Of a DNA stretch of 64,000 bases, positions 1-64,000 are shown one piece after another. The notes under the pieces are model-generated. The model searched no databases. It had not been told where the DNA came from and saw only the letters and a list, made by a program, of their open reading frames with translations. Position 1 is the stretch's first letter; every line of letters starts with the position of its first letter. A program made the position numbers and the translations under genes. Source of the stretch: an uncultured Erysipelotrichaceae bacterium. GTDB lineage: Bacteria > Bacillota_I > Bacilli_A > Erysipelotrichales > Erysipelotrichaceae. The stretch covers positions 1-64,000 of the forward strand of contig CAMCRE010000003.1 of the NCBI GenBank assembly GCA_945877255.1. The letters run 5' to 3'.

Positions 1-28
1 AATAATTTTGCGAATGTTCTATTCCCAT
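1..28 (-). CDS. Partial CDS start, possibly IS transposase OrfA
   Basis: The first nine codons of a minus-strand gene begin at ATG 26-28 and run off the window (MGIEHSQNY). A strong AAAGGAGG ribosome binding site precedes the ATG, and an extended -10 (TGATATAAT, plus 84-92) lies further upstream. About 80 bases beyond the start is a sequence resembling an IS3-type terminal repeat, so a transposase OrfA is the best guess from context. The visible residues alone do not identify the family. Confidence 0.5.
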
Positions 29-108
29 AAATACCTCCTTTACAAATTACTATTTGTGCTAATCAATAATAACTAACACAAGTATTATATCATAATTCTG
101 GTTGTATA

Positions 109-132
109 GAACATGTCCCCAAAAACTAGACA
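109..132 (-). mobile_element. Candidate terminal inverted repeat of an insertion sequence
   Basis: Read on the minus strand the sequence starts TGTCTAGTTTTTGGGGACA, which looks like an IS3-family end with a TG tip and a GGGGACA block. A promoter and a strong-RBS start codon follow about 100 bases inside, as expected for a transposase leader. The other end lies outside the window, and family assignment rests on remembered consensus only. Confidence 0.5.
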
Positions 133-150
133 CAAAAATTATAAATGTGT

Positions 151-519
151 TCAGTTGAAAGGGGGCATATTTTTTGCTTTTGGAACTTCTAATACAACCA
201 ACCTCTTACCTTCATAGGTTATTTCATTAAAAGAAAAAGTAGTATCTGGAGTTAATTGCCTTGCTAAATAATGCTCCAACGGTTCGTTCTTTACATTTTT
301 CCTAAAATCAAATGTAGTTCCAACAACCTCGTGATTATCATCATTTATCCCCCAGATTAAATAAGCAAAATCTTTTCTACAAATAGCTGCTGAATTTGAC
401 AATGCAGATATATATTCGCCAATGCCATGTGATTCGAACCAGTTTTCTTTAAATTCAAACCACTCTTCTTCAAATTCTCTACTTATTACATCTTTTATTA
501 TCTGAATATATTTATACAT
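151..519 (-). pseudogene. Truncated AlbA_2/Schlafen-type putative DNA-binding protein
   Basis: About 122 residues from ATG 517-519, chosen because a GGGGG ribosome binding site (528-532) sits 8 bases upstream; an in-frame upstream ATG at 546 is less likely. Residues 17-60 match the AlbA_2 pattern (EFKENW, IGEYISALSNSAA, YLIWGI, HEVVGTTF), and a second strand block ends VVLEVPKAKN. Full-length relatives are usually three to four times longer, with a winged-helix C-terminal half. Here the frame stops just after the KNMPPF segment, 19 bases before a probable insertion-sequence end. The fragment is probably non-functional cargo of the mobile element. Confidence 0.6.
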
Positions 520-620
520 AAATTTATCCCCCACTTTATTACCCACATTTATTATATCATATCTTGGGGATAAATTGGGGGATATTTATATTTCTCACAA
601 CTAACTTATTAATAATTTCT

Positions 621-1706
621 TTAAATTCTATCACCATAAGGTAAGGATTTAATATATGATTCTATATATTCAAAATTTACCTCTCCATTTTCTTTAATAG
701 GTAATCTTACAAAAGTTTCTTTAATCAAATCCATTTTAAATGCTCTACCATAGCTATATCTATATCTATCTTTTTCAATTACAGTTTTTAAAAATAATGC
801 TGTGTATTCATTGATCCAAGGAGCTCTACAAACAACTATATGGTCTCCAGTTGCAAATTTATTTTTTTGATAAAATATAGTAGCTGTTGTATCTCCTATT
901 ATGATAGCATTTCCTTCCTCATATTTTTCTACATCATCCATTAATACATAACAATCACAACCATTATTACTTTCAGTTCTTGTAATAAATGGTATGTATT
1001 CATCGCTAGGAAATTCTAAAAATTGTAATTCTCCTTTTACATGAGCTTTAGCCTTATAAACTTTTTCAAATAGATTGCTCAATCTGAAAATACCCCAGTT
1101 AATTATATCAATTTCTTTATCATCACTTTTATTATTTGTATTTATGCTATCCCTAATAGAGTTATTACTCTCTCTCTCTAGATTTTCAAGGTTTTCAATG
1201 TATTCCTCCATAAACTTCCAATCTGGATTTCCTTTTTCATCCGCTGGAAGATTTACAAAACTATCCTTCATTCTTTCAGGACGCCATTTTCTACCGTAAG
1301 CCCATCTATATCTATCAGCACTAATTACGGTTGCAACAAATAAAGCTATTCTTCTATTAAACTCACCATTCTTAATATACAATGGATTAACGTCATGGCT
1401 ACACGTAAATTCTTTTTCTTGATAAAAAGCAAATCCTACAGATCCATTATTAGTTACACACAGAGACTTACCTGGAAATATTTTTTCTGAAATAGGCACA
1501 TTATTATCATCACCATTCTTTGATGCTTCTTGAATATCTTCCAAAGAATAGTATTCAGTTACACCATTATTATATTCAGTAGCTCCTAAAAATGGGATGT
1601 TTCCAACTTTAGTATGCTCAGGTTTCTTATTATAGAATCCTTTTTTTATTATAAAAATGTCGTCAAATTTGTATTTTTTCCAATTATTTGTATCTAAATC
1701 AAACAT
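621..1706 (-). CDS. Restriction-modification specificity subunit (BcgI B/HsdS-like)
   Basis: This 361-residue protein supplies DNA target recognition for the adjacent nuclease-methylase. It has two internally similar halves. Each ends in a related block: YRWAYGRKWRPERMKDSFVNLP then a WKFMEEYI helix in half one, and YRYSYGRAFKMDLIKETFVRLP then a FEYIESYI helix in half two. This is the classic two-target-domain layout, predicting a bipartite recognition sequence. Its ATG overlaps the stop codon of the upstream methylase gene by one base, so the two are translationally coupled. Length and pairing match BcgI-type B subunits better than larger type I HsdS proteins, but HsdS remains possible. Confidence 0.85.
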   Translation of the reverse strand: MFDLDTNNWKKYKFDDIFIIKKGFYNKKPEHTKVGNIPFLGATEYNNGVTEYYSLEDIQEASKNGDDNNVPISEKIFPGKSLCVTNNGSVGFAFYQEKEFTCSHDVNPLYIKNGEFNRRIALFVATVISADRYRWAYGRKWRPERMKDSFVNLPADEKGNPDWKFMEEYIENLENLERESNNSIRDSINTNNKSDDKEIDIINWGIFRLSNLFEKVYKAKAHVKGELQFLEFPSDEYIPFITRTESNNGCDCYVLMDDVEKYEEGNAIIIGDTTATIFYQKNKFATGDHIVVCRAPWINEYTALFLKTVIEKDRYRYSYGRAFKMDLIKETFVRLPIKENGEVNFEYIESYIKSLPYGDRI

Positions 1707-3514
1707 TAAATTTCTCCTTTTTTGATTAAATAAGAATAATAATCTCTGATTGTCCTTTCAAAATCATCCATAGTTAAACTTGAATAATCTGTTTCCATGT
1801 GAGCTTCACATATCCACTCATCTTTCCAAGTAATGTTTTTAATTGCTGATTTTCCTACAATAGATTGTCTGTTTCTATAGTTTTCTATCCATTCCTCTTC
1901 AATTAATATCCATTTACTTTTTCCAGTATTTGTATCTAATTGCTCAATTCTACCTAAATTTTTCTTTTTTCTGAATCCATCATCTTTATAATATCCAAAA
2001 TAGGTAGAAGGATTGGAAACATCAGAGTGTTTTTTTCCTACTTTAAAGACCATACAACAAACAGATGCACTTGCTCCAGGATAAAATACCTCATTAGGCA
2101 AAGTAAAAACTGCATCCAAAGTGTTTTCTTCTAATATTTCTTTCTTTAACTTCGCAATTTCTCCACTTGTACCAATAGCACATGCAACAGGTAATAATAC
2201 AGCAAGAGTAGCAGAAACATTTACCTCATTCAATGTATCCATAATATATTTTACAAAATACAGTCCTTTTGAAGGATCTTCCTTTTTATCCTTTGCCCAT
2301 TTTTTTGTATAGGTTTCTGGCATGTGTTTTCTTTGAGCATTATACGGCGGATTCATTAAAATAACATTTGGTCTTTTTTCTTGAATAAATTCTTTAAAAT
2401 CAAAACAACTTCCTTGTCTGATATTTGAGTTCCCATCTGAGTGAATCAGCATGTTTGTTGTTGCTAATCCATAAATATTCTCATCAAATTCAATACCATA
2501 AATCTGCTCTTTCTTTATTTTTTCTTGTTCACTTGCAGTTGAACAGTCATCTAATGCCTGTGTCATAGCCTTAACTAGAAATGATCCGCTACCACAGCAA
2601 GGGTCTAAAATAACAGACCTTTTATTCACTCCTAATATCTTTGCCATAAAATCAGTTATATGATCCGGTGTAAATGCTTGGTTTTTATCTGACTTTCCTA
2701 CATACTTATTGAATGTAACAAAAAATAAATTAAGCAAGTCTTGTCCTGAGGTACTTTTATCATTAATAAAAGGTAAAATGGTTTCTTCTATCGATTTTAG
2801 TATTTCTCTGAAATCTGATATTTTTAGTGTTCTTATATCTTGCGATTCTAGTACATTTTTATTCAATAAAGCTAATTTTTCAGCTTTTTCCATACTATCT
2901 GTTAATAATGTCTCAAGAACTTCTTTTATTCTGGTTCTTATTTGTGCTGCACTTAAAGTGTTGGTCTTATAATCAACATTATTTTTTAAAGCAAGTAAAC
3001 ACGTGCCTACAAATTGGCTTCTTAATTTTTCTGATATACCATGTTTATGCAATAACTCATTAAGTTTATATGTGTTTTGCATAACTTTTTCTTTGTTATT
3101 TACTTTTGAAGTATAAAAATCAATATATTCATCCATACTTCTTAGTGCTATTTCTTCAGATAAGTAATCCGAATCAGAAACAACACCTCTCCAAACTTTA
3201 ACCTTATCATCTGTAGTATTTGCCAATATTGCAATTACTTTATTATTATTTAAACTTTTCTCATACTCAACATATGCTGATAATTGTTCTTCATCACTCT
3301 TTGTAAAATTCGTTTTTGTCTCTATTAATACCGATACATTATCTTTAACAAATCTCAAGTCTAATTTTTCAAATTTTCTTCCCTGACTATTTGAAATTGG
3401 TTCAAAATCTAAATGCTTTTCCTTGAATGCTTTTGGATAACTAAATTCATCATTTTCAATATTAGTTTTTAAATACTCTCTTCCTACCACACTTATCATA
3501 TCTGCTCTGATCAT
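1706..3514 (-). CDS. BcgI-like fused endonuclease and N6-adenine methyltransferase
   Basis: This 602-residue protein begins at an ATG with an AGGAGG site. The N-terminal region (about 30-110) carries a PD-(D/E)XK-like signature: LDLRF, then IETK some ten residues later. The middle and C-terminal parts form an N6 methyltransferase of the HsdM type, with AdoMet motif DPCCGSGSF near residue 305 and catalytic NPPY near 390. A nuclease fused to a methylase plus a separate two-domain specificity subunit is the BcgI-type (type IIB) arrangement, predicting cleavage on both sides of the site. No separate HsdR is visible in the window. The nuclease assignment is an inference from motif spacing; a plain HsdM with an extra N-terminal domain is the alternative. 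Confidence 0.8.
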   Translation of the reverse strand: MIRADMISVVGREYLKTNIENDEFSYPKAFKEKHLDFEPISNSQGRKFEKLDLRFVKDNVSVLIETKTNFTKSDEEQLSAYVEYEKSLNNNKVIAILANTTDDKVKVWRGVVSDSDYLSEEIALRSMDEYIDFYTSKVNNKEKVMQNTYKLNELLHKHGISEKLRSQFVGTCLLALKNNVDYKTNTLSAAQIRTRIKEVLETLLTDSMEKAEKLALLNKNVLESQDIRTLKISDFREILKSIEETILPFINDKSTSGQDLLNLFFVTFNKYVGKSDKNQAFTPDHITDFMAKILGVNKRSVILDPCCGSGSFLVKAMTQALDDCSTASEQEKIKKEQIYGIEFDENIYGLATTNMLIHSDGNSNIRQGSCFDFKEFIQEKRPNVILMNPPYNAQRKHMPETYTKKWAKDKKEDPSKGLYFVKYIMDTLNEVNVSATLAVLLPVACAIGTSGEIAKLKKEILEENTLDAVFTLPNEVFYPGASASVCCMVFKVGKKHSDVSNPSTYFGYYKDDGFRKKKNLGRIEQLDTNTGKSKWILIEEEWIENYRNRQSIVGKSAIKNITWKDEWICEAHMETDYSSLTMDDFERTIRDYYSYLIKKGEI

Positions 3515-3541
3515 ATATACCTCCTATTTTTTAATACGTAC

Positions 3542-3742
3542 CTATTTCACTATATTAACCATATCACCAAAATCGACATCTAATTCTTTTCCAATTTTGT
3601 AAAGCACTTCCATACTAACAAGTTCCCCTCGCCCCATCTTTGCAACTGTAGCTGGTGCAATCCCAACGGTTTCTTTTAATTCTTTTTTATTCATCCCTTT
3701 ATCGATAAGAATCTTCCATAATCCATTGTAGCTTACTTTCAT
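3542..3742 (-). CDS. Small XRE-family HTH regulator of the RM operon
   Basis: This 66-residue protein starts at ATG 3740-3742, chosen because GGAGG lies 8 bases upstream; an upstream in-frame start would add seven residues without a ribosome binding site. Nearly the whole chain is a Cro/CI-type helix-turn-helix (GMNKKELKETVGIAPATVAKMGRGE). It is the first gene of an operon with the methylase-nuclease and specificity genes, 27 bases apart. A near-perfect 20-base palindrome lies just upstream of its start. Size, position and palindrome resemble a restriction controller (C) protein, which would autoregulate and time restriction expression. Confidence 0.75.
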   Translation of the reverse strand: MKVSYNGLWKILIDKGMNKKELKETVGIAPATVAKMGRGELVSMEVLYKIGKELDVDFGDMVNIVK

Positions 3743-3755
3743 AATTCTATCCTCC

Positions 3756-3775
3756 AAATTCAAATATCTGAATTT
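3756..3775. promoter_or_regulatory. Palindromic operator upstream of the XRE/RM operon
   Basis: A 20-base palindrome with 18 of 20 matching positions (AAATTCAAATATCTGAATTT) ends 14 bases before the XRE start codon and just upstream of its ribosome binding site. It is a likely autoregulatory binding site for the small XRE protein. Confidence 0.55.
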
Positions 3776-3825
3776 ATTTAGTTATATTTTAGCATATTTA
3801 AAATATTTTTTCATCTAAAACATAA

Positions 3826-3846
3826 AAGAGGTCGAATACGACCCCT
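3826..3846 (-). terminator. Terminator after the relaxase gene
   Basis: The stem GGTCG/CGACC (3830-3834 with 3839-3843) is followed on the minus strand by TCTTTTATGTTTT. It sits directly after the relaxase stop codon. Confidence 0.6.
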
Positions 3847-5261
3847 TATAACTCTATATCCATATTTTTTGTGCTAGTTTTTTCTTTACTTTGAACTTCT
3901 TTTTCAAATTCCTTTATCTTATCAAGTGTAGATGGCTTCATATAGTCTTCATAGTTTTGAATTAGTTTTTCTAACATCTCTATTTCTTCTGTTTTAGAAA
4001 TATATTCTTTTTTTAGACCTTCAATTTCTTTATCTAGTACATCTAACTTGCTATTTAATTTTTTAAAAGTATCCTTACTAAAATTCTTTCCTATGATTGT
4101 TTTTAATTCCGGATATTTTTTTAATATTTTTTGAATTTCATCTTTAGCTTTTTGATATTTGTCTAGCTCTTTTTTATGAACCTTTTTAAAAAGTGAAGAA
4201 ATATCTTTATTAGCATCTGCATAGGGTTTTGTCTGCATATAGATATGGATATGCTTTGAAAGTTCCTTTACCACCTTTTTTTCCCGTGTTAGTTTCTTCC
4301 CCTCATCTGAAATAACTCTTAGTTCTTGTCTTAATTTATTTTGTCTATCATATACTTCTTTTTTACTGTTGTAGCCATATTTTCTAAGAAGCAAGATTGA
4401 TTTTGACATAGTCTGCAAATTATGTTTGGTCGCCCAAAACTCATAGGCTTTATTGTTTTTAGTTTTTGGATTTTTACTAATATCTATAATTCTATCTACT
4501 TCATTTGATTTATTTTGGATTCGCTTTTTAATTTTTTCTTCAGTAAAATTTAAACCCAATGTCTTTGATCTTGTGAATCGTTCCTTTTCTTTATGCTTAA
4601 ATGCAATGTGCTTTCCAAACTTAATTTCATAACCAAGTTCTTCCATTTTGGATAAGAAATCTTCAAAGTTGTTAGCACTTTTTATTGTTCTATTAATATC
4701 GATTTGTAATTTTGATTTATAGCTATTTCCTTGTTTATCTTGATTCCATTCATACCAATTTTCATAAACTCTATTCATTATTTTTGAATATTCCTGACTT
4801 GCTTCTGTATCAATTACAGACAGATTATTTTCTCTGCAAATCCTATCACTTTCATTTCGTATTTTCATGTAAGAGCCGTAATAAGAACGGTAAATCTTAC
4901 CCTCAATAGAGTCAATGGAGTTGAAGATAATATGATTATGAATATGTCCTTTATCGATATGAGTTGCAAGTACATATTCAAATTTCCCTTCAAAAATACT
5001 ATCACACAAGTTCTTACCAACTTCATGTGCTTTTTCAAAACTCACTTCTCCAGGCATAAAGGATTGAATTAAATGATGTGCAAGTACTTTTGTTTTTGAA
5101 TGAAATTCTTTTCTTGTCATTTCAAATTCTTTGTGTGCAAATTCTCTTGTACATAGATGTGTTGTTACATAAACTTCCTCGTATGTCTTAGATTTGTTAC
5201 AGATATAATCTATAGATTTTTTTAAAGTTGTTTTAATGGGATGGATTTTTGTAACTGCCAT
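3846..5261 (-). CDS. MOB_P-type relaxase (mobilization nuclease)
   Basis: About 471 residues from ATG 5259-5261 (MAVTKIHP), preferred over an in-frame ATG 63 bases upstream because homologous relaxases begin this way. The N-terminal Relaxase domain has the candidate nicking Tyr19 in KKSIDYICN and a metal-binding histidine cluster at H101, H106, H108 and H110 (HIDKGHIHNH). The C-terminal 200 residues are Lys/Glu-rich and predicted coiled coil. Relaxases nick oriT and pilot single-stranded DNA into a recipient through a type IV secretion channel. No secretion genes are present, so transfer would depend on a co-resident conjugative element. The gene overlaps mobC by 29 bases. Confidence 0.88.
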   Translation of the reverse strand: MAVTKIHPIKTTLKKSIDYICNKSKTYEEVYVTTHLCTREFAHKEFEMTRKEFHSKTKVLAHHLIQSFMPGEVSFEKAHEVGKNLCDSIFEGKFEYVLATHIDKGHIHNHIIFNSIDSIEGKIYRSYYGSYMKIRNESDRICRENNLSVIDTEASQEYSKIMNRVYENWYEWNQDKQGNSYKSKLQIDINRTIKSANNFEDFLSKMEELGYEIKFGKHIAFKHKEKERFTRSKTLGLNFTEEKIKKRIQNKSNEVDRIIDISKNPKTKNNKAYEFWATKHNLQTMSKSILLLRKYGYNSKKEVYDRQNKLRQELRVISDEGKKLTREKKVVKELSKHIHIYMQTKPYADANKDISSLFKKVHKKELDKYQKAKDEIQKILKKYPELKTIIGKNFSKDTFKKLNSKLDVLDKEIEGLKKEYISKTEEIEMLEKLIQNYEDYMKPSTLDKIKEFEKEVQSKEKTSTKNMDIEL

Positions 5262-5649
5262 TTTTAATAATCTTTTCTTTAATGAAATTGGATAATTTTT
5301 CTTCAACAAGCAATCTAAATTCAATAAAATATTCCCCCATTTTTATTTGAAATTCTCTTAAATCTTTAAAATCTTCTCTAGTAAATTCACCTGTTGAATT
5401 AGCAATTTTTGCACACTGATTAATATTATTAGTAGCATTACTTATCAAGGTACTCATCTTTTTCAACTCCAAAGACATCTCATTTTTTGGATCAAAATTT
5501 ATTACTGTACCATCTAAAATCATACTTAAATAAAATTCTTGTTTTGATTTATATCCTGATTTTTTAAAAAGTTTTTCTATCTTTTCTTTTTCTTCATCAC
5601 TCACCATAAAGTGTATATTGTTATTTCTTTTTCTTAAAACTTCTTTCAA
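5233..5649 (-). CDS. mobC: MobC-like relaxosome accessory protein
   Basis: This 138-residue protein has an N-terminal ribbon-helix-helix-like segment (NNNIHFMVSDEEKEKIEKLFKKSG, about 9-32) followed by the helical region typical of MobC proteins, with SNATNNINQCAKIAN around 71-85. MobC binds oriT and helps the relaxase open the strands. It is translated from the same minus-strand message as the relaxase, and the two reading frames overlap. The candidate oriT hairpins lie immediately upstream. Confidence 0.8.
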   Translation of the reverse strand: MKEVLRKRNNNIHFMVSDEEKEKIEKLFKKSGYKSKQEFYLSMILDGTVINFDPKNEMSLELKKMSTLISNATNNINQCAKIANSTGEFTREDFKDLREFQIKMGEYFIEFRLLVEEKLSNFIKEKIIKNGSYKNPSH

Positions 5650-5680
5650 ATAATCACTTCCTTTCTTTTATTTTGGGGTC

Positions 5681-5721
5681 TTAGGGGTTTCCCTAAAAAA
5701 TCAAATTTGTGTAGCAAATTT
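5681..5721. other. Candidate oriT: two adjacent hairpins upstream of mobC
   Basis: Two short inverted repeats follow each other: TTAGGG/CCCTAA (5681-5686 with 5691-5696, loop GTTT) and AAATTTG/CAAATTT (5703-5709 with 5715-5721). They lie about 30 bases upstream of mobC and the relaxase, the usual place for oriT in mobilizable elements. The nick site cannot be assigned from sequence alone. Confidence 0.45.
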
Positions 5722-5840
5722 CAAGCCTACTTTTTTGAGTGTGGTCAAAAAGTATATGCTTGCTATCAATTAAAAGATTCTAATTTTAAGATATATTTTT
5801 ACTAGCACAGAAAAAATTTAAGGTTTGGTTTTTAAAAAAT

Positions 5841-5906
5841 ACCGTTCGCACCGTGCAGAGCGTTCAACTTTTTCTAACACCCAAAATATTGCACGGTATG
5901 AACGGT
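5841..5906. repeat. Long imperfect inverted repeat, origin or terminator candidate
   Basis: Two 17-base arms (5841-5857 and 5890-5906) match at 15 of 17 positions around a 32-base spacer; the arm reads ACCGTTCGCACCGTGCA. The arms are far more GC-rich than their surroundings. On the minus strand the structure follows the stop of the ATPase gene and runs into ATTTTTT, so it could be a large terminator. Its place between replication-type and mobilization genes also fits an origin. Confidence 0.6.
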
Positions 5907-5917
5907 CTAAACGAAAT

Positions 5918-6880
5918 CTAATACATTACATCACTCGGATTATATTTTATTTTGTATATATTATTGTTTTTACCTCTTTTGATATTTACTGTAATCCCGT
6001 TTTTAAAAAGTATCTCTTTATTCCGATTTAAAGTTTTTCCAAACTGCTGTGGGCTTTCAATTTCAAGGTTAATACTTGAACAAATATCAACTATTGTACC
6101 TTCAATTTCTTTCTTCTTTGGCATAATCTGAACAAGTTTTTGTATTGATGGTTCAAGTGATTCAATTGGATCAATTTTATCAAGTTCTATAGTCTTTTTT
6201 CTTTCATCAATCTTAACTTGATATGTCTTCGATTCAAATAATCTACTGGTGATGTTAAGACTAAATTCTGTATCAAATTCTGATGCTTTATCAATGGCGA
6301 TAATCGTATCAACTGAACCTGATAAGGCTTGTGAACCAATCACTTTTTCACTAACACTTTTTACACTGTTATCCTTCTTCGTATGATACATCATGATAAA
6401 AGTACAATTATATTTTTCAATAAGACTATAATACTTTGACATCACTTCATAGGTATCGTTATAGTCATTTGCATTGTAATTTCTATCGTATTTAATTTTT
6501 GAAAATGTATCTACAACAAAAACCTTATAACCATTTTGTGAATCTTCTTTTACTATTGATTCAAATTCATCAAAAGTAATATAGCTTGTTCCTTCGTAAA
6601 ATTTCATATCACTAGAACATCTTAAATCTAAATTTTTTATTCTCTCTTGTATTAAACTTCCTGAAAGCTCATTACAGTAATATACAACTTTAGTTTTTAC
6701 TGTGTTATTTTCTAAAAATGAATATCCTTCATTGATACATATTCCTAAATTTAGACCTAACATAGTTTTCCCTTTCTTAGGAGAAGCAACAATTAAAGTA
6801 ATGCTATTTTTTGCAATAATGTTCTCTACAATATACTTATCTGATGTATCAAATTTAGTATTGATGTTGTAACATTTCAA
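5918..6880 (-). CDS. RepA-like RecA-fold ATPase (putative replicative helicase)
   Basis: About 320 residues. The likely start is TTG 6878-6880, because AAAGGAG lies 8 bases upstream; an in-frame ATG at 6907 lacks such a site. A Walker A motif (VASPKKGKT, about 31-39) and a Walker B strand (VFVVDTFSKI) place it in the RecA/DnaB-like AAA_25 group, which includes plasmid RepA helicases. The following MMYHTKKDNS and GSQALSGSVDTIIAID segments fit this family. It overlaps the end of the primase-like gene by 26 bases, so a helicase-primase pair for autonomous replication of the excised element is likely. The initiator protein itself is not obvious. Confidence 0.75.
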   Translation of the reverse strand: MKCYNINTKFDTSDKYIVENIIAKNSITLIVASPKKGKTMLGLNLGICINEGYSFLENNTVKTKVVYYCNELSGSLIQERIKNLDLRCSSDMKFYEGTSYITFDEFESIVKEDSQNGYKVFVVDTFSKIKYDRNYNANDYNDTYEVMSKYYSLIEKYNCTFIMMYHTKKDNSVKSVSEKVIGSQALSGSVDTIIAIDKASEFDTEFSLNITSRLFESKTYQVKIDERKKTIELDKIDPIESLEPSIQKLVQIMPKKKEIEGTIVDICSSINLEIESPQQFGKTLNRNKEILFKNGITVNIKRGKNNNIYKIKYNPSDVMY

Positions 6881-7802
6881 TGCGTTGTCTCCTTTCATCC
6901 ACTTCATCTAGATGATAGTTCCAATAGTTTGTACTTCCTACATAAAGAACTTTATCGATTGTTTTATCAAGATATTTCAAATATCCTTGTTCTGTTCTTC
7001 TTTTACTTCTATCTCCTAACCTAGATAATGGACTTCCTAAAAATATTTCTTTCATCAATTTAGGATTTCTGTGAGTAAATGTATTTAAATATAGTAAAAG
7101 TTCAAAGTCATCCTTACTAGCATCGCCACTTGAAACTTGACCACGTAGTAAATCTCTTGCTCTTGGATGTTTCATATAAATTGTTTTAAGGATTGTTTGT
7201 AAATCAGGAACATCATCATAAAAATTTCGATACTTTTCTTTTAATTCTTTTGGACTATCAAAAGGTGCAAACTTTAAAAACAACTTATCTATTTGTTCTT
7301 GTAAATCTATTATTTCTGTTACTTCATGACCTAAAATATCAATATTTCCTGTCATAGCTATAGCTTTATTTTCACTATATAGTTCAACTTTTTCTATCTG
7401 ATTATTTATATTTTTTGTGATAGTTCCTTTTGCAAAAATATGAATACCATTATTTGAATAAGAAGCTTCTTGGTAAGTGTCTTTAAAATCATTTAATATG
7501 TTTTTATGCTTATGATTTCTTATATCATCTAGGTCAATACAAACAAATGGATCATCCTTTGTTAGTACAAAAGAAAGACCATCACAACTAGAGTTCTTTA
7601 ATCCTTCTAAAGCTTTGTCAAAACTTGTCCAGTTTTCTTTTTTATTCCACTCTGAAGCTTTATGTGTAATTGGACTTATAGGTACTTTCTTAGATTTTAT
7701 AACTCCTTCTTTATCAACTTCTTTGTAAATTTTATACCAAACCCATTGATCGTATTCTTTTAATTCCCATGGTATATTATTATAGTTTTCAATATTTATC
7801 AT
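6855..7802 (-). CDS. Primase-polymerase-like replication protein
   Basis: About 315 residues from ATG 7800-7802, chosen because GGAGGACAAGAA directly precedes it. The N-terminal 200 residues follow the archaeo-eukaryotic primase/PrimPol-like pattern found in mobile elements: DQWVWYKIY, KVPISPITHKASEWNKKENWTSFDKA, an acidic motif FVCIDLDDI, then SYSNNGIHIFAKG and a conserved AIAMTGN. The acidic motif would bind catalytic metal. The C-terminal part (DVPDLQTILKTI to the end) is helical and may contact the adjacent RepA-like ATPase, whose start codon lies inside this gene. The role as primer synthesis is inferred from motifs and context. Confidence 0.7.
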   Translation of the reverse strand: MINIENYNNIPWELKEYDQWVWYKIYKEVDKEGVIKSKKVPISPITHKASEWNKKENWTSFDKALEGLKNSSCDGLSFVLTKDDPFVCIDLDDIRNHKHKNILNDFKDTYQEASYSNNGIHIFAKGTITKNINNQIEKVELYSENKAIAMTGNIDILGHEVTEIIDLQEQIDKLFLKFAPFDSPKELKEKYRNFYDDVPDLQTILKTIYMKHPRARDLLRGQVSSGDASKDDFELLLYLNTFTHRNPKLMKEIFLGSPLSRLGDRSKRRTEQGYLKYLDKTIDKVLYVGSTNYWNYHLDEVDERRQRIEMLQHQY

Positions 7803-7836
7803 TTCTTGTCCTCCATATAATTGAAAAATGAAGCAC

Positions 7837-7877
7837 AACCTGGTAAAATATAATTGTACAGTAACCTCTACCAGGTT
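7837..7877. repeat. Inverted repeat between the RHH and primase genes
   Basis: Nine-base perfect arms AACCTGGTA (7837-7845) and TACCAGGTT (7869-7877) flank a 23-base spacer. On the minus strand the second arm is followed by GTGCTTCATTTTTC. It could be an attenuator or terminator ahead of the replication genes, or an operator. Confidence 0.55.
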
Positions 7878-7903
7878 GCTATTGACTCTTTCTATTGGCG
7901 TAG

Positions 7904-8266
7904 TTAGGGTCTTTTTTCATTTTTGTTAAATAACATTTCTAATATATAAGCTACTAATAATAATTTATTTTCATCAATGTTATTTTCTGTATCTAAGTTT
8001 AGAAAATATTCCTTTAAGTCTAAAATTTCTCTTTTTAATTCATCAAATGCTTTTATACTTCCATACATATTAACCGTATGATTCAATGCAATTTGTATAA
8101 AATAATCCTGCTTATTTAAGCCTGATATTTTTATTTTAGTATCAAGTAAATCTTTTTCTTCCTCTGACATTCTAAAATTTACAATTCGTTTTCTTTTTCT
8201 ATTTTTATCAGTTTTTACTTTATTTGATTTTGATTTCATACTTTCTCTAATAAAAATTTTAGACAT
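7904..8266 (-). CDS. Ribbon-helix-helix MobC-like small protein
   Basis: This 120-residue protein starts with a very basic segment (KSKSNKVKTDKNRKRKR). A ribbon-helix-helix-like stretch follows (IVNFRMSEEEKDLLDTKIKISGLNKQDYFIQIAL, about 29-62). The same pattern opens the mobC gene of this element (NIHFMVSDEEKEKIEKLFKKSG), so the two may be distant paralogues. It lies one base after the integrase stop, implying co-expression with integrase. Possible roles are relaxosome accessory, copy control or transcription regulation; the sequence does not decide between them. Confidence 0.6.
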   Translation of the reverse strand: MSKIFIRESMKSKSNKVKTDKNRKRKRIVNFRMSEEEKDLLDTKIKISGLNKQDYFIQIALNHTVNMYGSIKAFDELKREILDLKEYFLNLDTENNIDENKLLLVAYILEMLFNKNEKRP

Positions 8267-8267
8267 T

Positions 8268-9338
8268 TTAATACCTTTCTTTTTCTATCATATTCGCTAT
8301 TTCTAGTTGCTTTGATGGATATAAATGTGCATAGTTTAAAGTTATTGATATACTTTCATGACCTAACCTATCAGCTATTACAACAGGAGAAAATCCTTGT
8401 TCTATTAAATATGCAACATGTGAATGTCTTAAATCATGCACTCTAATTCTTTTTACACCAGATAATTTACAACCTCTATCCATCTCGTGGTGCAAATATG
8501 ATTTGGTAAAATCAAATATCCTTGCTGTAGAATCTAAGTGGTAAAACATATCTAAATAATCTTTAATCTCATCACATAAAAATTGTGGTAATTGAATTAC
8601 TCTATTACTCTTTTCTGTTTTTGGAGATGTTATATAATCTTCTCCCTTCAATCTTTGAAATGATTTAGAAATAGTTAGAGTTTTCTTTTCAAAATTAAAA
8701 TCGTCTTTCGATAAAGCTAACAACTCACCCTCTCTGATTCCACACCAATATAAAATTTCAAAAGCATAGAAACTTTGTGGTTTATCCATTATTTTTTCAG
8801 AGAAACTAGTATATTCATCTTTTGTCCAAAATAGCATTTCCTGAGCCTTTGATTTTCCCATTTTAGTAGTTTTATGTGCCGGATTACTAGTTAAACCATA
8901 GTATTTATTTGCATGATTAAGAATTGCATTAAATTGATTTTGAATTGTTCTCAAATAAGTTTGTGAATAGCTTCTTCCTTTATGATCTGATTTTTTTAGT
9001 AATTCATTTTGCCACTGTAAAATATCAGGTGCAGTTATTTCTGATATAGCTTTTCTTGAAAAATAAGGTAAAATTTTTCCTTCTATAATATGAACCTTTG
9101 TTAAATAAGTGTTATATTTTATTCTCGGCTTCAGGTCATTTAAATATATTTCAACAAACGATTCGAATGACATATTTAAATCTCTAGATTTGCTCGATAA
9201 AAACTCTCTTTCATATTCAAGTGCTTCTCTTTTGGTATTAAATCCTCTCTTAGTATGGATTTGTTTTACACCTTGCCAATCAATATATCTGATGTAAACC
9301 TTCCAAGTACCTCTTAGTTTATCCTTGCTCGCTGACAT
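8268..9338 (-). CDS. Tyrosine recombinase (integrase) of the guaA-associated element
   Basis: This 356-residue protein has a full set of tyrosine-recombinase residues: Arg in GIREGELLAL, HDLRHSH box, GHESIS, and the nucleophile Tyr near 336 in TLNYAHLYP. The N-terminal 60 residues (GTWKVYIRYIDWQGVKQIHTKRGF) form an AP2-like arm-binding domain, followed by a SAM-like core-binding domain (70-165). It resembles the Tn916/phage integrase branch. Its start has AGGAGGTTAATATT upstream. The excisionase-like gene lies 12 bases before it, and the guaA 3' end, a known integration site for such elements, is about 1.1 kb away. Confidence 0.93.
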   Translation of the reverse strand: MSASKDKLRGTWKVYIRYIDWQGVKQIHTKRGFNTKREALEYEREFLSSKSRDLNMSFESFVEIYLNDLKPRIKYNTYLTKVHIIEGKILPYFSRKAISEITAPDILQWQNELLKKSDHKGRSYSQTYLRTIQNQFNAILNHANKYYGLTSNPAHKTTKMGKSKAQEMLFWTKDEYTSFSEKIMDKPQSFYAFEILYWCGIREGELLALSKDDFNFEKKTLTISKSFQRLKGEDYITSPKTEKSNRVIQLPQFLCDEIKDYLDMFYHLDSTARIFDFTKSYLHHEMDRGCKLSGVKRIRVHDLRHSHVAYLIEQGFSPVVIADRLGHESISITLNYAHLYPSKQLEIANMIEKERY

Positions 9339-9350
9339 AATATTAACCTC

Positions 9351-9542
9351 CTATGCTTCTTTAGATATTCCATAACAGTTTTCTTCATAAAACTTCCTAT
9401 TTACTTTTCCAGCAATTACTATCAAGTTTGGGTTATCCTTTAACATTTTTTTATTTAATTCTTGTATCATCTTATACGCTTTCGGTTTTGAGACTCCCCA
9501 ATCTTTGCTAACTTCTTCTGCATCTACATACATCTTTATCAT
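9351..9542 (-). CDS. Excisionase-like HTH protein
   Basis: This 63-residue protein is preceded by AAGGAGG. Its N-terminal half is a winged helix-turn-helix (VDAEEVSKDWGVSKPKAYKMIQELNKKM), as in small MerR-like excisionases. Position next to the integrase and transcription in the same direction suggest a directionality factor that bends att DNA and favours excision. The assignment rests on size, fold prediction and neighbourhood. Confidence 0.65.
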   Translation of the reverse strand: MIKMYVDAEEVSKDWGVSKPKAYKMIQELNKKMLKDNPNLIVIAGKVNRKFYEENCYGISKEA

Positions 9543-9589
9543 TCCTATTCCTCCTTTTTTTATTATCTAGTATCATGATACATATATAG

Positions 9590-9661
9590 TATACTAATAT
9601 TTTCAATTTAAGTCAATAGTTATACTAATAATTTTTAGTTTACTATCTGCATATTAGTATA
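9590..9661. promoter_or_regulatory. Triple operator between xis-like gene and regulator
   Basis: Three copies of a ten-base box lie exactly 31 bases apart: TATACTAATA at 9590-9599 and 9621-9630, and its reverse complement TATTAGTATA at 9652-9661. They occupy the divergent promoter region between the integration genes and the XRE regulator. The spacing is about three helical turns, as in phage-type operator sets. Confidence 0.7.
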
Positions 9662-9685
9662 TCTATTTATTTTTATTATAATATA

Positions 9686-9694
9686 TGTTATAAT
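9686..9694 (+). promoter_or_regulatory. Extended -10 promoter of the element regulator
   Basis: TGTTATAAT is an extended -10 box about 30 bases upstream of the regulator ATG. An AAGGAGG ribosome binding site lies between them. No good -35 hexamer is visible, as is usual for extended -10 promoters. Confidence 0.55.
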
Positions 9695-9724
9695 TAGGTA
9701 TAGTATTATTTAAGGAGGTTTATA

Positions 9725-10324
9725 ATGAACAGTACAACTGTAGGGAATAGATTAAAAGAACTAAGAAACCTAAAAAAAATGACTCAAAAGGAATTTTCAA
9801 CTTTTCTGGGAATTCCACAACCATCTGTATCTGCATATGAAAATTCAAAAAATAGCCCAACTATTGAAGTTTTAATTGATATTGCTAATAAATGTGATGT
9901 TTCCCTAGACTGGTTGTCTGGTAGAACCAACGATCACCCATCTATAACAAGTATGCAAGATATTGTTTCTTTTTTTTACGAACTATCAATGTTAAATGAG
10001 ATTGGATTCAATATTGAAGTAGAAGATAAATTTGATAATGATTTAGAAGATAATAAAAACAAATGGAATGCGAAAATAATATTTTACGGTAACAATGAAG
10101 AAAAACCATCAAACTCAGATGTGTGTAATATTTTAAAAGAGTTATCCGAAAATGTATTTGACCTTGATTCATATTCAATTACAAAAGAGCAGTTTGATGA
10201 ACTAAAATCAAAGTCCATCGAATATTACTCTTCTCCACTAACACAGAAAAAAATTGAAGAATTATCTAGAGATGAAATTTTAAAGAGAAGAATAGAGTTC
10301 TTAAAGAAAAATAATATGTTATAA
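9725..10324 (+). CDS. XRE-family repressor-like regulator of the mobile element
   Basis: This 199-residue protein has an N-terminal Cro/CI helix-turn-helix (about 8-65: LKELRNLKKMTQKEFSTFLGIPQPSVSAYENSKNSPTIEVLIDIANKCDVSLDWLSGR). The C-terminal 130 residues are acidic and helical with no peptidase motif. It is divergent from the xis-like/int operon, and the shared promoter region holds three evenly spaced boxes. It probably controls excision and integration genes. No Ser-Lys autocleavage site is recognisable, so induction by RecA-stimulated cleavage is not supported. Confidence 0.85.
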   Translation: MNSTTVGNRLKELRNLKKMTQKEFSTFLGIPQPSVSAYENSKNSPTIEVLIDIANKCDVSLDWLSGRTNDHPSITSMQDIVSFFYELSMLNEIGFNIEVEDKFDNDLEDNKNKWNAKIIFYGNNEEKPSNSDVCNILKELSENVFDLDSYSITKEQFDELKSKSIEYYSSPLTQKKIEELSRDEILKRRIEFLKKNNML

Positions 10325-10329
10325 AATTA

Positions 10330-10356
10330 AGCTATGGAAATAAAACCATAGCTTTT
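10330..10356 (+). terminator. Terminator after the element regulator
   Basis: Stem AGCTATGG/CCATAGCT with an 8-base loop is followed by TTT, directly after the regulator stop codon. Confidence 0.75.
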
Positions 10357-10360
10357 CATA

Positions 10361-10396
10361 TACAAAAATAACCTAGCGACTACTCACTAGGTTATT
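10361..10396 (-). terminator. Hairpin terminator at the element/guaA junction
   Basis: Ten-base perfect arms AATAACCTAG (10367-10376) and CTAGGTTATT (10387-10396) enclose a 10-base loop. On the minus strand the stem leads into TTTTTG, so it can end guaA transcripts reading into the element. Confidence 0.6.
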
Positions 10397-10407
10397 CGAT
10401 AATTTAA

Positions 10408-10428
10408 TTTGCAAGCATTTTGCAAGCA
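10408..10428. repeat. Tandem decamer repeats next to the presumed att site
   Basis: TTTGCAAGCA occurs at 10408-10417 and again at 10419-10428, one helical turn apart and about 50 bases from the guaA stop codon. Paired short direct repeats at an element end are typical arm-type integrase or excisionase binding sites. Confidence 0.5.
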
Positions 10429-10473
10429 CGACACTTACAAAATAGCTAATTATAAGGCTTTAGAGCCTATTTT

Positions 10474-10496
10474 TAACTACTCCCACTCGATTGTAC
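10474..10496. other. Presumed attachment site at the guaA 3' end
   Basis: The last codons of guaA (encoding IEWE and stop, with the GAGTGGGAGT core read on the minus strand) abut the mobile element. The 3' end of guaA is a documented hotspot for genomic islands and mobilizable elements. I found no second copy in 1-10000, so the partner site should lie outside the window. Confidence 0.6.
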
Positions 10497-12009
10497 TAGG
10501 TGGTTTTGAAGTACAATCATACACTACACGATTAATACCTTTAACCTCATTCACTATTCGACGTGAAATTTTATCTAACACATCATAAGGAATACGCGCC
10601 CAATCAGCACTCATACCATCAATAGAAGTAACTGCACGAATACCAATCGTGTAATCATACGTTCTTTGATCACCCATTACACCAACAGACTGCATATTAG
10701 GTAATGCTGTAAAATACTGCCAAATCTCACGATCTAAACCAGCTAATTTAATTTCCTCACGCAAAATTGCATCAGATAAACGAACTAAATTTAATTTTTC
10801 CGCAGTAACTTCCCCTAAAACACGAATTGCTAAACCAGGTCCCGGGAACGGTTGACGATGAACAATCTCATCAGGTAACCCCAATAAAGTGCCTAAAACA
10901 CGAACTTCATCTTTAAATAACGTATTTAATGGCTCAATTAACTTAAATTTCATATTTTCAGGTAAACCACCTACATTATGATGCGACTTAATTGTTTGTG
11001 CAGTATCTGTTCCCGACTCAATAACATCAGTATATAACGTACCCTGTGCCAAATAATCAATGTTGCTTAACTTACTAGACTCTTCATCAAAAACATAAAT
11101 AAACTCATTACCAATAATTTTACGCTTTTCTTCTGGATCACACACACCTTTTAACTTATCTAAAAAACGTTGTTGTGCATCAATTTTAATTAAATTCATA
11201 CCAAAACGATTTCTAAACGTCTCGACAACACTTTCAGCCTCATGTAATCTTAATAAACCATGATCAACAAACATACATGTTAGTTTTGAACCAATCGCTT
11301 TATAAAGCAATGCTGCCACAACAGCAGAATCCACACCACCACTTAATGCACATAAAACTTCTTTATCACCAACAGTTTCTTGAATTTTACGCACTTCAGT
11401 TTCGATGTAACTTTCAATAGTCCAATTGTTTTTAGCTTCACAAACCCCAAAAACAAAATTTCTTAACATCTCGTTACCATGTACAGAATGACGAACCTCA
11501 GGATGAAACTGAATACCATAAAAACGACGTTTTTTATTAGACATCATCGCTACTTTACACGTACTACTAAAAGCATCTACTTCAAAACCATCCGGTACAA
11601 TATCAACTTGATCACCATGTGACATCCACACAATCTCTTCATCTGATAAATTACTTAATAAAATCGTATCATTCAACTTGTTAATTGTTGCTTTACCGTA
11701 TTCACGCTTCTCACAACTAATTACCTTACCACCTAAATCGAAACTCATCAGCTGCATACCATAACATACACCTAAAATCGGTAAACCTAATTCATAAATT
11801 TGTGGATCAACTTTAAATGCAGTATCTTCATACACAGAATTAGGACCCCCAGAAAATATTATTCCTTTAATATCAGGGTTACGCTTAATTTCCTCAGCAG
11901 TCGTTTTATAAGACTTTAACTCTGAAAAAACACCCATTTCACGCACACGACGAGCAATTAATTGATTGAATTGACTACCAAAATCCAATACTAAAATAGT
12001 ATCTGCCAT
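10477..12009 (-). CDS. guaA: GMP synthase (glutamine-hydrolysing)
   Basis: This 510-residue enzyme makes GMP from XMP, ATP and glutamine in the cytosol. The class I glutamine amidotransferase domain (about 1-195) has the nucleophile Cys in GVCYGMQLM and the His/Glu pair in FHPEVRHS. The ATP pyrophosphatase P-loop is LSGGVDSAV (about 223-231), and the C-terminal dimerization domain ends IEWE. Length is normal. AGGAGG precedes the ATG and overlaps the stop of the small upstream gene. The coding end is intact although an integrative element is inserted against it, so integration keeps the last codons. Confidence 0.98.
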
Positions 12010-12017
12010 ATAACCTC

Positions 12018-12230
12018 CTAGTTCATTACATAAAGCAATGCCGTATCAACGATCATTATCACAAAATCTGTATCAAAACCATATTCAGATTTAATTTCAT
12101 CAACAACAATTTTTTTATTACCGTTATACTTCGTAAATAAAAACTGTATTTTTAAAAACAATTGTTCGATTTCAAATTGTTGGTGGGTTGAAACACCTTT
12201 TAAAAACTGTTCAATATCATATTGATTCAT
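12018..12230 (-). CDS. Small conserved-looking hypothetical protein upstream of guaA
   Basis: This 70-residue acidic helical protein begins at ATG 12228-12230, chosen over an in-frame codon six bases upstream because GAGGTG sits at the right distance. It ends eight bases before guaA, and the guaA ribosome binding site overlaps its stop, so the two form an operon. A -10 box (GTTATAAT, plus ATTATA 12253-12258) lies upstream. I recognise no domain; the [14 protein letters not shown] and IDE-rich pattern suggests a helical bundle. Confidence 0.6.
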
Positions 12231-12336
12231 AAGCACCTCTTTATTGTTAGATATTATAACATTTATATCTCATATAATGCAATTCAATTGGAATGCAAGT
12301 ATAAATATTGTAAACTATAGAAAAGGAAGGTACAAA

Positions 12337-12966
12337 ATGAAAAAACAAATCACACTAAATTATGAATACAACGCATTTGAGCCAATTATCGATGCACTAA
12401 CAATGGAAACACACTATGCTAAACACCACAAAGCATACACTGATAATCTTAACGCATTATTAAATGACACACCAGAATTACAAAACAGATGTGTAAAATG
12501 TATGCTAAGAAATTTCGATAGTTTACCAGAACACGCTAAAAACATTATTAGAAATCATGGCGGTGGTTTTGTAAACCACAACTTATACTTTGATATCATC
12601 TCACCAACACCAACAACTGAGCCAACTGGTGAATTAGCTGAAAAAATCAACAAACAATTTGGTAGCTTAACACAACTAAAAGAAAAACTAGTAGATATTG
12701 CTGTGAAACAATTTGGTTCCGGTTGGGCATGGCTTGCTGTCGATGAAAAAACACATGAATTAGTAACATTATCAACCGCAAACCAAGATTCCCCACTTAT
12801 GCAAGGATATTATCCAATATTAGGAATTGATGTTTGGGAACACGCTTACTACTTAACTTACCGTAATTTAAGAAAAGATCATGTCGAAAAATTTTTAACA
12901 CTAATAGACTGGAAACAAGTTGAAAAACATTACCAAAAGGCCATATCTAAAGATCAAACATGCTAA
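12337..12966 (+). CDS. sodA: Fe/Mn superoxide dismutase
   Basis: This 209-residue enzyme dismutates superoxide. The start is ATG 12337, placed after an AAGGAAGG site; the longer open frame upstream is untranslated. Metal ligands are visible as H26 (METHYAKHH), H81 (VNHNLYF), and D165 and H169 (GIDVWEHAYY). The GGG run before the second His resembles the Mn branch, but metal choice cannot be settled. A Cys-containing insert (RCVKCMLRN, about 51-59) differs from common sequences. The stop overlaps the ATG of the LysR gene, so both are co-expressed. Confidence 0.93.
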   Translation: MKKQITLNYEYNAFEPIIDALTMETHYAKHHKAYTDNLNALLNDTPELQNRCVKCMLRNFDSLPEHAKNIIRNHGGGFVNHNLYFDIISPTPTTEPTGELAEKINKQFGSLTQLKEKLVDIAVKQFGSGWAWLAVDEKTHELVTLSTANQDSPLMQGYYPILGIDVWEHAYYLTYRNLRKDHVEKFLTLIDWKQVEKHYQKAISKDQTC

Positions 12967-13859
12967 TGAAAACGAATTTTGAATATTATAAAGTATTTTA
13001 TTACGTTGCAAAATACAAAAGTGTAACACTAGCTGCAAAAGTGTTAAAAATATCGCAACCCGCTGTAACACAATCAATCAAACAACTCGAAAAAAACTTA
13101 AAATGTAAGTTGTTTTTTAGATCAAAAATCGGAATGGAATTAACACAAGAAGGAAAAACAATTTATAAATACGCTGAAGCAGGCTTTGCAGCATTCCAAC
13201 AAGGTGAAAAACTATTAAAAGATATGTTGTTAATGGAAGAAGGAGAAATCCAAATAGGTGCAAGTGATTTAACATTAAAGTTTTTTATTTTAAAGCATTT
13301 AAACGCATTTAAAAAACAATATCCAAACATTAAAATTAATATCACCAACGCCCCTACACCTTTAACACTCCAACATTTAGCAGAACATAAAATCGATTTT
13401 GCAGTTGTTACAACACCAATCAAAAATATTAAAGACTATGACGTGATACCCGTAGCACAAATACAAGACACATGTGTTGTTGGAGAAAAATACAAACATC
13501 TATCACAATCACCACAACCATTAGATGTTTTAACACAGTTCCCTACTATCGCACTCACAAATGAGTGTAACACTAGACAATACATCGATCAATTCTTATT
13601 CAAAAATCATATTAAAATATCTCCCGATTACAATATTTCCAACTTAGAACTTATTGCTGAATTCGCAAAAGAAAACTTAGGAATTGGTTTTGTTGTGGAG
13701 GAATATGTCAAATCCATGCTTGAAAAAAACGAAGTGTATAAAGTGCAGTTAACTGAATTGCCACGACCACGCTATATTTGCTTAGTGATGAAGAAAAATT
13801 CACCACTATCAAAAGCTAGTGATACACTAGTTAACTATTTTTCAGAATTTAAAATTTAA
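12966..13859 (+). CDS. LysR-family transcriptional regulator
   Basis: About 297 residues. Its ATG at 12966 shares a base with the superoxide dismutase stop, and a second ATG six bases earlier is also possible. The N-terminal winged helix-turn-helix (KSVTLAAKVLKISQPAVTQSIKQLEKNLKCKLFFR) is typical, and a periplasmic-binding-like effector domain follows from about residue 90. Fusion to sod in one message suggests a role in redox or metabolic control, but no target operator is obvious. LysR genes usually diverge from their target, so this tandem order is somewhat unusual. Confidence 0.9.
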   Translation: MKTNFEYYKVFYYVAKYKSVTLAAKVLKISQPAVTQSIKQLEKNLKCKLFFRSKIGMELTQEGKTIYKYAEAGFAAFQQGEKLLKDMLLMEEGEIQIGASDLTLKFFILKHLNAFKKQYPNIKINITNAPTPLTLQHLAEHKIDFAVVTTPIKNIKDYDVIPVAQIQDTCVVGEKYKHLSQSPQPLDVLTQFPTIALTNECNTRQYIDQFLFKNHIKISPDYNISNLELIAEFAKENLGIGFVVEEYVKSMLEKNEVYKVQLTELPRPRYICLVMKKNSPLSKASDTLVNYFSEFKI

Positions 13860-13882
13860 TACGCAATTAGCGTATTTTTTTT
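13859..13882 (+). terminator. Terminator after the LysR gene
   Basis: Stem ATACGC/GCGTAT with loop AATTA is followed by eight T residues, overlapping the stop codon of the LysR gene. Confidence 0.85.
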
Positions 13883-13959
13883 ATACCGTAAAATTTTTAT
13901 CAATTAAGTATTCCAAAATTCAATAAAAAAGTGTATAATAAAATTATCAGGAGGTTTTT

Positions 13960-16587
13960 ATGAAAAAATATGTTTATGCCTTCTATGAAGGCGATGCAAC
14001 AATGCGTAATATTTTAGGAGGAAAAGGCGCTAATTTAGCTGAAATGACTAAACTCGGTCTCCCTGTTCCTTATGGTTTTACTATTACAACCGAAGCGTGT
14101 AATCATTACTACCACAGCAACAAAATAATTACACCAGAAATACAAGCAGAAATTCGACAAGCAATTAGTGAATTAGAAAATATTTCTGGAAAAAAATTTA
14201 ATGATTTACACAATCCACTGTTAGTATCTGTTAGAAGTGGATCACGTGCCAGTATGCCTGGAATGATGGATACTATTTTAAATTTAGGTATGAATGATAC
14301 CGTAGTTGAAGTAATCGCTCAAAAAACAAACAATGAAAGATTTGCTTATGATTCTTATAGAAGATTTATTCAAATGTTTGCGGATGTCGTAATGGGTTTA
14401 TCTAAATCAAAATTTGAAACAATTATTGATGAAATAAAAGAAGAAAAAAACGTTGTTTCTGATCAAGAACTCGATTCCGAAGACTTTAAAGAAATGGTGA
14501 AAAGATTTAAAATCTTCTACAAAAAAAATTTACACACTAGCTTCCCAACTGATCCACATACCCAACTATTATTAGCGGTAGAAGCTGTATTTAAATCATG
14601 GAATAATCAACGTGCTATTTTTTATCGCAAAATGAATGATATTCCACACGATTGGGGGACTGCTGTCAACGTACAAATGATGGTATTTGGTAATATGGGA
14701 GAAGACTGTGCAACAGGTGTTGCATTCTCAAGAAACCCTTCCAACGGTGAAAATCACTTATTTGGTGAATTTTTAATCAACGCTCAAGGAGAAGATGTTG
14801 TTGCAGGGGTACGCACGCCTCTACCAATCGAACAACTCAAAGCATTAATGCCAAACGCATATCACGACTTTGCAACAATTGCCAAAAAACTAGAACATCA
14901 CTATCACGACATGCAAGATATGGAATTTACTATTGAAAACAATAAACTATTTATGTTGCAAACAAGAAACGGTAAACGTACTGCAACAGCTGCATTAAAA
15001 ATTGCATGTGATATGGTAGATGAAAAATTATTAACCGAAAAAGAAGCATTATTAAGCATTAATCCAAAACACTTAGATAGTTTATTACATCCACAATTTA
15101 ATCAGGAAATATTGAAATCCGCAACCATTTTAACAAATGGATTAGCTGCCTCTCCAGGTGCTGCCTGCGGACAAATTGTGTTTACTGCGGAAGACGCTTT
15201 AAAATCACACCAAAATGGTAAAAAAGTGATTTTAGTACGATTAGAAACTTCACCAGAAGATATTGAAGGAATGGCAATTGCTGAAGGAATTTTAACGGTT
15301 CGTGGTGGTATGACCTCACACGCTGCAATAGTAGCACGTGGAATGGGTACATGCTGTGTCAGTGGTGCTGGTGAAATTAAAATCAATGAAGCCAATAAAA
15401 CAATTACAATTAACACAACAACATTAAATGAATTTGATTTTATTAGTATTGATGGTAGCACAGGATTAGTATATGCCGGAGAAATTCCTACTATTCCAGC
15501 AACAATTTCAAAACATTTTGACAGAGTAATGACATGGGCTAAAAAATACAAAAAGCTTAGTATAAGATGTAATGCTGATACACCACAAGATGCACAATTA
15601 GCACTACAATTTGGTGCCGAAGGCATCGGATTAACACGTAGCGAACACATGTTTTTTGAAGCAGATAGAATTAAAGCAATGCGAGAAATGATTGTTGCTA
15701 AAACAACAACACAAAGAAAAAATGCGTTAGCAAAATTACTCCCTTATCAACGCTCTGATTTTGAACAGCTATTTAAAATTATGGAAAACTTACCTATAAC
15801 TATTCGTTATCTCGACCCCCCACTCCACGAATTTTTACCAACATCTAGTTATGACATCGCAAATATTGCAAATGAAATGAAAATTGATGTAGGTGAATTA
15901 AAACAAATCATTACTTCCCTACACGAATTTAATCCAATGATGGGACATCGTGGCTGTCGATTAGCTATTTCTTATCCAGAAATCGCAGAAATGCAAACAA
16001 GGGCAATTATTGAAGCTGCGATTAATATTAATAAGCAGTACAATTATCATGTTACACCAGAAATTATGATTCCATTAATTGGTGATATTAATGAGTTCAA
16101 ATATTTAAAAAACATTATTAAAGAAACTGCCGATAATATTATTATTGCAAACAATGTTAAACTTAACTATAAAATCGGAACAATGATTGAAATACCACGC
16201 GCAGCATTACTAGCTGATGAAATCGCACAAGAAGCTGAATTTTTCTCCTTTGGAACAAACGATCTCACACAAATGACATTTGGTTTTTCTAGAGACGATG
16301 CTGCAAGTTTTTTAACTGCTTACTACGACAAAAAAATATACGAACACGATCCATTCGTAAAAATCGATCAAAAAGGTGTTGGAAAATTAATTCAATTTGC
16401 GACAACACTTGGTAAATCAACACGTCCCGCTTTAAAATTAGGAATTTGTGGTGAACACGGTGGTGATCCAAGCACAATAGAATTTTGCCATCACATCGGA
16501 TTAGACTACGTTTCATGTTCCCCATATCGTGTTCCAATAGCATATATCGCCGCTGCTCAAGCCGCAATAAAATCTCATGATCACTAA
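13960..16587 (+). CDS. ppdK: Pyruvate, phosphate dikinase
   Basis: This 875-residue enzyme interconverts pyruvate, ATP and phosphate with phosphoenolpyruvate, AMP and pyrophosphate. In anaerobes it often runs as a PPi-dependent glycolytic step. The N-terminal ATP-grasp domain starts GGKGANLAEM, the swivelling domain carries the phospho-His in GGMTSHAAIVARGMG (about residue 455), and the C-terminal TIM barrel ends with GICGEHGGDP. Length is standard. CAGGAGG precedes the start, and a -10 TATAAT lies at 13934-13939. The downstream esterase gene overlaps its last 11 bases. Confidence 0.97.
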   Translation: MKKYVYAFYEGDATMRNILGGKGANLAEMTKLGLPVPYGFTITTEACNHYYHSNKIITPEIQAEIRQAISELENISGKKFNDLHNPLLVSVRSGSRASMPGMMDTILNLGMNDTVVEVIAQKTNNERFAYDSYRRFIQMFADVVMGLSKSKFETIIDEIKEEKNVVSDQELDSEDFKEMVKRFKIFYKKNLHTSFPTDPHTQLLLAVEAVFKSWNNQRAIFYRKMNDIPHDWGTAVNVQMMVFGNMGEDCATGVAFSRNPSNGENHLFGEFLINAQGEDVVAGVRTPLPIEQLKALMPNAYHDFATIAKKLEHHYHDMQDMEFTIENNKLFMLQTRNGKRTATAALKIACDMVDEKLLTEKEALLSINPKHLDSLLHPQFNQEILKSATILTNGLAASPGAACGQIVFTAEDALKSHQNGKKVILVRLETSPEDIEGMAIAEGILTVRGGMTSHAAIVARGMGTCCVSGAGEIKINEANKTITINTTTLNEFDFISIDGSTGLVYAGEIPTIPATISKHFDRVMTWAKKYKKLSIRCNADTPQDAQLALQFGAEGIGLTRSEHMFFEADRIKAMREMIVAKTTTQRKNALAKLLPYQRSDFEQLFKIMENLPITIRYLDPPLHEFLPTSSYDIANIANEMKIDVGELKQIITSLHEFNPMMGHRGCRLAISYPEIAEMQTRAIIEAAININKQYNYHVTPEIMIPLIGDINEFKYLKNIIKETADNIIIANNVKLNYKIGTMIEIPRAALLADEIAQEAEFFSFGTNDLTQMTFGFSRDDAASFLTAYYDKKIYEHDPFVKIDQKGVGKLIQFATTLGKSTRPALKLGICGEHGGDPSTIEFCHHIGLDYVSCSPYRVPIAYIAAAQAAIKSHDH

Positions 16588-17278
16588 ATATCGTAATCAT
16601 CCAAAAGTTTGGTGTGTAAATGAAACGAACCAAAACGTTATTTTTTATCTTCACGGTGGAGGGTTCCAATATGAAATGGCACCATATTATTTTGATTTTT
16701 TTGAAAGATTATCACAATCAACAAATAGCAAAATTATTGTGCCGGTTTATCCTAAGGCACCTAAATATAAAGATCAAGAAATTATTGACTTTATCGTTGA
16801 CATATTTCAACAAGTAAAACAAGAAAACAATAATATCATTATTATAGGTGATAGTGCCGGAGGCACGCTAGCATATATTTTAAATCAAATTGATGATTTC
16901 GCTAAATATGTCATTACGATATCGCCATGGACGAATTTACACACCAACAATCCACTAATTTCAGAAATTGAACCAAAAGATAAATTTTTAACAGCAAAAT
17001 TACTACAACAGTTTGCACACGAATTTAGTGATAAATACACATTGGATTCACCAGTTATTAATCCAATTCATATGGTTATCGCCCAACCAGAAAAACATTT
17101 TATTATGATGGGAACACATGATATTTTATATCCAGATGCGTTAATATTCGCACAAAAAAACAATATCACAATAAAAATTTATGAAAAAGCGATTCATTGC
17201 TTCACACTACTAGAACAATATTCTGAAGCATTCAATGATCTTATCAATCAAATTAAAAAGCTAAACATATTCGTTTAG
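16577..17278 (+). CDS. Alpha/beta hydrolase (HSL-type esterase)
   Basis: This 233-residue protein shows the hormone-sensitive-lipase pattern: oxyanion-hole motif LHGGGF near residue 25, nucleophile elbow GDSAGG near 95, Asp in GTHDILYPDA and catalytic His in AIHCF. The substrate is unknown; short-chain esters are usual for the family. It starts inside the last codons of ppdK and is probably translated by coupling. It has no signal peptide. Confidence 0.82.
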   Translation: MITKYRNHPKVWCVNETNQNVIFYLHGGGFQYEMAPYYFDFFERLSQSTNSKIIVPVYPKAPKYKDQEIIDFIVDIFQQVKQENNNIIIIGDSAGGTLAYILNQIDDFAKYVITISPWTNLHTNNPLISEIEPKDKFLTAKLLQQFAHEFSDKYTLDSPVINPIHMVIAQPEKHFIMMGTHDILYPDALIFAQKNNITIKIYEKAIHCFTLLEQYSEAFNDLINQIKKLNIFV

Positions 17279-17284
17279 CTTTTT
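17255..17284. terminator. Bidirectional terminator between convergent genes
   Basis: Twelve-base perfect arms (AAAAAGCTAAAC with GTTTAGCTTTTT) enclose six bases and contain the stop codons of both the esterase (+) and the cupin (-) genes. Each strand ends in a T run. Confidence 0.88.
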
Positions 17285-17742
17285 GTTAGTTTAATGATAA
17301 TTTCTTTATGTTCCGGATATTTTTCAACTAAGTCCTCACGTTTAAACAATTCAAAGTCTTCATATTCAAACCCAGGTACCACTACACAACTTACAAGTGC
17401 AAAACCACAATCAACGCTTGAACCAAAAATAGTATTTTTAGGAACTAAAAATTGTGGCTGTTCACCTTTCTCAATATTCAAACCTAACTTTTGAATATTA
17501 TAACGACCATTTTCATCAATCATGTGAATTGTGAGTGGATTACCATCATGAAAATACCACATTTCATCAGCACTTAATCTATGTAAATTAGAACAATTAT
17601 TTTCATCTAATAAAAAATAAATACTCGTATAAGCTTTTCGATCACCAAAACTTTCATCACTTTTTAAAACTTGACGAAAATAGCCACCTTCAATATGTTG
17701 TTCTAAATTTAATGTTTCAATATAATATTTACTATCTTTCAT
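17275..17742 (-). CDS. DUF985-family cupin protein
   Basis: This 155-residue protein matches the DUF985/cupin_5 pattern: EGGYFRQVLKS near the start, TSIYFLL, the cupin strand LHRLSADEMWYFHDGNPL, and the later strand VPGFEYEDFELF near the C terminus. The function of the family is not established. The gene is convergent with the esterase gene and shares its terminator. Confidence 0.82.
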   Translation of the reverse strand: MKDSKYYIETLNLEQHIEGGYFRQVLKSDESFGDRKAYTSIYFLLDENNCSNLHRLSADEMWYFHDGNPLTIHMIDENGRYNIQKLGLNIEKGEQPQFLVPKNTIFGSSVDCGFALVSCVVVPGFEYEDFELFKREDLVEKYPEHKEIIIKLTKS

Positions 17743-17759
17743 ATACTTATCTTAAAATT

Positions 17760-17785
17760 AAGAGTGTTAGCAATCTAACACTCTT
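17760..17785 (-). terminator. Terminator after pgk
   Basis: Ten-base arms AGAGTGTTAG/CTAACACTCT with loop CAAT sit just beyond the pgk stop. A short T-rich tail follows on both strands. Confidence 0.75.
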
Positions 17786-17790
17786 TTAAT

Positions 17791-18984
17791 TTATTTTTCT
17801 TCAATAATTGCAATACCTGGTAATACTTTACCTTCCATGTATTCTAAACTAGCACCACCACCTGTAGAAATGTGTGAGAATTTATCCGCAAATCCTAACT
17901 GAATTGCAGCAGCAGCACTATCACCACCACCAATTACAGTAGTTGCATCTTCTAATTCAGAAATTGCTTTACAAACTTCTAAAGTTCCGCCCGCAAATTT
18001 CTTCATTTCAAATACACCCATTGGTCCATTCCATACAACAGTTTTAGCACCTTGTAATACATTAGTGTATAATGCAATTGTTTCTGGTCCAATATCTAAT
18101 CCCATAAAGTTATCTTTGATGCTGTCATTTGTTGCGATTTCAATATTTGCTTCTTCACTAAACGCATCGGCACAAACATGATCTAAAGGTAACACTAATT
18201 TATCTTTAGCTTTTTCTAAATATTCTTTAGCTAATTCAATTTTATCTTCTTCAACTAAAGATTTCCCAACATTATAACCTTGTGCTTTTAAGAATGTATA
18301 TGCCATTCCACCACCAATAATTACTTTATCAGCGATATTTAATAAGTTATCTACAACAGCAATTTTATCCGAAACTTTAGCACCACCAATAATAGCCACA
18401 AATGGACGTTTTGGGTTTTCAACTGCAGCGGATAACATTGATACTTCTTTTTCTACTAAGAATCCTAATGCACTTGGTAAATGTGTTGGAATACCAACTG
18501 TAGAAGCATGTGCACGGTGAACAGAACCAAACGCATCAACAACGAATAAGTCAGCTAAACTAGCCCAGTATTTACCTAATTCTTCATCATTTTTACTTTC
18601 ACCTTTTTCATAACGTGTATTTTGTAGCACTACAATTTCTTTGTCTTGTAAAGCATTAATTGCATTTTCAACTTCTTCCCCACGTGTAGCATTCACAAAA
18701 GTAACTTTAGTGTCAACTAATTCTGCTAAACGTTTAGCTACCACAGATAAATCATTTTTCGCTTTATCTGCTTCTGTTTTAGCTGGATCTTTATGATCTA
18801 CTTTACCTAAATGTGAAACTAAAATAATTTTAGCATGATTATCAATTAAATATTTAATAGTTGGTAAAGCTTGTACGATACGATTATCATTAGTAATGAC
18901 ACCATCTTTTCTTGGCACGTTAAAATCAACACGCACAATTACTTTTTTACCTGACACTTGTAAGTCTGTCACAACTTTTTTCAT
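17791..18984 (-). CDS. pgk: Phosphoglycerate kinase
   Basis: This 397-residue glycolytic enzyme transfers phosphate from 1,3-bisphosphoglycerate to ADP. Conserved parts include the N-terminal substrate motif [23 protein letters not shown], the nucleotide segment WNGPMGVFE and the C-terminal GGGDSAAA and STGGGASLE. Length is normal. AGGAGG precedes the ATG. It appears monocistronic, with its own promoter and terminator and no gap gene beside it. Confidence 0.98.
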
Positions 18985-19011
18985 TTGAAATTCCTCCTAT
19001 AATTCAATATT

Positions 19012-19040
19012 ATTATACTAAATTTAAATATGTATTGCAA
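19012..19040 (-). promoter_or_regulatory. Promoter of pgk
   Basis: On the minus strand TTGCAA (plus 19035-19040) and TATAAT (plus 19012-19017) are separated by exactly 17 bases, a near-consensus vegetative promoter. Confidence 0.75.
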
Positions 19041-19104
19041 ATAAAAATGATGCAATTTTATTGTTCGTATAGCATACGATTATTTACTTTCTAACACATA
19101 ACTA

Positions 19105-19137
19105 ATGAGCTAGTAATCGAATATATTACTAGCTCAT
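19105..19137 (-). terminator. Hairpin between the RNA methyltransferase and pgk genes
   Basis: Thirteen-base perfect arms ATGAGCTAGTAAT/ATTACTAGCTCAT with a 7-base loop lie just after the methyltransferase stop. No strong T run follows, so termination is likely but not certain. Confidence 0.6.
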
Positions 19138-19144
19138 AATTAAA

Positions 19145-19891
19145 TTATTTTTTCATTGTTTGTTTGTGGTATTCATACACTAATATACTTGTTGCACTAA
19201 CAGCAGTTAATGCATTTCTAAATTCACTACCATACGGTATAAACACAAAAGCATCGCATAATGATAATACATTTTTCGACAAACCACGCATCTCTCCACC
19301 AACACATAACACAACTTTTTTAGGAAAATTATATTCATGAATCGGAACGGCATCTTTACGATTAGCGGCAATAATTTGATACTGTTCGTTTTTTAAATGT
19401 TGCAATGTTTTTACAAAATCATCCGATTGATACATTTCAATATGTTCGCTTGCACCAGCACTTGTTTTCGCAAGCAATTCACTCGCAACATTCCAATTTC
19501 TTTCACCCACAATTACACCTTTAACGCCTAAAGCGTAAATACTTCTTAAAATATGTGCAAAATTAAACGGATCTTCGACACCTTCAATTAAAGCATAACA
19601 ATCAAAATTACAATTGAGATCTTGATATTTTCTTTCCCCAACTATCGCTATTAAACCACCGTGTGTTTTTCCTACACATAATTTATCAATTTCAGACTTT
19701 GTTGTTTTAGTAATTCGGATATTTTTATCTTGTGCAATTTTTAGAATATAATTCGTATCACGATCTTTTTTACTACTATCCACAAATATTTCATATATTT
19801 CACGTCGATTAGCCTCAATAGCCGCTTTAACACTAATATTCCCTTCAAACACAAATTTAGTTTGTTTCGCGATATTTTTGTTTTCGCTCAT
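19145..19891 (-). CDS. SPOUT (TrmH/SpoU) RNA 2'-O-methyltransferase
   Basis: This 248-residue protein has an N-terminal substrate-binding domain (8-85) and the knotted SPOUT domain with its three motifs: VEDPFNFAHILRS, VVLCVGGEMRGLS and FIPYGSEFRNALTAVSATSILVYE. These enzymes methylate ribose 2'-OH in tRNA or rRNA using AdoMet; RlmB-like 23S rRNA activity is one option, but the target is unassigned. It overlaps the end of typA by 35 bases, which suggests translational coupling. Confidence 0.85.
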   Translation of the reverse strand: MSENKNIAKQTKFVFEGNISVKAAIEANRREIYEIFVDSSKKDRDTNYILKIAQDKNIRITKTTKSEIDKLCVGKTHGGLIAIVGERKYQDLNCNFDCYALIEGVEDPFNFAHILRSIYALGVKGVIVGERNWNVASELLAKTSAGASEHIEMYQSDDFVKTLQHLKNEQYQIIAANRKDAVPIHEYNFPKKVVLCVGGEMRGLSKNVLSLCDAFVFIPYGSEFRNALTAVSATSILVYEYHKQTMKK

Positions 19892-21674
19892 GTGGTTTTA
19901 ACCCTTTTTTTCGCAATCTAATTGCATCAGGTGTGATTTCAACTAATTCATCATCATTAATGAATTCTAATGCTTCTTCTAAACTTAAAATTTTTGCAGG
20001 CGTTAAACGCATCGCTTCATCTGCACCTGAAGAACGAATTGACGTTAATTTTTTATTTTTAATCGGATTAACATCCATATCGACATTACGTGCACTCATA
20101 CCAATAATCATTCCTTCATATACTGGTGTTTGTGGCGTAATAAACAGTGTTCCTCTTTCTTGTAAATTAAACAACGCATACGTCATTGCTTTTCCATCTT
20201 CGGTAGAAATCATTGCACCATTTATTCTTTGCGAAATTTCACCTTTATAATTTTCATATCCTTTAACACGTCGCACTAATGTTCCTTCACCTTTTGTGTC
20301 ATTAATAAATTCACTACGATAACCTAATAAACCACGTGTCACTACATCATATGTTATTCGTGAATAACCATTTTCTTCTTCTAAATTAATCATCATTCCT
20401 TTACGTAAATTTAGTTTATTAATGACAGTTCCAGCATATTCACTTGGCACAATAGCAATTACTTCTTCTAATGGCTCCATTAAATTACCTGCTGAATCTT
20501 TTTGCATAATCACTTCTGGTTTACTTACTGCTACTTCATATCCTTCACGTCGCATGTTTTCCAATAATATTGAAATATGTAATTCACCACGTCCACTTAC
20601 TTTAAACACATCACCTGAATCACTATCTTCAACACGTAATCCAACATTTACTTCAAGTTCTTTATTTAGTCGATCACGAATATTACGAGAAGTGACAAAT
20701 TTTCCACTCTGACCAGCAAAAGGAGACTTATTTACGATAAAATTCATCGTTAAAGTTGGTTCTTCTATTTTAATTGACTCTAATGGAATTAAATGATTTG
20801 GATGACAAATTGTTTCTCCAATACTAATATCCTCTATTCCCGCAAAAGTTACGATATCACCTGAAAATGCTTCTTTTACCGCTACTCTTTTCAAACCTTT
20901 ATACACAAATATTTGTGAAATCGTTTTATTACGTTTATTTCCATCACTATCACAAACAGTTATTTGTTTTCCTTCTTGTAATGTACCGGAAAAAATACGT
21001 CCAATCCCTAATCTTCCAATATAATCATCATAGGCTAATGCACTAACTTGCATTTGTAATGGATCATTGTCTTTATTTGGATATGCTGGTGTATGCTCAA
21101 TAATCGTTTCAAATAATGCTTGCATATTTGTGGCAGATTCTTCTAACGTTCTTTGAACAATTCCTTGTTTAGCAATTCCATATAAAATTGGAAAATCTAA
21201 TTGTTCGTCAGTAGCATTTAAATCCATAAATAACTCATATACCATATCCACCACTTCAGTTGGTCTTGCATCTTTTTTATCAATTTTATTAATTAATAAA
21301 ATTGGTTTTAATCCTTTTTCTAATGATTTTTGTAATACAAATCGTGTTTGTGGCATTGGCCCTTCACTAGAATCAACAAGTAAAATTACAGTATCTACTG
21401 TTGATATAATTCTTTCAACTTCACTAGAAAAATCGGCGTGTCCTGGTGTATCCACGATATTAATTTTTACATCTTTATACTGCACAGAACAATTTTTAGC
21501 ATAAATTGTAATGCCACGTTCTCTTTCTAAGTCATTACTATCCATAACACAGTCAACAACTTCTTCATTTAAGCGAAATACACCACTTTGATTTAAAAAT
21601 GCATCTACTAAAGTTGATTTACCTGCATCAACGTGTGCAATAACTGCAATATTAATAATTTTTTCTTTATTCAT
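19857..21674 (-). CDS. typA: Ribosome-binding GTPase TypA/BipA
   Basis: This 605-residue translational GTPase acts in 50S assembly and stress adaptation. The G motifs are HVDAGKST, the switch DTPGHADF and NKIDKKDARP. EF-G-like domains II, III and V follow, then the BipA-specific C-terminal domain with YEGMIIGMSARNVDMDVNPIKNKKLTS. Length is typical. The RNA methyltransferase gene starts within its final codons, linking two ribosome-maturation functions. Confidence 0.96.
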   Translation of the reverse strand: MNKEKIINIAVIAHVDAGKSTLVDAFLNQSGVFRLNEEVVDCVMDSNDLERERGITIYAKNCSVQYKDVKINIVDTPGHADFSSEVERIISTVDTVILLVDSSEGPMPQTRFVLQKSLEKGLKPILLINKIDKKDARPTEVVDMVYELFMDLNATDEQLDFPILYGIAKQGIVQRTLEESATNMQALFETIIEHTPAYPNKDNDPLQMQVSALAYDDYIGRLGIGRIFSGTLQEGKQITVCDSDGNKRNKTISQIFVYKGLKRVAVKEAFSGDIVTFAGIEDISIGETICHPNHLIPLESIKIEEPTLTMNFIVNKSPFAGQSGKFVTSRNIRDRLNKELEVNVGLRVEDSDSGDVFKVSGRGELHISILLENMRREGYEVAVSKPEVIMQKDSAGNLMEPLEEVIAIVPSEYAGTVINKLNLRKGMMINLEEENGYSRITYDVVTRGLLGYRSEFINDTKGEGTLVRRVKGYENYKGEISQRINGAMISTEDGKAMTYALFNLQERGTLFITPQTPVYEGMIIGMSARNVDMDVNPIKNKKLTSIRSSGADEAMRLTPAKILSLEEALEFINDDELVEITPDAIRLRKKGLKPHERKQKYRETN

Positions 21675-21836
21675 ATTTTACCTCATTTTAACTGATTTAT
21701 TATATCTTATTAAGCCGTTTTTTTCAACCTAGACAACTGTAATACGCATTACAAAAAATTCTCGTATTTTGTTAAACTTACTAAGTATACTTCATATTTA
21801 TGACAGCTTCTTTTCATTGTTCAGTATTTCACAAAT

Positions 21837-21865
21837 AAAAAGACGATAATTTTTATTATATCGTC
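21837..21865 (-). terminator. Terminator after the YhcG-like gene
   Basis: Stem GACGATA/TATCGTC (21842-21848 with 21859-21865) is followed on the minus strand by TTTTTATTTG. Confidence 0.78.
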
Positions 21866-21878
21866 CTTGATTTATATT

Positions 21879-22934
21879 TTATTTCAGTTCATTCTCAATA
21901 TCATTAATACTGGGTAAACTATTTTTAAATCGTTTTTCTAATAGTTTACTGATTTCGTATTTGCTGATGCCTATAGGTTGAGATGTGTCTGCTAATGCAT
22001 ACTCTGCTACAATATTATCTTTATCTTTACAAATTAAAATACCTATAGTTTGATTATCGTCTATACTTTTTAAATTTCTATTAACTGCTGTTACATAAAA
22101 ATTAAGTTGCCCTACAAATTCTGGCTTAAATTTTTCTGTTTTCAATTCTACAACTACATAACAATGTAATTTAACGTGATAAAATAATAAATCAATGTAA
22201 AAATCGCTTTCACCTACTTTTATATGCACTTGTTTGCCAACATAAGAAAATCCTGTTCCTAGCTCTAATAAGAAATTAGTAATTTGTGTTACTAATTCTT
22301 TTTCTAATTCCTTTTCATTATAATCTTCTGTTAATGTTAAAAAATCAAAATTATAAGGATCTTTAATTGTTTGTTTCGCTAAGTCTGATTGAGGTTTTGG
22401 TAGAGTTGTTTCAAAATTTGTGACCGCAATTCCTGTTCTTGTATATAAATTACTTTCAATTTGATGTTCAAGCACTGCTCTACTCCAACCATTCTCAAGT
22501 GTTTTGCTCGTATAAAATAAAGCTTCTTCTACTGTTTTACATTTATACATGATTCTTGGATTATGTCCCCATGGAATACTTTTTATCATTTTTTTGATAT
22601 TTTCTAATTGGCTTACAGTCTGTAAGCCAATTAAGTGACTTGTATAAAACTTGTACCAATACCTAATGTTTTTAATATTTTGTATAGAAAAACCTTTCAT
22701 TTCAGGGAATTCTCGTTGTAAATCTTTACTTATATTCTTGATAAAGGCATCACCCCAAGAAGATTGTTTTTGTTTTTCAACAATTTCTTTCCCTAAGTTC
22801 CAATACAAATCGAGTAACTCATAATTTACTTTTACTGCTGCTTTTAATTGACTACTACGTACTTTATCTTTTAGATCAGCAATAAACTTTTTATATTCAT
22901 CATTTTCTATTATAACTAACGCATTATTTTTCAT
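21879..22934 (-). CDS. YhcG-type DUF1016 protein with PD-(D/E)XK nuclease domain
   Basis: About 351 residues from ATG 22932-22934, chosen for the GGAGG eight bases upstream. The N-terminal DUF1016 domain contains LYWNLGKEIVEKQ, WGDAFIKNISKDLQREFPEMKGFS and the family hallmark PWGHN. The C-terminal nuclease shows SDFYIDLLFYH and VVVELKTEKFKPEFVGQLNFYV (acidic residue, then ExK). The family is scattered by horizontal transfer and often lies near mobile or restriction genes. A defence or repair role is inferred, not established. A perfect 29-base palindrome lies within the coding sequence at 22605-22633. Confidence 0.88.
   Translation of the reverse strand: MKNNALVIIENDEYKKFIADLKDKVRSSQLKAAVKVNYELLDLYWNLGKEIVEKQKQSSWGDAFIKNISKDLQREFPEMKGFSIQNIKNIRYWYKFYTSHLIGLQTVSQLENIKKMIKSIPWGHNPRIMYKCKTVEEALFYTSKTLENGWSRAVLEHQIESNLYTRTGIAVTNFETTLPKPQSDLAKQTIKDPYNFDFLTLTEDYNEKELEKELVTQITNFLLELGTGFSYVGKQVHIKVGESDFYIDLLFYHVKLHCYVVVELKTEKFKPEFVGQLNFYVTAVNRNLKSIDDNQTIGILICKDKDNIVAEYALADTSQPIGISKYEISKLLEKRFKNSLPSINDIENELK
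22605..22633. repeat. Perfect palindrome inside the YhcG-like gene
   Basis: Fourteen-base arms TAATTGGCTTACAG and CTGTAAGCCAATTA surround a single T. The sequence encodes the stretch around LIGLQTVSQL, just before the conserved PWGHN region. Confidence 0.75.
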
Positions 22935-23069
22935 ACAAATATCCTCCATTTCTATCTTCTATATGTAATTATTATACATTTTTCACTTTTACAACTACCA
23001 AATTACAGAAAAAAACCTTAAATTATAATTCACATGTGATAATATCGTATTGAAATCACACGCAAAAAA

Positions 23070-23939
23070 TTACGCCTTAGAAGTTGTGATATCACCCATT
23101 TTATCTTCTAGTTTTTTCAAGTTTCCTTGATTTAACCTTTCTAAAGATAACATTTGATTTCTTGCAAGTTTTCTAAGTTCTATCATTCTTTCTTTTTGTG
23201 CTAATCCTTTCTCAATGAGGATAGCATTGTAGCTTTCCATATTGGCTAATACCAGCAATTCATTTAAACTTGCATAATCTCTCATATTGCCTTTTAAATC
23301 TTTATTCTCATCTCTCCACTCTTTAGCGATTTTATTGAATAATGCAACATTTAGCATATCAGCTTCACTAGCATATTTAAAACCTAATTGACTATCTGTA
23401 AGATCATTTAATAAATATGTTTGAATGGCATCTGTATGAATTTTATAGTTGATTTTTGAAATTTCACGATGTAAATTCCAAGTTAATGACAGCTTAGAGG
23501 TTTCGTCTTCTTTTAGTCTTTGATAATCTTTAATAATATAAAGTTCAAACTCTGCTGAAATCCACGATGCAAACTTAAATGCAATATCTTTATGTGCAAA
23601 TGTTCCTCCACCTCTACCAACTTTCACAAATAGACCTTTTGCATTAGTACTTGTTGCCCATCTTTGTGGAGATAATGTAAAAGCATTGCTCCCAGCTTCT
23701 TTTAAAAACCCCTCGAATTCGATGGGGTTAAATTCCGAATTGTTTAATTGCTCCCATATACCTAAATATTCTATTGTGTTATAATTTCTCATCCAATTTG
23801 CTACAACAACATTTGGCTCTAAATTATTTTTATATTTTGCAATATCTGTCAAACTGATATAATCGTTCTTAAAATCTTCTGTATAGACTTCAATACTAAA
23901 TCCTTTAGCTTCTATCCTTTCTTTTTTTATTTTGGACAT
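23070..23939 (-). CDS. KilA-N domain protein
   Basis: This 289-residue protein has a KilA-N DNA-binding-like domain in its first 150 residues (YISLTDIAKYKN, VVVANWMRNYNTIEYLGIWE, GRGGGTFAHKDIAFKFASWISAEFELYIIKDYQRLK). A helical C-terminal region follows (NYKIHTDAIQTYLL, ANMESYNAILIEKG). KilA-N proteins are common in phages and mobile islands; their bacterial function is poorly defined. It lies 135 bases upstream of the YhcG-like gene on the same strand, and the two may act together. Confidence 0.88.
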   Translation of the reverse strand: MSKIKKERIEAKGFSIEVYTEDFKNDYISLTDIAKYKNNLEPNVVVANWMRNYNTIEYLGIWEQLNNSEFNPIEFEGFLKEAGSNAFTLSPQRWATSTNAKGLFVKVGRGGGTFAHKDIAFKFASWISAEFELYIIKDYQRLKEDETSKLSLTWNLHREISKINYKIHTDAIQTYLLNDLTDSQLGFKYASEADMLNVALFNKIAKEWRDENKDLKGNMRDYASLNELLVLANMESYNAILIEKGLAQKERMIELRKLARNQMLSLERLNQGNLKKLEDKMGDITTSKA

Positions 23940-24035
23940 ATTTTCTCCTTTCTAGGTTCTATGTTCTGTTTACAAATTAGATTATTCTAAACAACACATA
24001 GATTATTACTTCCTAGTTTTAATATTTGCAGAAGC

Positions 24036-24056
24036 AATAAAATCCTAAATTTTATT
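24036..24056 (-). terminator. AT-rich hairpin in the 23940-24319 gap
   Basis: Perfect 8-base arms AATAAAAT/ATTTTATT with loop CCTAA. On the minus strand it lies downstream of the candidate structured RNA and could mark its 3' end, although the stem is weak. Confidence 0.35.
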
Positions 24057-24059
24057 AAA

Positions 24060-24260
24060 CTTTTTACCACTACACTATTGTGGTACAATACCCACAAGCT
24101 TCATCATAAAGTGTACATGTACCATCTCTTATTTTATCTACACAAAACAATAGCCAATTAACTGCAACTCCACGCCTTTATGTGAAAAGAAAACCATAAA
24201 TGCTTACAACTTTTTGAAGAATAATTTTTTGTTTGCGATAGTGTCATTATTAAATATAAA
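24060..24260 (-). ncRNA. Candidate structured noncoding RNA in a gene-free gap
   Basis: This part of the 380-base gap 23940-24319 shows long-range pairing on the minus strand: CATAAAG (plus 24176-24182) with CTTTATG (24105-24111), and CTATTG (24148-24153) with CAATAG (24075-24080). The two helices interleave, which means a pseudoknot. A local hairpin pairs GTGG with CCAC at 24080-24095. The same strand also has a 36-codon open frame (24070-24177) with no ATG and several Cys codons, so a degraded gene is the alternative. The raiA motif is one known RNA family worth testing. Confidence 0.4.
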
Positions 24261-24289
24261 AACGACATAACCGAATTGATTATGTCGTT
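24256..24289 (-). terminator. Terminator after the surface-protein pseudogene
   Basis: Ten-base arms AACGACATAA/TTATGTCGTT (24261-24270 with 24280-24289) lead into TTTTTATATTT on the minus strand. Confidence 0.8.
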
Positions 24290-24319
24290 ATATCATATGT
24301 AAGAGGACGTTTATATTAT

Positions 24320-25310
24320 TTATTTCTTTTTATTTAATCTTACTAATGCAATAGCAGAACCTAATAGTAATAAAGCACTAGATAATGTTGCATCAGATGT
24401 ATCTACTGTGTCTTTTACTTTTGAATTTGATTTTGGATTGACTTTTGTGATTGTGTTTGTGTTTTGTTGTGAACTTGACTGAAAGTCAGTTGATTGATAA
24501 AACATATGCGTGTTTTCCACATCAATGCCTAAATAAGTGTCATTGATATTAAAATCAAAGATTACGCGATTATTCACTACAATGCATTTTTATTTTTGAT
24601 ACTCGAAACACTTACTTCCCTTATATCTTTACTAATAAAAATAGAATTATTGTCAACTAATAATTCAAACTTTTCGTCTAATATTCCTGTTGAATAATCT
24701 GTAATCACTTCTTCAAATGCAGTTGGTCTAAACCAATCTTGTGCATAATATTCTGCAATATCTGCTGGTATTTCAAATTTTGGCTTGTTAGGGGCATCAA
24801 ACACTTTTAGTGCTACTCTTGTATTTATTTTTATAGTTTCATTAATACTATTCTCAATTGGTAATTTTCCTAATTTCAATAATTTTAACGCTTCTTCTTT
24901 AGTTAAATTTTTATAAGTATACGTTACAAATGCTGGATAATCGTAAGCTGCTATTAACACTGGTATCCCTCATCATTCGCTTTTTTAATAATTTCATTAA
25001 TAGATAATGATTGTCCATTTAATGATTTTACGAAATCACTAATTACAGTTTTATCAACTGTTGTTGATGTAATAGCTGTATTTTCTGTATTAGTTGGCTG
25101 TCCTTCAGCTGGTGTCGCTGTATTCTCTGTACTCGCTGGTGTTCCTTCAGCTGGTTGTCCTGCTGTTGGTTGCACTTCAGCTGGTGCTGGTGTGCTTTCT
25201 GTGTTTGCTGGAGTACCTTCAGTTTGTGCAAATACTGCTAATGTATTACTTGTAAATAATGTGCCCGCAAATGCAACACATGATATTAATTTTAATATTC
25301 TTTTTTTCAT
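24320..25310 (-). pseudogene. Cell-wall surface protein broken by two frameshifts
   Basis: Three overlapping frames together form one protein of about 330 residues. The first has a signal peptide (MKKRILKLISCVAFAGTLF) after GGGAGG and a Pro/Thr/Ala/Glu-rich repeat region (PAEGTPASTENT type). The second continues VLIAAYDYPAFVTYTYKNLTKEEALKLLK. The third ends in a cell-wall sorting signal: VDTSD, a hydrophobic segment, then RLNKKK. One missing base near 24958 and one near 24585 would restore a continuous frame. Stops after the breaks are TAA and TAG. The gene may be inactivated in this strain or reflect sequencing errors; no slippery heptamer supports programmed frameshifting. Confidence 0.75.
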
Positions 25311-25452
25311 GTTCCCTCCCATAATTATCATATCCCCTTTACACTTGATAGGCAAGATGACCTTACCACTTACATTATATATATATATTCAAGTAATACA
25401 TTAAAAAAACAGCTAAAATACTGTTAAATATTAATTTTTTTAGCTAAAAATT

Positions 25453-25476
25453 AAAAAAAACGGTCTAAAAAGACCG
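25453..25476 (-). terminator. Terminator after the hypothetical gene at 25495
   Basis: Stem CGGTCT/AGACCG (25461-25466 with 25471-25476) is followed by eight T residues on the minus strand. Confidence 0.85.
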
Positions 25477-25494
25477 CCACCAGCAAACACTTTC

Positions 25495-26154
25495 TTACGC
25501 AGGATCAAGTAATTGAACAACATATTTATGTGATGCAATTGCTTCATAACGTGTGAGACATTTAGTAACCGATTGTAATAAATCCTTCGTCAATTTTTCT
25601 AAATGCTTCATATCTTGAATTTGCATTTCATTACTTAATATACCAATCATCTCATTAATGTTTTCTATTATTTCTATTTTATCATTTTCTAACGCTTGAT
25701 TAGCAATTTTTAATAATGCACTACAAATTTGTGTTTGATACTCTTCAGGTACAATCTCTGAAATAGACAACGCTTTTGCTTTCTGTAATTCATTTTCCTC
25801 TAAGACTTTATTTTTCATCTCTTCCTCCTGTTTTTTTATTTCAATGAAATCAGGATTTTCATACAACTCGATTACTTCAGAACAAGTTAAACCTTGTTCT
25901 GCCTCTTCTAACGTCTCGTACTTACAATTCGGATAAATCGTTACTAATTGAAATTTAGTAGCATCTGCAATCACAACATATGTATCACTTGTATAATAAT
26001 GGATACTACCTTTTTTCCAACGCAAATTAATACTATCTAAAATATAGCCTAATTTTTTCTCAAACTCATGATGACTCATCACACCAAATCGTTGTTCCAA
26101 CCTAACTTTAAAATGCTTCGATAAAGAATATTTATTTTTATTTTTTAAACCCAT
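25495..26154 (-). CDS. Uncharacterised 219-residue protein
   Basis: The start is taken at ATG 26152-26154, because an extended -10 (plus ATTATA 26182-26187) lies so close upstream that the longer frame could not be transcribed. The leader is only about 20 bases and has no clear ribosome binding site, so translation may start by an unusual route. The N-terminal 85 residues look like a small alpha/beta domain (KHFKVRLEQRFGV, SIHYYTSDTYVVIADATKFQLVTIYP). The rest is acidic and helical with probable coiled coil (KQEEEMKNKVLEENELQKAKAL). I do not recognise the family. Confidence 0.6.
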   Translation of the reverse strand: MGLKNKNKYSLSKHFKVRLEQRFGVMSHHEFEKKLGYILDSINLRWKKGSIHYYTSDTYVVIADATKFQLVTIYPNCKYETLEEAEQGLTCSEVIELYENPDFIEIKKQEEEMKNKVLEENELQKAKALSISEIVPEEYQTQICSALLKIANQALENDKIEIIENINEMIGILSNEMQIQDMKHLEKLTKDLLQSVTKCLTRYEAIASHKYVVQLLDPA

Positions 26155-26209
26155 AATAATACGTTGCTGGTTGATACAACTATTATACCACAACAAATTT
26201 AAAATGTAA

Positions 26210-26233
26210 AAAGCACGCTAAAGCGTACTTTTA
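26210..26233. terminator. Terminator after the gatCAB operon extension
   Basis: Stem AAGCACGCT/AGCGTACTT (one G-U-type mismatch) overlaps the stop of the membrane-protein gene and has T runs on both strands. Confidence 0.75.
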
Positions 26234-26839
26234 TGGTAATTTTTTAACTTCTTTTACTTTTTTACTAACATCTGCGTTTTTAGGCTCAGAAACTTTCTCT
26301 AAATATTCATCACCCGCACCACTTTTACCCACAACAACGTAGACTTGTTTTTGCGTATCTGTAGATTTTACAACATTAAAGACATGAATTTCATAATCAT
26401 ACATTTTAACTTCTTTTTGATTAGTGAAATATTTTTCTTTTGGTAATGTTGCATATAGTTTTTTCTTAATTTCATCTGTAATCGATTCAATTTTTTTAGC
26501 ATCTGCGTTATCAACTGTATCAACCGAAATTCTTAATGTAGCTGCAATTAAATTAACTTCAACTTTATCAACACCAGCAACTTTTAAATTATTTCTTAAA
26601 GTAGTTAAATGATTATCTGTAATCTTTTCTACTAAAGAATTTGAAAATCGACTACCAAATACTGGACCTTTTGAATTAGTTAAAAATGATTTCCCAACGC
26701 TAACGATAATAACTATCAAAACAACTAAAATTACCGCACCCACTATACCAGAAATATTAATATTACGTTTTTTCTTTTTTGGGGTAGCTTTAGGTTTCTC
26801 AATAATCTTTGTTTCTTGTAATGATGTGTTTTCTGACAT
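26231..26839 (-). CDS. Single-pass membrane protein of unknown function
   Basis: About 202 residues from ATG 26837-26839, preferred because AAGGAGTGAGATT precedes it. A Lys-rich cytoplasmic tail (KPKATPKKKKR) is followed by one membrane segment (ISGIVGAVILVVLIVIIVSV, about 28-47) and an outside domain of about 150 residues. The outside part has alternating strands and helices (LKVAGVDKVEVNLIAATLRISVDTVDNADAKKIESITDEIKKKL, YDYEIHVFNVV) resembling a small ferredoxin-like fold; this is only an impression. It follows gatB by about 50 bases and precedes the operon terminator. Function unknown. Confidence 0.65.
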   Translation of the reverse strand: MSENTSLQETKIIEKPKATPKKKKRNINISGIVGAVILVVLIVIIVSVGKSFLTNSKGPVFGSRFSNSLVEKITDNHLTTLRNNLKVAGVDKVEVNLIAATLRISVDTVDNADAKKIESITDEIKKKLYATLPKEKYFTNQKEVKMYDYEIHVFNVVKSTDTQKQVYVVVGKSGAGDEYLEKVSEPKNADVSKKVKEVKKLP

Positions 26840-26887
26840 AATCTCACTCCTTGTATACATTATACCATTTATGCAACAAAAAATAAA

Positions 26888-28300
26888 CTATCTTCTTTTT
26901 TCTAAACAACGAACCAATAATGTATTAGCGAGTTGCGGATTAACTTGCCCTTTAGATTGTTTCATAATTTGACCAATTAAATGCTTAATCGCACGATCTT
27001 TACCATTTAAATAATCTTCTACAGATTGTGCGTTTTCTAATAAAATCTCTTCAATCATACTTAAAATTGCATTTTCATCACTAATTTGCTTAATACCCAG
27101 CGATTTGATAACTTCATCAGTAAACTTACCTTCCATTAATTGTTCAAAAACTTGTTTAGCCTGTTTACTAGATAACTCATTCTTTTCAACTAAATTCACT
27201 AACTTCGCAAGTTCAGTCGGAATTAATTGACTCGCACCATTTTTATTAACGTAACTCGTATACTCACCTATTAACCAATTCGCACATAACTTATAGGCAG
27301 TAGAATACTGAATAACTTCATCAAATAAGTCACCTAGTGATTTATTCGCAATTAAAATAGAAGCATCGTAATCAGATAATCCACATGATGTAATCCAACG
27401 TGTTTTCTTAACGTCCGGTAATTCTTCCATATTAGCATACACATCTTGTATAAAACTTTCAGATAATAATATTGGAACAATATTAGGTTCAGGAAAATAG
27501 CGATAATCAATTGCACCTTCTTTTTTACGCATCGTTACTGTTGTTTTGCTGGCTTCATCGTAACGGCGTGTTTCTTGTTCAATCACTTCATTACGCAACA
27601 ATAATTTAGATTGACGCATAATTTCATAATCTATCGCTTTTTGAACGTTTGAAATTGAATTCAAGTTTTTGATTTCAGTTTTAGTTCCAAAACCAACATA
27701 ACCATAAGGACGCAATGAAATATTAACGTCACATCTTAAACTTCCTTCTTCCATTTTAACATCAGAAACATTCAAGTATAATAAAATTGAACGAATCGCT
27801 TCGATATAACGACACGCCTCTTCACCACTTCTAATATCGGCTTCGCTCACAATTTCAATTAACGGTGTCCCTGCACGATTATAGTCAATACAAGTCGATT
27901 CTAAATGATACTGTTTAGCTGTATCTTCTTCCATATGAATACGATTAATACGCACTTTTTTAGACTCACCATTAACATCAATATTCACACTTCCGTTTTT
28001 TCCAATTGGATGAAATTGTTGCGTAATTTGATACCCTTTTGGTAAATCTGAATAAAAATAATTTTTACGATCAAATTTAATTAATGGATCAATCTCACAA
28101 TTTAACGCATGACACGCTTTTAAAGCTAATTTAACAGCTTCTTTATTAACAGCGGGTAATGTTCCAGGATGTGCTAAATCTATTTCATTAACGTTAGTAT
28201 TAGGAGCTGAAGAAGCATCTACTGGTGCACTCGAAAACATTTTTGTTTTTGTTTTTAATTCACAATGAATTTCAATACCGATAATTACTTCAAAATTCAT
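26888..28300 (-). CDS. gatB: Aspartyl/glutamyl-tRNA(Asn/Gln) amidotransferase subunit B
   Basis: This 470-residue protein is the kinase/transamidase half of GatCAB, which converts Glu-tRNA(Gln) to Gln-tRNA(Gln). Visible signatures are VIGIEIHCELKTKTKMFS at the start, LPGTLPAVN-like HPGTLPAVNKEAV, LPKGYQITQQFHPIG, the magnesium/ATP region RCDVNISLRP and YRYFPEPNIVP. The C-terminal YqeY-like tail (VNPQLANTLLV) is present. Only one base separates it from gatA, so the subunits are co-translated. Confidence 0.97.
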   Translation of the reverse strand: MNFEVIIGIEIHCELKTKTKMFSSAPVDASSAPNTNVNEIDLAHPGTLPAVNKEAVKLALKACHALNCEIDPLIKFDRKNYFYSDLPKGYQITQQFHPIGKNGSVNIDVNGESKKVRINRIHMEEDTAKQYHLESTCIDYNRAGTPLIEIVSEADIRSGEEACRYIEAIRSILLYLNVSDVKMEEGSLRCDVNISLRPYGYVGFGTKTEIKNLNSISNVQKAIDYEIMRQSKLLLRNEVIEQETRRYDEASKTTVTMRKKEGAIDYRYFPEPNIVPILLSESFIQDVYANMEELPDVKKTRWITSCGLSDYDASILIANKSLGDLFDEVIQYSTAYKLCANWLIGEYTSYVNKNGASQLIPTELAKLVNLVEKNELSSKQAKQVFEQLMEGKFTDEVIKSLGIKQISDENAILSMIEEILLENAQSVEDYLNGKDRAIKHLIGQIMKQSKGQVNPQLANTLLVRCLEKRR

Positions 28301-28301
28301 A

Positions 28302-29717
28302 TTAGTTCTCCTTTATCTTTCCACTTAATTGACTAAAGTTTTCAATTTCTAAACTAATTTCAAACAATGTTTTTTCATCTTTTGGTCTTGTCATTAAAGC
28401 TATACCAAACGGTAGTTTTTCTTTAAAACCAATCGGCACACTAATTGATGGACAACCTGAAAAGTTTTCTAGCAACATACTATTTTCTGAAATTAAATAC
28501 TTAGAAGATAGTTCTTCTTGATTAACTGCTTCTTCTGGTGTTGGCGCTGTAGTAGCCGCAGCTAAACGTAATATTCCATCATATTTATCTAATATTTTAA
28601 ATAATTCATCCACTATTTTTCTTCTTACTTTTTTAGCTTTAATAAAAATACGCTCTTGATTATCAGAATCTAACGAATATGCGCCCATTAAAAATCTTGT
28701 ACGCACTTGTTTAGAAAAACCTTTTGTACGTGTATTAATCATTAATTGTTCCAACGTGTCACCACTTTCTTGAACACCAAATTTAATACCATCTAAGTTT
28801 GCATGATTAGCTGTTGCCTCAGCATTCGCAATAATTAAATACGTCGGTAATAACGCTCTTAATAACACTTCATCCATTGCTACTTCTTCAACGATTGCAC
28901 CTTTATTTTTTAAATAGTTGACTAATGAATTAAATTTATCAAGTAACACTGTATCTTCAATATTATCTTGCACATTTTTTAAAACTGCGATTTTTTTACC
29001 AACAACATTAGCCTCAACAACACTAAATTGCTCAACATCATCTTGTAAAGAAGTGGCATCCATAGCATCATATCCAGCACAAATTTCAAGCATTTTAGCA
29101 CTATCTTTTACTGTTGTAGTAAAAAATCCAACATGATCTAAACTTGAAGCATATGGAATAACACCATATCTTGAAATACGCCCATAAGTCGGTTTTAAAC
29201 CAACTAATCCACAATAATGTGCTGGTTTACGAATTGAATCACCCGTATCTGTTCCTAAAGCAACACTTACTGCACCACTGGCAACAACAGCGGCACTTCC
29301 ACCAGAAGAACCACCTGTAATTTTAGATATATCATATGGATTAAACGTTCTACCCGTATAAGCATTCAAATTCGTTCCACCCATTCCTAATTCATCCATC
29401 GATGTCTTACACACAATAACCGCACCAGCTTGTTTTAATTTTTTAATAACGGTAGCATCATAAATTGGTACATAATTATCTAAAATACGACTTGAAGCAG
29501 TTGTTCTAATATTTTCAGTGCTAATGTTATCTTTAACCGCAATTCCAACACCATATAACGGTAAATCATGCGGCAATGATTTTAAATTTTCAACTTGATT
29601 TTGAATATCACAAATCGTTACCGTAGCGTTATATGATTCTTTTTCATCTTTTAATTGTTGCAAAGTATTGTTTAATGTACTTTCAAATTGTTTGTTTAAA
29701 CTATCACATATTTTCAT
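28302..29717 (-). CDS. gatA: Aspartyl/glutamyl-tRNA amidotransferase subunit A
   Basis: This 471-residue amidase frees ammonia from glutamine for GatB. The Ser-cisSer-Lys triad lies in VAVKDNIST (Lys about 70), GGSSGGSAA and the GTDTGDSIRKPA loop. Normal enzymes have GSDTGGSIR in this loop; here the second Gly is Asp (GTDTGDSIRKPA), a variant also known in GatA proteins. The last codons overlap nothing, and its ATG follows directly on the gatC stop. Confidence 0.97.
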   Translation of the reverse strand: MKICDSLNKQFESTLNNTLQQLKDEKESYNATVTICDIQNQVENLKSLPHDLPLYGVGIAVKDNISTENIRTTASSRILDNYVPIYDATVIKKLKQAGAVIVCKTSMDELGMGGTNLNAYTGRTFNPYDISKITGGSSGGSAAVVASGAVSVALGTDTGDSIRKPAHYCGLVGLKPTYGRISRYGVIPYASSLDHVGFFTTTVKDSAKMLEICAGYDAMDATSLQDDVEQFSVVEANVVGKKIAVLKNVQDNIEDTVLLDKFNSLVNYLKNKGAIVEEVAMDEVLLRALLPTYLIIANAEATANHANLDGIKFGVQESGDTLEQLMINTRTKGFSKQVRTRFLMGAYSLDSDNQERIFIKAKKVRRKIVDELFKILDKYDGILRLAAATTAPTPEEAVNQEELSSKYLISENSMLLENFSGCPSISVPIGFKEKLPFGIALMTRPKDEKTLFEISLEIENFSQLSGKIKEN

Positions 29718-30004
29718 TATTTCACCACTTTCAAGTTTAATTTAATAAAATCATCATCTTTTTGCATTGCATTTTTTAAAATCTGTTGTTTAGATTTCAC
29801 ATTATCAACAACATCTTCTCTTAAATATGCTCGTGGTTGTTCAAAAGGAAACACCATTTCATCTATATTTGTTGTGTCTATTTCATCTAAAATTGCAATT
29901 TGTTGGTTTAAAATTTCAAAGTTTTTTTCAACATATGCAATTTCATCATCACTAAAACTAAACATACATTGTTTAGCTAATTTCAATATCGTTGTTTTAT
30001 CCAT
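29717..30004 (-). CDS. gatC: Aspartyl/glutamyl-tRNA amidotransferase subunit C
   Basis: This 95-residue protein wraps around GatA and ties it to GatB. The pattern LAKQCMFSFSDDEIAYVEKNFEILNQQIAILDEIDTTNI and a C-terminal PRAYLREDVV block are characteristic. It overlaps gatA by one base and follows camS by one base in the same operon. Confidence 0.93.
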   Translation of the reverse strand: MDKTTILKLAKQCMFSFSDDEIAYVEKNFEILNQQIAILDEIDTTNIDEMVFPFEQPRAYLREDVVDNVKSKQQILKNAMQKDDDFIKLNLKVVK

Positions 30005-30005
30005 A

Positions 30006-31088
30006 TTACCTCCTTGTTACTGTAATATTTGTTTGTTTTCTTAATTTATTAAAAATTGCTTTTACTTCATTAACGTCTTTAACAGTAATTGTTAAATCGT
30101 ATGTTTCATTTTTAAATTGATTACTGAATGATTTAATTTTTGATAAAATTACTTCTTCATCCATATATGTTTTAAATTGTGCCGAAACACTCAATTCAAC
30201 ATCCACTATTTCATCATTCACCGTTCTCACTAATCCAACTACACTCACATTTTCATAAATAAGTGCATTTAATTCACTTTTAAATAAGTTATATACACTA
30301 TTTAATTCACTATTTTTTTTATTTGCAGTGTCACTTCCTAAATAGTAATAACTTTCATCAAAAGCATGATATTTTGATTTCCCTTCTGAATACAATGTAT
30401 AACCCACAAATCTACCTGGAATATTACTATCTTCACTTTCTTCCACAAATAACGCCACAACTTTTGGTATCGTTGATAATTGTGGTAATGTAGAGAAAAA
30501 GACGTTAAGTTTATTACTAGCTTCTTGTCCAAAGCGAACTAACTGATCTTGAGGAACTTCAATAGTTTGTTTGTTTTGTGTATATGGTTTTTTTGATAAC
30601 ACTAATGCAGTCACAATTGCACCTAATTCATTATCTTTCTCTAATGTAAAGTCTAATTCAATTAAATCTTTTATTAAAATCGGACCAACTATTTCTTGCT
30701 TATTCACGATCATTTTTTCAGTTTTTTGAGGATTTAAACCATATGGATTTTCAGCGCTATTGTAATTTAATAATGCAATATCATCAAATGAATATTGATT
30801 ATGTTTAGTTAGGCGATCATAACTTAAAATATCTATTTCATTCAATAAATATTGTGACGTCGGAAAATACATTTTAGAAATATCTAATAAACCTTTTTTA
30901 ATTGCGATTTTATTAACTGCACGATTTCTTTCACGATGGACATCTCGTGTCGATTTAATAGATTTTTCAGTTGTAATACGATAGTCATCTTGTAACAATG
31001 ATTCAATATAGTTCGTTTTTACTTGTGTAATATCTTTTTTGGGTGAACAAGCAACTAAAATCAGTAATAATACTAGTAACTTTTTCAT
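30006..31088 (-). CDS. camS: CamS-family lipoprotein
   Basis: This 360-residue protein has a lipoprotein signal peptide with lipobox LVAC (Cys14) and matches the CamS sex-pheromone family (RDVHRERNRAVNKIAIKKGLLDISKMYFPTSQYLLNEIDIL type core, and a C-terminal NQFKNETYDLTITVKD). In staphylococci CamS releases a pheromone-like peptide from its signal sequence and lies between ligA and gatC, exactly as here. Its ATG overlaps the ligA stop (ATGA). The physiological role is poorly known; conserved synteny is the main support. Confidence 0.82.
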   Translation of the reverse strand: MKKLLVLLLILVACSPKKDITQVKTNYIESLLQDDYRITTEKSIKSTRDVHRERNRAVNKIAIKKGLLDISKMYFPTSQYLLNEIDILSYDRLTKHNQYSFDDIALLNYNSAENPYGLNPQKTEKMIVNKQEIVGPILIKDLIELDFTLEKDNELGAIVTALVLSKKPYTQNKQTIEVPQDQLVRFGQEASNKLNVFFSTLPQLSTIPKVVALFVEESEDSNIPGRFVGYTLYSEGKSKYHAFDESYYYLGSDTANKKNSELNSVYNLFKSELNALIYENVSVVGLVRTVNDEIVDVELSVSAQFKTYMDEEVILSKIKSFSNQFKNETYDLTITVKDVNEVKAIFNKLRKQTNITVTRR

Positions 31089-33055
31089 AGTTCAATCTCC
31101 TGATAAAATTGCTTTTCATCCATAACAGCTACGTTTAATTGCTGTGCTTTTGTTAATTTAGAACCAGCATTTTCACCATAAATGACAAGATTCGTTTTTG
31201 CAGAAACACTACTACTCACTTTAGCACCTAACATTGTTAAATGATTTTCAATTTCTTTACGACTCATCTTTTCAAACGTCCCCGTAATCACAATTGTTTT
31301 ATTCGTGAAAGCAGATTGCTGAATAGCTACTTTAGTATGTGTCATATTCACATTAAATTGTTTTAATTTCGTAATCATTTCACGGTTATGTATATTTGTG
31401 AAAAACTGAATAACACTATCAGCTTTAATACTACCAAAATCTGGAATTGCCGCTAATGTTTCAAAGTCTGCAATTAATAGATCATCTATATTACAATAAT
31501 GTCCTACTAATGTGCGAGCTGATTTTTCACCAATATGTTTAATACCTAACGCGTAAATTAACTGATGAAACGCACGCTTTTTACTGTTTTCAATTGCAGT
31601 AAGTAAATTGTCAATTGATTTTTCTTTAAAACCTGGTAATTGAATTAATTGATCTCTTTTTAAGTATAATTTATAAATGTCTTCAATACTTTTAAGTAAA
31701 CCTAATTCATAAAAATATTCAACTATTTTTTCTCCCATACCATCAATATTCATCGCTGGTTTAGAAGCAAAATGAATTAATGATTGTACAATTCTTGCTG
31801 GACATTCAGAATTGACACAATAATAATCTACTTCATTTTCAAACTGCGTTAATTCACAATCACAATTTGGACATCTACTTGGCATTTCATATGGTATTTG
31901 ATTAGTTCGTTGCGATAAATCAACTTTTACTACTTCTGGTATAATTTCTCCTGCTTTTCGAATCACAACCGTATCATGAATTCTAATATCTTTTTCACGA
32001 ATATAATCGTAATTATGTAATTGCGCTGCACGCACATTACTACCAGCCAAAAACACTGTTTTTAATTTAGCATTTGGTGTAATTTTTCCAGTACGACCAA
32101 CAGTTAATGTTATATCTTCTAAAATTGTTGTGACTTCTTCAGCTGGAAACTTATACGCAATTGCCCATTTTGGCACTTTAATTGTTTCTCCAAGTTGTTT
32201 TTGATGTGAAATATTATTAACTTTAATCACCATACCATCAATATCATATGGTAAAGTGTGTTTAATAGCCGCAATTTCATCAATGTAGTTTATTACTTCA
32301 TTCATTGATGATAACTTTTTATAGTATGGATTGACTTCGAATTGTTCGTGCTGTAATAATTTTAAAACATCTTCATGTGTTGCACATAATTGATCACCAT
32401 CTACAACGTAATATAAAAATGCTTGTAAGTTTCTTTCGGCTGCTTTATTCGCATCTAACTGTCTCACTGCTCCTGCTGCAGCATTACGGCAATTCACTAA
32501 TAATTCTTCATTGTTTTTCATGCGTTGCTCGTTTAATTGTGCTAATGTATTTTTTTCAAGATAAACTTCACCACGCACAGTTAAACTTTCTAAATTAATT
32601 TTACGAGGAATGCTTTTTATTGTTTTGATGTTGTGTGTTACATTTTCACCCACAAAACCATCTCCTCTTGTTATCGCTTTTGATAATGTATAGTTTTCAT
32701 AAACTAATGAGATTGCTAAACCGTCTATTTTTAATTCCACTACCCACTCTACTTCATTTATTTCATTCAACACTTTTTTTTCAAATAAACGTAATTCATC
32801 ATAAGAATAAGCATTTCCTAATGACAACATTTTTTCTTGATGATTTTCTTTAATAAATTTATCTAATATTTCATATCCAACTTTGTTCGTAATCGAATTT
32901 TTATCTTTATATTGCGGATATTCGTTTTCTAGTTGTATTAATTCTTGCATTACAGCATCATACTCAAAATCACTTACTAATGGCTTATCTAATGTGTAGT
33001 ATGCATTTGCCCATTGTTGGAGTTGATTTTGAAGTTGTTCCATTTTATTTTTCAT
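31085..33055 (-). CDS. ligA: NAD-dependent DNA ligase
   Basis: This 656-residue enzyme seals nicks in replication and repair. The adenylated Lys is in VELKIDGLAIS (about 111). NTase, OB, zinc-finger (CPNCDCEL and CVNSECPARIV, four Cys), helix-hairpin-helix and C-terminal BRCT (FTNKTIVITGTFEKMSRKEIE) domains are all present. It overlaps pcrA by eleven bases and camS by four. Its stop is TGA, direct evidence that TGA ends translation here. Confidence 0.97.
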   Translation of the reverse strand: MKNKMEQLQNQLQQWANAYYTLDKPLVSDFEYDAVMQELIQLENEYPQYKDKNSITNKVGYEILDKFIKENHQEKMLSLGNAYSYDELRLFEKKVLNEINEVEWVVELKIDGLAISLVYENYTLSKAITRGDGFVGENVTHNIKTIKSIPRKINLESLTVRGEVYLEKNTLAQLNEQRMKNNEELLVNCRNAAAGAVRQLDANKAAERNLQAFLYYVVDGDQLCATHEDVLKLLQHEQFEVNPYYKKLSSMNEVINYIDEIAAIKHTLPYDIDGMVIKVNNISHQKQLGETIKVPKWAIAYKFPAEEVTTILEDITLTVGRTGKITPNAKLKTVFLAGSNVRAAQLHNYDYIREKDIRIHDTVVIRKAGEIIPEVVKVDLSQRTNQIPYEMPSRCPNCDCELTQFENEVDYYCVNSECPARIVQSLIHFASKPAMNIDGMGEKIVEYFYELGLLKSIEDIYKLYLKRDQLIQLPGFKEKSIDNLLTAIENSKKRAFHQLIYALGIKHIGEKSARTLVGHYCNIDDLLIADFETLAAIPDFGSIKADSVIQFFTNIHNREMITKLKQFNVNMTHTKVAIQQSAFTNKTIVITGTFEKMSRKEIENHLTMLGAKVSSSVSAKTNLVIYGENAGSKLTKAQQLNVAVMDEKQFYQEIEL

Positions 33056-35117
33056 ACGTTCCTCGCTTCTTTAATGCTGAATGCGACAGCAAAATTTTCT
33101 TAATACCATGTGGTGCTGGGAATGCTATCGTTGCAATACTTTCTTGTATAGCCACAATAATGCCATTCCCAAATATTTCATGTACAACTTTTTCCCCAAC
33201 AACATAAGATGATTTATTCGAATGATTAATTGTTGGTTTAAATTGTTTTTTAAATTGGGTTATAAAACGACTATCTATTTCATTAATAAAACGTGATGTC
33301 GTTTTAACACGATCATTTATTACACTATATCCTCTACTTTCGCATAAATAAAGTTTTTTTCTAGCACGTGTCATGGCCACATACGCAATTCTTCTTTCTT
33401 CTTCTAATAAGCCTTCTAATATCGCTTTTTCATTTGGAAATAGTCCTTCTGAAAAATTATAAATAAAAACGTAATCAAATTCATTACCTTTTGCAGCATG
33501 CACACTCATCAAATGCACCGCTTCATTATTTTCGCTTTCTTTATCAAAATACAGTGCAATTTCCTGCAAATACATTTCTAAAGAAGCTTCTTGATTTTTT
33601 TCTTCATATTCCGCAATATCAAAAATAAATGATTTTATATTTTCTAAACGATCTTCTTCATTACTATCTTGCAGCATTGCATAATAACCTGATTCTGCTA
33701 ATAATTGCCCTAAAACTTTATGAATAGGTGTACTCACTAACTTCTGGCGATATTTTTCTATCATCACCACAAAATCAACTAATGATTTTTTAATTTTTTG
33801 ATTGTTGGTGGTCATTTTTTTCAATACATCATACATTCTAACGTTTTCACTTATCGCAATAGCTTGTAATGTTGCAACCGTTTTATCACCAACACCTCTA
33901 CGCGGTACATTAATAATTCGATCTAACGAAATATCAATAGCTGCATTGTCATTCAACATTCTTAAATACGCAATAGCATCTTTAATTTCTGATCTTTCAA
34001 AAAACTTTAAACTGCCATGAATAACATATGGTATTCTAGCATCAACTAATGCTTTTTCAATATTTTTTGATGAAAAATTAGAACGATACAATATCGCAAT
34101 TTCATTTAATGGTACTGTACGTAATTTTTGAATTTCTTCGATAATAAAATTAGATTCTTCACTATCACTATTTCCACTAAAATGAATAACTTTTTCACCA
34201 TTTATATTAGGTGTTGTTAAGTTTTTTTCAATTCTATTTTTGTTTTGTTTGATCAAAGAATTTGCCGCATTTAATATTTCTGGCGTTGAGCGATAATTTT
34301 GATGCAATATTACAGTTTCTACATTATCAAAATCATTTTTGAAATCTAAAATATATTTCATCTGTGAACCACGCCACGTATAAATACATTGATCTGGATC
34401 ACCAACTACACATAAATTCGTGTATTGATTCGTTAATTTTTTAATGATATTGTATTGTACTTGATCAACATCTTGAAATTCGTCTACATGAATAAAAGAA
34501 AAACGATGACTCCATTTATGTTGTACTTCAGGTATATTTAATGCTTTTTCGCAATACAATAATAAATCATTAAAATCAAAACTTTCTAACTGAATTCTTC
34601 TTTTTTCATATTTCTCATATAATGTTGCTAATAATATTTCTTTTTCATTATAAGCTAATTTATATGCTTCACTTGTAGAAACATATTCCATCTTACAATT
34701 TGAAATATAATTAATGACATCACTTAATTTTAAATTACCGATATCAATTTTTTTATTTTTAATAATTGTGTTAATAATGCGTTTTTGATCATCCACATCT
34801 AATATTGTGAATGTTTTGAAATTGAAATGTTTAATTTCTTCTCTTAATATTTTTACACATAAAGCATGAATCGTCATTGCATTAATCGTTGTATTAGGTA
34901 TCATGTTTTGCAATCTATGCTTCATTTCATTAGCAGCACGATTTGTGAACGTAATTGCAAGAATACGATTATCTTTAATACCATATTGTTTGATTAAATA
35001 TGCTATTCTAGTTGTAATAACACGTGTTTTCCCACTACCTGCACCTGCAATAATACATAAATTTTTATCTACAGTTTGAACTGCTTTTAATTGTTCCTCA
35101 TTTAATGAATTCAACAT
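33045..35117 (-). CDS. pcrA: UvrD/Rep-family ATP-dependent DNA helicase PcrA
   Basis: About 690 residues from ATG 35115-35117; GGCAGG lies eight bases upstream, and an in-frame GTG three codons earlier is weaker. Superfamily 1A motifs are clear: AGAGSGKTRV (Q/Walker A), HVDEFQDVDQ (Walker B), GDPDQCIYTWRGS (motif III) and VHAAKGNEFDYV, then YVAMTRARKKL. The C-terminal Tudor-like piece (YVVGEKVVHEIFGNGIIVAI) binds RNA polymerase in relatives. It heads the pcrA-ligA-camS-gatCAB operon. Confidence 0.96.
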   Translation of the reverse strand: MLNSLNEEQLKAVQTVDKNLCIIAGAGSGKTRVITTRIAYLIKQYGIKDNRILAITFTNRAANEMKHRLQNMIPNTTINAMTIHALCVKILREEIKHFNFKTFTILDVDDQKRIINTIIKNKKIDIGNLKLSDVINYISNCKMEYVSTSEAYKLAYNEKEILLATLYEKYEKRRIQLESFDFNDLLLYCEKALNIPEVQHKWSHRFSFIHVDEFQDVDQVQYNIIKKLTNQYTNLCVVGDPDQCIYTWRGSQMKYILDFKNDFDNVETVILHQNYRSTPEILNAANSLIKQNKNRIEKNLTTPNINGEKVIHFSGNSDSEESNFIIEEIQKLRTVPLNEIAILYRSNFSSKNIEKALVDARIPYVIHGSLKFFERSEIKDAIAYLRMLNDNAAIDISLDRIINVPRRGVGDKTVATLQAIAISENVRMYDVLKKMTTNNQKIKKSLVDFVVMIEKYRQKLVSTPIHKVLGQLLAESGYYAMLQDSNEEDRLENIKSFIFDIAEYEEKNQEASLEMYLQEIALYFDKESENNEAVHLMSVHAAKGNEFDYVFIYNFSEGLFPNEKAILEGLLEEERRIAYVAMTRARKKLYLCESRGYSVINDRVKTTSRFINEIDSRFITQFKKQFKPTINHSNKSSYVVGEKVVHEIFGNGIIVAIQESIATIAFPAPHGIKKILLSHSALKKRGTYEK

Positions 35118-35141
35118 TAAACACACCTGCCTTTATAGCTA

Positions 35142-35150
35142 ATTATACCA
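35142..35150 (-). promoter_or_regulatory. Extended -10 promoter of the pcrA operon
   Basis: TGGTATAAT on the minus strand lies about 25 bases upstream of the pcrA start codon and is divergent from the tmRNA promoter. Confidence 0.6.
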
Positions 35151-35208
35151 TTTTTTAAAAAAATATTCTATTATAGTAGTCTTATTTTACAATACCTTGT
35201 TTTATTGC

Positions 35209-35214
35209 TATAAT
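35209..35214 (+). promoter_or_regulatory. -10 box of the tmRNA gene
   Basis: TATAAT lies nine bases before the mature tmRNA 5' end. A weak -35 (TTTTAC, 35185-35190) is 18 bases upstream. Confidence 0.55.
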
Positions 35215-35222
35215 GAATGTAC

Positions 35223-35590
35223 GGGGATGTTTGGTTTCGACAGGAATGTGTTTAATAGTAGTTGCAGTCGTTGTATACGTACCTACATTAAAATAACTGG
35301 AAAAAATTTCTTAACAAACATTTTTGGTTCTTACCAAAATGTTTCTTACGCTGCTTAATAATCTAAATACTGATTCGCAGCCAGATTTATTTGCTTGTTT
35401 TGGGTAAATACTTCTGCTCATCCACAAAACTAGAAATATTTAGTGTTATAATAAATATTTTGAATCAACTATAACAAACCTTATATATTCGTGTTTATGC
35501 AATATATATTGTAGCAACATAAACTAAACTGTAGACGCTACTATACGGGGCCGTTTTTGGACAGGGGTTCGAGCCCCCTCATCTCCACCA
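35223..35590 (+). ncRNA. ssrA: Transfer-messenger RNA (tmRNA)
   Basis: The 5' end GGGGATGTTTGGTTTCGACAG and the 3' end GGTTCGAGCCCCCTCATCTCCACCA-type arm form the tRNA-like domain with acceptor stem GGGGATG/CATCTCC and an encoded CCA. The tag frame most likely starts at GGA 35299-35301 and ends with tandem TAA at 35356-35361, giving GKNFLTNIFGSYQNVSYAA after the charged Ala. At 19 residues it is longer than the usual 8-12, and it ends YAA instead of LAA. Such tags mark stalled proteins for ClpXP or related proteases. The resume codon is inferred. Confidence 0.93.
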
Positions 35591-35639
35591 ATAATAATAC
35601 TTGACTTTCTATCATAATAACTATATAATGTTATAGCAT

Positions 35640-35722
35640 GCGGATGTGGCGAAATTGGCAGACGCACCAGACTTAGGATCTGGCGGGCAACCGTGGGGGT
35701 TCGAGTCCCTTCATCCGCACCA
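35640..35722 (+). tRNA. tRNA-Leu (anticodon UAG)
   Basis: A full class II tRNA: acceptor GCGGATG/CATCCGC, D arm, anticodon stem CCAGA/TCTGG with loop CTTAGGA (anticodon TAG at 35674-35676), a short variable arm, T loop GTTCGAGTC and encoded CCA. The UAG anticodon reads CUN leucine codons. Confidence 0.97.
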
Positions 35723-35735
35723 AATTTAAAATCAG

Positions 35736-35764
35736 ACAAGATACATGTTATCTTGTTTTTTTTA
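35736..35764 (+). terminator. Terminator after tmRNA-tRNA-Leu
   Basis: Stem ACAAGATA/TATCTTGT with loop CATGT is followed by eight T residues. Confidence 0.88.
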
Positions 35765-35766
35765 TA

Positions 35767-35799
35767 AAAATACGTCTCTATTATTTAGAGACGTATTTT
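35767..35799. terminator. Terminator of the surface glycosidase gene
   Basis: Thirteen-base perfect arms AAAATACGTCTCT/AGAGACGTATTTT with a 7-base loop, placed just beyond the stop codon at 35803. It can act on both strands. Confidence 0.88.
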
Positions 35800-35802
35800 A
35801 TG

Positions 35803-38800
35803 TTATTTTTTTGTTTTTCTTTTTCTTATCACCACAATAGCAGCTAAAGAAGCAACCAACATCACCATATATTTATTTGTGTTGTCATTCGTTTGAACGT
35901 TATCTTTTTTAGCTTGTTGTGCTAAAGTAATAATTGGTAATTCATGTTTCACTGATTTACCATTTTGACTGTAGTGATATACTAAGCCATATTTAGAGAA
36001 ATGCTCTACTGTTAAGTACGCTTTATCATCAATAACTTCAAATGGTACTTCAACTAATTCACCATTATCACTTACGTAATAAGCGTATGCGACATCTCTT
36101 CCTTCACGAATTGGTAAAACTAAACGTGCTTTTCCATTTTTAAATGGCACTTTTTCTAATGTTTTACTATTTACGAAAGAAATGTCATATAAATCAGAAT
36201 TTTCACTTGAAACAGTTGGAACTTCAATTAATTTTTCAACCATGATATGACTAAATTCTGGTAAATCACCTTCTGTAACTGTAACAGAAACACCACTTTC
36301 ATCATGTGTAAATGGCAATACTTCTTTACGTAATAATGCTTCTAATCTTTGACGGATTTCAGCTTCATATTCATTTACAACGTTTTGTTGTGATACTTTA
36401 TGTGTACGATCAATTTGTGCAATATAATCATTTACTACTGCAAAATTAGTGTAGTTGTTGCTGTTGTATTTTTCTGGAATACTGTTAATTAAAGCATCTA
36501 AAGCTGTATAATCTGCATCTTTTTCTACTAACGCACCAATTTGTGCTTCTAATTTTTTGTAGTTGATTTTCACATATCCTACTGTTTTATCTTCTTGAAT
36601 ACCAGCAGTAACATCATCGATTACTTTTTGTGATTCAGCAATTTTTGCAACTAATTGATTCACTGTTTCTTCAGTATAAATACCTTTATCAACTAAAGAT
36701 TGTGCATGTGCTACTAATTGACGGTATGGTTCTAATTCATAAATATCATCAGATAAGTATTGCCCATTTACTAATACTTCAATAATGTGGTTTTCATTAC
36801 CTGCTGTATTGTGAACTCCAATACCATATATTCTCACATAACGCGCTTTTGTAAGTTCTTGTGCTGTAAACACAACTTTACCTTCATTCGTTTCTGAATA
36901 TAAGTTTTCCGTTGGTAATTGTCCTAATTGGTGCACATCTTGTGATTTATCACTTGCAGAGTAGTACACTACTTTTTTCTCATTGAATGACGCATCATTT
37001 GACAATACAACCGCTGTATCATCATATGTTCTACGATCTACCCAGTAACGATATAATTTAATATTATCGATACGCGCTTCATCACCTAAATCAATTTGCA
37101 TGTATGAAGAAGCACGGTTCGTATCATTACCAAATACTGTATAACCATCTTGTCCATTAAATCTACCATCTACAGCAACACTCAATGCACGATCACTTGG
37201 TGTAACAGATGCTGTCGCACTGCCTGTCCAATTTGCAGTCACATCTTGATGTAACGCAATATTTACACTTGTTTTTGGAACTAATTTCAAGTAAGCATCA
37301 TATAATTGAACATATTTCGCATCTTGTGCAGCGTAATCCGTACCTGCAATAATTGGTTTTGCTTCTCTAATTAATGTTTCTACGTTATTTGCGAATACAG
37401 ATTCTTCAGTATAACGTGGTAAGTTTAACTCTACTTTTTTAACTAATTCTGCTAATAATATTTGTGGTACTTCATCATATCCTAAACTGCGATCGTATAC
37501 CGCAACATCACGTACTTCAGCACCATTCATATTCACGATAATGTTATTTGCAGTTAATTTAAAGTCTTTGTTTTCTTTTTTGTATGCTGGTTTACTAATT
37601 TTACCATCAATATAGATTTTAATTAAACCATTGTTTTCTTTCACACCAGTAATAATTTGGTTATATCCTGCTACAACTGTTTCTTTCGCTGTTACAGTAA
37701 CGCCATTTAATGTGAAATATGGATGACCTTGTGTATCAATTCCTAATGCATAGTCTGTTCCTTGGTGCACTAATACCGTATTAGGTTGTCCGTTTTTAAC
37801 TGTTGCAGTTACCGCAAAACCATCTGAAGTTTGTAAGCTATCACGTGCATCTGTTAATAATGTATTATCGTTTTGAATTAATTCAATACTACGAATAATA
37901 CCATCTTTGTAATATGTTTTTTCTAATGGTGTCGTATTAATTTCGTTTCCAACGAAATCACTTCCTGCTGTTGCTACAACACGTACAACATCTGAATGTC
38001 TTAAAGCAGTTGTTAAGCGAACATCAAACGATTTTAAATCTGCTAATTTTGTAACTGTTTTTTCTACTGCCTCACCATTTACATATACTGTAAATTCTGC
38101 ATTTTTAACATGCTCTGAAGTTCTAATTTGAATGTTTTTGTTGTCTTTAAAGTATAATTTATCAACTGTTGGTGCAGTTACGTCTTGTTGTAAGTCTAAT
38201 GCCCAAACTTGTGTTTCACCTGGTTTTAATGTAATGGATACACGATCACCTTTTTGATATGTGCTATTGTGTGTAGCTAATTCCCCACTGTGTGTATAAC
38301 CACTTACTAATTTCACATAATATGTTCCTTCAGTGACAACACCAATTGCATCATTTAATGTAAATTCTAATGTTTTATCTACTGGTGCAGGGTTACGTAA
38401 TGAAATAATTCCACCTTCATTATCAAATCCTGAGAAACCATACGCTTCTTGGTTACCAGCACCACCTGTTACACCACCAGTTAATCCGGCTGTACTTGAT
38501 GGTGTGCCACCAATCATTTTTCCATTTCTTAATTTAGGGAAGTTCGCTTCTGCCCACTCTAAGAAATCAGCGTTAATTAAGTATTTTTCTTCATTTAAAA
38601 TTGAATCTGAATAGTATAATTCCCAGAATGCCGTTCCACGTGTTCCTTGCATAAACATGTAGTTTCTGAATTGATCACCATTCATTGAATTAGCACTAAT
38701 TCCAGTACCTTCTTTTCCATAAATTGGATCATGATTATAAATATTCGCTAATGGGAATTGGAATTGATGATTCACCACAAAGTCATAATACGTTCCATCA

Positions 38801-41523
38801 CGGTAAGTCATCATGCTATCCATTTTGTTGTTTAATGTTGAGTTGCTGTTTGTACGTTCTCCTCTATCGGCAACACATTGAATCCATACTGAGTTTGCCC
38901 ATTGTAAGTACCAAGGACTTGGGTTAACGTAGCAAGTTAATGAAATCCATAAATCGTGAATCCCTAAGCGTTTAGCTTCCGCTCTTGTGTTTTTCATCAA
39001 CACAATCCATTTTTCCCATAAATCAGTTGAATGATAGAAACCGTTTTTACCACCATACATGTGATGGTTTGTTTCACTGTATCCTACTACATTTTCACCA
39101 GATTGGAATGCTGAATATTGTGCTAAGTCCGCAAATCCATCCCATTTCCAGTAATTTACTTTGTAGTTACGCATCCAATCAATAACCATTTCTTCAAATT
39201 TTCTTACATAACGAGAATCTGCAACGTCAATTGAGCGACCTGCAATACTTCCATTACCTGCATTACTAATAATTTGTGCTAAGTCGTATTGATAGTTATA
39301 TCCGCCACGTGGACCAATCCATACCCCAAACTTAGAACCAAAGTTTTGGACTAATTCACTTGAAGGTGTTAATTGATTTGGGAATTTAGAGTTGAATTGC
39401 CAGAATCCAGCCGTATTAACGTCTACTTCTCCATTTCTTCTAATATCATCTCTTCGTGTTAATTCACCTGCACGTTTACGATAAATATTCCATCCATCAT
39501 CAACTACATAAGAATCTAGCGGTCTAACACCTGTTTTAGATAAGTTTTTATCTACTGCTGAGAATGATTCTAAAATATTATTGTCATCAATAAACATCAT
39601 ATTATCAAACCAAGAATTGTATTGAATTCTAAAGTCTGATGGTGTTGCAATACTGTAAATATATTTATAGAAATCAGATTGAATAACTTGATTGTTGCTT
39701 CCATCATTTTTAGAAGCACCTAAAACTGTTTGCCATGAAATATATTTTCCATCTGTTGTTAATTGTCCGTCACGTTGGAAATCAGTAAAGTTTTTTCCAG
39801 TGAAATAACGAATTCTTCCTAAATTATTTTCAATTTGCGTATCAGTAGCTGGGAACTCACTTCCTAAGAACATCCCGTTAATATAAATTGGTTGTCCTAA
39901 GTTAGCTTTTGCCACATCCATTTGCACAACGCCACCTTTATTAGTTGGAATTGTCCATTGACGATCATTACTTGATAACACTAAATGTTCACCATCAATG
40001 TATTCAAAACGAGCTGTCTTATCCGTTGCATCAATTTCTAAAAACTTACGCATAAAGTGATCGCCGTTATACATTACTACTTTTTGTTTAACGTGAATTT
40101 CACCTTGTCCAAATGATACTGGATTAAACGTAAACGTTACTAATTTTCCTGTTTTTTCAACGCCATTAATTGTAGTTGTAGTATTTTCTATCGTAGGTTC
40201 ACCATTTAATTCTAGTTGTGATCCAGAAATTGTTGCTGCTGGATGATAAATATTAGAATCAAATTTTTCAGTGAATAAATCAATTTCTGATGCAGCCGTA
40301 ACGTTTGCGTTAGATGAAACAACTTCAAATCCAACATAACGCTCAGATTGTGGTGCATCTAATGAACTATACACAAATCCTGGACGACGAACTGTATACA
40401 CGCCATTATAATCAATATTCATTTCTTTTTTGAAATTTTCAGCATTAAATAATGTGTCTCTATTATCAGAAACATAAACTTTATATTTTTGAACGTTTCC
40501 ATTAGAAGATGCACTACCAGGACGTGGTGCATATCCAATTGTTTGGAACGGAGCAGTTGCATAGCTATTTCCACGATCTAATGTAATTCTAACGTTCGCA
40601 GGGTTTTGTTCTCCTTCTCCATTTGCATTATAACGAGAATGATAGTAAGTATTCATATCACCATCAACTAATGCGTTATAACCGCCTCCATCATTCGTTT
40701 GAACACTATTTCCAGTTACTGACCATAATCTAGCTGGATCACGTCTTACAATAACACTTGTTCCTTCTTCATTGAATACATCAATTTCAGCAGCATTCAT
40801 ATATTTATTGTGTTTTTGTGCATCCCACATATGTGATTCTACTGCTGTTAATTTAATCGCAGTTGTTGTAACCGTAGAATTTAACACAATATCTTCTGGA
40901 TGGGCATTTCTACCAGATTGTGCGAATGTACCTTCTTGAGCTAATGTCCAACTTTCAGTTTCAGCGTTTAAGTATTCAACACGCCATTTTTTCATTCTTC
41001 CTGTCGCATCATATCCAACAGATGAATGAATTCTTGGTGTATATTTAATTTTTTTAACCGTTGTTTCAGCATCAAAATTAATAACAACATGTGCTGTTCC
41101 TGCTTGTTGCTCATTACTTTGCCAGTGTGTATTCACATTACCATCAGTCAATAATGCAATACTTCCTTCACTAGTAGAAGATACCGTAAAACGTGTTTCA
41201 TTTGGTGTTGTTGGTTTAACACTCGTTAATGGTTGAGTCGGGTTCGTACGCCCAGTTACGTTACGAATACCTTTAATGACGAACTCTTGCGAACCTTCTT
41301 GAGGAATTAGCTCAACCCCCCCCCACAAGTTTTGCACTTTTACAGTTTTCAAACGATTATTTTCTAATGAAAACTCACGAACTAATGCACTGTTACCAAT
41401 TTTTAACTTGCCGTCAGCTTTAGTCGCAAACACTTCATCACTACTCGCTTGCACATGAATGTTTCCAATTACAGACGTTAATAGAAACGCTGTAAGAATA
41501 GATTTTTTGACTTTGTGCTTCAT
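35803..41523 (-). CDS. Giant cell-wall-anchored clan GH-D (GH36-like) glycosidase
   Basis: This 1906-residue surface protein has a signal peptide (1-27), two N-terminal F5/8C (discoidin) modules with VNTHWQS and MNTYYHSR, and a glycosidase core. The core shows VVDDGW near residue 674, the candidate nucleophile Asp in YWKWDGF near 793 and a candidate acid/base Asp in CVADRGE near 884. This resembles GH36 alpha-galactosidase/alpha-N-acetylgalactosaminidase. A LamG-like module (about 1240-1380), a third discoidin module (about 1423-1570) and helical linkers follow. The end NVQTND, a hydrophobic segment and RKRKTKK form a variant sorting signal. It probably removes alpha-linked sugars from host glycans. 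A G9 tract interrupts codon 67. Family assignment needs a profile search. Confidence 0.75.
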   Translation of the reverse strand: MKHKVKKSILTAFLLTSVIGNIHVQASSDEVFATKADGKLKIGNSALVREFSLENNRLKTVKVQNLWGGVELIPQEGSQEFVIKGIRNVTGRTNPTQPLTSVKPTTPNETRFTVSSTSEGSIALLTDGNVNTHWQSNEQQAGTAHVVINFDAETTVKKIKYTPRIHSSVGYDATGRMKKWRVEYLNAETESWTLAQEGTFAQSGRNAHPEDIVLNSTVTTTAIKLTAVESHMWDAQKHNKYMNAAEIDVFNEEGTSVIVRRDPARLWSVTGNSVQTNDGGGYNALVDGDMNTYYHSRYNANGEGEQNPANVRITLDRGNSYATAPFQTIGYAPRPGSASSNGNVQKYKVYVSDNRDTLFNAENFKKEMNIDYNGVYTVRRPGFVYSSLDAPQSERYVGFEVVSSNANVTAASEIDLFTEKFDSNIYHPAATISGSQLELNGEPTIENTTTTINGVEKTGKLVTFTFNPVSFGQGEIHVKQKVVMYNGDHFMRKFLEIDATDKTARFEYIDGEHLVLSSNDRQWTIPTNKGGVVQMDVAKANLGQPIYINGMFLGSEFPATDTQIENNLGRIRYFTGKNFTDFQRDGQLTTDGKYISWQTVLGASKNDGSNNQVIQSDFYKYIYSIATPSDFRIQYNSWFDNMMFIDDNNILESFSAVDKNLSKTGVRPLDSYVVDDGWNIYRKRAGELTRRDDIRRNGEVDVNTAGFWQFNSKFPNQLTPSSELVQNFGSKFGVWIGPRGGYNYQYDLAQIISNAGNGSIAGRSIDVADSRYVRKFEEMVIDWMRNYKVNYWKWDGFADLAQYSAFQSGENVVGYSETNHHMYGGKNGFYHSTDLWEKWIVLMKNTRAEAKRLGIHDLWISLTCYVNPSPWYLQWANSVWIQCVADRGERTNSNSTLNNKMDSMMTYRDGTYYDFVVNHQFQFPLANIYNHDPIYGKEGTGISANSMNGDQFRNYMFMQGTRGTAFWELYYSDSILNEEKYLINADFLEWAEANFPKLRNGKMIGGTPSSTAGLTGGVTGGAGNQEAYGFSGFDNEGGIISLRNPAPVDKTLEFTLNDAIGVVTEGTYYVKLVSGYTHSGELATHNSTYQKGDRVSITLKPGETQVWALDLQQDVTAPTVDKLYFKDNKNIQIRTSEHVKNAEFTVYVNGEAVEKTVTKLADLKSFDVRLTTALRHSDVVRVVATAGSDFVGNEINTTPLEKTYYKDGIIRSIELIQNDNTLLTDARDSLQTSDGFAVTATVKNGQPNTVLVHQGTDYALGIDTQGHPYFTLNGVTVTAKETVVAGYNQIITGVKENNGLIKIYIDGKISKPAYKKENKDFKLTANNIIVNMNGAEVRDVAVYDRSLGYDEVPQILLAELVKKVELNLPRYTEESVFANNVETLIREAKPIIAGTDYAAQDAKYVQLYDAYLKLVPKTSVNIALHQDVTANWTGSATASVTPSDRALSVAVDGRFNGQDGYTVFGNDTNRASSYMQIDLGDEARIDNIKLYRYWVDRRTYDDTAVVLSNDASFNEKKVVYYSASDKSQDVHQLGQLPTENLYSETNEGKVVFTAQELTKARYVRIYGIGVHNTAGNENHIIEVLVNGQYLSDDIYELEPYRQLVAHAQSLVDKGIYTEETVNQLVAKIAESQKVIDDVTAGIQEDKTVGYVKINYKKLEAQIGALVEKDADYTALDALINSIPEKYNSNNYTNFAVVNDYIAQIDRTHKVSQQNVVNEYEAEIRQRLEALLRKEVLPFTHDESGVSVTVTEGDLPEFSHIMVEKLIEVPTVSSENSDLYDISFVNSKTLEKVPFKNGKARLVLPIREGRDVAYAYYVSDNGELVEVPFEVIDDKAYLTVEHFSKYGLVYHYSQNGKSVKHELPIITLAQQAKKDNVQTNDNTNKYMVMLVASLAAIVVIRKRKTKK
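41316..41324 (-). repeat. G9 homopolymer tract in the glycosidase coding sequence
   Basis: Nine consecutive C on the plus strand (G on the coding strand) encode the end of Trp, two Gly and the start of Val (LWGGVEL). Gain or loss of one base would shift the frame at about codon 67 of 1906. The length shown is the in-frame (on) state. Confidence 0.95.
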
Positions 41524-41556
41524 ATTTGTCTCCTTTCAATTATCTATCACATCCAT

Positions 41557-41582
41557 ATTATAGCATAATGAAAACGCTTTTT
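41557..41582 (-). promoter_or_regulatory. Promoter and cre-like site of the glycosidase gene
   Basis: An extended -10 (TGCTATAAT on the minus strand; ATTATA at 41557-41562) is preceded by TGAAAACGCTTTTT (41569-41582). This matches 12 of 14 positions of the catabolite-response consensus TGWNANCGNTNWCA and covers the -35 region. CcpA binding there would repress the gene. Confidence 0.5.
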
Positions 41583-41648
41583 ACTACTCATTTTTTAAAA
41601 ACAAATTTATACTTTTCAGCAATTTCAAGTGAACGATACTATTCAAAA

Positions 41649-41676
41649 TAAAAACAGCAGTAACCCACTGCTGTTT
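41649..41676 (-). terminator. Terminator after the ABC permease gene
   Basis: Ten-base arms AAACAGCAGT/ACTGCTGTTT with loop AACCC are followed by TTATTTT on the minus strand and overlap the permease stop codon. Confidence 0.82.
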
Positions 41677-43324
41677 AAATATTCATCTCTTTTCCTTTTG
41701 AAACTTTCAAGAATACGATTAATGAAATCGTTGTAATGACTGTTAATATACCTGATAATGCCGCCGCAATACCATAATTACCGCGAATAACTTCAGTATA
41801 CATCGCAACTGTTAAAGTTTGCGTTTTAGCAGTATATAAGATTACTGCTGTAGAAAGTTCAGAAATCATTGTAATCCAACTTAAAATTGCACCCGCAATA
41901 ATTCCAGTTTTCATCATTGGCATCGTAATCGTGACGAAAGTTTTAATTTTACTTGCACCAAGTGAAGAAGCCGCTTCTTCCATACTCATTGGTATTTGTT
42001 GGAGGGTGGCAGCACTTGAACGTATCGTATATGGTAAACGACGTATTACAAGTGATACAACCATAATCAACATCGTTCCACTTAATAATAATGGTTTTTT
42101 ATTAAATGAAACTAACAATGCAATCCCCACTACTGTTCCTGGTACGATATATGGAATCATCGAAACGATGTCAATTCCACTTGAAAGTGCATTTCTTCTG
42201 CGTACTGTAATATAGGCAATTACCACTGATAACACAACAATAATCACTAATGCTACTAATGGAATTAACACTGTATTTAATAATGTTCCACCTAATTTAG
42301 TAAACGCAATTTCATACGATTTTAAAGAATACCCTGGTTGAAATACCATTCCTTGCGTTTTCAAGAATGACGTATACAACACATAAATTTGTGGTAAGAT
42401 AGCTAATCCAACTATTGCGTATGAGAAAACATATACCATCACTTTTTTTAATCCTTTAATAGATTTTTCTTTCATTGGATGTAATGCACTCATTGAAAAA
42501 GCATATTTATTAGAAAGATGTTTTTGAATTAAGAAGAATACTGTTGTAATCACAATCGCAATCATCGCAATTGCACTCGCAAAACCATCATTTCCTCCTA
42601 CCTCATTAATAAACTCTTCAAAAATTAATACTGGGAATGTACGATAACCCTCCCCTATTAACATCGGTGTACCAAAATCTGCTAATGCACGCATAAATAC
42701 GAGTAAAGCACCAGCTAAAATAGTTGGCATAATTAATGGAATAATTACTTTGAAAAAGCGTTTTATTCCTTTAACGCCCATGTTTTCACTCGCTTCTAAC
42801 AATGAATTATCTACGTTTTTCAATGCACCTTCCACATATAAGAAAATAAGTGGGAATAATTGCAACGTAAACACAAGCATAATACCTTTAAAACCATAAA
42901 TATCAATTGAAAACTGTGGAATAACACTCGCCACAAATTTTGTGAGGACACCATTTCTTCCAAGTAATAAAATCCATGAATACGCTCCGATAAATGGTGC
43001 CGACATTGATGATAAAATAATTAAAATACGTAATAACGCTTTTCCTTTAATTTTATATGCTTGAAAACAATATGCTAACGGTATTCCAACTACTAATGAA
43101 GTAATCGTTGCAAGTATTGAAACAATAAAACTGTTTCTTAATGTAGAAATATAATAGCCTTCTGAAAAGAATTTACTAAAATGTTCGAACGTAATGGAAC
43201 GTGTTTCCGGATGAATTAATGCTTTAAATAATAATATTAATAACGGATAAATTAAAAATAAAATATAGGTAAAAGCAATACCAAGAGAAATAATAATCCA
43301 AATATCAAGACGCTTTTTTCTCAT
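41675..43324 (-). CDS. ABC transporter permease (FbpB/AfuB type)
   Basis: This 549-residue protein is a fused double permease with about 12 membrane segments. Each half has an EAA loop: EASENMGVKGIKRFFKVIIPLIMP and EAASSLGASKIKTFVTITMPMM. Such two-domain permeases serve ferric iron, thiamine, phosphonate or hexose-phosphate importers with one binding protein and one ATPase. Its ATG overlaps the end of the ATPase gene by 20 bases, so all three are one operon. Confidence 0.9.
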   Translation of the reverse strand: MRKKRLDIWIIISLGIAFTYILFLIYPLLILLFKALIHPETRSITFEHFSKFFSEGYYISTLRNSFIVSILATITSLVVGIPLAYCFQAYKIKGKALLRILIILSSMSAPFIGAYSWILLLGRNGVLTKFVASVIPQFSIDIYGFKGIMLVFTLQLFPLIFLYVEGALKNVDNSLLEASENMGVKGIKRFFKVIIPLIMPTILAGALLVFMRALADFGTPMLIGEGYRTFPVLIFEEFINEVGGNDGFASAIAMIAIVITTVFFLIQKHLSNKYAFSMSALHPMKEKSIKGLKKVMVYVFSYAIVGLAILPQIYVLYTSFLKTQGMVFQPGYSLKSYEIAFTKLGGTLLNTVLIPLVALVIIVVLSVVIAYITVRRRNALSSGIDIVSMIPYIVPGTVVGIALLVSFNKKPLLLSGTMLIMVVSLVIRRLPYTIRSSAATLQQIPMSMEEAASSLGASKIKTFVTITMPMMKTGIIAGAILSWITMISELSTAVILYTAKTQTLTVAMYTEVIRGNYGIAAALSGILTVITTISLIVFLKVSKGKEMNI

Positions 43325-44378
43325 ATTGTGCTACTAAGTTTACAAGTCCAGCTTCATCAAATACATTAATTTTATCTTTTTTAATATCTAGGTAAACTTC
43401 TTTACCATTTTCTAATAATTGTGTAATAGATGATTCTTCAATTACTTCTACTTTTTCCCCTGTCTCAATTTCTAAATAATAATGTGTATTTAAACCTAAA
43501 AACACACTATCCACAACTTTTGCTTTAATACCTGTTTTATCATTAATTAAAAACTCTTCTGGTCGAATAGAAAGTTTTACTTTTTGTGAATCAGTAACTG
43601 CATTAATCGCAAATTGGTAATTACCAATTTGAACATTTCCATCAACTACTTTTGCATCTATAATATTCGTACGGCCAATAAATGTCGCTACAAACACATT
43701 TGCAGGTCGTTGATAAATTTCTTTTGGTGTGCCTAAGTGCTGGATCACACCTTCTTTCATTACCGCAATAAAATCACTAATCGCCATTGCTTCTTCTTGA
43801 TCGTGTGTTACATAAACTGTTGTAATACCTACGTTTTTTTGGATATCACGAATTGCACTTCGCATATCAACACGTAATTTTGCATCTAAATTACTTAAAG
43901 GTTCATCCATCAATAACACTTTTGGTTCAATAACTAACGCACGTGCTAATGCAACACGTTGTTGCTGTCCTCCTGATAATTTATCTGGCATACGACTACG
44001 ATATTGATCAATTTGCATTAAAGCTAAAAAACGATTCGTTCTTTCTTGCATTTCTGCTTCAGATACTTTTCTTTGGCGTAATCCAAATTTTACGTTTTCT
44101 TCAACACTTAAATGTGGGAAAATTGCATAATTTTGAAACACCATACCAATATCACGTTTACTTGGATCTAAATCATTGATTCTAACGTCATCAAAATAAA
44201 AATCTCCACCTTCAATACTATTAAATCCGGCAATCATTCTTAATAACGTTGTTTTACCACATCCTGATGGTCCTAATAACGTAAATAAAGATCCTTCTGG
44301 AATATCTAACGATAATTTATCAATTATCGTTAGATTCCCATATTTTTTAACTGCATCTTTTATAATAATTTTACTCAT
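43305..44378 (-). CDS. ABC transporter ATP-binding protein (FbpC/PotA type)
   Basis: This 357-residue protein shows Walker A GPSGCGKTT, Q-loop FQNYAIFPH, signature LSGGQQQR, Walker B VLLMDEP and the switch His in YVTHDQEEA. A C-terminal regulatory OB-fold (TOBE-like, about 240-350) begins FIGRTNIIDAKV. It powers import through the neighbouring permease. It ends with TGA, one base beyond binding-protein spacing: the binding protein gene lies one base upstream. Confidence 0.95.
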   Translation of the reverse strand: MSKIIIKDAVKKYGNLTIIDKLSLDIPEGSLFTLLGPSGCGKTTLLRMIAGFNSIEGGDFYFDDVRINDLDPSKRDIGMVFQNYAIFPHLSVEENVKFGLRQRKVSEAEMQERTNRFLALMQIDQYRSRMPDKLSGGQQQRVALARALVIEPKVLLMDEPLSNLDAKLRVDMRSAIRDIQKNVGITTVYVTHDQEEAMAISDFIAVMKEGVIQHLGTPKEIYQRPANVFVATFIGRTNIIDAKVVDGNVQIGNYQFAINAVTDSQKVKLSIRPEEFLINDKTGIKAKVVDSVFLGLNTHYYLEIETGEKVEVIEESSITQLLENGKEVYLDIKKDKINVFDEAGLVNLVAQYEKKAS

Positions 44379-44379
44379 T

Positions 44380-45399
44380 TTATTTTCCTATTGAGATATA
44401 AATATTTTTATATTTTTCTACTAATTTTGCTTTATTCGCATGAACATAATCCATATCTTCTTCAATTACATTAATTTTGTCAAATGGTGTCATTTTGTTT
44501 GAAATTTTTGCATCTTTTAATACTGGTCTGTTAGTAGTTGAAGAACCTAAAGCATCTTGAACTTCTTTAGATAATAATAAATCAATGAATTTTTTAGCTA
44601 ATTCTTCGTTTTTAGCACCTTTCACAATTGCACTTGCTGCTGGTAAGTATACCGCACCTTCTTTTGGATATACTACTTGTACTGGTGCATTGTCATTCAT
44701 TAATTTTACTGCTGGGTCTTCGTATGTTAATCCTACAACCATTTCACCGTCAGCTACTGATTTATAAACTGCACTTGAACCTGATTTTAATTTACCATCA
44801 ATGTTTGTGTATAAATCTTTTACATATTTCCAAGCAGCATCACTTTCATATCCACCCATCGCTAACAACATATTCGTTAATTGTGCAAATGCACTTGAAG
44901 AGTTTGATGGATCAGCAGAAGCGATTTTTCCTTTTAATTTTGGATTTAATAAATCTGCATAACTATCGATTTTAATATCGCCAATTAAGTTTTTATTTAC
45001 TAATAAAACACTACCATCTAAAGCGTATGGTGTAATAAATCCTGTTTTGTTTTTGTATGCATCAATAACGTTTGCATCATTAGCAGATTTATATTCTAAG
45101 AATAAATCTTTGTTGTCTTTAATTGTTGCAAAACTTCCACCAAACATTACATCTGCATATGGTGCAGATTTCTCTGATTGTAATCTTTTGATTAATTGAC
45201 CTGTTCCTGCTTGAATTAACTCTACTTTTACGTTGTGTTTTTGTTCAAACAACGGAACAATTGCATTAATTAATCCTTCACTATTTGGTGAATATACAAC
45301 TAATGTTTTTTGTTGTGTACTTGTTTTTTCACTTGCATTACAAGCTACTAATGTAATCATTGCACAGCATGCAACTAATGTTTTAATAATTTTACGCAT
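44380..45399 (-). CDS. ABC importer substrate-binding lipoprotein (AfuA/FbpA-like)
   Basis: This 339-residue protein has a lipobox LVAC with Cys20, so it is membrane-tethered outside the cell. The mature part starts KTLVVYSPNSEGLINAIVPLFEQKHNVKVELIQAGTGQL, typical of the ferric/thiamine/phosphate-ester binding group. The region SSAVYKSVADGEMVVGLTYED lacks the adjacent Tyr pair used by FbpA to hold iron. It looks more like hexose-phosphate (AfuA) or phosphonate binders. The ligand is therefore inferred only. AAAGGAGG precedes the start. Confidence 0.82.
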   Translation of the reverse strand: MRKIIKTLVACCAMITLVACNASEKTSTQQKTLVVYSPNSEGLINAIVPLFEQKHNVKVELIQAGTGQLIKRLQSEKSAPYADVMFGGSFATIKDNKDLFLEYKSANDANVIDAYKNKTGFITPYALDGSVLLVNKNLIGDIKIDSYADLLNPKLKGKIASADPSNSSSAFAQLTNMLLAMGGYESDAAWKYVKDLYTNIDGKLKSGSSAVYKSVADGEMVVGLTYEDPAVKLMNDNAPVQVVYPKEGAVYLPAASAIVKGAKNEELAKKFIDLLLSKEVQDALGSSTTNRPVLKDAKISNKMTPFDKINVIEEDMDYVHANKAKLVEKYKNIYISIGK

Positions 45400-45485
45400 A
45401 AATGCCTCCTTTATTTCATCTATACTATACCAAATTTTATAATTTTATGACACCTAAAAATCCGTAATTTTGGATAAAATCCCGT

Positions 45486-45512
45486 AAAAAAAGATAAAGC
45501 AATCGCTTTATC
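45486..45512 (-). terminator. Terminator after the response-regulator gene
   Basis: Stem GATAAAGC/GCTTTATC (45493-45500 with 45505-45512) leads into TTTTTTT on the minus strand and overlaps the gene's stop codon. Confidence 0.82.
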
Positions 45513-46281
45513 CAATGTCTAATAACTTCATAAATTCTTTTGGTGCATAACCGATATATTTTTTAAAAACGATATTAAAATATTTGAAATCAATAAAGCC
45601 CGCTTTAAAACTTGCATCTTGTATACTTTCGCCTTTTTTAATCAAAACAATCACTTGTTGAATACGATAACGATTTAAATAATCATTAATTGTATGTCCA
45701 GTACTTTCTTTAAACCGCTTATTTAAGATTGATTCTGAATAGTGTAAATTTTCAACAAGTGTTTGCATCGTAATTTTTGAAGCATATTTTTGATGAATAA
45801 ATCCAATAACTTGTGTTGTGATAGAATCAAATCTTGTGGGGATACATTTCAATAAATTAATTTCTTGTGTATTTTTTTGAACTTGCAACATTTCTTGATA
45901 ATATGCTTTTTCTTTGACTTGTTGAATAGCTTTAACAACGGCGTTTTTTAATTCATTTTCATCAATTGGCTTTAAAATATATTCACATACACCATAATGA
46001 ATTGATTGTTTCATATAATCAACATCTGCATATCCTGTTGTTATAATTGCACTATAGACGTAATCACTCATACTTTGATCAATCATTTTTAAGCCATCCA
46101 TTTTTGGCATATTAATATCAGTAATCACAATATCTGGTTGGTACGTTTTAATTTTTTCTAATCCATCTATACCATCCACTGCACTTGCAACGATGATACA
46201 TTCTAATTCATGCCAGTCTAATGCATATTTTAATCCTTCTCGTAACACAAATTCATCTTCAACAATGAGTACTTTATACAT
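45508..46281 (-). CDS. YesN-type response regulator with AraC DNA-binding domain
   Basis: This 257-residue protein has a receiver domain with phospho-acceptor D55 (DIVITDINMPKMDG) and an acidic pocket (VEDE). The C-terminal AraC/XylS double helix-turn-helix runs SKITMQTLVENLHYSESILNKRFKESTGHTINDYLNRYRI to the end. It overlaps the histidine kinase gene by eight bases. Its target is probably the adjacent ABC importer, 108 bases downstream. Confidence 0.93.
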   Translation of the reverse strand: MYKVLIVEDEFVLREGLKYALDWHELECIIVASAVDGIDGLEKIKTYQPDIVITDINMPKMDGLKMIDQSMSDYVYSAIITTGYADVDYMKQSIHYGVCEYILKPIDENELKNAVVKAIQQVKEKAYYQEMLQVQKNTQEINLLKCIPTRFDSITTQVIGFIHQKYASKITMQTLVENLHYSESILNKRFKESTGHTINDYLNRYRIQQVIVLIKKGESIQDASFKAGFIDFKYFNIVFKKYIGYAPKEFMKLLDIG

Positions 46282-47854
46282 GTGAAATAAGCTCCTTCTT
46301 TGCTATTTTTATAATGAATTTATTTTTATTGTTGACGGCAACTTCAAACCTTGAAAGTTCACCATAAAATAATCGAATACGTCGACTTGTAATAAATAAT
46401 CCATGATGTTGTGTTTCATTAATCGTTTGCGACACAATTTGATTAATTTTAGTTAAAGTTGCGTCATCAAACGCATTTCCGTTATCACAAACTTCAATGA
46501 CATAGTAATCTGTTAATTCATATCCATGGATATGAATTTCAATACAACCTTTTTGCGGATACACATATTTTATACTGTTTTCAATAAGTGGTTGAAGCAA
46601 AAGTTTTGGAATAGGCAATCGCATCATTTTGTCACTAACGTTAATTGTATAATGAAATGTATCTTGAAATCTAATTTTATTAATTTTTAAAAATGATTTA
46701 ATATATGTGAAATCTTCTTCAAAATAACTGTGTGTAATATTTTCATCAATACTATATCTTAAAATTTCTACTAAATATTTAATTAATTTTATGGATTCAT
46801 TTGGATTAATTTTAATTAAATATTTTATCGTTTCCAATGTGTTGTATAAAAAATGTGGATTAAATTGTGCTTCTAATTGCTTGTGTTCACGAAAATTTTC
46901 TAATTTCACAAGTTCTTGATTTTTTAAGTTTAATTCATGAATACTATTCAATAATTCATTAAATTGTTCTGCTACGATTTGAAATTCATCTTCTGTATTC
47001 AGTTCTAAATAGTTTTTATTGTTTTCTTGAATACAATTAATTTCTTCTAATAACAAGTTCAATGATTGTGTATTTTTATTTAATAACCGATTGAAAAATT
47101 TCTTTACTAGTAATAAAATACTATACGAAAAACACAGAATACCAATCACACCTATTAAATACGTTAATAAATGACTATCTTTTTTCACAATCGTGTGAAT
47201 ATTCGTATATGCATCAATTTTATTAAATTTTAATGTGAAATGATTTTTATCTTCAAATGTTTGTTGCGAAATTCTAACTTTATCTAGTGGATAGTTCGTT
47301 AAAAAAACATTACCAAATTCATCACTTAACGTTGCATTGTGTTCATAAAGTTGTGGTAATAAATAACTTAAATCCACAAAAAACAACACATGATATATAT
47401 TGTTGTTGCGTGAAATTTCATCTTTGATAACTCTTAAATTTTTCGTTTGATGATAATAAGAAGCCATATCTTTTTCATTTAATAGCACTGAGTTAATAAA
47501 GTAATTTCTTCTTAAATCATCATCTTCAAACGTCTGTGAAATTAATTTTTTATTTTCATATACAACAACATCAACGTTATTAATCGACTTTCCATTTTTA
47601 TTATGTACAAAAAATTGAATTTCATTTGCGTCTAATTTTTCAATTTTATTTTGCGATAAAAATGTTTGGTAAAACCATGTTTCTTTTTTATAAATTTCAT
47701 TCCACATTTTGAATGTCGCATTATTTTTTTGATGATTTGTGTATAGTTGAAATAATACTAAAAATAAAATAAACGTTGTAATCATTAAAAACTGCATAAT
47801 GTAAAACGATTTATTCATACTTTGGATAAGTTTTTTTTGAAATTTCGTACGCAT
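46274..47854 (-). CDS. YesM/LytS-type membrane sensor histidine kinase
   Basis: About 526 residues from ATG 47852-47854, chosen for GGAGG at five bases; the longer frame is untranslated leader. Two membrane segments (about 17-40 and 230-255) bracket an extracellular sensor of roughly 190 residues. A HAMP-like linker leads to the His_kinase domain with phospho-His in QFNPHFLYNTLETIKYL, and the HATPase N box in LLLQPLIENSIKYV. An extended -10 box (TGGTATAAT on the minus strand) lies upstream. This kinase class commonly senses sugars or cell-envelope signals. Confidence 0.92.
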   Translation of the reverse strand: MRTKFQKKLIQSMNKSFYIMQFLMITTFILFLVLFQLYTNHQKNNATFKMWNEIYKKETWFYQTFLSQNKIEKLDANEIQFFVHNKNGKSINNVDVVVYENKKLISQTFEDDDLRRNYFINSVLLNEKDMASYYHQTKNLRVIKDEISRNNNIYHVLFFVDLSYLLPQLYEHNATLSDEFGNVFLTNYPLDKVRISQQTFEDKNHFTLKFNKIDAYTNIHTIVKKDSHLLTYLIGVIGILCFSYSILLLVKKFFNRLLNKNTQSLNLLLEEINCIQENNKNYLELNTEDEFQIVAEQFNELLNSIHELNLKNQELVKLENFREHKQLEAQFNPHFLYNTLETIKYLIKINPNESIKLIKYLVEILRYSIDENITHSYFEEDFTYIKSFLKINKIRFQDTFHYTINVSDKMMRLPIPKLLLQPLIENSIKYVYPQKGCIEIHIHGYELTDYYVIEVCDNGNAFDDATLTKINQIVSQTINETQHHGLFITSRRIRLFYGELSRFEVAVNNKNKFIIKIAKKELISHV

Positions 47855-47935
47855 ATTACCTCCAATATTGATGTTTGTGAAACGTGATAATAATACTATT
47901 ACATTATACCACAAAACAGCAACCTAATTACATTT

Positions 47936-47966
47936 AAAAAGGTATAACCACATGATTATACCTTTT
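47936..47966 (-). terminator. Terminator of the rsfS operon
   Basis: Arms AAAAGGTATAA/TTATACCTTTT enclose eight bases and are followed by TTTAAATG on the minus strand. It lies about 120 bases beyond rsfS; the stretch 47967-48089 holds no recognisable gene. Confidence 0.65.
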
Positions 47967-48089
47967 CATATTTTATTTTTTCTTTCTGCGTAATAGTTTT
48001 GTAATGCAACATTGCGATTCCTGCATGTCTAATCTTTACATAAATAACATTTCGGTAGTAAGTGAACACTAAATGTAACATGTAATGCT

Positions 48090-48428
48090 TTACTGATTTG
48101 TTTTATCGTCTCTTATTTTTTTAACATGATTCCAAAGTGTATCAACATCATAATAATTTCGCTCATCTTCTAAGAAAATATGCACAATTAAGTCATGAAT
48201 ATCAACTAATACCCAACGGCTATCATTTTCTTTTTCTAAACGAACATTTACACCAAAATCATTTTTTAAAGTTAAGTAAATATCATCTGCAATGGCATGC
48301 ACAGTTCTAATGTTGTCACAACTTGCAACAACCATCGTATCAATAAACGGATTATGTTCACGATAATCGTATACGACAATATCATAAGCTTTTTTGCTTT
48401 CAATAATCTCTAATACTTTTTCAATCAT
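48090..48428 (-). CDS. rsfS: Ribosomal silencing factor RsfS
   Basis: This 112-residue protein binds L14 and blocks 50S-30S joining in starvation. The pattern AYDIVVYDYREHNPFIDTMVVAS, the helix VHAIADDIYLTLKNDFGV and WVLVDIHDLIVHIFLEDERNYYDVDTLW are diagnostic. Its ATG lies inside the last codons of nadD-yqeK, and this cluster order is widely conserved. Confidence 0.95.
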   Translation of the reverse strand: MIEKVLEIIESKKAYDIVVYDYREHNPFIDTMVVASCDNIRTVHAIADDIYLTLKNDFGVNVRLEKENDSRWVLVDIHDLIVHIFLEDERNYYDVDTLWNHVKKIRDDKTNQ

Positions 48429-49413
48429 TTTTATACCTCTTTTCCCATAATTTATATGCTTTCTCTAAATCAATAAACGCCAATTCAGAAACTTCGTTAT
48501 CAACGTTTTGTCGTAATGGCTCAATAATATCTGCCAACTTAATCACTAAATTAAAACGATTATATTCTTCTAAAATCGTATGATTTTTTATTGCATTCAA
48601 AATACACGTATTATCAATACATAGTTTTTCTTTTAAATATATACTTGCAACATAACCATGCCATACTTTATATGAATATTTTAATTTCTCTGGAAAATGT
48701 TTTTCCATATATACTTGTAATTTATCTTTATCCCAACACTTACAAATATCATGCAATAATGCAGCAATTTCAATATTTTTAATTTCTTCACTATTAAAAT
48801 GGTGTGCAACAGCAATTTTGCGAGCAGTTTCCATTACTGACACACTATGATTATAACGATAGGTATCAACGTGCTGTTTTAATATTTGATTCAAGTATAA
48901 CTGATGATCTAAAATGTAATGCAACACTTTTTTATCTAAATAATGAAATTCACCATTTCTAATTGCACTACTACTTTCAAAATGATTTTTGAACGGCAAA
49001 CGAATAAGTGGATAATGTGATTCTGTACACACTTCATTTCTTTCCAAACAAACAAATTGAACTTTAGACAACAATTCATCAATTGATTTCCATAAATGGA
49101 GTTGTTTGACTTGATCATCACCAATCACAAAATAAATTTTTTGATATTGCGTTTGAAGTGCATTTATTAAATCAATCGTATACGCATAATCAGATACATA
49201 TAATTCCATTTTATCTTCTAATACAAGTGACAACATTTCGCATCTTTGTGAATACGGTGTTGTTGTTTCAGCTTTTAAAGGATTTTGTTTCGTCGGAACA
49301 AACAATACTTTATCAACATCTAAATGTTTTAAAACAGTTTGTGCCATTGCAATATGACCTAAATGCACTGGATCGAAACTTCCACCAATAACTGCAATCT
49401 TACTATAATTCAT
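48421..49413 (-). CDS. nadD: NadD nicotinate-nucleotide adenylyltransferase fused to YqeK
   Basis: About 330 residues from ATG 49411-49413; an in-frame start 33 bases upstream lies inside yhbY. The N-terminal 190 residues form NadD with GGSFDPVHLGH and an SSSAIR variant of the usual ISSTxIR box, making NaAD for NAD synthesis. From about 195 the chain is a YqeK HD-domain phosphohydrolase (HSVSVMETARKIA, LLHDICK, KNHT, KLADIIEP), a family that splits Ap4A. Separate in Bacillus, the two are one polypeptide here, as in some Mollicutes and Erysipelotrichia. The stop is TGA. Confidence 0.93.
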   Translation of the reverse strand: MNYSKIAVIGGSFDPVHLGHIAMAQTVLKHLDVDKVLFVPTKQNPLKAETTTPYSQRCEMLSLVLEDKMELYVSDYAYTIDLINALQTQYQKIYFVIGDDQVKQLHLWKSIDELLSKVQFVCLERNEVCTESHYPLIRLPFKNHFESSSAIRNGEFHYLDKKVLHYILDHQLYLNQILKQHVDTYRYNHSVSVMETARKIAVAHHFNSEEIKNIEIAALLHDICKCWDKDKLQVYMEKHFPEKLKYSYKVWHGYVASIYLKEKLCIDNTCILNAIKNHTILEEYNRFNLVIKLADIIEPLRQNVDNEVSELAFIDLEKAYKLWEKRYKND

Positions 49414-49684
49414 ATAAGTTTTTACTGCTTTTACGATACAGTACAATCATTTTTCCGATTGAATCAATTAATTCACAATTTAAACTTGTACATAACTGAT
49501 TAATAATTGTTGTTTTTTCTGTTGGAACAGTTTTTAATAAATGAATTTTAATTAATTCATGTGCTGTTAAAGCAGCATCTAATCCTTCTAATAAATTATC
49601 ACTTACACCATCTTTACCAATTTGAAAAATCGCTTTTAAATAATGTGCTTCTTTTTTTAAATATTTTTTATTTTCTTTTTTCAT
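49403..49684 (-). CDS. yhbY: YhbY-family RNA-binding protein
   Basis: This 93-residue CRM-domain protein associates with pre-50S ribosomes. The pattern LKKEAHYLKAIFQIGKDGVSDNLLEGLDAALTAHELIKIHLLKT, IGKMIVLYRKS is typical. It sits between yqeH and nadD in the conserved ribosome-assembly cluster and overlaps nadD by about ten bases. Confidence 0.92.
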   Translation of the reverse strand: MKKENKKYLKKEAHYLKAIFQIGKDGVSDNLLEGLDAALTAHELIKIHLLKTVPTEKTTIINQLCTSLNCELIDSIGKMIVLYRKSSKNLYEL

Positions 49685-50754
49685 TATAGCATTGCCTCCC
49701 TTAAACTCACTGCAACGTTTTGATGTGTCGCAACAATCACTTTTTCTACAGTACCACTAATACATATCCAGCCTAACCCATGTATTACAATGTCATATTT
49801 TTTATGTGGTTTTAATGTCCACTCTTGAACTTTCATCTCACTATAATTACGATTTAATGATGGCACCAACAATGTATTCAAATGCGTATTCCATAAATTA
49901 ACACTATTTTCAAACTTACTACGATGAATATTTAGTTCATTTTTAAAGTAAGTTACTGCACTCACTTTTTCACATTGAATTAAATCCAATTTAACTAATC
50001 CACCAATCGAAAGTGTTTGATTCCCTTTTAATTGAAATACTGTTGGATGAATAGCTTTATGCGGCACAATTTGTTTCAGGCGTGACTCATCAATATGCGT
50101 TAAAATTGTATCATCTTTTGATATTCCTGGTGTATCGTATATTAAATAATTATTGTATGGTATGGCAACTAAATCAATTGTAGTCCCAGGATATCTCGAA
50201 GTTGTTAAATGTGAATTGTTTAGTAATTGGTTTAATAAACTGGATTTCCCAGCATTTGCCATTCCGACTACACAAATATCTCTTCCAAAACGATAGTGGT
50301 TAATGACGTTATTTAAAATCGTAATCGATTCATTTTCATGATTGTTTTGATGTAAGCCACCTGTTACAACAATCGCATTTACACTAATATTATATGCACT
50401 TAATCGTTTTAATATGAAAGACGTTAATTTTTCATTACTAAGTGTTTCTGGCAATAAATCACGTTTTGTGCCTACGAAAATAATATCTTTACCTACTAAA
50501 TATTCGTTAAAGTTTTTTACCATATTTGCTTCAAAATCAAATAAATCAACAACCCATATAATTAAAGCATCTAAACGATTTATTTTATTAATGACTTCTT
50601 GGGCATCTATTCCTTGTTTTAAAGAAATCGTTAAATCATCGTAATGAATTATACGATAACATCTTTGACATAACGTCGCATCTTTTTTAGGTGAATAACC
50701 AATTTCATTTTTATTGTTATACTGTAGTTTAGCACCACAACCATGACACTGCAT
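49684..50754 (-). CDS. yqeH: Circularly permuted GTPase YqeH
   Basis: About 356 residues from ATG 50752-50754, with GGGAGG seven bases upstream. An N-terminal zinc finger (CHGCGAKLQ and CQRCYR, four Cys) precedes a GTPase whose motifs are in permuted order: G4-like GTKRD first, then G1 GMANAGKSSLL and G3 YDTPG. It is needed for 30S assembly. The gene follows yqeG after two bases. Confidence 0.95.
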   Translation of the reverse strand: MQCHGCGAKLQYNNKNEIGYSPKKDATLCQRCYRIIHYDDLTISLKQGIDAQEVINKINRLDALIIWVVDLFDFEANMVKNFNEYLVGKDIIFVGTKRDLLPETLSNEKLTSFILKRLSAYNISVNAIVVTGGLHQNNHENESITILNNVINHYRFGRDICVVGMANAGKSSLLNQLLNNSHLTTSRYPGTTIDLVAIPYNNYLIYDTPGISKDDTILTHIDESRLKQIVPHKAIHPTVFQLKGNQTLSIGGLVKLDLIQCEKVSAVTYFKNELNIHRSKFENSVNLWNTHLNTLLVPSLNRNYSEMKVQEWTLKPHKKYDIVIHGLGWICISGTVEKVIVATHQNVAVSLREAML

Positions 50755-50756
50755 AC

Positions 50757-51239
50757 TTATTCCTCCCAATATTTTTGTAGTAATTTTTCAATTTTGCGAT
50801 TAATTTTAGTACTAAACAAATCTTTTTCAAATAACGGTTTTGTTTTTACGGTATAAAAATGCATACGATTACCACCAATAACATCTGTCATAATTTGATC
50901 CCCTAAACAAATAATATTTTCATTTGGATATTTTTCTAATAATTTTTTATAACTTTTTTTTAATGGTTTTTTCGCAAAAGCAATATAAGGCAAATTAAAC
51001 ACTTCAGAAAAAGTTTTAACTCTTTCTTCATAGTTGTTTGACATAAATACCACTTTAATTTGTTTTTGCAGTAATGAATCAATATATTTTTTTGCTTCTA
51101 GTGATGGTAATTTTTCATCATGTGCAACTAATGTATTGTCGATATCACACACCAATAATGTAAATTTATTCGCAAGTAAAAACTCAGCTGTTAATTCAGA
51201 AAAATGATTCACAAATTTATTTGGTTTTAATAATTTCAT
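50757..51239 (-). CDS. yqeG: YqeG-family HAD phosphatase
   Basis: This 160-residue HAD-superfamily protein shows motif I as DIDNTLVAHD, motif II in VVFMSNN, Lys in FAKKPLK and motif III CLGDQIMTDVIGG. The family is encoded beside yqeH in many Bacillota; the substrate is uncertain, with phosphatidylglycerophosphate proposed for relatives. Its ATG follows on the stop of the hydrolase gene. Confidence 0.9.
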   Translation of the reverse strand: MKLLKPNKFVNHFSELTAEFLLANKFTLLVCDIDNTLVAHDEKLPSLEAKKYIDSLLQKQIKVVFMSNNYEERVKTFSEVFNLPYIAFAKKPLKKSYKKLLEKYPNENIICLGDQIMTDVIGGNRMHFYTVKTKPLFEKDLFSTKINRKIEKLLQKYWEE

Positions 51240-51850
51240 TATTTCAGCCTCAAAAACATATTCGTTTCAAATTCTTCTTTTAACAATGTCGCTTTACCAT
51301 GCCCTGGAAACACTAAATATGACGGATCTAATTTTTTTACTTTTTCAATTGATTGCTTCATTTGTGATGGCGAAGATAATAATAAGTCGGTTCTGCCAAC
51401 GCTTCCTTTAAAAATCATATCCCCCGCAAATAAATATTTTTTGTACAACAACATACATGATCCTGGTGAATGTCCTGGTGTGTCAATAATCTCTACTTCT
51501 AAATCAGAAATAATCTGCTTTCCTTCCGGCACAAATATCGGTTTAGCTTTAGAAGTAACTTTTAAATAATGACTCTCATTTTTTACAACATCATTCAACA
51601 TTTCATAATCGTCTGGGTGCATATAAACCGGACACTGATATTTTTCAACTAACGCATCTACAGCACCAATATGATCAAAATGACCATGTGTTAAAAATAT
51701 TGTATCCACTACACCCGATCTTTTTTCAATTTCATTTATAATTTTTTCAGGATTTGCACCCGGATCAATCACTAAAGCATTTTTTTCTGTTTTCCATAAA
51801 ATATAACAGTTAACGTTATAAACACCTACTACAATCGTTTGAATTTCCAT
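51239..51850 (-). CDS. Metallo-beta-lactamase-fold hydrolase (YqgX/glyoxalase II-like)
   Basis: This 203-residue protein carries the zinc motif THGHFDHIGAV, a further His in TPGHSPGSC, Asp in FAGDMIF and C-terminal FPGHGK. The shape matches the YqgX group of hydroxyacylglutathione-hydrolase-like proteins. The substrate is unknown. It is followed immediately by yqeG in the same message. Confidence 0.88.
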   Translation of the reverse strand: MEIQTIVVGVYNVNCYILWKTEKNALVIDPGANPEKIINEIEKRSGVVDTIFLTHGHFDHIGAVDALVEKYQCPVYMHPDDYEMLNDVVKNESHYLKVTSKAKPIFVPEGKQIISDLEVEIIDTPGHSPGSCMLLYKKYLFAGDMIFKGSVGRTDLLLSSPSQMKQSIEKVKKLDPSYLVFPGHGKATLLKEEFETNMFLRLK

Positions 51851-51868
51851 ATTATCCCCCTACAACAA

Positions 51869-51892
51869 AAAAAGCCTTACTAGGAAAGCTTT
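51869..51892 (-). terminator. Weak terminator or processing hairpin after rpmG
   Basis: On the minus strand AAAAGC pairs with GCTTTT around TTTCCTAGTAAG, followed by TTTTTTTG. It overlaps the rpmG stop and precedes the hydrolase gene by about 20 bases. Confidence 0.5.
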
Positions 51893-52041
51893 TATTTTTT
51901 TTCTCTATGCAACGTTTTTTTCTTTAAACGTGGACAGTATTTCATTGTCTCAAAACGTTCTGGATGTTTTCTTTTATTTTTTGTGTAAATGTAGTTTTCA
52001 TCTCCACACTCAGTACATTTTAAAATAATGTTATCTCTCAT
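51892..52041 (-). CDS. rpmG: Ribosomal protein bL33
   Basis: This 49-residue 50S protein starts at ATG 52039-52041. The sequence ([19 protein letters not shown], then [16 protein letters not shown]) is a bL33 of the type in which the second zinc Cys pair is incomplete: CTEC is present, but the later CP motif has only one Cys. It is too short for most gene calling by open-frame length. A paralogous zinc-free form is often expressed in zinc starvation, though this copy keeps one CxxC pair. Confidence 0.95.
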
Positions 52042-52113
52042 GTATAAGCCCCCTAACTTTTCATCTTGATTATTATAACATATATTAAATTGTTTTGGTA
52101 TTGAAACGATTTT

Positions 52114-53925
52114 TTAACGTTTATACCTACTTATTTTTTCTTTTTTAAAAAAATGTTTGTTGTAAAAATGACTGTTTTTACTTAATTCGTTATCAAAATG
52201 TTTAATATTGGTTTTTTCAATTAATGTCTTTTCACCCGAAAACAAATCCGTACCTAAGCCTGCACGATGATTATCAAATTTTATACCAATACTCGATAAT
52301 ATAGTAGGATAAAAATCAACTGGTGAATATTGTCTGTTTTTGGTATGTTGCGAAGTCACTGCTGAATTTAAAAATAAATTAAACACAGTACGCTTATATT
52401 TTGGATCAAATTTCTTGAAAAAATCTACATCCATACTGAGATGATCTCCCGTAATCACAATTGTCGTATTTTCATAAAATGGTTGTGATTGTATCCATCG
52501 CACAAATTCGACAACGTTTTTTGAAGCATGTGCAATCACGTTTGCATATTGAGATTGATAAAGTCTTGGTGTTTTTTCATCCATATAGCCATGTGGAAAA
52601 TGTGTATCCGCATTTTCCATCACAAAATGAAATGGTTTATTTTCACTTGCAAGTCGCAAAATTTCATCTTTTGCGAATGCGTAAAGTTTTTCATCTTCAA
52701 ATCCCCACCATACATTATAATCTTTTGGAATTAAACCTACATTTCTTGCATGTTTAACATCAAATATATTAAATTTTCCATGTGATTTAAAATAGACGTC
52801 AACACCACCAAATGTTGCATCAGCACCAAACATAACAGTTTGATTATAACCGTTGTCGTGTAATAAATCACCTAAGTTATATATACCTGGTAAAAAATAC
52901 CCTGATTTTCCATAATCATTACCATTCATCGCAACTTTTAAAGGAATCCCGCTCATCATATTAACCATTGCAGCAACCGACCAACCCGATCCATATGTTT
53001 GATGTGGTCCACCAAATTGATTGTTATGAGAAAATGAAATACCTTCTTGACTCAACTGTTGTAATTCAGGCATTAGATTATGTTTACCATATCCACCGAT
53101 CGATTGATCAAAATAAGAATTTTCAACAGATTCTAAATAAATATGAATTAAATTACGTTTTTGAGAAGGAAAAGTTGGATTAACTTTTCGAATATCAACG
53201 TAGTTATTTTCAATAAAGTTAGACGATACAACATATAATTTTCCTATTTGGTCTAATCGTAATAACTTAATCGTTACGCCAACACTACTTACAACTAATA
53301 ATGTCGAAAGTAACACTATTTTTTTAGTTGTTAGTAGTGGCGTAACTGTATAGCGTTTTGTAACGTAACTTTTATTAGTAGTTAAAAATAAAATGATAAT
53401 TAAAATCACACTGAGAAACGGAAATATAACACAGAAAACCATATCTAACATCATTGTATCAGCCGTCCCAACAATTGGTGATTGCAAGTTAAAAATAAAC
53501 TGCTCAGGTGAAAGATTACCGTAAAATATTTTAAACCAGATTGCTCCACTTGTTAAAAAGACGCTCACCAACAAACAAAATACTACAATTATTCTAGTTA
53601 CTAATGATTGTTTGCGGCGAGGAATAGCATGTAATTTTTTACCAATCAAACATTCTATTCCTGCCCACAATATTATTCCAATAACCGCAAAAACAATATA
53701 TTCCCATAAAATATGAATCGGAAAAATTTGTGTTGCTTTTGTCATATTGAAAATTGGAATAAGACGCATTGCAATGATCGTGATTAAAAAATTTAATAAC
53801 GCCACTATAATTGTTTTAATCGAAAATGATTTAACTTTATACTTAAATACTTTATAAATAATATTCGTTAATACGCAAAATACTACAATATGCGATAAAA
53901 TACCTAAAATATCAATTAAAACCAT
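52114..53925 (-). CDS. LtaS/MdoB-like phosphoglycerol transferase (sulfatase fold)
   Basis: This 603-residue membrane protein has about five N-terminal membrane segments (1-215) and an extracellular sulfatase-fold domain. Metal and catalytic residues are visible as Glu in HIYLESVENS, the QTYGSGWS segment containing the expected nucleophile Thr/Ser, MENADTHFPHGY and ITGDHLSMD. The family transfers glycerol phosphate from phosphatidylglycerol to teichoic acid or glycans. It follows glgP by eight bases in an operon otherwise devoted to glycogen. Confidence 0.88.
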   Translation of the reverse strand: MVLIDILGILSHIVVFCVLTNIIYKVFKYKVKSFSIKTIIVALLNFLITIIAMRLIPIFNMTKATQIFPIHILWEYIVFAVIGIILWAGIECLIGKKLHAIPRRKQSLVTRIIVVFCLLVSVFLTSGAIWFKIFYGNLSPEQFIFNLQSPIVGTADTMMLDMVFCVIFPFLSVILIIILFLTTNKSYVTKRYTVTPLLTTKKIVLLSTLLVVSSVGVTIKLLRLDQIGKLYVVSSNFIENNYVDIRKVNPTFPSQKRNLIHIYLESVENSYFDQSIGGYGKHNLMPELQQLSQEGISFSHNNQFGGPHQTYGSGWSVAAMVNMMSGIPLKVAMNGNDYGKSGYFLPGIYNLGDLLHDNGYNQTVMFGADATFGGVDVYFKSHGKFNIFDVKHARNVGLIPKDYNVWWGFEDEKLYAFAKDEILRLASENKPFHFVMENADTHFPHGYMDEKTPRLYQSQYANVIAHASKNVVEFVRWIQSQPFYENTTIVITGDHLSMDVDFFKKFDPKYKRTVFNLFLNSAVTSQHTKNRQYSPVDFYPTILSSIGIKFDNHRAGLGTDLFSGEKTLIEKTNIKHFDNELSKNSHFYNKHFFKKEKISRYKR

Positions 53926-53933
53926 GTTTTAAA

Positions 53934-56339
53934 CTAAATTTTTTTAAGTTTCCAAATTTCTTTTGCGTATTCTTCAATCGTTCTATCACTAGAGAAGTAT
54001 CCAGATTTCGCAATGTTGTACAAGCAAATGCGATACCAATCATCAGATACATATTTTCTTTCAACTTCTTTTTGGGCATTTAAGTATTCATGGAAATCTT
54101 TTAGTAATAAATATTCATCATTTCTGAAAATTAAGTCGTCATAAATTACTTTAAACTGTTCTGGATTTTCATGGAATGTCGTATCAATTAATGCGTCTAC
54201 TACACGCTTAATAATCGGATCGGAATTGTATTCGTTAAATGAGCTATATTGACGACTACGTACTAATTCTTCTACTTCATAAGCACGTAACCCAAATATT
54301 ACCGCATTTTCAAAACCAACTTGTTCGACAATCTCAACGTTTGCACCATCAAGTGTTCCTAATGTAATCGCACCGTTCATCATAAATTTCATATTACCTG
54401 TTCCACTTGCTTCTTTACCAGCTGTTGAAATTTGTTCGGAGACATCAGCAGCATTCATTAAAATCTCTGCAATAGAAACAGAATAGTTTGGAATAAATAC
54501 AACTTTAAAGAACTTACTCACTTTTGGATTCGTATTTACCTTATCCGCAATACAATGTATTAATTCAATTACTTTTTTCGCAAAGTGATATGCTGGTGCT
54601 GCTTTTGCCGCAAACACAAACGTTCTTGGATGCATCGTAAAGTTAGGATTTGTTAATGCTTCTTGATATAAGTAAATAATATGCAATACATTTAATAATT
54701 GACGTTTATAAGCATGTAATCTTTTTGCTTGTACATCAATAATAGAATGTAGATCAATTTCAACACCTGTCACTTTTTTAATGTATGATGCTAAAATTTG
54801 TTTTCTTTCAAATTTAATTGCCTTAAATCGCTCTTGAATGTTTTTGTCCTCCACAAAAGGAACTAATTTTTCTAAATCATTTGGATTAGTAATAAAACTA
54901 TCGCCAATTGTATCTTTTAATAATTTTGTAAGCTGTGGATTTGAATACACTAACCAACGACGGTGTGTAATACCATTTGTTTTGTTGATAATTTTTTCAG
55001 GATAAATTTGATGAAACTCTTTAAATACATCAGCTTTTAAAATTTCAGTATGTAAGAATGCAACACCATTTACTTTATGTGAACCAACGATTGCTAAGTT
55101 AGCCATATGTACTTGTCCGTCTTTAATAATCAACATTCTATTAGCAGTATCAAAATCTACATTATATTTGTGGTGTAATTCAAACGCAAAACGGTTGTGA
55201 ATTTCTTCAATAATCATGTAAATTCGTGGTAACATCGTTTGAATAAAATGAACTGGCCATTTTTCTAATGCTTCTTGTAAAACAGTGTGATTTGTGTACG
55301 CCATTGTTTTTACAACGATTGACCATGCATCATCCCATTCATAACGATAATCATCTAATAAAATACGCATTAATTCTGGTATACATAAAACTGGGTGCGT
55401 ATCATTTAATTGAATAGCTACTTTATCCGATAAGTTATCTAATGTACCTTCAACTTTTAAATGATTTTTAATAATAGAATCTAGTCCAGCAGCTACAAAG
55501 AAATATTGTTGTTTTAAACGTAAATATCTACCAGCTTCTGTAGAATCATCTGGATACACGTTATGATTAATAGCCGAAACTTCACGAATGTAATTTTCAA
55601 AATTTGAATAGTCAACCGCATCATCAGCAACTTCCGCTGACCATAAACGAAGTGTATTCGTTAATTGAGTATTATTCCCAATTACTGCAACATCATAAGG
55701 TACAGCTTTAACGACTTGTGCATTTTCATGTGAAACGACACGCTTTCCTTCTTCATCTAAATACATATGAATATTTCCAAAAAACTTCACATTTACAGCG
55801 TGTTGTGGTTTTCTAACTTCCCAAACGTTACCTAATTTCATCCATTGATCCGGAATTTCAACTTGGCGATTGTTTTCGATTTTTTGTTTGAAAAGACCAT
55901 ATTCATATCGAATACAGTTACCGTGTCCAGCATAATTCGTTGATGCTAATGAATCAAGAAAACACGCTGCTAAACGACCTAATCCACCGTTTCCTAATCC
56001 AGCATCAGATTCTGTATTTTCTAATTCATTAATGTCAATACCTAAATCTGCTAAACCTTCTTTTGCAATATCGTAAATACCTAAATTCATTAAGTTACTT
56101 GTAATTAATCTTCCAATTAAAAACTCCATTGAAAAATAATACATTTGTTTTTGACGAGAATTAGCAACGATATCTTTACTAGCTTTCCAATTAATCGCTG
56201 CATAATCTTTAACTAAATTTCCTAAAATAATGAATTTCTCATTAGTATGACATTCAGCATATGAGCGACCATAGTGCATAATACAACGACGCTCAAATTC
56301 TTGTTTAAATTCTTCTTTCGTTTCAAATAAATAATTCAT
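53934..56339 (-). CDS. glgP: Glycogen/alpha-glucan phosphorylase
   Basis: This 801-residue PLP enzyme releases glucose 1-phosphate from glycogen. GLGRLAACFLDSLAS near residue 120, the phosphate/glucan site HLNDTHP-like QLNDTHPVL, and the PLP-Lys in EASGTGNMKFMMNG are visible. Length is typical. It lies ten bases after glgB, so storage-polymer branching and breakdown are co-expressed. Confidence 0.97.
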   Translation of the reverse strand: MNYLFETKEEFKQEFERRCIMHYGRSYAECHTNEKFIILGNLVKDYAAINWKASKDIVANSRQKQMYYFSMEFLIGRLITSNLMNLGIYDIAKEGLADLGIDINELENTESDAGLGNGGLGRLAACFLDSLASTNYAGHGNCIRYEYGLFKQKIENNRQVEIPDQWMKLGNVWEVRKPQHAVNVKFFGNIHMYLDEEGKRVVSHENAQVVKAVPYDVAVIGNNTQLTNTLRLWSAEVADDAVDYSNFENYIREVSAINHNVYPDDSTEAGRYLRLKQQYFFVAAGLDSIIKNHLKVEGTLDNLSDKVAIQLNDTHPVLCIPELMRILLDDYRYEWDDAWSIVVKTMAYTNHTVLQEALEKWPVHFIQTMLPRIYMIIEEIHNRFAFELHHKYNVDFDTANRMLIIKDGQVHMANLAIVGSHKVNGVAFLHTEILKADVFKEFHQIYPEKIINKTNGITHRRWLVYSNPQLTKLLKDTIGDSFITNPNDLEKLVPFVEDKNIQERFKAIKFERKQILASYIKKVTGVEIDLHSIIDVQAKRLHAYKRQLLNVLHIIYLYQEALTNPNFTMHPRTFVFAAKAAPAYHFAKKVIELIHCIADKVNTNPKVSKFFKVVFIPNYSVSIAEILMNAADVSEQISTAGKEASGTGNMKFMMNGAITLGTLDGANVEIVEQVGFENAVIFGLRAYEVEELVRSRQYSSFNEYNSDPIIKRVVDALIDTTFHENPEQFKVIYDDLIFRNDEYLLLKDFHEYLNAQKEVERKYVSDDWYRICLYNIAKSGYFSSDRTIEEYAKEIWKLKKI

Positions 56340-56349
56340 TTTATTTCCT

Positions 56350-58161
56350 CTACTTTCTTCGATGTTTTTTTTCTAATATTATTGCAGAAAAAGGTGCAAT
56401 ATTAACTTTAATACAATGATACATATGATTACAATTTTCATTTACAGACTTCACAAATATTGGATTATCATTACCATTTCCTGCATATTTTTCATCATTG
56501 GTGTTTAAAATAATACGATAACTTCCTTCAAACTCCACACCAATTTTTTGTTGGTGGTACGTATTACCAGATAAATTTAATACAACAATAATTGTTGAGT
56601 TTTCTGATTTTCTTGTGTAGCTGTATAAATTTTGACCAGCATTATCAGCATCTATCCATTTAAATGATAAACCTTCATATTCGTATTGATGTAATGCTTC
56701 TTTTTTCAAATACAAATTAGATAGTTTTTGGTAAAAATGATTAAATGCATCATGAATTGGATAACGCAACAAGAACCAGTCCATTTCTTCTTTTTCATCC
56801 CATTCTCGAATATGGGCAATTTCATTTGCCATAAAATTCAACTTCTTACCTGGATGTGTAAATTGATACACATATAATGCTTTTAACTGTGCAAATTTTT
56901 GTTCGTAGGAACCCCACATTTTATTAAAAATACTTAATTTTCCATGTACAACTTCATCATGTGATAATGGTAATAAAAATTTCTCATTATAAAAATACAT
57001 CATTGAAAACGTTAATAAATGATGATGATACTGACGATAAATTGGATCTAATGCAAAATATTTTAATGTGTCATTCATCCATCCTAAATCCCATTTATAA
57101 TCAAATCCTAATCCGTTTTCAAACGTTGATTTTGTAACGTACGGGAAATCACTTGAATCTTCCGCAAACATTAGGATATGGTCAAAATGATGATGCATCA
57201 TAAAATTCAAACGTTTTAGGAAATCAATTGCTCCTTGATTAATACCGTTATTGCTGTTTCCATTCCAATAAATTGCATTTTTTACAGCATCAATTCGTAA
57301 TCCATCAATATGATACTTATCTAAATAAAAAGCCGCAGCAGACAACAAGAAGCTTCTAACTTCTTCTTTCCATAAGTTGAAATTCAATGTTCCCCATTCA
57401 CTATTTGCGTCATGATCGTTTGGATATTCATAAAGTGGTGTGCCATCAAAATATGCTAATCCAAAACTGTCTTTCACAAAATGAATTGGAACGAAATCTA
57501 AAATTACCCCAATATTATTTTGATGCAAATAATTAACTAAATATTGGAAATCATCCGGTGTACCGTATCGTGATGTGACACTAAAGTATCCACTTGGTTG
57601 ATAACCCCACGAACCATCAAACGGATGCTCGTTAATTGGCATCAATTCAACATGCGTAAAACCGTGTTTTTTAATGTATTTCACAAGTGGTTGTGCGATA
57701 TTTTTATATGTTGGGATTTCACCATCTATAAATTTCCATGATCCAATATGTAATTCATAAATATTAATCGGTTGACTATCATGATTACTACGTGCATTCA
57801 TCCATTTTTTATCATTCCACTTAAATTTGTCAACATCATATATAATTGAAGCAGAATGTGGGCGTAATTCGCTATAAAAAGCATACGGATCACATTTATC
57901 CACAAAATGCATATTTTGGTCATAAATACGATATTTATATTGATCTAATAACTGTGCTTCTTTAATGACGATTGAGAATATCCCGTTATTGTTTTGCATT
58001 TCATGTGTTTCTTGCCAGTCATTAAAACTCCCAATCACAAATATTTTTTTTGCATTAGGTGCAAAAACATTAAATTGAATACCTTTTTTAGTTTTATGCG
58101 AACCAAAAAACTGATAAGCATTTATACAATGACCTTCGTAAAAAGATTTTAAAAGTTCCAT
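56350..58161 (-). CDS. glgB: 1,4-alpha-glucan branching enzyme
   Basis: This 603-residue GH13 enzyme has an N-terminal CBM48 (FNVFAPNAKKIFVIGSFNDWQ) and a catalytic barrel: VILDFVPIHF, nucleophile Asp in GLRIDAVKNAI, acid/base Glu in MFAEDSSDFP and LPLSHDEVVHG. No glgC, glgA or glgD is in the window, so glycogen synthase must lie elsewhere or the glucan come from outside. The gene follows the HAD phosphatase by ten bases. Confidence 0.96.
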   Translation of the reverse strand: MELLKSFYEGHCINAYQFFGSHKTKKGIQFNVFAPNAKKIFVIGSFNDWQETHEMQNNNGIFSIVIKEAQLLDQYKYRIYDQNMHFVDKCDPYAFYSELRPHSASIIYDVDKFKWNDKKWMNARSNHDSQPINIYELHIGSWKFIDGEIPTYKNIAQPLVKYIKKHGFTHVELMPINEHPFDGSWGYQPSGYFSVTSRYGTPDDFQYLVNYLHQNNIGVILDFVPIHFVKDSFGLAYFDGTPLYEYPNDHDANSEWGTLNFNLWKEEVRSFLLSAAAFYLDKYHIDGLRIDAVKNAIYWNGNSNNGINQGAIDFLKRLNFMMHHHFDHILMFAEDSSDFPYVTKSTFENGLGFDYKWDLGWMNDTLKYFALDPIYRQYHHHLLTFSMMYFYNEKFLLPLSHDEVVHGKLSIFNKMWGSYEQKFAQLKALYVYQFTHPGKKLNFMANEIAHIREWDEKEEMDWFLLRYPIHDAFNHFYQKLSNLYLKKEALHQYEYEGLSFKWIDADNAGQNLYSYTRKSENSTIIVVLNLSGNTYHQQKIGVEFEGSYRIILNTNDEKYAGNGNDNPIFVKSVNENCNHMYHCIKVNIAPFSAIILEKKHRRK

Positions 58162-58171
58162 ATCTATCTCC

Positions 58172-58951
58172 TTAAATAAATTGATGTTTCTTTAAAAATT
58201 CATAAATACCATCTTTTGCACTACCTTCACATGTATATTTGGCAATTGATTGTACATTTTTACTACCATGTTTATCTTTAACTGCAACTGAAATCAAAGC
58301 ATTTTTAAGCATTAAATAATCATTTTCTTGATCACCAAACGCCATATAATGACCACTAATTCCATCTAATTCCATCATTTTTTTGATACCTGCATATTTA
58401 TCTACATGTTTTAACATAAAATCAACATGTGTTACAGGTCCTTCAATAATACGAATATCCGCTAACTCTGCCAGTTCGCGATAATCATACCCCGCATATT
58501 GATACGCATTAATTAATAGTACACTTTCACCTTCATATTGTTTGACAGGATCAGGTGTATCATCAAAATACGCATAAGCCGCTTTTTGATAATCGTTAAT
58601 TGCTGGTGTAGAAAATAAATTAGTTGTCGTTTGCACTGTTAATGAGATGTTTTTTTGTGTGCAGTAGTCAATAATTGTTTCAACTTGATGCTTTGCAAAA
58701 GGAAATTCAAATATTAATTTTTTATCGTTAGTATAACCACTCGCACCATTATTACAAATAATTCCATCAAAATCTTTCAAATCTAAACCTGGATAATTTA
58801 GTATATGAATACCTCTTCCAGTCGCTAAATATACTTTGTATTTTTTTCTTAATGCTCTAATCGCCTCTAATGTTGATGGTCTTAAATAATCAATACTCGT
58901 ATCTCTAATTGTACCATCAAAATCAAATACTACTGCCTTTATGTTATTCAT
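58172..58951 (-). CDS. Cof-type HAD phosphatase
   Basis: About 259 residues from ATG 58949-58951 (MNNIKAV), overlapping trmD by eight bases. HAD motif I is VFDFDGTIRDTS, motif II VYLATGRG and motif IV AFGDQENDYLML; the C2B cap lies between about 80 and 190. Cof-type enzymes dephosphorylate sugar phosphates or nucleotides. Being next to glgB and glgP makes a sugar-phosphate substrate reasonable. Confidence 0.9.
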   Translation of the reverse strand: MNNIKAVVFDFDGTIRDTSIDYLRPSTLEAIRALRKKYKVYLATGRGIHILNYPGLDLKDFDGIICNNGASGYTNDKKLIFEFPFAKHQVETIIDYCTQKNISLTVQTTTNLFSTPAINDYQKAAYAYFDDTPDPVKQYEGESVLLINAYQYAGYDYRELAELADIRIIEGPVTHVDFMLKHVDKYAGIKKMMELDGISGHYMAFGDQENDYLMLKNALISVAVKDKHGSKNVQSIAKYTCEGSAKDGIYEFLKKHQFI

Positions 58952-59663
58952 TTTCAACCTCAATTTCTTTCAATATTTTTACTTCTTCGCGTGTTAATTC
59001 TCTATCTAATAAATCTGGTCTTTTATTTTTTGTTATAATTAGTGATTGCTTTAACTTCCATTTTCTAATGTTTTCATGATGCCCACTTAATAAAATATCA
59101 GGCACACACAATCCCTCAAAATCATATGGTTTAGTATATTGCGGATATTCCAACAAAGCATTTTCAAATGATTCATCTTCATGACTTTTAGTTAATATCA
59201 CATCTTTTTTTAATCGAATAATTGCATCACTAATCACCATCGAAGCAAGTTCTCCACCAGTTAAAATATAATCTCCAATACTAATTTCTTCATCAATAAA
59301 ATATCGAATGCGATCATCAATTCCTTCATAATGCCCACAAATTAAAATTAAATGTGATTTCATTTTTAATTGATGTGCTTTTTTTTGACTAAAAGTCGCT
59401 CCTTTTGGTCCTAGTAAAATAACATGCGAATCTTCTGTCTTAATCGCTCTTAAGCAATCCACAACAGGTTGCACCATTATTAGCATACCTTGTCCACCAC
59501 CATAAACCGTATCATCAATTTTGTTGTGTTTATTTGTAGTATATTTTCTAAAATCTACTATTTCTATTTCAACTAGTGATTTTTCAATCGCTCTTTTAAT
59601 AATCGATGTGTTTAAAAATCCTTCATACATTTCAGGAAATAAACTTAAAATGGATATTTTCAT
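58944..59663 (-). CDS. trmD: tRNA (guanine-37-N1)-methyltransferase
   Basis: This 239-residue trefoil-knot enzyme prevents frameshifting at tRNA m1G37. Diagnostic motifs are DFRKYTTNKHNKIDDTVYGGGQGM, LLGPKGATF, ICGHYEGIDDRIRYFIDEEISIGDYILTGGE and the catalytic ELAS segment. It overlaps rimM by one base and the HAD gene by eight. Confidence 0.97.
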   Translation of the reverse strand: MKISILSLFPEMYEGFLNTSIIKRAIEKSLVEIEIVDFRKYTTNKHNKIDDTVYGGGQGMLIMVQPVVDCLRAIKTEDSHVILLGPKGATFSQKKAHQLKMKSHLILICGHYEGIDDRIRYFIDEEISIGDYILTGGELASMVISDAIIRLKKDVILTKSHEDESFENALLEYPQYTKPYDFEGLCVPDILLSGHHENIRKWKLKQSLIITKNKRPDLLDRELTREEVKILKEIEVENE

Positions 59664-60148
59664 TACATTCCCTCAATTAAAGTTACAGTAATTTTTTTGT
59701 CTTTCACATTCACATCTTTCACAAAAGCATGTACGAATGGAATCATTTTTTTTCTATCATCAATGACTAAAATTTGTTGGGCGGGATAATCTAACACTTC
59801 ACTAACTTTACCAATGTATTGCTGGTTTTCATAAACTTCACATCCAACAAGTTCGTGAAAGTAGTACGCATCTTCTTCTAATGAATGTATTTTAGCTTTA
59901 TCAATAAATACATCACACCCTTTATATTTTTCCACTAAATTAATATGTTCGTGTTGTTCAAACACAATAAATATTAAATCATTTTGAAATCTGACTTTTT
60001 TAATTTTTAATTGAATATTATTATTTTCATACTTAATCGTTAGTGTTTCACCAACTTTAAAACGTTCTAAAGGAAAATCCGTAAAACTTTTTAACTTGAG
60101 TTCTCCCTTTAAAGCGTGTGTATTCACAATCTTAGCAATTTTTATCAT
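59663..60148 (-). CDS. rimM: 16S rRNA processing protein RimM
   Basis: This 161-residue 30S assembly factor has an N-terminal RimM domain (VNTHALKGELKLKSFTDFPLERF) and a C-terminal PRC barrel (YYFHELVGCEVYENQQYIGKV, DRKKMIPFV). It heads the rimM-trmD-HAD-glgB-glgP-LtaS-like operon behind an extended -10 promoter. The usual upstream rpsP is absent. Confidence 0.95.
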   Translation of the reverse strand: MIKIAKIVNTHALKGELKLKSFTDFPLERFKVGETLTIKYENNNIQLKIKKVRFQNDLIFIVFEQHEHINLVEKYKGCDVFIDKAKIHSLEEDAYYFHELVGCEVYENQQYIGKVSEVLDYPAQQILVIDDRKKMIPFVHAFVKDVNVKDKKITVTLIEGM

Positions 60149-60173
60149 AAAATACTCACCCCTTACGAACTAT

Positions 60174-60182
60174 ATTATAGCA
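60174..60182 (-). promoter_or_regulatory. Extended -10 promoter of the rimM operon
   Basis: TGCTATAAT on the minus strand lies about 25 bases upstream of the rimM start, with AAGGGG between. Confidence 0.65.
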
Positions 60183-60210
60183 TATTTAAATGTATTTTGC
60201 ATTTTTGAAA

Positions 60211-60247
60211 AAATTAAAAAAGACTTCTAAAAATATTAGAAATCTTT
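60211..60247 (-). terminator. Terminator after the phosphodiesterase gene
   Basis: Imperfect arms AAGATTTCTAA/TTAGAAGTCTT enclose five bases on the minus strand and run into TTTTTTAATTTTTTC. Confidence 0.75.
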
Positions 60248-60256
60248 AATGCTTTT

Positions 60257-62071
60257 TCAATAATCAATGATACTATCAATGATAACTTGAATATCACTTC
60301 GATTATCACGTTTATTTATACCGTCTTTTAATTTAACAACATAATCTGTTATAATGCCATCAACGTCAGACAACACAAACTTTTTAATAGACTCCTCAGT
60401 ATTAACCGTCCAAACGACTGCTTTTTTACCCGCTTGATGGATTTCATCTATTTTTTCAGGTGTCGCTTCTCGCTCTTCCATTATTAAAATATCACCTATG
60501 AGTTTTGGTGTGTCACCAATAGAGAAAAAATATAAATAGCCTGTATCAATTTCTGAATACTGTTCTTCAACATAAGTAATTAGTTTATAATCTAACGAAA
60601 GAATCGCTATTTCTTTTTCCATTCCTTTTTCTTTTACTAATTTTACAACATCATCAACCATTTGTGTGTCGGCTGTACTACCTTTCAATTCAATAAACAA
60701 ACCAATTTTACCTTTAGCAGCATCCAAATATTGCTCGAGTGTTGGTATTGGTTGTGCAAGTCTATTTTTATCGAATAAGTCATTTATTTTTAATGTTTTT
60801 ATTTCAGAAAGTGTTAAATCACTAGATTTATTTTTATTACCTGAAACACGTGAAAACGTAGCATCATGATTAATGATGTAATTTCCATCTTTTGTTCGTT
60901 GAACATCTATTTCACTTCATTTTGCACCATGTTTAATTGCTTCTTCCATACCTTTTATCGAATTTTCAGCAGCTAAATCTCCGCCACCGCGATGTGCTAT
61001 TATAGAAATATTTCTAGTTGGTTTGAATACTTCATCAAAAAAAGTACTTAATAGTAATGCTACACCAAAATTCAGCACAAATAATATTAAAATCGATCCA
61101 AAAACAAAAATTTTAGTTCGTTTTACTTTTTTTGGAATTTCATTTTCAATGATGATATGTTGTTTTAATTGTATCACATTTCCATCTTTTTCATTGAATG
61201 CATAAAATAATTCGGTTAGCCTCCAACAAATTATTGGTGCCGTCATCATTCCTATATATCCAAATATTTCTGCTAAAGATATTGATAAAAAGATACTCGT
61301 TGCTCGTCTAAAAAATAGATCATTAATGTTTTGCGAACAATACAACATGAAATAAAACAACATCACCACAACAAACATTACTGAAATATACACCAACGTG
61401 GTTTGAAGTAAAAATTTCTTAATAAAAGCTTTCCAATGTTTTTTAATTAGTTTAAACGACATCGTGAGTGATTGTTTAATATTTCTATCATCAATAATCA
61501 AATAATGGAAGAAAAAAATGAACAATACTGTTATAATAGTAAAAACGATTAATATTGAAATATAAATAGTTGTGTATAAATTGTTGTTGAAAATAACATC
61601 GGTAATAAAATTAGGTATTTTAAAATTTTCTGTAACAGATATACTAATACCTATTCCTACAAGTGGAATAATAATTGCGATATACAACATAACAAATATA
61701 CCCGAAAGTTTACACAATGATTTTAGTGATTTTAAACTAGTTATCAATAATTGTGTCGCTTTTATTTTTATTTTATTTTCTTTGATTAATGCACTTAAAA
61801 TCACAAATGCATTAATATCAATACCGACTAATAATGTTAAAACAATTAATACAACTACTAGCATTCCAACGCCTTGTACACTAAATAAAAATGGTAAATA
61901 ATCACCACTAGAAACACTCACTCTTCCAGTTGAAGTAATTAACCATTTTAATATAAGTTGAAAAAGTGGAAACACCACAAAAAACAAAATGGATTTCGTT
62001 ATAAATTGGTATTTAGTGTATAACCAAACAATTTCTCTAAAATATAATTTTTGGTGATTTCTTTCTTGCAT
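60257..62071 (-). pseudogene. Membrane glycerophosphodiester phosphodiesterase with an in-frame TGA
   Basis: A single 604-codon frame is interrupted only by TGA at 60917-60919. The N-terminal 340 residues hold about seven membrane segments. The C-terminal catalytic domain starts IIAHRGGGDLAAENSIKGMEEAIKHGAK, then reads the stop, then SEIDVQRTKDGNYIINHDATFSRVSG, IPTLEQYLD and FIELKG. Catalytic His (AHRG), Glu (AEN and EID) and His-Asp (NHD) are all intact. Homologues have an aromatic or Trp residue at the stop, so TGG to TGA is the simple explanation. Rare readthrough or a sequencing error could also apply. It degrades glycerophosphodiesters in relatives. Confidence 0.8.
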
Positions 62072-62094
62072 CCAATAATCCCCCTAATACTAAA

Positions 62095-62958
62095 TTATAA
62101 AGTATTTTTACTTGATTTTAAAGTGATATTGTCTGCTTTTTTCCAATCAGTTTGACCATTCGAAGAACGTCCTAACACAACAGATGATGCAGCAGAAGGA
62201 GACTTAAATTCATAGTTTTGCGAAAATTCGTTTTCCTGTATAATTCCTTCCTGAATTAATACTTTTCTAAGTTTAAAATATGTAGGGCATAGTTCTTCAA
62301 ATGAATCTACAAGATCCTTGTCTTGAACTATTTTTGAACCTTTAATAACAGTAAAACCTCCTGTACTATTGAAACCTGTTGCATCAGCATTTTTATTGAC
62401 GTTTCTACAATAAAAATATTCCTTTTTATCACTTGGTTTAGGTTTGGGTGATGTTAATATGTTATATCCTAATGTATTAATTAAAATTTTGATAAATTCA
62501 ATAAACTCATCCATATTAGCTTTGTGAGATTCTTTAATTACAGTGTTTTTACTCGTATTTTTCGTTAATACTTTATATCGTTTACACTTCCTAGCAATTT
62601 CTACTAACCGATGCTCTAAATACTTAATCAATCCTTTATTAAGATCTTTTCCTAAAACAATTAATGCTGTATTCCAAAAATAATTTTCTTCTCTTTGGTC
62701 ATATGCGTTTAAATGCTGTAATAGTCGTTGTTTAATATTTTCAGATTCACCGATATATACCGTATCCATTCCTTCCTCTTGACCTATTAAAAAGTATACT
62801 CCAATACCATTAATTTCTTCTCTATCACAATTTTTAATATCTGTTTGCGGTATTTTAATTATTTTTCCACTCCAATTGTATATTTCTGCAATTACTAACT
62901 CATCCTCTTTTCCATTTACCAAAAATAATTCAATTGTTTTACCATGACTTGACATCAT
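62095..62958 (-). CDS. GIY-YIG nuclease-like protein with C-terminal DUF4357
   Basis: This 287-residue protein is preceded by AAAGGAG. A GIY-YIG-like domain covers residues 50-125 (GIGVYFLIGQEE, VYIGESENIKQRLLQHL, with basic and Glu residues in LEHRLVEIARK). The C-terminal DUF4357 is clear in SPSAASSVVLGRSSNGQTDWK. The combination is scattered in bacteria, often near mobile genes, and is unassigned. It lies 24 bases upstream of the phosphodiesterase gene but has no obvious relation to it. Confidence 0.85.
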   Translation of the reverse strand: MMSSHGKTIELFLVNGKEDELVIAEIYNWSGKIIKIPQTDIKNCDREEINGIGVYFLIGQEEGMDTVYIGESENIKQRLLQHLNAYDQREENYFWNTALIVLGKDLNKGLIKYLEHRLVEIARKCKRYKVLTKNTSKNTVIKESHKANMDEFIEFIKILINTLGYNILTSPKPKPSDKKEYFYCRNVNKNADATGFNSTGGFTVIKGSKIVQDKDLVDSFEELCPTYFKLRKVLIQEGIIQENEFSQNYEFKSPSAASSVVLGRSSNGQTDWKKADNITLKSSKNTL

Positions 62959-63003
62959 ACACGCTCCTTTCCATCCAACTCTACTCTAAATGATTTTGTA
63001 TTA

Positions 63004-63333
63004 CTAATCGGTTATTATTTTTGTAACATTTAAATTCACATCATATATATCATTAACAACAACACACTTTACTTTAAAAATATCGCAAGTGTCATGGACT
63101 AAATTAGAAATTTTTGTTATATGTGACACATTAGATTCTATTTCTTTATCTTCTGAAAAAACAACAATAACCACGCCATTTTTTTCATATACAATATGAA
63201 CTAAATTATTGTATATAACACCATTAATATTCATATGTGGAAACAACCACATTTCATAGTTGCTTTCTTTAGTGCATATTCTTGGTGAAAAAAATATCGA
63301 ATCCTCCGAATTTAAAAAATCTTTAACTGCCAC
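63004..63333 (-). CDS. Uncharacterised 109-residue protein
   Basis: The start is GTG at 63331-63333, since AAAGGAGG lies at the right distance and no ATG is near. The sequence looks like a compact alpha/beta fold (NYEMWLFPHMNINGVIYNNLVHIVYEKNGVVIVVFSED, VKCVVVNDIYDVNLNVTKI). I recognise no family. It precedes the GIY-YIG gene by 46 bases on the same strand and is probably co-transcribed. Confidence 0.6.
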   Translation of the reverse strand: MAVKDFLNSEDSIFFSPRICTKESNYEMWLFPHMNINGVIYNNLVHIVYEKNGVVIVVFSEDKEIESNVSHITKISNLVHDTCDIFKVKCVVVNDIYDVNLNVTKIITD

Positions 63334-63654
63334 TTTTGCCTCCTTTCATACTAATTATACATTACAAAAACACTACAATATCTGGTTTTTGTAATTGCGA
63401 TTAATTTTATTTACATATACTCTTATACAAATATAATTTTATCATTTGATAAAATTTTTGACTGCTTTAAATACGTTCCAAATATCATTTATTAAGATAT
63501 TAAACTTTTATCATTTCTATTAATAATGTTACAATATATTTAATAATTAGTCAATTTATCATTAAATATTGTTCAACACCACGATAAATAAACCGAACTT
63601 TTAAAAATTTTAAATACACTAAAAAATATGCTATAATAAATTAGAGGTGATGAA
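63334..63654. other. Intergenic region between divergent genes
   Basis: This 321-base AT-rich stretch holds the divergent control regions. On the plus strand an extended -10 (TGCTATAAT, 63629-63637) and AGAGGTGATGAA ribosome binding site serve the glycosyltransferase. Otherwise I see only poly-A/T, no RNA gene and no further frame. Confidence 0.6.
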
Positions 63655-64000
63655 ATGAAAATTGCAATCTTATTTGGGAAATATGGTATGGGACATCAAT
63701 CAGCTGCTATCGCAATTAAAGAACAAATTGAAAAAGATCTTAAAAATATTGAAGTGATAACTGAAGATTTTATCGCATACGCTTATCCTGGCATCAATAA
63801 AATAATGTATGATGGATATAACTTAATCGTCAGTAAAACACCTCTCATTTACACACAAATTTATAAAACGATGGCTAATAAAGAAGATAATTCATTAAAT
63901 GCACAATATTTATTAGCACAAATTAAAAAATATATTAAAGAAAAACAACCAGATATGATTATTTCTACATTACCCGCTGTTTCTCGTGCTGTTTCATTAT
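63655..64000 (+). CDS. UgtP/MGDG-synthase-like glycosyltransferase, N-terminal part
   Basis: The visible 115 residues start MKIAILFGKYGMGHQSAAIAIKEQIE and continue through IEVITEDFIAYAYPGINKIMYDGYN and PDMIISTLPAVSRAVS. This is the MGDG_synth N-terminal domain of processive diacylglycerol glucosyltransferases. Related enzymes make glucolipid anchors for lipoteichoic acid, in line with the LtaS-like gene elsewhere in the window. It runs off the window end. Confidence 0.85.
   Translation, partial: MKIAILFGKYGMGHQSAAIAIKEQIEKDLKNIEVITEDFIAYAYPGINKIMYDGYNLIVSKTPLIYTQIYKTMANKEDNSLNAQYLLAQIKKYIKEKQPDMIISTLPAVSRAVSL

What the first reader, a model, noticed from the sequence alone, without database searches (positions are those of the whole stretch)
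41316..41324. G9 tract that could switch the giant glycosidase on and off
A run of nine G is very improbable by chance in this AT-rich DNA. It sits at codon 67 of a 1906-codon surface protein, so slippage would truncate it. This is the layout of phase-variable contingency loci, uncommon in this group.
Basis: partly seen in the sequence, partly recalled or inferred. Interest (0 to 1): 0.75.

Follow-up and report, generated by a model that had tools for sequence, protein, structure and literature searches.

The report
Possible slippage switch in surface glycosidase
A run of nine Gs near the start of a huge cell-surface sugar-cutting enzyme gene would switch the enzyme off whenever copying errors change its length by one or two bases, and similar G-run switches turn out to be common in related bacteria, although length change at this exact spot was not observed.

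Summary
The tract is real: C9 on the + strand at 41316-41324 (G9 in the gene), codons 67-70 of a 1906-aa secreted, GH36-like surface glycosidase. Lengths 7, 8, 10 or 11 would all end the protein at 69-72 aa. The gene is intact (ON) in this assembly. The tract is unlikely by chance (0.001-0.03 expected per window). It is not forced by a conserved peptide: all 15 homologues lack it, and the Gly-Gly pair it encodes uses GGG twice although GGG makes up only 7% of Gly codons. The same 1.26-Mb genome has two other G9 tracts, one filling the 17-bp spacer of a promoter for another giant secreted protein and one in a ribosome-binding site, plus a C8 at the exact point where a prophage methyltransferase is frameshifted. 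In the family and class, poly-G promoter tracts are abundant (reversed control: zero). Homologous tracts there differ in length: G10, G11 and G13 in one prophage gene (ON/OFF/ON), and G9/G10 in a multi-copy promoter family. Length polymorphism at the window tract itself could not be tested. Best reading: a translational ON/OFF contingency locus, a new member of a known kind (about 0.62). The wider promoter-type repertoire in this class is the more surprising result.

The parts
41316..41324 (-). G9 tract, codons 67-70 (TGG GGG GGG GTT); candidate slippage switch
   Evidence: lengths 7, 8, 10 and 11 give 69-72 aa products
35803..41523 (-). 1906-aa secreted, cell-surface GH36-like glycosidase gene, intact (ON) in this assembly
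41443..41523 (-). N-terminal signal-peptide-like segment (residues 1 to about 27), upstream of the tract and so kept in any truncated product
   Evidence: sequence; inference from composition
40786..41184 (-). F5/8 type C carbohydrate-binding module (residues 114-246), inserted after the first part of the N-terminal beta domain
   Evidence: Pfam PF00754, E 7e-22
40453..40686 (-). second discoidin-like module (residues 280-357), like CBM32 of Clostridium glycosidases
   Evidence: phmmer to 4a41, E 7.5e-5
38164..40266 (-). beta domain plus TIM barrel, GH36-like catalytic region (residues 420-1120); invariant YWKxDGF aspartate (residue 795) and invariant D886 are the candidate nucleophile and acid/base
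   Evidence: alignment A1, AF2 model, Foldseek to GH36, profile hit to 2xn0, E 0.0015; catalytic roles inferred
35806..35898 (-). C-terminal sorting-like tail VQTNDN...hydrophobic...RKRKTKK (residues 1876-1906)
   Evidence: sequence; similar C termini elsewhere in the genome; anchoring inferred
41652..41676 (-). intrinsic terminator between the upstream ABC permease gene and the glycosidase gene, suggesting separate transcription

Best explanation
The G9 tract is a translational contingency switch. During replication the poly-G/poly-C run slips and gains or loses one base. Any change that is not a multiple of three moves the frame onto a stop within about five codons, leaving a 69-72 aa fragment (signal peptide plus the first strands) instead of the 1906-aa wall-associated GH36-like glycosidase. 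A later slip restores the frame. A population would then be a mix of enzyme-bearing (ON, as in this assembly) and enzyme-free cells. Shown: the tract, its frame, the truncation, the absence of sequence constraint at the site, and length variants with frame changes at homologous tracts in the same family. Inferred: that this tract slips often enough to matter, and that selection keeps it.
For: (1) Position: codon 67 of 1906 in an otherwise intact ORF; lengths 7, 8, 10 and 11 all truncate at 69-72 aa. (2) Not forced by the protein: 15 homologues show a variable loop here and none encodes W-G-G; given Gly-Gly, two GGG codons have probability about 0.005, and this is the only GGG-GGG among 45 Gly-Gly pairs in 26 window genes. 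(3) Rarity: 0.02-0.5 runs of G9 or longer expected in the genome, 3 observed. (4) All three G9 tracts lie where length matters for expression: this one; C15:13838, which with C and TATATTG makes the 17-bp spacer TTGTCT-17-TATAAT upstream of an 1836-aa secreted protein; and C11:16379, an SD-like G9 six bases before an ATG. The shorter G7 runs sit mostly inside ordinary genes. (5) A C8 in the same genome sits exactly where a prophage DNA methyltransferase goes out of frame; all 22 relatives are open at this site without such a run, apart from a stop 20 codons upstream in L170. (6) Same family: one prophage gene carries G10 (open), G11 (stop after 13 aa) and G13 (open) at the same codon in different records. 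(7) Promoter-type tracts in the class: many copies, zero reversed controls, spacers only 17-19 bp, and G9 versus G10 between near-identical promoters of one genome. (8) Precedents: C8/C7 in Streptococcus pyogenes mga (PMC10330708) and intragenic G-tracts in Bifidobacterium breve pilus genes (PMC9187656).
Against: No length variant of this tract was seen. Nine bases is at the short end for efficient poly-G switches. The genome encodes a full-length MutS, so slippage may be repaired well. Homologues in other genera lack the tract, so there is no evolutionary conservation of the switch. Under the least favourable Markov model three G9 runs in the genome have P 0.016. Immediate stops in both shifted frames occur at 15% of codons of this gene, so that feature is weak evidence.
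Confidence: 0.62

Rival explanations
1. Chance run: two GGG codons after TGG and before GTT arose by drift in a variable loop. The tract mutates slightly faster than average but has no selected function.
For: Under the order-3 Markov model about 0.5 G9 runs are expected per genome. The tract is absent from all homologues. No length variant was seen. Nine G7 runs occur, mostly inside ordinary genes.
Against: Three G9 runs in the genome, all at expression-controlling positions. GGG is only 7% of Gly codons. The family shows clear cases of functional poly-G.
Confidence: 0.28
2. Slow genetic toggle or decay site: the tract slips rarely and acts as a mutational hot spot where the costly enzyme is lost and occasionally regained, as described for C8/C7 in streptococcal mga, without being kept as a bet-hedging device.
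For: Short tract and a full-length MutS gene; the C8-broken prophage methyltransferase in the same genome; the mga precedent, in which the OFF form arises in culture and reverts in animals (PMC10330708).
Against: The codon choice that makes the tract, and the promoter G9 of a second giant surface protein, look more like maintained switches.
Confidence: 0.08
3. Transcriptional slippage: RNA polymerase stutters on G9 and lowers full-length output or makes a short secreted N-terminal peptide at a fixed ratio.
For: Homopolymers of nine or more can cause RNA polymerase slippage (general knowledge; no tool result here).
Against: The 0 frame already encodes the full protein, so slippage would only reduce yield. 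The 69-72 aa products hold no complete domain.
Confidence: 0.02

Closest known systems
Intragenic G-tracts in sortase-dependent pilus genes of Bifidobacterium breve UCC2003 (PMC9187656)
   Same: Intragenic poly-G in a surface-structure gene of a Gram-positive gut bacterium; frame decides ON or OFF
   Different: Different phylum; tracts G10-G11; length variation there was measured by deep sequencing, here it was not
C8 tract of mga in Streptococcus pyogenes (PMC10330708)
   Same: Bacillota; short homopolymer of 8; a one-base change shifts the frame and revertants are found
   Different: That tract is in a regulator near the 3' end of the gene; here it is near the 5' end of the surface enzyme itself
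Neisseria meningitidis hmbR/hpuA intragenic poly-G (PMC3786947) and porA promoter poly-G (PMC3639595)
   Same: Two layouts, frame tract and promoter tract, corresponding to the window tract and the C15 tract of this genome
   Different: Gram-negative pathogen with usually longer tracts and proven length variation
GH36 alpha-galactosidases and the Flavonifractor A-type GalN-galactosaminidase (9awt)
   Same: Predicted fold of the catalytic region, with candidate catalytic aspartates invariant
   Different: Only about 11% identity, multi-modular 1906-aa wall-associated form, substrate unknown

Membership tests
Simple-sequence contingency locus (translational phase variation) | Mononucleotide tract within the ORF, near the 5' end | tested here: met
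   G9 at codons 67-70 of 1906
Simple-sequence contingency locus (translational phase variation) | Unit changes truncate the product | tested here: met
   69-72 aa at tract lengths 7, 8, 10 and 11
Simple-sequence contingency locus (translational phase variation) | Tract longer than expected by chance | tested here: met
   0.001-0.026 expected per window; 3 observed versus 0.02-0.5 expected in the genome
Simple-sequence contingency locus (translational phase variation) | Tract length polymorphic between cells or strains | not testable with these tools
   no same-genus genome or reads held; seen only at other tracts in the family and class
Simple-sequence contingency locus (translational phase variation) | Expression toggles reversibly | not testable with these tools
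   needs an experiment
Simple-sequence contingency locus (translational phase variation) | Gene product interacts with host, phage or environment | tested here: inconclusive
   signal peptide, F5/8C modules, GH36-like catalytic fold and C-terminal anchor-like tail point to a surface enzyme; location and target are inferred, not shown
Glycoside hydrolase family 36 | GH36 fold (beta-supersandwich, TIM barrel, C-terminal beta domain) and two catalytic Asp | tested here: inconclusive
   Foldseek best hits are GH36 (E 1e-16, TM about 0.5), but sequence identity is 11% and no Pfam GH model matches

The most novel reading that the evidence does not exclude
This gene is one locus of an unrecognised poly-G phase-variation repertoire that runs through a whole class of mostly small-genome Bacillota. 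It would comprise intragenic tracts in surface enzymes and prophage genes, and a stereotyped poly-G promoter (TTGACA, 17-19 bp spacer filled by G8-G11, TAnnAT) that drives multi-copy secreted-protein families, up to 13 copies in a 1.0-Mb genome.
Probability: 0.5. Interest if true: 0.72.

Novelty: new member of a known kind. Interest (0 to 1): 0.55.

Why it matters
If the tract switches, a large glycan-active enzyme is present on only part of the population, which would change how host or dietary sugars are harvested and how immune cells and phages see the cell. A 2025 review (PMC11868660) notes that multi-locus phase-variable genomes seem restricted to pathogens, perhaps through sampling bias. 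The poly-G promoters found here across related genomes make that question directly testable with existing metagenome reads.

Tried and rejected
Search for host-like copies of the gene in viral contigs: none. Search of genome contigs for close strains: only homologues at 39-56% identity in other genera. Two poly-G promoter flanks searched in viral contigs: no match; a third, prophage flank gave three informative records. Constraint by a conserved W-G-G peptide: rejected. Loss of mismatch repair as the cause: rejected, a full-length MutS is present. The idea that the genome avoids all long homopolymers: A/T runs of 9 or more are absent from this window but occur elsewhere in the genome, so no claim is made. 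One G8/C8 run is simply the acceptor stem of tRNA-Tyr. Pfam and NCBIfam gave no catalytic family for the protein; only fold comparison did. Organism: not established; YSIRK and DUF1542 proteins and the small-genome classmates suggest a Bacilli-class host-associated bacterium (inference).

Full report
Observation. The window holds C9 on the + strand at 41316-41324, that is G9 in the gene on the - strand. The gene is an intact ORF of 1906 aa, 35803-41523(-); the tract covers the end of codon 67 to the start of codon 70 (TGG GGG GGG GTT, W-G-G-V). No other G/C run in the 64 kb exceeds six. Markov models fitted to the rest of the window predict 0.001-0.026 runs of nine or more per window. If the tract had 7, 8, 10 or 11 bases the reading frame would end at 69, 71, 70 or 72 aa.

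The protein. Residues 1 to about 27 look like a signal peptide. Residues 114-246 match the F5/8 type C module (PF00754) and residues 280-357 resemble discoidin-type carbohydrate-binding modules of Clostridium glycosidases. Residues 420-1120, aligned with 14 homologues at 39-73% identity and modelled by AlphaFold2 at mean pLDDT 79.6, best match GH36 alpha-galactosidases and the A-type GalN-galactosaminidase of Flavonifractor (E about 1e-16 and 1e-13); a profile search also reaches GH36 weakly. The C terminus (VQTNDN, hydrophobic stretch, RKRK) looks like a wall-sorting tail. So 'giant surface glycosidase' is a fair label, GH36-like by fold; substrate unknown. A terminator separates it from the ABC-transporter gene upstream.

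Is the tract forced by the protein? No. In 15 homologues from Collinsella, Bifidobacterium, Lachnospiraceae-labelled MAGs and the same family and order, this position is a variable loop and none has W-G-G. GGG makes up 7% of glycine codons in 26 genes of the window; of 45 Gly-Gly pairs, this is the only GGG-GGG. The tract therefore arose in this lineage at a site free to vary.

The rest of the genome. The genome (1.26 Mb, about 30% G+C in the 144 kb examined) has six runs of eight or more G/C, three of them nine long. The three G9 runs are: this one; one filling the spacer of TTGTCT-17-TATAAT in front of an 1836-aa secreted protein; and one serving as the Shine-Dalgarno-like stretch six bases before the ATG of a 102-aa membrane protein. 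One C8 lies at the exact point where a prophage DNA methyltransferase loses its frame; 22 relatives in viral contigs are open across this site, where they encode P-x-P with mixed codons and no such run (one, L170, has a stop 20 codons upstream). One G8 is in a prophage near a terminase gene, and one is the acceptor stem of tRNA-Tyr. Runs of seven sit mostly inside ordinary genes. Expected numbers of G9 are 0.02-0.5, so three is an excess with P between 1e-6 and 0.016. A full-length MutS gene is present.

Relatives. Of 60 genomes in the same family and order, 26 have runs of G9 or longer. In 43 such tracts examined, 22 are followed by TA, against 35 of 318 short G runs (P 5e-9), and 12 have both -35-like and -10-like elements, against 11 of 318. 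The pattern TTGACA-N6-11-G8-TA occurs in 7 of 98 relatives, 17 of 265 genomes of the order and 29 of 392 of a phylum sample; the reversed control never occurs. In the sites examined the spacer is only 17, 18 or 19 bp, and many downstream genes encode secreted or surface proteins. One 1.0-Mb genome has 13 copies with near-identical promoters that differ by G9 versus G10. In one same-family prophage gene the tract at codons 9-12 is G10 (519-aa ORF), G11 (13-aa ORF) and G13 (open) in different records. Poly-G tracts in this group therefore do change length, and they sit where length matters.

Mechanism. The simplest account is slippage-driven translational phase variation of the glycosidase. Shown: anatomy, consequences, rarity, absence of protein constraint, and length change at homologous tracts of relatives. 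Inferred: slippage of this tract at a useful rate, and selection for heterogeneity. Not tested: length polymorphism of this tract, because no second genome of the genus and no reads are held. G9 is at the short end for such switches, but C8 in mga of Streptococcus pyogenes is a working example in the Bacillota (PMC10330708), and intragenic G-tracts control pilus genes in Bifidobacterium breve (PMC9187656).

Verdict. Its interpretation is plausible and better supported than a lone tract would be, but unproven. The claim that such loci are uncommon in this group is contradicted. The locus itself is a new member of a known kind. The class-wide poly-G promoter repertoire is the more surprising lead; no description of it appeared among the listed results of nine searches of an open-access library, which does not exclude one in subscription journals.

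Noticed in passing
G000:C15:13838-13846 (L050:8039-8047): G9 inside the 17-bp spacer of a TTGTCT/TATAAT promoter upstream of an 1836-aa secreted protein: candidate promoter-type phase switch.
   Followed up: partly
G000:C11:16379-16387 (L048:7980-7988): G9 as the Shine-Dalgarno-like stretch six bases before the ATG of a 102-aa membrane protein without a Pfam match.
   Followed up: partly
G000:C4:30681-30688 (L047:7982-7989): Prophage DNA methyltransferase out of frame exactly at a C8 run; 22 viral relatives are open across this site and lack the run (one, L170, has a stop 20 codons upstream).
   Followed up: yes
G549, loci L192-L200: 13 poly-G promoters (TTGACAAAACGCTCT-G9/G10-TAGAAT and close variants) in a 1.0-Mb genome, most of those read in front of paralogous secreted proteins (MKKIVKK...TVTYGAENIL).
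   Followed up: partly
L140, L142, L143 (G024) and viral contigs L177-L179: Prophage gene with a 5' poly-G tract of 10, 11 or 13 in different copies, open or closed accordingly; no Pfam or PHROG match.
   Followed up: partly
L105:4708, 8357, 10024 and L108:3012 (G051): Poly-C upstream of paralogous tail-like genes; two copies share a 22-base flank but carry 9 and 11 bases.
   Followed up: no
G002, L134-L138: Four dispersed TTGACA...GTC-G10/11-TA promoters in a genome where the MutS_V family finds only one weaker match, perhaps MutS2 only.
   Followed up: no
window 41675-46281: Phosphonate/iron-type ABC transporter genes and an AraC-type response regulator next to the glycosidase gene.
   Followed up: no
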